Virus record (IMG/VR): IMGVR_UViG_3300027749_000515
Span: 1-21,947 of that record
Source of the DNA: a virus
Strand: one strand, 5' to 3'
Length of the DNA: 21,947 bases
The translations under genes and the position numbers were made by a program. Position 1 is the first letter of the stretch, and every line of letters begins with the position of its first letter. The notes under the pieces are model-generated. The model had not been told where the DNA came from and searched no databases. It saw only the letters and a program-made list of their open reading frames with translations. Of this stretch, positions 1 to 21,947 are shown piece after piece.

Positions 1-1
1 C

Positions 2-1204
2 ATAACCTTGGCTGGTACGCTAGCTATCGCTAATGGTGGCACCGGCGCTACTACGGCAGGCGCTGCCCTTACGGCTTTGGGTGCTTACGCCGCAAGCAAT
101 CCCAGCGGCTACACGAGCAACACCGGCACGGTTACATCTGTAACTGCGGGCACCGGCTTGAGTGGCGGCACAATTACCGGCTCCGGCACCATTTCTTTGA
201 ATTTGGGCAGCGCCAATACTTGGACTGCTAATCAGAACATCAATGGCGCCAACATTGGTACATTCTCCACCGTACCTAGCGTCACGTCTACTGGCACTAT
301 TGTAGGCTTGGCTAATTCTACCAACGCTGTCGTCTTGAACGGCGCGGCTTGGACGGGGTCTGGAGACTTCACGGTTGATTTGGGCAGTTCTAGTGCGCGT
401 TGGAATAACCTGTACCTTAAAAACAACCTAGCTTGGAACAGCTATTCCATTACTGCACCAGCAGGCGCCACAACGACTTTCTTGCGCAACGATGGAACTT
501 GGGCTATACCTAGCGGCGGCTCAACTACCAATGCCGTTACGTTTAACAGCGGCGGCTCGGGTGGTGGTTCGGGCAGCACATTCAACGGCGCGTCTGCGCT
601 GACTGTTTCTTACAACACCGTTGGCGCTCCTAGCACTGGCGGCACCGGCGCTACCGGCACTTGGGGTATCAGCGTCAGCGGTACATCGGCTGGCCTGACT
701 GGTTCGCCTAGCATCACTGTCACCGGCGTTACAGTTGGTTCGGCCACCAGCGCTTTGGGTTCTAGCGGCACCAATACAACGCTGGGCAATAACACGGTGT
801 TTGTTTCCCCAAGCGTTGGGTTTGCACCGGCGGTGGATAACAGCTATGTCCTTGGCTCGCCATCTTATCGCTGGACAACGGTTTACGCTACTACGGCGCT
901 TATTAACACGTCCGATGCCCGCCAAAAACAGCAAGATCGCCCTCTGTCTGAAGCCGAGCGCGCTGTAGCCGTCCGCGTCAAGAGTTTGATTAAGACTTTC
1001 AAGTTCAACGAGGCAGTGGCTGCCAAGGGCGACGGCGCCCGCATCCACATTGGCGTGTACGCCCAAGAGTTGGCCGACGCTTTCGCTGCCGAGGGGCTGG
1101 ACGCCACCAATTACGGGATGTTCTGCCGCGATGAGTTAGAAGGCACCGAAATCTACGGTGTGCGCTACGAAGAATTGCTGGCTTTTGTGATCGCCGTACT
1201 ATGA
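2..1204 (+). CDS. Tail fibre/tailspike C-terminal part with S74 self-cleaving chaperone (5' partial)
   Basis: The reading frame is open at the left edge, so the N-terminus, including any virion-attachment domain, is missing. The TTG at 8 is only the first start-like codon. About 290 residues of low-complexity Gly/Ser/Thr beta-structured sequence follow, with motifs such as GGTGATTAGAALTALGA and TGLSGGTITGSGTISL seen in trimeric phage fibres. From about residue 300 (counting from base 8) a peptidase S74 (endosialidase-type intramolecular chaperone) domain starts with NTSDARQK, continues with IHIGVYAQEL and ends with YGVRYEELLAFVIAVL. In this family the domain helps the fibre trimerise and then cuts itself off at a Ser near the SD motif, here probably S302. 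The product binds the host surface at the tail tip. The stop overlaps the next start (ATGA at 1201). Confidence 0.88.
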   Translation: MTLAGTLAIANGGTGATTAGAALTALGAYAASNPSGYTSNTGTVTSVTAGTGLSGGTITGSGTISLNLGSANTWTANQNINGANIGTFSTVPSVTSTGTIVGLANSTNAVVLNGAAWTGSGDFTVDLGSSSARWNNLYLKNNLAWNSYSITAPAGATTTFLRNDGTWAIPSGGSTTNAVTFNSGGSGGGSGSTFNGASALTVSYNTVGAPSTGGTGATGTWGISVSGTSAGLTGSPSITVTGVTVGSATSALGSSGTNTTLGNNTVFVSPSVGFAPAVDNSYVLGSPSYRWTTVYATTALINTSDARQKQQDRPLSEAERAVAVRVKSLIKTFKFNEAVAAKGDGARIHIGVYAQELADAFAAEGLDATNYGMFCRDELEGTEIYGVRYEELLAFVIAVL

Positions 1205-1647
1205 CCGAAACGCTCGCCTTACCCGACCAAATGCGCCAAAAGGTGGAGGCGCTCCAAGCTGCGGTGTCTCGGATGCCGCAGTACGAGCCCATCACCAAGC
1301 ACACGTTTCACGGCGGGATGTATTGCCGCGAAGTGTTTCGGCACGCGGGCGCGCTTATAGTCGGTAAAGTCCACAAAAAAGAACATTTTTATTTTGTGGC
1401 GGGCGGCACCGTGGCTATTACAACCGATGAAGGCGTCCAATTTGTGACCGGCCCCCATTTATTGTGCAGCAAACCCGGTACAAAAAGGGCGGTTTATGCC
1501 GAAACAGATGCTTTGTGCATGACTTTTCACCGAGTAGAATCGGATAATGTGGAAGACGCCGGGGCCGAATTAGTTGAGGACGATCCGCACTCCATGTTCG
1601 CGGTCGGCAACAAAGTTAAAGACCAATCTATTGGGGTATCACTATGA
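1201..1647 (+). CDS. Cupin-like protein, function unknown
   Basis: 148 residues. A short helical N-terminus (1-25) precedes a single cupin-like beta-barrel pattern, roughly residues 30-115, with GKVHKKEHFYFVAGG (55-69) resembling cupin motif 1 and a later segment ending in TFH (108-110). H58, H62 and H110 could be metal ligands, but the canonical HxH...E arrangement is not intact, so catalysis is uncertain. The gene is coupled by 4-base overlaps to the fibre upstream and the ejection-protein gene downstream, so it belongs to the late virion operon. It could be a virion decoration, an assembly factor or a sugar/capsule-active protein. The fold is inferred from sequence pattern only. Confidence 0.6.
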   Translation: MTETLALPDQMRQKVEALQAAVSRMPQYEPITKHTFHGGMYCREVFRHAGALIVGKVHKKEHFYFVAGGTVAITTDEGVQFVTGPHLLCSKPGTKRAVYAETDALCMTFHRVESDNVEDAGAELVEDDPHSMFAVGNKVKDQSIGVSL

Positions 1648-2468
1648 GCTTTATTACAGTAGCAATGATAGGCGCAGGCGGCGCAATTCTTGGCGGCGCA
1701 ATTGCGGGGTCTGGCGCTCGTCAAGCAGCATCAACGCAAGCTGACGCGGCTACACAAGCGGCGGCAGTTCAATCGCAGTCTTCTGATAAAGCGCTTGCAC
1801 TACAGGAAAAGCTGTACAACCAACAGGTCGGCCTTCAAGAACCGTACCGTCAAGCTGGTTTAACTGGCCAGAACCGGCTGATGGAACTGCTGGGCTTGGG
1901 CGGCAACACAGGCGCAGCTAACTATGGCCAATACGCACAGAACTTTGGAATGTCTGACTTTCAAGCCGATCCAGGCTATGCGTTTCGTTTGGCTCAAGGA
2001 CAAAAGGCGTTGGATCAGCAAGCCGCTGCACGCGGCGGTCTCATTTCGGGCAACGCTCTTAAGGCCGCGACTGGCTATGGCCAAGACATGGCGTCCCAAG
2101 AATATCAAAATGCTTACAACCGCTATCAGCAAAATCGCACAAATCAACTTCAGCCGTTGGGCAACTTGATGGCGTCTGGCCAAGCTGCTGCGTCTAATCA
2201 AGGCGCGGCTGCGGGCAGCTATGGCGCCAATGCCGGCAACTTAATTACCGGCGCAGGCAACGCAATTGCTGGTGGCATTACAGGCGCAGGCCAAGCAACG
2301 GCTGCGGGGCAATACGGCACCGCCAATACATTTGCCAATGCACTTAACACTGGCGTGTCGTCATATCAAAACCAAAACAACTTTAACAATTGGTTGGCCC
2401 AAAACCAAGGTCAATCTACATATAACAACCCTACATTTGCAGGGCCAACATATTACTCGCCGAGGTAA
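1644..2468 (+). CDS. Candidate DNA transfer (ejection) protein, P22 gp7-like
   Basis: 274 residues. The N-terminus is a Gly/Ala-rich hydrophobic stretch (residues 3-24, GAGGAILGGAIAGSG) able to enter a membrane. A helical Gln/Ala-rich middle follows, with a block at 108-131 (ADPGYAFRLAQGQKALDQQA) that I recognise from podovirus DNA-transfer proteins, then a YQNAYNRYQQNRTNQLQPL helix (154-172) and a low-complexity Gly/Ala/Gln tail. Proteins of this type sit in the capsid and leave with the DNA to help it cross the host envelope. It starts on the ATGA shared with the cupin-like gene and ends three bases before the next of three large ejection-type genes. Codon use is AT-richer than in the replication genes. 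The family call is by motif and context, not alignment. Confidence 0.68.
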   Translation: MSFITVAMIGAGGAILGGAIAGSGARQAASTQADAATQAAAVQSQSSDKALALQEKLYNQQVGLQEPYRQAGLTGQNRLMELLGLGGNTGAANYGQYAQNFGMSDFQADPGYAFRLAQGQKALDQQAAARGGLISGNALKAATGYGQDMASQEYQNAYNRYQQNRTNQLQPLGNLMASGQAAASNQGAAAGSYGANAGNLITGAGNAIAGGITGAGQATAAGQYGTANTFANALNTGVSSYQNQNNFNNWLAQNQGQSTYNNPTFAGPTYYSPR

Positions 2469-2471
2469 ATC

Positions 2472-4157
2472 ATGGCTGATCTAAATTCGCTTATTGCGCA
2501 AGGTTATCAGCCTCAAGCGCCTATTGATCCCTTTGCACAGTACGCAAAGATGCAGCAGTTGAATACTGGTATGAACCAGAATGCGCTGGCGCAATATCAA
2601 CTTGCACAAGCCCAACGAGCCGATGTTCAAGCAAACGCGCTTAACGCCGCGTATGCAAACGCAACTGATCCTGCGACTGGAAAAATTGATTATGGCAAAG
2701 TAACATCAGCATTGGCCAATGCAAATGCTGGTGGGCAAATTCCTGGCGTTTTAAAAAGTCGGTTTGAAAACGAAAAATTGCAAACTGAAGCACAACTTAA
2801 AAATCAAGAATTGGTTGACGCTAAACTCAAACAATCACGGGCGCTTTTGGACAATATTGACCCCAGCGACCCGACTGCGCCACAAAAATATTTGGCATGG
2901 CATCAGGCTAATCATGCAGACCCCATTCTTGGGCCGGTGCTTGCTGCTCGTGGTGTAACTGAAGATGTTGCACGTTCCAACATTGACGCAGCAATTGCAA
3001 AAGGCCCACAAGCTTTTGCTGACTTGATTAACCAATCAAAATTGGGTGTTGAAAAATTTGCTGAATTAAACAAACCTGGTGTTTATAATCAAAATATTGG
3101 TGGGTCAACTCAATTGACGTCCGTACCTGGATTGGGAGGCATTGCTACAGTTATTCCAGGAAGTCAATTCACTAAAACAATGACTCCTGGTGAGATTGAG
3201 TCAAACAAAATTGCTAGAGGCCATCTTGAAGTGGCGCAAGGTCAACTTGGAGTTGCGCAAGGCAATCTTAACGTTAATAAAGCTGGTTTGGGCATTCGTG
3301 CTATTGCAGCTGATCCATATAACATTAGTGGTGTTCAAGCGGCGTTTCCAATTCCTGGCGCAGCTGTTGCTGGTACGCCTAGTCCTACGGCAAAACAGCC
3401 CAGCGGCGCGCCTGTAGTTCAAAATGTTGCAGCAGCCATGAAAGCTGGTTTGACTGGCGAAGATTTGCTTACGCATTTGCCCACGCCGTTGGCAAACCAA
3501 GTTCGTGCGATTGGTGAAGGCCGTGAGCCATCGCCTGCCGCACGGTCATTGACTACGCCAGCAGGCCGTCAATTAATGGAGATGGTAAGCGCAGCGTATC
3601 CTGGATATGACGCCAAACAATACGGAACAATGGGCGCGGCTGAAAAAGCATTTACCAGTGGTAAAAAAGGCGATACAACACGTTCGCTTAACGTTGCGGT
3701 GGATCATCTAGGTACGTTGCAACAAGTGGCCGATGCGCTGCAAAATGGCGATATTCGGATGTTTAATCAAGCTGGCAATTTCATTGCTTTGCAAACTGGT
3801 AACCCAGCGCCGACAGACTTTAACGCCGTTAAACGTATTGTTGCGGATGAAGTTACTAAAGCTGTACTTGGAAGCGCGGGCGCGCTGGGCGATCGTAAAG
3901 CTGCGGACGATGCGATTAATTCCGCTAATAGCCCTGCGCAGTTAAAGAGTGTTATTGACAGGTACAAACAACTTATGGGCGGTCAATTGGCCGGTATGGA
4001 AACGCAATACACTGCGTCTACCAACAAAAAAGATTTTAGGGATAGGTTTCTTACGCCAGCTACAAAAGCTGCGTTGGCCGCTACTGTACCTGCTACTACT
4101 GCACCTGCCGCCGCGCCAGCAGGCGCTGTTGATACCAGCAATAAATGGTTGAAATAA
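2472..4157 (+). CDS. Candidate internal virion/ejection protein
   Basis: 561 residues, without recognisable enzyme motifs. It is largely helical and Ala/Gln/Asn-rich. Around residues 255-275 there is a short heptad-like repeat (VAQGQLGVAQGNLNV) that looks coiled-coil. The most conserved-looking part is the C-terminal third (about 404-540), with SLNVAVDHLGTLQQVADAL, ALGDRKAADDAI and SVIDRYKQLMGGQLAGMETQY, a pattern I associate with podovirus internal virion or DNA-ejection proteins. The start follows an upstream GAGG with good spacing, three bases after the preceding stop. It lies second in a run of three similarly composed genes, matching the gp7-gp20-gp16 ejection trio of P22-like phages in layout. 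Exact homology is inferred. Confidence 0.62.
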   Translation: MADLNSLIAQGYQPQAPIDPFAQYAKMQQLNTGMNQNALAQYQLAQAQRADVQANALNAAYANATDPATGKIDYGKVTSALANANAGGQIPGVLKSRFENEKLQTEAQLKNQELVDAKLKQSRALLDNIDPSDPTAPQKYLAWHQANHADPILGPVLAARGVTEDVARSNIDAAIAKGPQAFADLINQSKLGVEKFAELNKPGVYNQNIGGSTQLTSVPGLGGIATVIPGSQFTKTMTPGEIESNKIARGHLEVAQGQLGVAQGNLNVNKAGLGIRAIAADPYNISGVQAAFPIPGAAVAGTPSPTAKQPSGAPVVQNVAAAMKAGLTGEDLLTHLPTPLANQVRAIGEGREPSPAARSLTTPAGRQLMEMVSAAYPGYDAKQYGTMGAAEKAFTSGKKGDTTRSLNVAVDHLGTLQQVADALQNGDIRMFNQAGNFIALQTGNPAPTDFNAVKRIVADEVTKAVLGSAGALGDRKAADDAINSANSPAQLKSVIDRYKQLMGGQLAGMETQYTASTNKKDFRDRFLTPATKAALAATVPATTAPAAAPAGAVDTSNKWLK

Positions 4158-4158
4158 C

Positions 4159-5880
4159 ATGGCAAAACCTGAAGAAATCCTGAGCGATCCAGATTTCATC
4201 AACGCTAACGCGGCGACGAAACAAGCTATTTTTGCCAAACACGTTGCAAACGATCCTGAATTTGTCAACGCTAATGCTGACACACAGCAAGCAATTAAAA
4301 CAAGATTTGGTTTTACTGCACCTGCGATTGCGCCGCGTGCGGAAGGAATGCCTGGCCCAAGACAAGGGCTGTTGGCCCAAACTGGTACAGGATTAGCATC
4401 ATTGGCGGATACCACCATTGGTGGAACGCTGCCAATGTTTGGGTCGGTTGTTCAAGCTGTTGCGCGCCCGTTTACTACGCCACAACAAGCTGAACAAATG
4501 GGCGGCGCGGTTACATCTGCGCTTGAAAAACCATTTGGAAAACTTTTTGGTGTTACCAATCAGCCTGCGTACAACCAAGAAGCGTCTCGTAAAGTCATGG
4601 ACTTTATTGGGCAAAACGTAAATAAAGGCGCGGATTGGATAGCCAGCAAAACTGGTATGCCGGTAGAAGACGTGCGCAATATGTTAGGCACAGCCACCGT
4701 GGCTGTAGCGCCTAAAGTTGTCAATGCTATGGCGCCAGTCGCTAAGGGTGCTATAACAGCCGTTGAAGCGCCGTTTGCAGCTCGCGCCGCGCAAGCGCAA
4801 GAAGCTCGCGTTGCGCAAAGTTATCAAAATGCCCCCCGTATCGACGCGGCCAAAGATGCGTTGGATTTGGGGATTGCGCTTAACCCCGCGGCTACTAACC
4901 CAACCACCGGCAATAAACTTAGAGTCGCCGTAGTAGGCAGCGATACATTAGACACCAAGCTGGCGCAGCACAATCTGCCGCAATACACAGCCGTTGCCAA
5001 AGAAGATTTAGGGCTGCCGTCCATAGTCAAATTGGACGCCAAGGCGTTTGAGCAAGCGCGTTCTCGGCCTGAAGTTAGCGGCCCGTATGACGCGGTGCGT
5101 AAATTGCCCGCAATTGCGCCAGACCAAACTACTATGGCTGCGCTGGACAATATGAAAGTCACGCCATTGATTGGCGATGAAGGCCAAGCCGCTAAAGTAA
5201 ATAGCTTTATTGACACGGTTAAACAACAACTTGAACAAGGTGTTGACGGTAAAACTTTGGTAGACAGCATTCGGCAGCGCCGTCGCGACGCTCAAGCGGT
5301 TTACAAACAACAGTCTGCTGGCGTAAACCCACCGTCGCCAGAAGCCATCGCCCGAGCCGATGTAAATTTGGGAATTGCTAACACATTGGAAGGATTAATT
5401 GAGTCCAATATCAGCAGCGATCCTAAATTATTGGCGGCGTTCCGCGACGCTCGCACCGCGTTGGCCAAGACTTACGATTATGAACGCGCCACCAATTTTG
5501 CAACGGGTCAAATTGACCCGCAAATTATTGCTCGCATGGCCGCTGAAGGCAAACCAATGTCGGGTAAATTGGCTCAGATTGGTAATGTTGCCGCTAACTT
5601 TCCTGAAGTGTCCAAAGGCGGCGTGGCCAACGAGCCGACTTGGCGTGAGACGCTGCCGCGTTCTGGCGCAGCGGGCACCGCAGGCGCGCTATTAGGCTCC
5701 CCACTTGGTTTACCTGGCTCAATTGCAGGCGGCGCGCTTGGCGCGGCGGCAGGAAATGTAGCCAGCGGCGCATTAGCCCGAAATATGGTTAAGCCAGGTT
5801 TTCAAGCGGCTAATGTTGTGCCGCCTGACTATCGTCCCAATGCTCTTACTCCCGCTAACCGTAACGCACTGTCAAAATAA
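4159..5880 (+). CDS. Candidate ejection protein with tandem N-terminal repeat and glycine-zipper C-terminus
   Basis: 573 residues, third of the ejection trio. The N-terminus is an internal duplication: DPDFINANAATKQAI (from residue 10) and DPEFVNANADTQQAI (from residue 32), period 22. Helical Ala-rich sequence makes up the middle. A Gly/Ala-rich hydrophobic segment near residues 495-535 (GALLGSPLGLPGSIAGGALG) looks like a glycine-zipper able to insert in membranes, as expected for a protein forming part of a trans-envelope channel. No lytic transglycosylase motif was recognised. The gene begins one base after the previous stop and its TAA overlaps the next ATG (TAATG). Function is inferred from context and membrane-active features. 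Confidence 0.58.
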   Translation: MAKPEEILSDPDFINANAATKQAIFAKHVANDPEFVNANADTQQAIKTRFGFTAPAIAPRAEGMPGPRQGLLAQTGTGLASLADTTIGGTLPMFGSVVQAVARPFTTPQQAEQMGGAVTSALEKPFGKLFGVTNQPAYNQEASRKVMDFIGQNVNKGADWIASKTGMPVEDVRNMLGTATVAVAPKVVNAMAPVAKGAITAVEAPFAARAAQAQEARVAQSYQNAPRIDAAKDALDLGIALNPAATNPTTGNKLRVAVVGSDTLDTKLAQHNLPQYTAVAKEDLGLPSIVKLDAKAFEQARSRPEVSGPYDAVRKLPAIAPDQTTMAALDNMKVTPLIGDEGQAAKVNSFIDTVKQQLEQGVDGKTLVDSIRQRRRDAQAVYKQQSAGVNPPSPEAIARADVNLGIANTLEGLIESNISSDPKLLAAFRDARTALAKTYDYERATNFATGQIDPQIIARMAAEGKPMSGKLAQIGNVAANFPEVSKGGVANEPTWRETLPRSGAAGTAGALLGSPLGLPGSIAGGALGAAAGNVASGALARNMVKPGFQAANVVPPDYRPNALTPANRNALSK

Positions 5881-6098
5881 TGGATCAGCAAACTATCAAC
5901 ATCATTATCGGCGCGTGTTTAACCGTGGCCGGTTGGTTCGCCCGCGAATTGTGGGCAGCCGTGCAAGAGTTGAAAGACGATCTGTCTAAGCTGCCGCTTA
6001 CTTACGTTGCCCGGCAGGACTACAAAGACGATATGCGCGAGGTCAAGGAAATGCTCGGCAAGATTTTTGACCGGCTAGAAAACAAAGCGGACAAATGA
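5880..6098 (+). CDS. Small membrane-anchored coiled-coil protein, lysis-cassette neighbour
   Basis: 72 residues: an N-terminal transmembrane helix (about 6-22, INIIIGACLTVAGWF), then a charged helix ending EVKEMLGKIFDRLENKADK. One N-terminal anchor plus a coiled coil resembles holin-accessory (XhlA-like) proteins or a spanin-like tether. It is a small phage protein type I have seen near lysis genes but cannot tie to a proven function. It starts on the TAATG overlap after the last ejection gene and ends on an ATGA overlap with the next gene, placing it first in the lysis block. Confidence 0.6.
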   Translation: MDQQTINIIIGACLTVAGWFARELWAAVQELKDDLSKLPLTYVARQDYKDDMREVKEMLGKIFDRLENKADK

Positions 6099-6568
6099 TC
6101 GACCCGATCACCGCCTTTGCGACAGCGCAAGCCGCCGTAAAGGGGGTGCAGGCCGCCATCAAGCTGGGCAAGGACATCCACGCCATCACTGGCGAGGCGA
6201 TGAAGTTTTTTGAGGCCAAGGATGTCGTCCAGCGGGAGGCGTCCAAACCCAAGGGCACCTTCGCCAAGTCGGACACGGCGCAGGCCTTTGAGATCGTCAT
6301 GCAGGCCAAGATGCTCAATGACGCCGAGAAGGAATTGAACAACTGGATGGTGATGTCTGGCCATGCCGATCTGTGGCAACAATTGCTGATCGAGCGCAAC
6401 AACATCATCCAAAAGCGCAAGAAACAAGAGATTCTGGACGAGCAACACGCTGCGGCCAAGAAGAAGGAGATGGACGAATTGATTAACTGGTTACTGGGCG
6501 GCGGCATCGTCGTCATGGTCTTGGGATTCATCGTCTGGTGGCTGACAATTTTGATGGAGAAACACTGA
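6095..6568 (+). CDS. Membrane-anchored helical protein of the lysis block, function unknown
   Basis: 157 residues. The soluble N-terminal 130 residues are helical and begin MIDPITAFATAQAAVKG. They run through a Lys/Glu-rich amphipathic region (about 100-128) into one strong C-terminal transmembrane helix (131-153, NWLLGGGIVVMVLGFIVWWL). The opening matches a conserved phage protein type of unknown role often found beside holins. With the 72-residue upstream protein and the downstream holin candidate it makes three membrane proteins in a row before the lysozyme. Roles as holin partner, antiholin or unusual spanin are possible and unproven. It is joined to both neighbours by ATGA/TGATG-type overlaps. 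Confidence 0.62.
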   Translation: MIDPITAFATAQAAVKGVQAAIKLGKDIHAITGEAMKFFEAKDVVQREASKPKGTFAKSDTAQAFEIVMQAKMLNDAEKELNNWMVMSGHADLWQQLLIERNNIIQKRKKQEILDEQHAAAKKKEMDELINWLLGGGIVVMVLGFIVWWLTILMEKH

Positions 6569-7062
6569 TGTTTGAAATGCTTGGTGGTGGTATCTTGGGT
6601 TCTCTGTTGGGCGGCGTGTTCCGGCTGGCGCCAGAAGTGCTGAAATGGATGGACAAGAAAGACGAACGCGCCCATGAGCGTTTGATGTTTGAGCAGCAGT
6701 GCGCGCTAGAGCAAGTGCGCGGCCAACAAAAGCTGGCCGAGATCGGCGCCCAACGCGAGGCGACCGTAGACGCTGGTGTGATGAATGCCTTTAACTCTGC
6801 AATAGAACAGCAGACAGAGATGGTCAAAGCCGCCGGGGGTTGGGTGGCCAGCTTGTCGGCCAGCGTGCGTCCTATGGTGACGTACTGGATTTTGCTAATC
6901 TGGTCGTTCATTCACATCTGGTTTGCGTGGAACGCCTGGGCGACCGGCGCACATCCTGACGCCGTGTTCAAATTAATGATGTCCGGCGACTTTAGCGCGT
7001 TGGTTAGCGGCACGCTCAATTATTGGTTCCTTGACCGTACATTGGCAAAGCGCGGGCTATGA
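6568..7062 (+). CDS. Candidate holin (3TM, gene-transfer-agent type)
   Basis: 164 residues from the ATG that overlaps the upstream stop (TGATG). An upstream GTG in frame would add ten residues but ignores this junction. The N-terminus is Gly-rich and amphipathic (4-20, GGGILGSLLGGVFRLAPEVL). A charged helix (27-65) follows, then one clear membrane span (about 103-122, MVTYWILLIWSFIHIWFAW) after SVRP, and a weaker hydrophobic segment ending NYWFLDRTLAKRG. The pattern SVRPxxTYW...FLDRTLxK resembles the 'holin of 3TMs' family known from gene transfer agents and phages. Its place directly before a lysozyme supports holin. Only one span is unambiguous, so the topology is uncertain. Confidence 0.68.
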   Translation: MFEMLGGGILGSLLGGVFRLAPEVLKWMDKKDERAHERLMFEQQCALEQVRGQQKLAEIGAQREATVDAGVMNAFNSAIEQQTEMVKAAGGWVASLSASVRPMVTYWILLIWSFIHIWFAWNAWATGAHPDAVFKLMMSGDFSALVSGTLNYWFLDRTLAKRGL

Positions 7063-7505
7063 ACCTGGACATCGCCGCCGCGCTGTGCAAACGGTTCGAG
7101 GGCTTTTCGTCGAAGCCTTACCTATGCCCAGCCGGTATACCAACGACAGGCTTTGGCTCGACCTATTACTCTGACGGGCGTAAAGTCACGCTGCAAGACC
7201 CGCCCATCTCTGCCCAAGAAGCAGAAGCACTGCTGTTGCATGAGTTGCAACACACTTACCTACCTGGCGTCCTACGGCATTGCCCCATCCTGTTGACAGA
7301 TGAACCCAAGTGCAACGCTATTGTGGACTTTGCGTACAATTTAGGAATTGGCCGTCTCCAGACCAGCACATTGAAACGTAAGATCAATGAGCAAGACTGG
7401 GACGGCGCCAAAAAGCAATTGATGTTATGGACAAAAGGCGGTGGGCGTGTGTTGCCCGGCCTACTCAAGCGTCGCGTCGCCGAATGCGCCTTATTTCCTT
7501 CATAG
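7059..7505 (+). CDS. Endolysin, GH24 phage-type lysozyme (muramidase)
   Basis: 148 residues, about the usual length of P22/P1-type phage lysozymes. It cleaves the beta-1,4 bond between N-acetylmuramic acid and N-acetylglucosamine in peptidoglycan. The catalytic triad E-8aa-C-5aa-T is visible as E14 (KRFEGF), C23 (YLCPAG) and T29 (PTTGFGS). The C-terminal motif GRVLPGLLKRRVAECALF is typical of the family. There is no signal peptide or signal-anchor, so it should depend on the holin for release. The start overlaps the holin stop (ATGA at 7059). Its last 41 bases overlap the end of a convergent leftward gene. No Rz/Rz1-like gene follows on this strand. Confidence 0.93.
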   Translation: MNLDIAAALCKRFEGFSSKPYLCPAGIPTTGFGSTYYSDGRKVTLQDPPISAQEAEALLLHELQHTYLPGVLRHCPILLTDEPKCNAIVDFAYNLGIGRLQTSTLKRKINEQDWDGAKKQLMLWTKGGGRVLPGLLKRRVAECALFPS

Positions 7506-7632
7506 CGTCCCTCAAGTCGCCACGCAACTGTTCAAGGGCGTCCTGCTGGGCCTGCAAGCGCAAGTAGGCTTCGGTAGCAAACTTGGCCAAGTTCTCGTTT
7601 GTCCAAGCTGCAAAGTTTGGTAGGTCGTTCAT
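7465..7632 (-). CDS. Small coiled-coil protein (55 aa), function unknown
   Basis: An open frame of 55 codons, easily missed because of its size. It starts at an ATG that overlaps the stop of the preceding leftward gene (ATGA, 7629-7632). The product begins MNDLPNFAAWTNENLAKFA and continues as one amphipathic helix rich in Leu/Gln/Arg, ending in RRIRRRDA. The basic tail could touch nucleic acid or membrane. It is the last gene of the leftward operon and its 3' end runs 41 bases into the lysozyme gene on the other strand. Support comes from the ATGA coupling and helical composition; no family recognised. Confidence 0.62.
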   Translation of the reverse strand: MNDLPNFAAWTNENLAKFATEAYLRLQAQQDALEQLRGDLRDAMKEIRRIRRRDA

Positions 7633-7865
7633 GGCATTGGGCAGTTTTCAGGTGGGACAACAACGCACCAGATGGCGCTCCATTTGCCTGGGCCTTTGCC
7701 TTCCTTGGCAATCCAGCGGTCGATGTAGGCGTCGGGCATCTTTTGCAAGCTGCGCCCAGCGTTGGTGTAGTTCATGTTGAGGTAGTTGGATATGTCCAGC
7801 AGCGTCAAGCCGTCGGCGTACTTGTGCAACAACATTCGTATGCGGTGTTGGGGTGGCGTGTTCAA
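7629..7865 (-). CDS. Small helix-turn-helix-like phage protein (78 aa)
   Basis: The start is taken as the TTG at 7865: it overlaps the upstream stop (TTGA) and has a GGGGAAG ribosome site seven bases before it. The first ATG, ten codons later, has neither. Residues 8-45 (RIRMLLHKYADGLTLLDISNYLNMNYTNAGRSL) look like a winged helix-turn-helix, with the phrase MPDAYIDRW following and the C-terminus ending in VVVPPENCP. This is a small-protein type found repeatedly in phages of Proteobacteria. A DNA-binding role is likely by fold, but the target is unknown. Confidence 0.68.
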   Translation of the reverse strand: MNTPPQHRIRMLLHKYADGLTLLDISNYLNMNYTNAGRSLQKMPDAYIDRWIAKEGKGPGKWSAIWCVVVPPENCPMP

Positions 7866-8134
7866 GAATTCTTCCCCTTCAGTCTAGCTAAGCACCATGC
7901 AACACCTTGGTCAAAGGTGTCAGGCATATCTTCAATTTCTTTCCAATCCTCATCCGTCAACCCCACCCAAGGGCGCTGTGGCGACTGTCGGTAAACAGGA
8001 AAACAATCTTTGCAAGCCTTGTCCGCTGTTGGTAAACCAAACAAACCGTTTTCGTCTGGGCTACAAAGATACGCCACCGGCTCCTGCGCCAGTTTGTCCC
8101 GCGCCGCAGCGCGTTTGCTTTCGTAGCCTGTCAT
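7862..8134 (-). CDS. Conserved phage hypothetical protein (90 aa)
   Basis: The start is set at the ATG at 8134, which overlaps the stop of the next gene upstream (ATGA). A longer in-frame start at 8185 would lie inside that gene. The protein has the layout EPVAYL ... FPVYRQSP ... WVGLTDEDWKEIEDM, a pattern that recurs in short phage proteins of Burkholderiales-type phages, with no known function. Cys residues in LCSPD, ACKDC and AWCLARL could bind metal or be incidental. It is co-transcribed with the other small leftward genes. Confidence 0.65.
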   Translation of the reverse strand: MTGYESKRAAARDKLAQEPVAYLCSPDENGLFGLPTADKACKDCFPVYRQSPQRPWVGLTDEDWKEIEDMPDTFDQGVAWCLARLKGKNS

Positions 8135-8298
8135 TTGAACACCGCCGCAACAAACATGGACGCACTCACCACAAAGATTACCCACACAATCAAGCCTTTA
8201 ATCTGTTTTACAAACTGCGCGTAGTCGCTAGGATCGGGTTCATCAAACTCCCAATCCTTTTGCTTGCGATTGATGTAAGCTTTGTCTGCTTCAGTCAT
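8131..8298 (-). CDS. Small single-span membrane protein (55 aa)
   Basis: A 55-codon frame beginning MTEADKAYINRKQKDWEFDE, with an excellent ribosome site (GAAGGAG five bases before the ATG). ATGA overlaps join it to both neighbours. Residues about 34-53 (KGLIVWVIFVVSASMFVAAV) form one membrane span, with a charged acidic N-terminal half probably in the cytoplasm. Function unknown. Tiny membrane proteins in accessory operons can act in superinfection exclusion or lysis control, but nothing here shows which. Confidence 0.68.
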   Translation of the reverse strand: MTEADKAYINRKQKDWEFDEPDPSDYAQFVKQIKGLIVWVIFVVSASMFVAAVFK

Positions 8299-8486
8299 TT
8301 GTACTCCTTCATGCGTTCGTTAAGGCGTTCAATACGGGCTAGGCTGAGTTGGAGACAAGCCTTTGCGTATTCGGTGGCGTTCTCTGACTCAAGCCTTTCC
8401 AGATGCGCCTGGGCCAAAGAATGAGTAATGACCTCCAAGGGGGTCAAGTCACGCCAGTAATCTTTAAAAAATTTTATGAATTTCAT
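8295..8486 (-). CDS. Small helical protein (63 aa), function unknown
   Basis: 63 residues, beginning MKFIKFFKDYWRDLTPLEV with a hydrophobic/basic amphipathic start, then a long charged helix (LAQAHLERLESENATEYAKA and beyond) with coiled-coil character. It resembles a short phage protein type that starts MKFIKFFKDYW, function unknown. It starts on an ATGA overlap with the preceding gene (8483-8486), preceded by AAAGGAAG at slightly long spacing, and ends on an ATGA overlap with the following one. Translational coupling along the operon seems likely. Confidence 0.66.
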   Translation of the reverse strand: MKFIKFFKDYWRDLTPLEVITHSLAQAHLERLESENATEYAKACLQLSLARIERLNERMKEYK

Positions 8487-8674
8487 GGTAATTTAGCTTC
8501 CTTTAGTATTTCCATTCTCTCCCGCGCAACGCGCAGGGTGTTGTACCGCTGGTGCAAACGCTCCAGCACTGATACTCTTTGGAACGTCTTGCGTTCGTTG
8601 TTTAGTAGGCCCAGCACTTCTTCTTCAGACAGCGTGGGCAGACGGTCATTTAGACCTCGCCAAGTGTTTTTCAA
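8483..8674 (-). CDS. Small helical protein (63 aa) with TTG start
   Basis: 63 residues, beginning MKNTWRGLNDRLPTLSEEEV and ending MEILKEAKLP. No other start codon is possible until near the C-terminus, so the TTG at 8674 is chosen. It has GGAG seven bases upstream, inside the preceding gene, which it overlaps by 29 bases. A Ser-Glu-Glu-rich helix (16-32) and a basic helix (33-58) suggest a compact alpha-helical protein. No family recognised. Position and ATGA coupling to the next gene support it being real. Confidence 0.58.
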   Translation of the reverse strand: MKNTWRGLNDRLPTLSEEEVLGLLNNERKTFQRVSVLERLHQRYNTLRVARERMEILKEAKLP

Positions 8675-8798
8675 TTCGTGTCTCCAGTTTAGCTATCAGG
8701 TTGACGCAACGGTCATATGCTCGGTAGGCAATGGTCAGTTGGCGTGACCGTAGTTTGAGTTCGGCCTTGGCCGCTTTAAGTTGTGCTTTTAGTAGCAT
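8646..8798 (-). CDS. Small basic helical protein (50 aa)
   Basis: A 50-codon frame starting at the ATG at 8798, with a near-perfect GGAGGA ribosome site that lies inside the last codons of the helicase gene; the two genes overlap by 10 bases. The product (MLLKAQLKAAKAELKLRSRQ at the start) is one long Lys/Arg/Leu-rich helix, with a single Cys at position 31. It could be a nucleic-acid-binding or coiled-coil adaptor. Its position right after the helicase hints at a partner role, but that is a guess. Confidence 0.62.
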   Translation of the reverse strand: MLLKAQLKAAKAELKLRSRQLTIAYRAYDRCVNLIAKLETRIEKHLARSK

Positions 8799-10099
8799 AG
8801 TTCCTCCATTGCAATATTAGAAATAGCGCGCTTGTTGTGCAGCGCCGCCCAGATGCGTTCGTCCACGGTCTTGTTGGTCAGCATGACGTAGCACCACACG
8901 TCGTGGCGCTGGCCGCTGCGGTGCAGCCGTCCTACGGTCTGTTCGTACAGTTCGAGCGACCAGGGCAAAGACAGGAAAACAATCCGGCAGCCGCCGTGCT
9001 GAAGGTTGAGCCCGTGGCCAGCCGACTTGGGATGCACCAGCAGCAGTTCAATGGCGCCAGCGTTCCATCGCTCAATAGCACGGTCGTCGTCCAACGTCTG
9101 GGCGTGGGCATAGCGCCGCTTGAGTTCGGCCAGTTCCTCTTGGTAGTTGTAGACAATGAGCGTGTTGGCACGTTGGTTCTCCTCCAGCAACTCGTGCAGC
9201 CGGTCAAACTTGGCCGTGTCGTACCACACTGGCGTCTGCACCGTGATCCACTTGCCGGGCACGTCTGAGGGCGTCTGTACGGTGTCGTACACAAACCCGC
9301 TGGCAAGCTGCTGCAACTTGCCGGTGACCACGGCAGCGTTGACGGCGGTGATGTCCTCCAGCTTAAAATCTTTTTTCATGGTGTCGTAGGGCTTGCGATT
9401 GTTCAGGTCGCAGCGCACCTCCACTGTGTGCAACGGGGGCAACTTGTCGCTGTACTCGCCTGCGTCCAAGACAAAAGTGGCAGGCTTAATCACGGCCATG
9501 ACCTTCTCCAAACTACCTTTGCGCGGTGACCACTCGCCAAAGTCGGGGTTGATTAGCACGAAATACTGCTGCATGAACGCGCCCTTGGAGCGCCCCAGCA
9601 ATGCCTGGTCAACGATCTTGCACTGGCCGAACACATCCTCCAAGCCGTTGCTGGTGAACGAGCCGGTCAGGCCCCAGCGGATGCCAATGGGCGTCAGGAA
9701 TTTAAGCAGGTCTTTGAAGCGCTTGCCGCTGGGGTTCTTCAAGCGCGTCAGTTCGTCGAACACCACCGCGTCAAAGCGCCCCTGCGGCAAGTTCTCGTAG
9801 TTGGTCACCACCACTTGGGCGTCTGACGCGAAGGCCGCCTCGCGCTGCTTGGCCGTGCCCACGGCGGCGGCCAGCGTGATGTTGGGCGCCCACTTGGGCT
9901 GCTCGGTCGGCCAGACGCTGGCGGCCACGCGCTTGGGCGCCAGCACGAGGAAGCGCTTGGCGTGGCCAGCCAGCAGCATATCCTGCATGGCTGTCAGCGT
10001 GATGGCCGTCTTGCCCGCGCCGACGGGGGCGAGGATCATCGCCCTGTCGCGCTCAAACAGGAAGTCAGCCGCCTGTTCTTGGTATGGCCGCAAATTCAT
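8789..10099 (-). CDS. SNF2/DEAD-like superfamily 2 DNA helicase
   Basis: 436 residues. An ATP-driven DNA translocase of the compact phage SNF2 type. Visible motifs: Q-like start RPYQEQAADF; Walker A APVGAGKT (24-31); motif II VVFDELT (113-118; DELT instead of DEAH, common in phage members); motif III LTGSFTSN; motif V GHGLNLQ (361-367); motif VI QTVGRLHRSGQ (387-397). It should act in phage replication or recombination by remodelling forks. In many phages this helicase accompanies a VRR-NUC nuclease, DUF2800, family A polymerase and primase, all of which are present here. It starts at an ATG with GAGGAAC upstream and overlaps the nuclease gene by 35 bases. Confidence 0.92.
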   Translation of the reverse strand: MNLRPYQEQAADFLFERDRAMILAPVGAGKTAITLTAMQDMLLAGHAKRFLVLAPKRVAASVWPTEQPKWAPNITLAAAVGTAKQREAAFASDAQVVVTNYENLPQGRFDAVVFDELTRLKNPSGKRFKDLLKFLTPIGIRWGLTGSFTSNGLEDVFGQCKIVDQALLGRSKGAFMQQYFVLINPDFGEWSPRKGSLEKVMAVIKPATFVLDAGEYSDKLPPLHTVEVRCDLNNRKPYDTMKKDFKLEDITAVNAAVVTGKLQQLASGFVYDTVQTPSDVPGKWITVQTPVWYDTAKFDRLHELLEENQRANTLIVYNYQEELAELKRRYAHAQTLDDDRAIERWNAGAIELLLVHPKSAGHGLNLQHGGCRIVFLSLPWSLELYEQTVGRLHRSGQRHDVWCYVMLTNKTVDERIWAALHNKRAISNIAMEELCY

Positions 10100-10349
10100 C
10101 TATCTGTTCCTCGTTCCACAAACACAAATACTTCTGATTCAGCCGGATCATGTCCAAAGCAAATTGCTTTTGAAGTTCTGATAGCTTGCCTTTATCGGTC
10201 TTTAATTCCACGAACCAAGTGCTGCCGTCAGGAAAGCACGCTATCCTGTCGGCTACGCCTTTGCGCCCTGGCGAGGTGAACTTCCACGACCGCCCGCCTG
10301 CGCGGGCTACCGTCCAAACAAAATAATTTTCGATGTCTTTTTCTTTCAT
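10065..10349 (-). CDS. VRR-NUC domain endonuclease
   Basis: 94 residues from the ATG at 10349, which overlaps the stop of the upstream gene (ATGA); a longer in-frame form would begin inside that gene. The stand-alone VRR-NUC fold of the PD-(D/E)XK superfamily is clear: GVAD (31-34) supplies the first acidic residue, VELK (47-50) the E-x-K pair, followed by GKLSELQKQF (54-63) with the conserved Gln. Such small phage nucleases are predicted to cut branched DNA structures, in line with the FAN1 VRR-NUC domain. It is paired with the SNF2 helicase immediately downstream. Confidence 0.9.
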   Translation of the reverse strand: MKEKDIENYFVWTVARAGGRSWKFTSPGRKGVADRIACFPDGSTWFVELKTDKGKLSELQKQFALDMIRLNQKYLCLWNEEQIDEFAAIPRTGG

Positions 10350-10633
10350 TTGAAATATAGCTTTAAGACATCTATGATTTCTTGCGCGCAAACTTTTCCT
10401 ATATTAGGCACACGCAAAAGATCATCTTTTTTTAGCCGTATAAGTTGGCTAATCTGCGTAATGTTTTCGCCTTTTAAAGCGTTAACCGTCTTAAAACTTA
10501 ACGGCAATTCTGATATGTCATCGCCCCTAAGTATTTGTTTTGGCTCGACGGCTTCTGGTGCCAGCAGCCGCGTTAGCATCTGGTGCAGTTCTCTAACTTC
10601 TGAGATGTTGTTAGCTTCAAATGTAAGGCGCAT
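10346..10633 (-). CDS. RNA polymerase alpha-CTD-like protein
   Basis: 95 residues. Residues 37-94 match the C-terminal domain of bacterial RNA polymerase alpha: ISELPLSFKTVNALKGENI, then ISQLIRLKKDDLLRVPNIGK, the second helix-hairpin-helix of that fold. Aligning N51 with E. coli N268 keeps the frame gapless to E85/E302. N268, K271, G296, K297 and E302 are kept, while R265 is Lys (K48), K298 is Val (V81) and S299 is Cys (C82). There is no alpha N-terminal domain; the first 35 residues (MRLTFEANNISEVRELHQML...) are of another kind. In the family this domain binds UP-element DNA and activators, so a role in transcription control is plausible. Weak DNA binding or a plain helix-hairpin-helix adaptor is the alternative. 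First gene of the leftward operon. Confidence 0.8.
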   Translation of the reverse strand: MRLTFEANNISEVRELHQMLTRLLAPEAVEPKQILRGDDISELPLSFKTVNALKGENITQISQLIRLKKDDLLRVPNIGKVCAQEIIDVLKLYFK

Positions 10634-10661
10634 GGGGGGTCTCCTGTTGGTAATGTCAAGA

Positions 10662-10694
10662 AGTTTAGCACACTTTTATTTTCTGTGCTACACT
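10662..10694. promoter_or_regulatory. Back-to-back divergent promoters sharing an inverted repeat
   Basis: The 89-base gap between divergent operons holds a perfect 7-bp inverted repeat: TAGCACA (10666-10672) and TGTGCTA (10684-10690), 11 bases apart. Each arm carries an extended -10 box for one direction: TGCTACACT on the plus strand (10686-10694) and TGCTAAACT on the minus strand (10670-10662). The -35 region of each lies in the -10 region of the other. The plus -10 is 28 bases from the 10723 ATG and the minus -10 is 28 bases from the 10633 ATG. RNA polymerase could hardly occupy both. The repeat may also be an operator. No transcription data. Confidence 0.6.
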
Positions 10695-10722
10695 AAACGC
10701 CTCATCAACTAAAGGACGTTAA

Positions 10723-11850
10723 ATGCAACACTCCAGTATCGTCGGCGGCTCGACCGCCAAAAGGGTAATCAATTGCCCTGGCTCTGTGGCCTTGGTGGCC
10801 AAGATGCCGCCCAAGCCCTCCAGCAAATTCGCAGACGAGGGCACACTGCTGCACAACGTCATCGCTGAGATCATCATGTCGGACAACCCGCCCGAGCATT
10901 ACCTTGGCCACAAGTACGAAGCGCAGGTGCTGACCCAAGAACTGATCGACTACAAACTCAAGCCAGCACTGGCCGCGCTTGATGAGATCGACCCCAACAA
11001 GGAGATGGAAATTGAAGCTGAAACAAGCGTTAACTTTGGTGACCTACTCCCTGGCGTATTTGGCTCGACTGACCTTATTGGTCGCATGGGCAATCGCGCT
11101 GTTGTTCTCGATTGGAAGTTTGGCGACGGTGTTGCTGTGGATGTCGAGGAGAACCCGCAACTGATGTTCTACGCTGCGGCTGCTATGCGCACCCCCACGT
11201 CTGCATGGGCCTTTGAAGGCGTCACAGAGATTGAAATGGTGATCGTGCAGCCGCCTGCTGTCAAACGTTGGGTGACCACGCCCAAGCGCATCGCTGAGTT
11301 TGAGTTGCAGTTGGTGCAGGCCGTCAAGGCGTCCGAGAAACCCGACGCGGTTTTGCGCTCTGGCGAACATTGCCGCTGGTGCGCAGCCAAGCCGGTGTGC
11401 CCACAAATGACCGGCGCAGTTGACCGCGCCCTGAAGACGATTATTGACAACCTCGACCCGCCGACCATTGCCACCTACCTCAAAAATGCTGATATGCTGG
11501 AGCAGTGGATCACTGACCTGCGCGCCTTGGCGCTCCAACTGCTGGAGTCTGGCGCCAAACTACCTGACTACAAACTGGTCGCCAAGCGAGCGATCCGTTC
11601 ATGGACTAGCGAGGACAAGGCCAAGGTCGCCCTGTTTGCGTTTGGTCTCACCGAATCTGAAGTGTTGGAGACGTCCGTGATCTCTCCGGCCAAGGCTGAG
11701 AAGGCGCTCAAAAAGCGCAAGCAGGCTTTGCCGGACGATCTGGTCGTCGCCATCAGTTCAGGTAACACCTTGGCCAGCGCGGATGACCCGCGCCCCGAGG
11801 TGATGCTCTTGGGTAAGCAATTAACCGCTGCCCTTTCTAAACTCAACTAA
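10723..11850 (+). CDS. PD-(D/E)XK nuclease, DUF2800 family (Cas4/AddB-like cysteines)
   Basis: 375 residues. Nuclease core: DEGTLLH (38-44), GSTDLI (114-119; D117) and LDWKFG (129-134; D130, K132), followed by NPQLMFY (144-150) with the conserved Gln and Tyr. One Cys near the N-terminus (C18, INCPGSV) plus a C-terminal CxxC-x5-C (C217, C220, C226) gives the 1+3 cysteine arrangement that holds a 4Fe-4S cluster in Cas4 and AddB nucleases. The predicted job is processing DNA ends during phage recombination or replication. It is first in the rightward replication operon, with AAAGGA before the ATG, and eight bases separate it from the next gene. The C-terminal third (about 230-375) is extra and unassigned. 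Confidence 0.85.
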   Translation: MQHSSIVGGSTAKRVINCPGSVALVAKMPPKPSSKFADEGTLLHNVIAEIIMSDNPPEHYLGHKYEAQVLTQELIDYKLKPALAALDEIDPNKEMEIEAETSVNFGDLLPGVFGSTDLIGRMGNRAVVLDWKFGDGVAVDVEENPQLMFYAAAAMRTPTSAWAFEGVTEIEMVIVQPPAVKRWVTTPKRIAEFELQLVQAVKASEKPDAVLRSGEHCRWCAAKPVCPQMTGAVDRALKTIIDNLDPPTIATYLKNADMLEQWITDLRALALQLLESGAKLPDYKLVAKRAIRSWTSEDKAKVALFAFGLTESEVLETSVISPAKAEKALKKRKQALPDDLVVAISSGNTLASADDPRPEVMLLGKQLTAALSKLN

Positions 11851-11858
11851 GGACTATC

Positions 11859-12494
11859 ATGTCAAATCTAGTAGCGTTCTCCCAAGCGGGCTTGCCCGCA
11901 GTTTCTACCCTCGCAATTTCCCTGCGTGCAATTCAATCCGATGTCGGCGGCAGCGGCACGGTCATCCTGAAAATGGACAAGACCGGCCACTGGGTGTTTG
12001 GTGCAGACCAAACCGAAGTCGAAGACGACAGCACCTGGGCGGTCAATCCCTTCTCGTTTGTTCACGGCTTCATCGCCTGGGGCGACGGCGAGGTGTTGGG
12101 CGAGAAGATGGTGCCCGTGTCCCAGCCGTTGCCGGAGTTGGATGGTGCGCCGCCAGCCGCCAAGAAGGGCTGGGAAACACAGGTGGGTATGAGTCTGAAA
12201 TGCCTGACTGGCGAAGACAAGGGCATGGAAGCGCGCTTCACGACCACCTCGGTGGGCGGGAAGAAAGCGGTACAAGCCTTGGCCGTCGCCTTGGCAGATC
12301 AGGTCGAGAAAGACCAAAGCAAGCCCGTGCCGGTGGTGTCCCTCAAAAAGGAACACTATCAGCACAAATCGTATGGCCGGATTTTCACGCCGGTCTTCGA
12401 GGTAGTGCAGTGGCTTTCATTGGACGGCAATGCCGAGCCGAAGAAGGTTGAAGAAGCTCCCGCAGTGGGCCGTCGTCGTCGCGCAGCGGCCTGA
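11859..12494 (+). CDS. Probable single-stranded-DNA-binding protein (DUF2815-like position)
   Basis: 211 residues. Mixed beta-strand sequence with GTVILKMDKTGHWVFGADQ (31-49), WGDGEVLGEKMVPV and YGRIFTPVFEVVQWL near the C-terminus, ending in a basic RRRRAAA tail. I do not recognise a catalytic motif. In many phages the DUF2800 nuclease is followed by a DUF2815 ssDNA-binding OB-fold protein and then family A polymerase; this gene sits exactly there, is about the right size and is beta-rich. That role is therefore inferred from context. AAGGA precedes the ATG, and the stop overlaps the polymerase start (TGATG). Confidence 0.6.
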   Translation: MSNLVAFSQAGLPAVSTLAISLRAIQSDVGGSGTVILKMDKTGHWVFGADQTEVEDDSTWAVNPFSFVHGFIAWGDGEVLGEKMVPVSQPLPELDGAPPAAKKGWETQVGMSLKCLTGEDKGMEARFTTTSVGGKKAVQALAVALADQVEKDQSKPVPVVSLKKEHYQHKSYGRIFTPVFEVVQWLSLDGNAEPKKVEEAPAVGRRRRAAA

Positions 12495-14395
12495 TGACTC
12501 TCTGGGTTGACTTCGAGACCCGTAGCGCCTGCGACCTGACGGTCGCGGGCGTTTACAACTACGCCCAGCACCCAAGTACCGAAGTGCTGTGTATGTCGTA
12601 TGCTTACAAAGATGACGACGTTCAAACATGGTTACCCGACCAACCTTTTCCTAAGTGGATTGCAGAATACAAAGGGCAAATCTATGCTCATAACGCTGCG
12701 TTTGAGCGTTTAATTTTTTGGTATGTCTTGCAAATTGATTTTGATATAACTCAGTTTGTCTGCACCGCAGCGCAGGCCCGCGCCAATTGCGCGCCTGGCT
12801 CGCTTGAGGACGTGGGCCGCTTTGCTGGCGCGTCTATGAAGAAAGACCACCGGGGCGCCCAACTGATCCGCAAGATGTCGATCCCGCCCTACGAGGAATC
12901 GCCTGAGTTGACCGCCGAGATGGTGGCCTACTGCGAGCAGGACGTGCGCGCCATGCGGGCGTTCAGCAAGGCCATGCGGCCATTGTCGGCGCAGGAGTTG
13001 CAGGACTATCACGTCAACGAGCGCATCAACGATCGTGGCGTGCTGGTGGACGTGCCTTTGTGCCAGGCTGCCGTCAAGTACGCCAGCGACGAGTTGGCCG
13101 AGATTCAAGAGATCGTTGCCGAGGTCACCGAAGGCGCCATCACCAGCGTGCGCTCCCCCAAAATGCGCGAGTGGGTGCTGGAGCGCGTTGGGCCGGAGGC
13201 AAAGAAGCTGATGAAAAAGGACGATAAGTATTCCATAGACAAAACCGTCAGGGCAAACCTGCTGCTGATGGACAACCCTGACGAGGTTCCCCATGACGTT
13301 CAAGAAGTTATCCAGTGCGCCGACGACCTATGGGCGTCGTCGGTTGCGAAGTTCAGCCGCCTTGCGGGTCTGGCAGATGAAGAAGATCGACGAGTTCGCG
13401 GCGCTTTTGTGTTTGCGGGGGGTTCCGCCACAGGCCGTGCATCAAGTTATGGCGCTCAAGTCCACAACTTCACCCGAAAATGTGCTAAGTCTCCTGAAGA
13501 TGTGCGCCTGGCGATGGTACGCGGACACGCAATCGTCCCTAAGTTCGGCAAGCGCGTCACCGACGTCCTCAAAGGGATGCTCCGTCCTGCACTGATACCA
13601 GCCAAGGGTAAATACCTAGTCGTGGCCGACTGGTCGGCCATTGAGGCTAGGGTAAACCCTTGGTTATCCGGCAGGGGCGACGAGAAGCTGGCCCTGTTCG
13701 CGTCCGGCGAGGACGTGTACAAAGTCAACGCTGCGGCCACCTTTTATGTCGATGTGTCTCAGGTCAACAAAGACCAGCGCCAGATCGGCAAGGTGCAGGA
13801 GTTGGCCTGCGGCTTCGCTGGCGGCGTGGGCGCCTTCGCTGCGATGGGCCGCGCTTACGGCATCTTGCTGCCCGAGTCGGACGCCCGGCGCATGGTGGAC
13901 GCATGGCGTAGGGCAAACCCTTGGTCGGTGCCTTACTGGCAAGACCTAGAATCAGCCTACACCCGGGCGATGCGTAACAAGGGCAAAGAGTTCAGCGCCG
14001 GCCGGGTGACCTATATGTTTGACGGCCTGCACCTGTGGTACATCCTGCCATCGGGTCGCGTCCTTTGCTACCCCTACGCACGACTGGAAACCGAAGGTGT
14101 GACCTACGCTAAAGCCGCTTGGAAACCCGCCGCTGACGCCAAGGAGTGGCCACGCGCCCGTCTGTGGAAAGGGCTGGCCTGCGAGAACATCACCCAAGCC
14201 GTGGCCAATGACCTGCTGCGCCATTCGCTGCGCCAGCTTGACGACGTGGTGCTGCACGTCCACGACGAGATCGTGATCGAAACCAGCACACCCAACCCCG
14301 ACGCCTTGCGCTCGGTCATGTGCACCCCGCCCGACTGGGCCAAGGGTTTACCCCTAGACGCCGAAGTCTCAATTATGGAAAGGTATGGAAAATGA
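12494..14395 (+). CDS. DNA polymerase, family A, phage type with proofreading domain
   Basis: 633 residues. N-terminal DnaQ-like 3'-5' exonuclease: exo I VDFETRS (D6, E8), exo II HNAAFE (N67-E71), exo III YCEQD (D150). Polymerase palm: motif A VVADWSAIEARV (D379), motif B RQIGKVQELACGF (R429, K433) and motif C HVHDEIVIE (H590, D591, E592). All acidic catalytic residues are present, so it should be an active replicative polymerase of the bacteriophage-type PolA class, which lacks the 5' nuclease of cellular Pol I. It begins on TGATG after the putative ssDNA-binding protein and its TGA overlaps the next start (ATGA). Confidence 0.95.
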   Translation: MTLWVDFETRSACDLTVAGVYNYAQHPSTEVLCMSYAYKDDDVQTWLPDQPFPKWIAEYKGQIYAHNAAFERLIFWYVLQIDFDITQFVCTAAQARANCAPGSLEDVGRFAGASMKKDHRGAQLIRKMSIPPYEESPELTAEMVAYCEQDVRAMRAFSKAMRPLSAQELQDYHVNERINDRGVLVDVPLCQAAVKYASDELAEIQEIVAEVTEGAITSVRSPKMREWVLERVGPEAKKLMKKDDKYSIDKTVRANLLLMDNPDEVPHDVQEVIQCADDLWASSVAKFSRLAGLADEEDRRVRGAFVFAGGSATGRASSYGAQVHNFTRKCAKSPEDVRLAMVRGHAIVPKFGKRVTDVLKGMLRPALIPAKGKYLVVADWSAIEARVNPWLSGRGDEKLALFASGEDVYKVNAAATFYVDVSQVNKDQRQIGKVQELACGFAGGVGAFAAMGRAYGILLPESDARRMVDAWRRANPWSVPYWQDLESAYTRAMRNKGKEFSAGRVTYMFDGLHLWYILPSGRVLCYPYARLETEGVTYAKAAWKPAADAKEWPRARLWKGLACENITQAVANDLLRHSLRQLDDVVLHVHDEIVIETSTPNPDALRSVMCTPPDWAKGLPLDAEVSIMERYGK

Positions 14396-15093
14396 AACAC
14401 GTCATAGGATTATCTGGCGGCAAAGATTCGACCGCCCTTGCACTGCGCTTGATGGAAGTTGAGCCCCGCGAATACGAATTAATCTGCAACGCCACCGGCA
14501 ATGAGTTGCCTGAAATGGTGGAGCATTGGGCCAAGCTGGAGCAGATGCTGGACTTGCCTATCAAACGGGTCGGGCACACGACTGATCTTTACGGCCTGAT
14601 TGAAGAGCAGCAGATGCTGCCCAATTTCAGAGCGCGTTGGTGTACTCGCATTTTGAAGATTGAGCCGACCATCAAGTATTTTGAAGACCTGCCTGATGGG
14701 TCGGTGCTGTACGTTGGCCTGCGCGCAGACGAAGAGGCCCGGCGCGGTATTTACGGCGAAGACATGAAGATTCGGTTTCCCATGCGGGAATGGGGCTGGA
14801 AAGAAGAGGATGTCTGGAAATACTTGGCCCAACGCGGCGTCACTATCCCCCGCCGTACTGATTGCGCTGTATGCCCATATCAGCGGCTGGGCGAATGGCG
14901 CGACCTGTGGCGCGATTACCCTGAAGAGTTTGCGCGTGGCGTTGCCATTGAAGAGAAACTGGGCCACACGTTTAGGTCGCCCCAACGCGACACTTGGCCC
15001 GCTGCGCTGAAAGACTTGGGCGCCGAGTTCGCCAGTGGTCGAAAAATCCGTGGTGAGGGGAAAGTTCCTACTTGCCGTGTTTGTTCTTTATGA
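14392..15093 (+). CDS. PAPS-reductase-family PP-loop protein
   Basis: 233 residues from the ATG that overlaps the polymerase stop; an in-frame upstream start at 14320 would lie inside the polymerase gene. The N-terminal PP-loop SGGKDST (8-14) binds ATP or adenylyl sulfate groups. Cysteines C84 (RARWCTRILK), C158/C161 (CAVCPYQ) and C228/C231 (CRVCSL) could bind an iron-sulfur cluster. CysH-like reductases reduce PAPS/APS, whereas related DndC/SspD-like proteins insert sulfur into DNA. No DndA/B/D/E-like neighbour is visible. Its coupling to DNA polymerase suggests a nucleotide- or DNA-linked role rather than sulfate assimilation, but this is inference. Confidence 0.82.
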   Translation: MKHVIGLSGGKDSTALALRLMEVEPREYELICNATGNELPEMVEHWAKLEQMLDLPIKRVGHTTDLYGLIEEQQMLPNFRARWCTRILKIEPTIKYFEDLPDGSVLYVGLRADEEARRGIYGEDMKIRFPMREWGWKEEDVWKYLAQRGVTIPRRTDCAVCPYQRLGEWRDLWRDYPEEFARGVAIEEKLGHTFRSPQRDTWPAALKDLGAEFASGRKIRGEGKVPTCRVCSL

Positions 15094-15103
15094 GGATTAC
15101 CAA

Positions 15104-17386
15104 ATGAGTTTTTTGAAATACTTAGAGGACATTGCGCCCGAGGGCGAGGTCATTTTATTTGTGCGCCAAAAACCCATATTGGCCAACGGTGAGCTGCAAT
15201 TCCACGCCGACGGCGCTGTTAAATGCACTTGGCCGGCCTACCTGCCCAAAAAGTGGAAGGCGAACCAGGCATGGTACGCCAATACCGGCTGCTTCATCAT
15301 CGACCGCTTCGACCAAGGCCACCCATCGGCCCGCGCTGACAACTGCGAGCGCGTCGCCTTCCTTGTGCTGGACGACGTAGGCACCAAGGCCAAAGAGCCG
15401 CCCATCGCCCCGACGTGGATCATGGAGACCAGCCCCAACAATTACCAGTACGGCTACACCTTCGCGCTGGACGACCAGCCCATGAAGGCCGACTTCAGCG
15501 CCGCTATCGTGGCCATCGCCGAGGCGGGCTACACCGACGGCGGCGCCATCAACCCAGTGCGCAATTTCAGGTTGCCCGGCTCCATCAACCTCAAGCCAGG
15601 CCGCGAGGACTTCGCCTCCCGCCTTGTCGAGTTTCACCCCGAGCGCGAGTTCTCCCTGCCTCAGATATGCGAGGCGCTGGGCGTGACGCCCACCCCTGCC
15701 GACACCGCCACGATGCGCCCCATACGCCTTACAGACGACGGCGGCGACGATGTGCTGGCGTGGGCTGCTGCGCGTGGAGACTTGCTAGAGAAGGGCAATT
15801 CAAGCGGTTGGTGGGGCGTGGTTTGCCCTAATCATGGCGAGCATAGCGACGGCAACCCAATGGGCCGCTACAACCCCGTCAGCCGCGCCTACTGCTGCCT
15901 GCACGAACACTGCGCCGACTGGAACAGTGAGCAGTATCTCGCATGGGTCGAGGAGCAGGGCGGGCCAAAGCGTGCTCACGGCTTGCGCGATGAGTTGCTG
16001 GCCGCCGTGATGGAGAACACCCTGTCCAAGCTGGCCCCCACGCCCGAGTACCCTGACGAGGCCGCTGCGGTCATCGCCGAAGTCGAGCGGCGCGAGTTGG
16101 GTCGCGTGGAGATGAGCGGCTGGTTTGAGCGCTTTGCGTACATCCAAGACGATGACGCCTATTTTGATATGCAAGATCGCCGCGAACTGATGCGCAAGAC
16201 CTTCAACGCCATGTTCAGGCACATCGACTGCCGGTCGCGCCACGGCAAGCACGGCAAGATTGAGGCGTCTAACGCCTTTGACGAACACCGCCAGGACAAA
16301 GGCGCCCGCGCCTTGGTCGGCATCACTTACGCGGCGGGCGAGACTGTGCTAGTGTCGCGTGAGGGGCTGGTCTACGGCAACCGCTGGCGCGATGCCCGCC
16401 CGGCGCCCGTGGCCGGTGAAGCGACGCCGTGGCTGCGCCATGTCGAGCGCATGGTGCCAATTGACTTCGAGCGCGAACACCTCTTGAACGTTTTGGCCCA
16501 TAAAGTGCAGTTTCCCAGCCACAAGATCAACCACGCCGTCCTGATGGGCGGCAATCACGGGTCGGGCAAGGACACCCTCTTTGCGCCGTTCTTTTGGGCC
16601 ATAGGCGGCAAGGCCAAACTCAATTGCTCGCTGGTCAAGAACGAAGACTTGACCAGCCAGTGGGGCTATGCGCTCGAATGCGAAGTGATGGAAATTCAAG
16701 AACTGCGCCAGCCGGAGGCCAAAGACCGGCGCGCGTTGGAGAACATCCTAAAGCCCATCATCGCGGCACCCCCGGAGTTGCTGACAGTCAATCGCAAGGG
16801 TCTGCACCCCTACCAGGCGCTAAACCGCGTGTTTGTGGTCGCGTTCTCCAATGAGCGCGTGGCGATCTCCCTGCCCTCAGAGGATCGCCGCTGGTTTGTC
16901 TTATGGTCAGAGGCCACCAAAATGCCAGAAGCAGACGCGCTCAGAATGTGGAACTGGTACACTAATCGAGGCGGCTTTGAGGCCGTGGCCCATTACCTGC
17001 ACACGCGTGACGTGTCCGCGTTCAACCCTAACGCCACGCCCCCATTCACAGAGGCCAAAGCGATTATGGTCGAGCATGGAATGAGCGGAGCAGAGTCGTT
17101 CCTGGTTAACCTGATCCGCTCCAGATCGCGCGCCTTTAGCGCTGGCGTGGTCGGCGCGCCCTTTTACGCGTTGTGCGATGAATTGCAGTTATACGCCCCC
17201 CAGGGCGTGCGCATTGTGCCCGCTGCGCTCTTACACGCGCTCAAAGAGGCCGGATGGCATGATATGGGGCGCCTAGCGTCGCGCGAATATCAAACCAAAA
17301 AACACATATTTTGCGCGCCTGAATTGGCCCATAGCACCCGCTCAGAGTTGCGCAGGGCCATAGAAAAGGCCCCCGAAGGGGCTTAG
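15104..17386 (+). CDS. Bifunctional primase-helicase (PrimPol/RepB-like plus superfamily 3-type ATPase, DUF5906-like)
   Basis: 760 residues from the ATG at 15104, with GAGG eight bases upstream; an in-frame start at 15035 lies inside the preceding gene. N-terminal primase: VAFLVLDDVG (84-93) gives the acidic pair, TSPNNYQYGY (109-118) and NFRLPGSINLK (154-164) resemble RepB/archaeo-eukaryotic primases. A zinc-ribbon-like CPNH...CCLHEHC follows (241-270). The helicase has Walker A GGNHGSGKD (482-490; Asp follows the Lys where Thr/Ser is usual), an EVMEIQEL motif near 528 and the sensor-like FVVAFSNE. It should prime and unwind phage DNA for the polymerase. A terminator for the opposing operon lies inside its last codons. 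Confidence 0.87.
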   Translation: MSFLKYLEDIAPEGEVILFVRQKPILANGELQFHADGAVKCTWPAYLPKKWKANQAWYANTGCFIIDRFDQGHPSARADNCERVAFLVLDDVGTKAKEPPIAPTWIMETSPNNYQYGYTFALDDQPMKADFSAAIVAIAEAGYTDGGAINPVRNFRLPGSINLKPGREDFASRLVEFHPEREFSLPQICEALGVTPTPADTATMRPIRLTDDGGDDVLAWAAARGDLLEKGNSSGWWGVVCPNHGEHSDGNPMGRYNPVSRAYCCLHEHCADWNSEQYLAWVEEQGGPKRAHGLRDELLAAVMENTLSKLAPTPEYPDEAAAVIAEVERRELGRVEMSGWFERFAYIQDDDAYFDMQDRRELMRKTFNAMFRHIDCRSRHGKHGKIEASNAFDEHRQDKGARALVGITYAAGETVLVSREGLVYGNRWRDARPAPVAGEATPWLRHVERMVPIDFEREHLLNVLAHKVQFPSHKINHAVLMGGNHGSGKDTLFAPFFWAIGGKAKLNCSLVKNEDLTSQWGYALECEVMEIQELRQPEAKDRRALENILKPIIAAPPELLTVNRKGLHPYQALNRVFVVAFSNERVAISLPSEDRRWFVLWSEATKMPEADALRMWNWYTNRGGFEAVAHYLHTRDVSAFNPNATPPFTEAKAIMVEHGMSGAESFLVNLIRSRSRAFSAGVVGAPFYALCDELQLYAPQGVRIVPAALLHALKEAGWHDMGRLASREYQTKKHIFCAPELAHSTRSELRRAIEKAPEGA
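17363..17385 (-). terminator. Rho-independent terminator with UUCG loop, inside the primase 3' end
   Basis: Read on the minus strand, GCCCC-TTCG-GGGGC (17382 down to 17369) forms a five-pair GC stem closed by a stable UUCG tetraloop, followed by C and then TTTT (17367-17364). It lies just after the leftward small genes and would end their transcript within the primase coding sequence. On the plus strand the same stem (with an added G-U and A-U pair) has only a short U-run, so termination there would be weaker. Confidence 0.62.
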
Positions 17387-17445
17387 TCAAGATCAAGCAA
17401 AATCGCCAGGATCGCGGCCAGTATGGCCGCTAAGACTATGAGCAC
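17383..17445 (-). CDS. Possible 20-residue hydrophobic peptide
   Basis: A GTG-started frame encoding MLIVLAAILAAILAILLDLD, entirely hydrophobic and long enough for one membrane span. It overlaps the preceding leftward gene by 10 bases and the primase stop by 4. The GTG has no clear ribosome site, and a hairpin (17414-17430) lies within the frame, so this may instead be untranslated 3' sequence. Listed because its composition is unlike chance for a random frame. Confidence 0.28.
   Translation of the reverse strand: MLIVLAAILAAILAILLDLD
17414..17430. repeat. Perfect 7-bp hairpin
   Basis: GCGGCCA-GTA-TGGCCGC, a perfect inverted repeat with a 3-base loop, between the 51-residue gene and the terminator. 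There is no adjacent T-run on either strand, so it is not a classic terminator. It may protect the mRNA 3' end or be part of the general palindrome excess of this segment. Confidence 0.5.
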
Positions 17446-17591
17446 GCGAGCGCGCGCAGGGCGGCCGCGCGCGTCTCTTCGTTATCGTCGTCCAACAATG
17501 CGCGCAGCACATCTTCTAAGTGCGTAATGCGATCCAAATAATGGCGCCGCGCGGTAGCGATGGCCGCTAGAGCCTGGTCATCGGCGATCAT
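17436..17591 (-). CDS. Small helical protein (51 aa)
   Basis: 51 codons from an ATG overlapping the stop of the preceding leftward gene (ATGA, 17588-17591). The product starts MIADDQALAAIATARRHYLD and ends ALACS. It is helical, with an acidic centre (LLDDDNEET). No family recognised. Support is the exact coupling with its neighbour and the amphipathic helical pattern. Confidence 0.55.
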   Translation of the reverse strand: MIADDQALAAIATARRHYLDRITHLEDVLRALLDDDNEETRAAALRALACS

Positions 17592-17698
17592 AAGTAGCGC
17601 ACGAGTAGAACGGCCAGAATCAGGCCAATTGAGACGGCCAGCGCAGCGCTGGCGATGGGGCGCGCAGGCGGCGCCGGTTTATAGTGTTGGCGCGTCAT
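17588..17698 (-). CDS. Tiny single-span membrane protein (36 aa)
   Basis: 36 codons from an ATG overlapping the preceding stop (ATGA, 17695-17698). A basic, Pro-rich N-terminus (MTRQHYKPAPPARPIA) is followed by one strong membrane helix, about residues 17-35 (SAALAVSIGLILAVLLVRY). The positive-inside rule puts the N-terminus in the cytoplasm. Function unknown. Confidence 0.6.
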   Translation of the reverse strand: MTRQHYKPAPPARPIASAALAVSIGLILAVLLVRYL

Positions 17699-18018
17699 GC
17701 TTCCACCTCCACGCTATCGGTGCCCTGGGGCACGCTCACGCGATCGCTCAAACCCTCATAGAACCCGGCCAGGTTCGCGTCGCCGTAGGGCGCGCCGCCC
17801 TTAAAGTTGCGCCGGTTCGAGTTGAGTGTGTAGTACTGACTCACGTATTCCGCAGGGCTCATTGTTTCCCCATAGGCCGGAAATAAACGTTTATCAGGGC
17901 CCCGGCTTTTGACCGGCTTATGCTTACCCGTGATTTTGCTGGCCAGGGTTTGAACCTCTAGCACGCGATTCAGGGATGCCAATTTATAAGTGGTGGATTT
18001 AATTTGTAGGGTTTGCAT
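17695..18018 (-). CDS. Hypothetical protein (107 aa)
   Basis: 107 residues without recognised motifs. The N-terminal half is basic (ITGKHKPVKSRGPDKR, about 29-44). The centre has AEYVSQYYTLNSNRRNFKGG, an aromatic and Asn-rich stretch, and the C-terminus is acidic. It starts at an ATG 20 bases inside the end of the preceding leftward gene and shares its stop with the next start. It could bind nucleic acid through the basic half, but no function is assigned. Confidence 0.62.
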   Translation of the reverse strand: MQTLQIKSTTYKLASLNRVLEVQTLASKITGKHKPVKSRGPDKRLFPAYGETMSPAEYVSQYYTLNSNRRNFKGGAPYGDANLAGFYEGLSDRVSVPQGTDSVEVEA

Positions 18019-18184
18019 AGCGATGCTCCAGGGTTATAGCGCGCGCCAGCTGGCGTGCATCATGGGTCAGTTTATCGGCCATCATGGCCCGGTCGATTTG
18101 TTCCGGCGTGGGTTGCACTGGCGCCGGTGGCGCCGGTGGTGGCGCATAGGGGCGCAGTATTTCAGCGAATAGCGGGTGCATCAT
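17999..18184 (-). CDS. Small Pro-rich/helical protein (61 aa)
   Basis: The start is placed at the ATG at 18184 because it overlaps the preceding stop (ATGA); an earlier in-frame ATG at 18205 lies inside that gene. The protein is MMHPLFAEILRPYAPPPAPP followed by a PVQPTPEQIDR linker and a charged helix to the end. Pro-rich linkers of this kind usually join two short interaction helices. Function unknown. Confidence 0.55.
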   Translation of the reverse strand: MMHPLFAEILRPYAPPPAPPAPVQPTPEQIDRAMMADKLTHDARQLARAITLEHRYANPTN

Positions 18185-18315
18185 AAGCCGCTCACCCGGT
18201 AGCATTGGCCATCGCTGCGCTGCACGTCGATGGTTCCAGCGCGACGCACGGCCAGGATTAGCACGCGCTCAGTGCGGCCGTATAGTGAGATATGGATATA
18301 TTGTCCAGGTTTCAT
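18181..18315 (-). CDS. Small beta-rich protein (44 aa)
   Basis: A 44-codon frame: MKPGQYIHISLYGRTERVLI, then LAVRRAGTIDVQRSDGQCYRV. Alternating hydrophobic residues suggest a small beta-barrel or SH3-like strand protein of KOW/DUF2158 style. The ribosome site is weak (GAAAG). Its stop overlaps the next start. It is separated from the 251-residue gene by a 72-base gap with a hairpin, so it may be translated from a processed or internal transcript. Confidence 0.55.
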   Translation of the reverse strand: MKPGQYIHISLYGRTERVLILAVRRAGTIDVQRSDGQCYRVSGL

Positions 18316-18354
18316 AGGTTTACTTTCGTTTACTGTAGCGGCCAGGAATAGCCC

Positions 18355-18379
18355 CTAAGCGGCCGCACTGGCCGCTTAG
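18355..18379. repeat. Perfect 10-bp hairpin between leftward genes
   Basis: CTAAGCGGCC-GCACT-GGCCGCTTAG, a perfect 10-bp inverted repeat with a 5-base loop, in the 72-base gap downstream of the 251-residue gene. There is no T-run on either side, so it is not a standard rho-independent terminator. An mRNA-stability hairpin, attenuator or protein-binding site is possible. It contains one of four GCGGCCGC octamers in this segment. Confidence 0.6.
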
Positions 18380-18387
18380 AGATAACC

Positions 18388-19143
18388 CTATGCGCTGGCC
18401 ATCATAATCACGCGGCGCCGATCGTGCCCGGCCGCGTGATCCGCTATAACGACGTCGCGCGCCTGAATCCGCGTGCCACTGCATAGCGTGCACTTTGCGC
18501 ACGTCGATTTTTTACCGCCTTCAGCGCTGGCCGGGCAAACCGTCTCACCGGGTTGACGATCGACGCCTACCGATACCCGGAAAACGCGCATACCGTATAA
18601 ATTGGCCAATGCAGCTTGTTCAATAGTGTCAGCGCTGGCCATAACTAGCGGCGCCCATGCGGCATGATCAAACCCCTCATTTTGCCATTGGTGCGAATAT
18701 CCGCGCACACCGGCCGCATACCGGGTAATTTGTGTCCACATTTTGACCGGCGCGGCCGCGCCGTCGCCATATGTGCCAATGCGCACTATTTTGCCGGCCA
18801 GCGCGCGCGCTATTGTGGCCGCGTCGGCGCGCACATAGCGGCCGCGTTTATATGCGTTGTACACCGATAACACCGATTTTGCTATCTGGACATAGCATGG
18901 CACTTTGCCGGTTTGTTTGGCCAATATTGGCCGGTGCTCGCACTGGCCGCATATGCTGGCGTCGGCGCCGGTTTGTAATGCTTGAACCGGGTTAACGTCA
19001 CTGCGAATAATGAATGATTGCACTAGCGCGCCGGTTTTCTCATTTTTGCTGGCGTCGCTAATCTTGTTCACGATTACGACAATGGGCGCGCCGTCGATTT
19101 CGCTGAGGCCTTCGTATGCGATGTAACCTAGAATTTTAGTCAT
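18388..19143 (-). CDS. Cysteine-rich conserved phage/plasmid protein (251 aa), function unknown
   Basis: 251 residues, first gene of the accessory operon, with AAAGG before the ATG. I recognise the layout as a family common in phages and mobile elements (possibly the DUF7227 type): ALQTGADASICGQCEHRP, then SVYNAYKRGRY, GTYGDGAAAPV, RGYSHQW and a C-terminal VCPASAEGGKKSTCAKCTLC. Cysteines 65, 68, 83 and 203, 215, 218, 221 form two clusters likely to bind zinc or an iron-sulfur centre. No catalytic role is established to my knowledge. Usually such a gene stands alone near early or replication genes; here it leads an operon of tiny genes in palindrome-rich DNA. Confidence 0.75.
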   Translation of the reverse strand: MTKILGYIAYEGLSEIDGAPIVVIVNKISDASKNEKTGALVQSFIIRSDVNPVQALQTGADASICGQCEHRPILAKQTGKVPCYVQIAKSVLSVYNAYKRGRYVRADAATIARALAGKIVRIGTYGDGAAAPVKMWTQITRYAAGVRGYSHQWQNEGFDHAAWAPLVMASADTIEQAALANLYGMRVFRVSVGVDRQPGETVCPASAEGGKKSTCAKCTLCSGTRIQARDVVIADHAAGHDRRRVIMMASA

Positions 19144-19246
19144 AATGTTTGCCTTTACTTTAATTAACTATCAAGCTTTGCGTGCCTGGAATACGCGGGC
19201 CCTTTTTGGGCTTGCTGCAATTATGGATCAACTATTTTATGGCTGT

Positions 19247-19264
19247 CTGTCACGTTGGTGACAG
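19247..19264. repeat. 7-bp hairpin in the leftward leader
   Basis: CTGTCAC-GTTG-GTGACAG, a perfect inverted repeat about 100 bases upstream of the 251-residue gene. It would lie in its 5' leader if transcription starts at the promoter proposed near 19401. It could be an operator half-site pair or an RNA stem; no T-run follows on the minus strand. Confidence 0.5.
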
Positions 19265-19280
19265 TTGGGCTATTTTTGTG

Positions 19281-19375
19281 GGTAGTGGTTGGCGATTTGG
19301 TTGGTAGTGGGTTGGCTATGGTGTTTTGGTGCGGGTCTCCAATGGGGGAGTGTAGTTGTTGGCTATATTGGCTAT
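19281..19375 (+). repeat. Left cluster of 9-bp repeats (GTTGGCTAT)
   Basis: Exact GTTGGCTAT at 19311-19319 and 19358-19366, a tandem near-copy ATTGGCTAT at 19367-19375, and a variant GTTGGCGAT at 19288-19296. Two of these sit in a longer direct repeat: GGTAGTGG followed by TTGGCGAT (19281-19296) and by GTTGGCTAT (19303-19319). They border the AT-rich core on its left. Confidence 0.72.
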
Positions 19376-19400
19376 TTATAAAAGATAAAAGGTTTCAAAA

Positions 19401-19429
19401 TGTATATTTCATAATGTGAATTCTTACAA
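19401..19429 (-). promoter_or_regulatory. Possible leftward promoter for the accessory operon
   Basis: On the minus strand, TTGTAA (19429-19424), a 17-base spacer and TATACA (19406-19401), each four of six to the sigma70 consensus, in the AT-rich core. It would give a leader of about 250 bases to the 251-residue gene. Weak match; other positions are possible. Confidence 0.32.
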
Positions 19430-19578
19430 TACTTACAGTTTCTATTGGAGCGATTTAAAACGGGTGCAAAAAGTGCCTACAGTGCCAACAACTGCCCGCG
19501 CACGGTTTGGCGCGAACTGGCGCAAGCCGCCAACCCCATGATCCACGCATAAATTCGCGCGCTGCGCTGGCGCATAGT

Positions 19579-19596
19579 GTTGGCTATGTTGGCAGT
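19579..19596 (+). repeat. 9-bp repeat plus degenerate tandem copy
   Basis: GTTGGCTAT at 19579-19587, directly followed by GTTGGCAGT (19588-19596). Same unit and orientation as the left cluster, 204 bases to its right and ten bases before the block of opposite orientation. Confidence 0.65.
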
Positions 19597-19605
19597 TTGA
19601 TTTGC

Positions 19606-19641
19606 ATGGCCAACATGGCCAACATGGCCAACATGGCCAAC
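19606..19641 (-). repeat. Four perfect tandem copies of a 9-bp unit
   Basis: Four identical head-to-tail copies of ATGGCCAAC with no spacer. The reverse complement GTTGGCCAT differs from the left-cluster unit by one base, so this block has the opposite orientation. Each copy holds the palindrome TGGCCA. Period 9 places successive sites at shifting faces of the helix. Confidence 0.85.
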
Positions 19642-19644
19642 GGC

Positions 19645-19668
19645 GCCTGGCCGCCAGGCTGCAGCCTG
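19645..19668. repeat. Overlapping inverted repeat and 14-bp palindrome
   Basis: GCCTGG-CCG-CCAGGC (19645-19659) overlaps a perfect 14-bp palindrome CAGGCTGCAGCCTG (19655-19668). The two share CAGGC and so could form alternative hairpins. They lie between the four-copy and two-copy repeat blocks. Confidence 0.65.
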
Positions 19669-19686
19669 CGCACTGATTGGATTGGC

Positions 19687-19704
19687 ATGGCCAACATAGC
19701 CAAC
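19687..19704 (-). repeat. Two further tandem 9-bp units
   Basis: ATGGCCAAC (19687-19695) followed directly by ATAGCCAAC (19696-19704). The second is the exact reverse complement of the left-cluster unit GTTGGCTAT, which links the two orientations into one repeat family. Confidence 0.78.
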
Positions 19705-19803
19705 ACCTACCAGCCCGCTAGCCCTCGCCATTTTGATTAGGATTCCTGCTTGGGGGTGGGGGTAGGGCCGAGCGGAAGGGCCAACGTTGACGGAGGGCTC
19801 ACA

Positions 19804-19838
19804 ACCAAAATTTTTTTTTAAATTTTTTTTGGTATAAA
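19804..19838 (+). promoter_or_regulatory. A/T tracts and -10 box upstream of the small terminase
   Basis: ACCAAAA (19804-19810), T9, A3, T8 and GGT form a 7-bp inverted repeat (ACCAAAA/TTTTGGT) around A/T tracts, running into TATAAA (19833-19838), 34 bases before the terminase ATG. There is no proper -35; the tracts may act as an UP element or as curved DNA. Promoter assignment is tentative. Confidence 0.42.
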
Positions 19839-19872
19839 CTCACGGCACACGCCACCAGGCGAAGGAGAACAG

Positions 19873-20283
19873 ATGTTCAAGTCACTGCCGCTTACAGTTC
19901 GCCATGTCAAGGCTACTGAGTCGCGCCTGCAAGCAATCTACGACGCCGCCAAACTGGGGCTCAAAGGCGACACTCTGGCTCTTGCTTCTGGTATGCGACC
20001 TGACGAGTACCGCCATTTGTGCCAATTTGACCCACTGGCTGAAATGGCCGCGATCAAAGGCAAAGCGGACGGCGAGCGCGAGATGGCGCAGATATTGCAT
20101 AAAGCCGCCCAAGAAGGCGACGCCAAGGCAGCGCTCGAAATTCTCAAACACCAACACGGCTGGGTGGCCAAGCAGTCCATCTCGGTGGACATCGACCAGC
20201 GCATTTCTATCACCCAGGCGCTTCAAGAAGCCGAGTTGCGCGTAATTGAGGTTGTCGATGCAGTCCACCAAATACAGCGCTGA
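19873..20283 (+). CDS. terS: Terminase small subunit (probable)
   Basis: 136 residues. AAGGAG lies eight bases before the ATG. The N-terminal half has a helix-turn-helix look (residues about 21-48, LQAIYDAAKLGLKGDTLALASGMRPDEYRHL). The middle helix (ADGEREMAQILHKAAQEGDAK) and LEILKHQHGW lead to a C-terminal oligomerisation-type segment. The wording GDTLALASGM...YRHLCQ...GDAKAALEILKH is one I know from proteins placed before phage large terminases. It should bind the packaging start site, perhaps in the repeat-rich DNA just upstream, and hand it to the large subunit, whose gene overlaps its end by 26 bases. Confidence 0.77.
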   Translation: MFKSLPLTVRHVKATESRLQAIYDAAKLGLKGDTLALASGMRPDEYRHLCQFDPLAEMAAIKGKADGEREMAQILHKAAQEGDAKAALEILKHQHGWVAKQSISVDIDQRISITQALQEAELRVIEVVDAVHQIQR

Positions 20284-21781
20284 AGACGAACAGGAACTGA
20301 TGGCGCGTCTGTGGACGCCGCGCATCAAGGACAACCCACTGAACTTTGTGATGCTGGTGTTCCCGTGGGGCGTCAAGGGCACGCCGCTGGAACACTTCAA
20401 GGGACCGCGCAAGTGGCAGCGCGAGGTGCTGCAAGACATCGCCGACCACATCCAAGAAAACAAAGGGCTGTTGGACTTCAACGTGCTGCAAGCGGCGATC
20501 TCGTCGGGGCGCGGTATCGGCAAGTCGGCCCTGGTCAGTTGGATCACGATCTGGATGCTGACCACCCGCATCGGCTCGACGACCATCATCTCGGCCAACT
20601 CGGAGAGCCAACTGCGCAGCATCACATGGGCCGAGATCACCAAGTGGCTGGCGATGGCGCTCAACTCGCACTGGTTTGAAGTGAGCGCCACCAGGCTGAT
20701 GCCGGCCAAGTGGCTGACTGAACTGGTCGAGCGTGACCTTAAGAAGGGCACGCGCTACTGGGGCGTCGAGGGTCGGTTGTGGTCGGAGGAGAACCCAGAC
20801 GCCTACGCCGGTGTGCATAACTACGACGGGGTGCTGGTCATCTTTGACGAGGCCAGCGGTATTGCCGACGCGATCTGGGCGGTGACCAGCGGCTTCTTTA
20901 CAGAGAACACGCCCAACAGGTTTTGGCTGGCGTTCTCCAATCCGCGCCGCAACACGGGGTATTTCTACGAGGCGTTTAATTCCAAGCGGGAGTTCTGGAA
21001 AGGCAAGATAGTGGACGCCCGCACGGTCGAGGGTACCGACAAACAGGTCTACGAGCGGATCATCCAGGAGTACGGCGCCGACAGCAGCCAAGCGCATGTC
21101 GAGGTCTACGGTATGTTCCCCAGCGCCGGGGACGATCAGTTCATCGGATCGGACATCGTGGACGAGGCCATGAAACGGGAGAAGTACAAAGACCTGTCGG
21201 CGCCCATCATCATCGGGGTCGACCCGGCGCGCTATGGCGCCGACGCCACGGTCATCGCCGTGCGCCAAGGGCGCGACATTGTGCACATCGCGCGGCACCG
21301 GGGCGATGACACTATGACGGTGGTTGGGCACGTCATTGAGGCCATCGAGGAGTACAAACCGACGCTGGTGGTGATCGACGAGGGCGGCCTGGGCGCTGGG
21401 ATTGTCGATAGGCTCAAGGAGCAGCGGTACAAAATCAAAGGTGTAAACTTCGGAAATAAGGCGAAAAACCCGATAATGTACGGAAATATGCGCGCCCAGA
21501 TGTGGGGCGAGATGCGAGAGTGGCTGAAATCTGCTAGTATTCCGGCAGACAGGTTCTTGAAGACGGACTTGATTTCGCCTAAGATGAAGCCTGATTCACG
21601 TGGAACAATTTTCTTGGAGAGCAAGAAAGATATGAAATCGCGGGGCCTTGCATCACCAGACGCAGCGGACGCAATTTGCGTGACGTTTGCTTTTCCCGTG
21701 GCCCACCGCGAGTATACTGAGCCGACACGCCGCGTTAACTCCCAAGGCAGCGCAGTGCATAACTCATGGATGGGGTCTTAA
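20258..21781 (+). CDS. terL: Terminase large subunit
   Basis: 507 residues from the ATG at 20258, with GAGG eight bases upstream; a start four codons earlier in frame has less support. The ATPase half has Walker A SGRGIGKS (83-90) and Walker B VLVIFDEA (191-198, D196/E197). The RNase-H-like nuclease half has IIGVDPARYGADAT (D321, D328), LVVIDEGGLG (D373, E374) and PDAADAI (D470). All motifs are intact, so it should translocate DNA into the prohead and cut it. It docks on the portal, whose gene appears to follow. The last quarter (after about 21430) is slightly AT-richer than the rest. Confidence 0.96.
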   Translation: MQSTKYSAEDEQELMARLWTPRIKDNPLNFVMLVFPWGVKGTPLEHFKGPRKWQREVLQDIADHIQENKGLLDFNVLQAAISSGRGIGKSALVSWITIWMLTTRIGSTTIISANSESQLRSITWAEITKWLAMALNSHWFEVSATRLMPAKWLTELVERDLKKGTRYWGVEGRLWSEENPDAYAGVHNYDGVLVIFDEASGIADAIWAVTSGFFTENTPNRFWLAFSNPRRNTGYFYEAFNSKREFWKGKIVDARTVEGTDKQVYERIIQEYGADSSQAHVEVYGMFPSAGDDQFIGSDIVDEAMKREKYKDLSAPIIIGVDPARYGADATVIAVRQGRDIVHIARHRGDDTMTVVGHVIEAIEEYKPTLVVIDEGGLGAGIVDRLKEQRYKIKGVNFGNKAKNPIMYGNMRAQMWGEMREWLKSASIPADRFLKTDLISPKMKPDSRGTIFLESKKDMKSRGLASPDAADAICVTFAFPVAHREYTEPTRRVNSQGSAVHNSWMGS

Positions 21782-21782
21782 T

Positions 21783-21923
21783 ATGCCGCTGGTCAAATCA
21801 AAATCACCTGAAGCCTTCCGCAAGAACGTGGCGGCTGAAGTTAAGGCCGGTAAGCCGGTCAAACAGGCCGTTGCCATAGCGTATGCGGTCAAGCGCCAAC
21901 AGGCGCCAGCAAAGAAGAAATAA
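21783..21923 (+). CDS. Small basic protein (46 aa) between terminase and portal
   Basis: 46 residues from the ATG one base after the terminase stop; an upstream in-frame start lies within the terminase gene. The sequence (MPLVKSKSPEAFRKNVAAEV, then GKPVKQAVAIAYAVKRQQAP) is Lys-rich and helical. Very similar short proteins occur at this place in many tailed phages, function unknown. The AYAVKR phrase is typical. Its TAA overlaps the next ATG (TAATG). Confidence 0.75.
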   Translation: MPLVKSKSPEAFRKNVAAEVKAGKPVKQAVAIAYAVKRQQAPAKKK

Positions 21924-21947
21924 TGGCTGATTACACAGGCATTGCAG
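21923..21947 (+). CDS. Start of the next late gene, probably portal (3' partial)
   Basis: An ATG overlapping the preceding stop opens MADYTGIA and runs off the window. Only eight codons are visible, so the portal call rests on position: it follows large terminase and the small basic protein, where podo- and siphoviruses place the portal. Confidence 0.5.

Follow-up and report, generated by a model that had tools for sequence, protein, structure and literature searches.

Does the small gene at the head of a leftward phage operon encode a free copy of the C-terminal domain of the RNA polymerase alpha subunit (alpha-CTD), and if so, what might a virus gain from it? The gene belongs to a phage recovered from an environmental sample, whose complete IMG/VR record (21,947 bases, classed as linear) was analyzed here and is hereafter called the window. 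A first-pass annotation, made from the sequence alone, had described a stand-alone alpha-CTD-like protein devoid of the alpha N-terminal domain (NTD). The ORF is present exactly as described, with an ATG start on the minus strand, and occupies an open frame of 109 codons. Its features are:

10346..10633, minus strand: alpha-CTD-like gene (95 aa, ATG start), the first gene of the leftward operon
10352..10525, minus strand: alpha-CTD domain (residues 37-94; the PF03118 match spans residues 39-91)
10526..10633, minus strand: N-terminal extension, covering residues 1-36 and predicted to contain one helix (10-23)
10641..10645, minus strand: Shine-Dalgarno (AGGAG) lying 7 nt upstream of the ATG of the alpha-CTD gene, within the insert described below

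Several searches converge on the identity of the domain. The Pfam RNA_pol_A_CTD profile matches residues 39-91 with E=3.7e-14 and 52.6 bits (cut-off 23.8), more than twice the score of the generic helix-hairpin-helix (HhH) models, both of which fall below their own cut-offs (HHH_5, 21.3 bits; HHH_2, 16.6 bits). A phmmer search against PDB chains recovered 53 hits, nearly all of them alpha subunits (best E 2.3e-6), and the two non-alpha matches (dynein regulatory subunit 7 and a DNA ligase) have E of about 1. An AlphaFold model computed from an alignment with 40 phage relatives reaches a mean pLDDT of 84.5, rising to 93-96 over residues 41-90, with an extra helix at 10-23 (a single-sequence run gave a pLDDT of 43). 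Foldseek comparison of this model with the PDB is headed by RNA polymerase alpha chains, with isolated CTDs at a target TM of 0.63-0.85. The AlphaFold-Foldseek comparison that the first-pass annotation had proposed as a check thus bears out the alpha-CTD assignment for residues 37-94, in agreement with the gap-free alignment, Pfam and phmmer; the contrary case, a mere generic HhH unit with nearer kin among repair proteins, finds no counterpart in the profile, PDB or fold searches, and that identity was rejected on the profile scores and the Foldseek folds. Both the profile score and the predicted fold place the protein in PF03118, and on the predicted structure it is a free alpha-CTD fold. The absence of the alpha NTD likewise held: only the CTD matches within the 95-aa ORF, the NCBIfam rpoA models align through their last domain alone, and the N-terminal dimerization domain of a complete alpha subunit is lacking. 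No homologs of the N-terminal 36 residues were found in phage records; the L123 family was considered as a relative of this part, but its full-length alignment is weak and unconvincing there.

The protein aligns without gaps to the alpha-CTDs of Escherichia coli, Acinetobacter, and Comamonas, with which it shares the predicted fold and N268, K271, G296, K297, and E302; it differs from them in lacking the alpha NTD and linker, and is about 33-41% identical. E. coli alpha numbering corresponds to the window residue plus 217, and the alignment to E. coli alpha reproduces both the conserved positions originally claimed (N51=N268, K54=K271, G79=G296, K80=K297, E85=E302) and the altered UP-element contacts (K48=R265, V81=K298, C82=S299). 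Two further departures had been missed: the equivalent of E261 in the sigma-contact patch is Pro44, with loss of the acid, and those of T285/E286/V287 are Lys68/Lys69/Asp70. The chain also stops short of the equivalents of G315, R317, and L318 in the 315-318 surface. The 265-determinant (R265, N268, G296, K298, S299, E302) is accordingly not intact, with N268, G296, and E302 retained. On sequence grounds, R265K, K298V, S299C, and the shortened C-terminus strip parts of the DNA-binding surface and of the surface for CRP-type activators, while the sigma-contact patch is impaired by E261P; these losses tell against the mimic proposed below.

These substitutions set the protein apart even among phages. 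In a comparison with 40 other phage alpha-CTD domains, the R265 position is Arg in all 40 and Lys in the window alone; the K298 position, Val in the window, is Lys or Arg in 32/40, and the S299 position, Cys in the window, is Ser in 32/40. N294 and G296 are invariant across the aligned phage domains. The Arg265 count is not an artefact of the search, since the patterns used either permitted Lys at 265 or omitted that position. Arg at this position is an empirical regularity of the present phage comparison rather than an established definition, and the window protein departs from it; it is otherwise a regular member of the phage alpha-CTD class, viz., a small PF03118 protein that lacks an alpha NTD and is encoded among phage genes. 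It is therefore an outlier among phage alpha-CTD proteins by virtue of lacking the otherwise invariant Arg265 equivalent. Searches of phage, plasmid, viral-contig, and species-genome sequences returned no close homolog, and the collections covered contain only this one sequence of the Lys265 subtype. The sole match in genome_contigs is an 825-aa Pelagibacteraceae protein (L115:3793-6267), which aligns to the domain only; that protein combines an alpha-CTD domain with an apparent sigma-4-like segment. Across 398 genomes, only five matches reached E <= 1e-7, and their frames of 320-348 aa have the length to be expected of rpoA. Recent capture of a host rpoA was considered and is unsupported, the identity to alpha-CTDs of several phyla being only 33-41%.

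How the gene came to its present place is clarified by its surroundings, which comprise the following elements:

10350..10652, no strand assigned: segment absent from relatives (303 bp; net +305 bp, with a 2-nt ambiguous 'AT' junction)
10065..10349, minus strand: VRR-NUC-like nuclease gene, whose ATG overlaps the alpha-CTD stop
8789..10099, minus strand: SNF2-type helicase, the third gene of the leftward operon
10723..11850, plus strand: DUF2800/RecB-like exonuclease, the first gene of the rightward operon
10662..10672, minus strand: leftward extended -10 motif (TGTGCTAAACT), one arm of an inverted repeat
10684..10694, plus strand: rightward extended -10 motif (TGTGCTACACT), the other arm of the inverted repeat

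A scan with the neighboring exonuclease as query yielded 80 related loci, which were aligned to the window. Positions 10350-10652 are missing from every related locus comparable at the site: locus L002, 94-98% identical on both flanks, joins window position 10349 directly to 10653 with a 2-nt overlap, and in MW202483, an annotated complete genome, VRR-NUC and DUF2800 are adjacent with nothing between them. PF03118 has no match anywhere in 50 related records. A 30-aa ORF of OR003940.1 annotated as 'DNA-directed RNA polymerase' (L164:10522-10614) was considered and set aside, as it shows a CxxC pair but no sign of an alpha-CTD; that annotation is probably wrong. The 303-bp insert is AT-rich (GC 0.42 vs 0.55 for the window), and the alpha-CTD gene has a GC of 0.41 and a GC3 of 0.40, vs GC3 of 0.56-0.82 in the neighboring genes. 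The insertion site is the start codon of the VRR-NUC gene, directly behind the conserved leftward motif; the alpha-CTD stop overlaps the VRR-NUC ATG (ATGA), and the insert supplies its own AGGAG. As judged by these alignments, the alpha-CTD gene is a lineage-specific insert, an aspect overlooked by the first-pass annotation, and its composition points to a recent gain. An assembly artefact is unlikely as its source because the insert holds an intact gene fitted to its neighbors.

The same features bear on two further readings. That the gene is a neutral passenger, i.e., a recently captured fragment of no benefit, would accord with its having been seen once and with a composition suggestive of recent arrival, but the intact frame, the retained domain core, the dedicated Shine-Dalgarno, and the clean overlap with the next gene make this scarcely probable. 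HhH domains accompany some structure-specific nucleases, and the ATGA overlap along with the probable co-transcription would fit an HhH partner subunit that serves the neighboring VRR-NUC nuclease in DNA repair or recombination. Yet PF03118 scores far above the HhH repair models, and relatives, including MW202483, carry VRR-NUC without the alpha-CTD gene, i.e., the association is not conserved; we consider such a role very improbable.

The slot itself is variable across the group. In L014:3188-3630, L031:3179-3621 (approximate), and L015 (partial), it is occupied by a gene for a Mom-like DNA-modification protein; several phages have genes 58-62% identical to it, among them a ZF40 gene annotated as Mom-like. 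An alpha-cleaving Rac was considered for the L014/L031 gene and rejected, given the Mom-like character of this gene and the absence of phiKMV-like phages among the matches listed. A C5 cytosine DNA methylase, absent from the window, lies between VRR-NUC and the helicase in L002 (L002:2800-3687; Pfam match), with similar ORFs in the corresponding position in L009, L026, and L073. The alpha-CTD gene is thus located in a region where this phage group carries probable counter-restriction genes. Another slot, rightward of the divergent promoter and just before DUF2800, is filled by differing small ORFs in L004, L006, L022, L025, and L032; Pfam gave no clear match for the three of these that were searched.

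Free alpha-CTDs are a recurring and widespread kind of phage protein, already annotated as such, which the first-pass annotation likewise missed. The wider searches (IMG/VR) recovered phage proteins that measure 52-286 aa (one is truncated by its contig edge) and represent 48 distinct domain cores; many of these homologs bear unrelated N-terminal parts. Small proteins with the alpha-CTD fold and no alpha NTD are likewise found in Mycobacterium phage Mithril, Rhodococcus phage Finch, and Erythrobacter phage vB_EliS-L02, where the protein is listed as ORF 40 (PMC9127768); the N-terminal part of the window protein differs from those of the other phage alpha-CTD proteins. The isolated Bacillus phage Goe8 encodes one near its left end (Goe8_c00050), and the record matches it at two places, the pattern that a terminal repeat would give; this herelleviral protein differs from that of the window in its length (210 aa) and in retaining Arg at position 265 and Ser at position 299. 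None of the papers found reports a functional test of a phage alpha-CTD protein. One architecture, L095:2341-3201, joins an HTH, sigma-70 region 4, and the alpha-CTD, and a sigma-region-4-like signature is present in 9/68 phage alpha-CTD sequences. Such fusions would suit a co-activator or tether, in which the domain would aid the host polymerase at phage promoters through contacts with sigma or DNA, the N-terminal helix binding a partner. The window protein, however, has neither an HTH nor a sigma part, its 36-residue extension has no detected relatives, and sister phages do without the gene, which renders this role improbable here.

The position of the gene with respect to the promoter-like elements bears on its expression. 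It lies directly behind the leftward motif, consistent with the leading position in the leftward operon originally claimed for it. The further claim, that its promoter overlaps an opposing one, stands in part: the two arms of the inverted repeat (10662-10672 and 10684-10694) hold one extended -10-like motif per direction, and both are conserved in relatives, but a sigma-70 scan requiring a -35 box called neither. The leftward motif is found in 63/80 relative loci, in 62 of which its spacing to the leftward start codon is identical, and we infer promoter activity for it from this sequence conservation. From this spacing (window 10655-10667 and the relatives), transcription is predicted to begin no more than about 1 nt from the ATG, for which reason the VRR-NUC mRNA of phages without the insert would be leaderless; the leftward transcript of the window is predicted to have a 22-nt leader with a Shine-Dalgarno. 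A search for a T7-type single-subunit RNA polymerase detected T7 itself, the positive control, but gave no match in the window, in 15 large relatives, or in either of the complete genomes MW202483 and OR003940; the host polymerase is therefore probably used throughout.

The placement of the gene beside an inverted repeat in a divergent promoter region raises the alternative of an autonomous small DNA-binding regulator, in which the alpha-CTD fold would act as a minor-groove HhH module without any role at RNA polymerase, for example on the phage's own divergent promoter. The retained G296-K297 HhH loop, N268, and E302, and the unrelated N-terminal parts of many phage homologs, are compatible with such a module. 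Against this, the main DNA-contact Arg is Lys and K298 and S299 are lost; moreover, the inverted repeat and promoter-like motifs are also conserved in relatives without the alpha-CTD gene, and hence do not need it. We regard this regulator as unlikely, though a serious contender.

Since the gene for this free alpha-CTD fold occupies an accessory slot and directly follows a promoter-like motif that is conserved, we favor interference with alpha-CTD-dependent host initiation. Tentatively, and at somewhat less than an even chance, we propose that this is a horizontally acquired accessory gene for a free alpha-CTD mimic, predicted to be made early and to weaken such initiation. The comparison with relatives shows that the gene came to head the leftward operon when it was inserted downstream of the promoter-like motif, at the VRR-NUC start codon; it arrived with its own Shine-Dalgarno and is coupled to VRR-NUC via the ATGA overlap. 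The mimic, untethered to polymerase, might then bind what the host alpha-CTD binds, namely sigma region 4, activators, or DNA, with a resultant weakening of alpha-CTD-dependent host initiation. With Arg265, K298, and S299 substituted, its main action is more likely to be protein contact than UP-element binding. Extended -10 promoters rely less on the alpha-CTD, and phage promoters of this type could keep working meanwhile. A decoy without minor-groove grip might soak up sigma region 4 or activators and uncouple host activation while the phage extended -10 promoters escape, a scenario, amounting to host shut-off by mimicry, that we hold to be fairly unlikely in this particular form.

Phages are known to target the same subunit by enzymatic means: T4 Alt and ModA ADP-ribosylate Arg265 of alpha (PMC2988021), and LUZ19 Rac provokes cleavage of the alpha linker, thereby freeing the CTD (PMC7552054). 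The window protein would hit the same host surface early in infection; in contrast to these proteins, which work enzymatically on host alpha or its proteases, it would be a mimic and has no enzyme domain. If this is correct, free phage alpha-CTDs would constitute a second, non-enzymatic route against the host alpha-CTD, by mimicry. The near-identical phages with and without the gene offer a clean test pair, and the replacement of Arg by Lys may set DNA binding apart from protein binding, which could reveal the alpha-CTD contacts that phages exploit.
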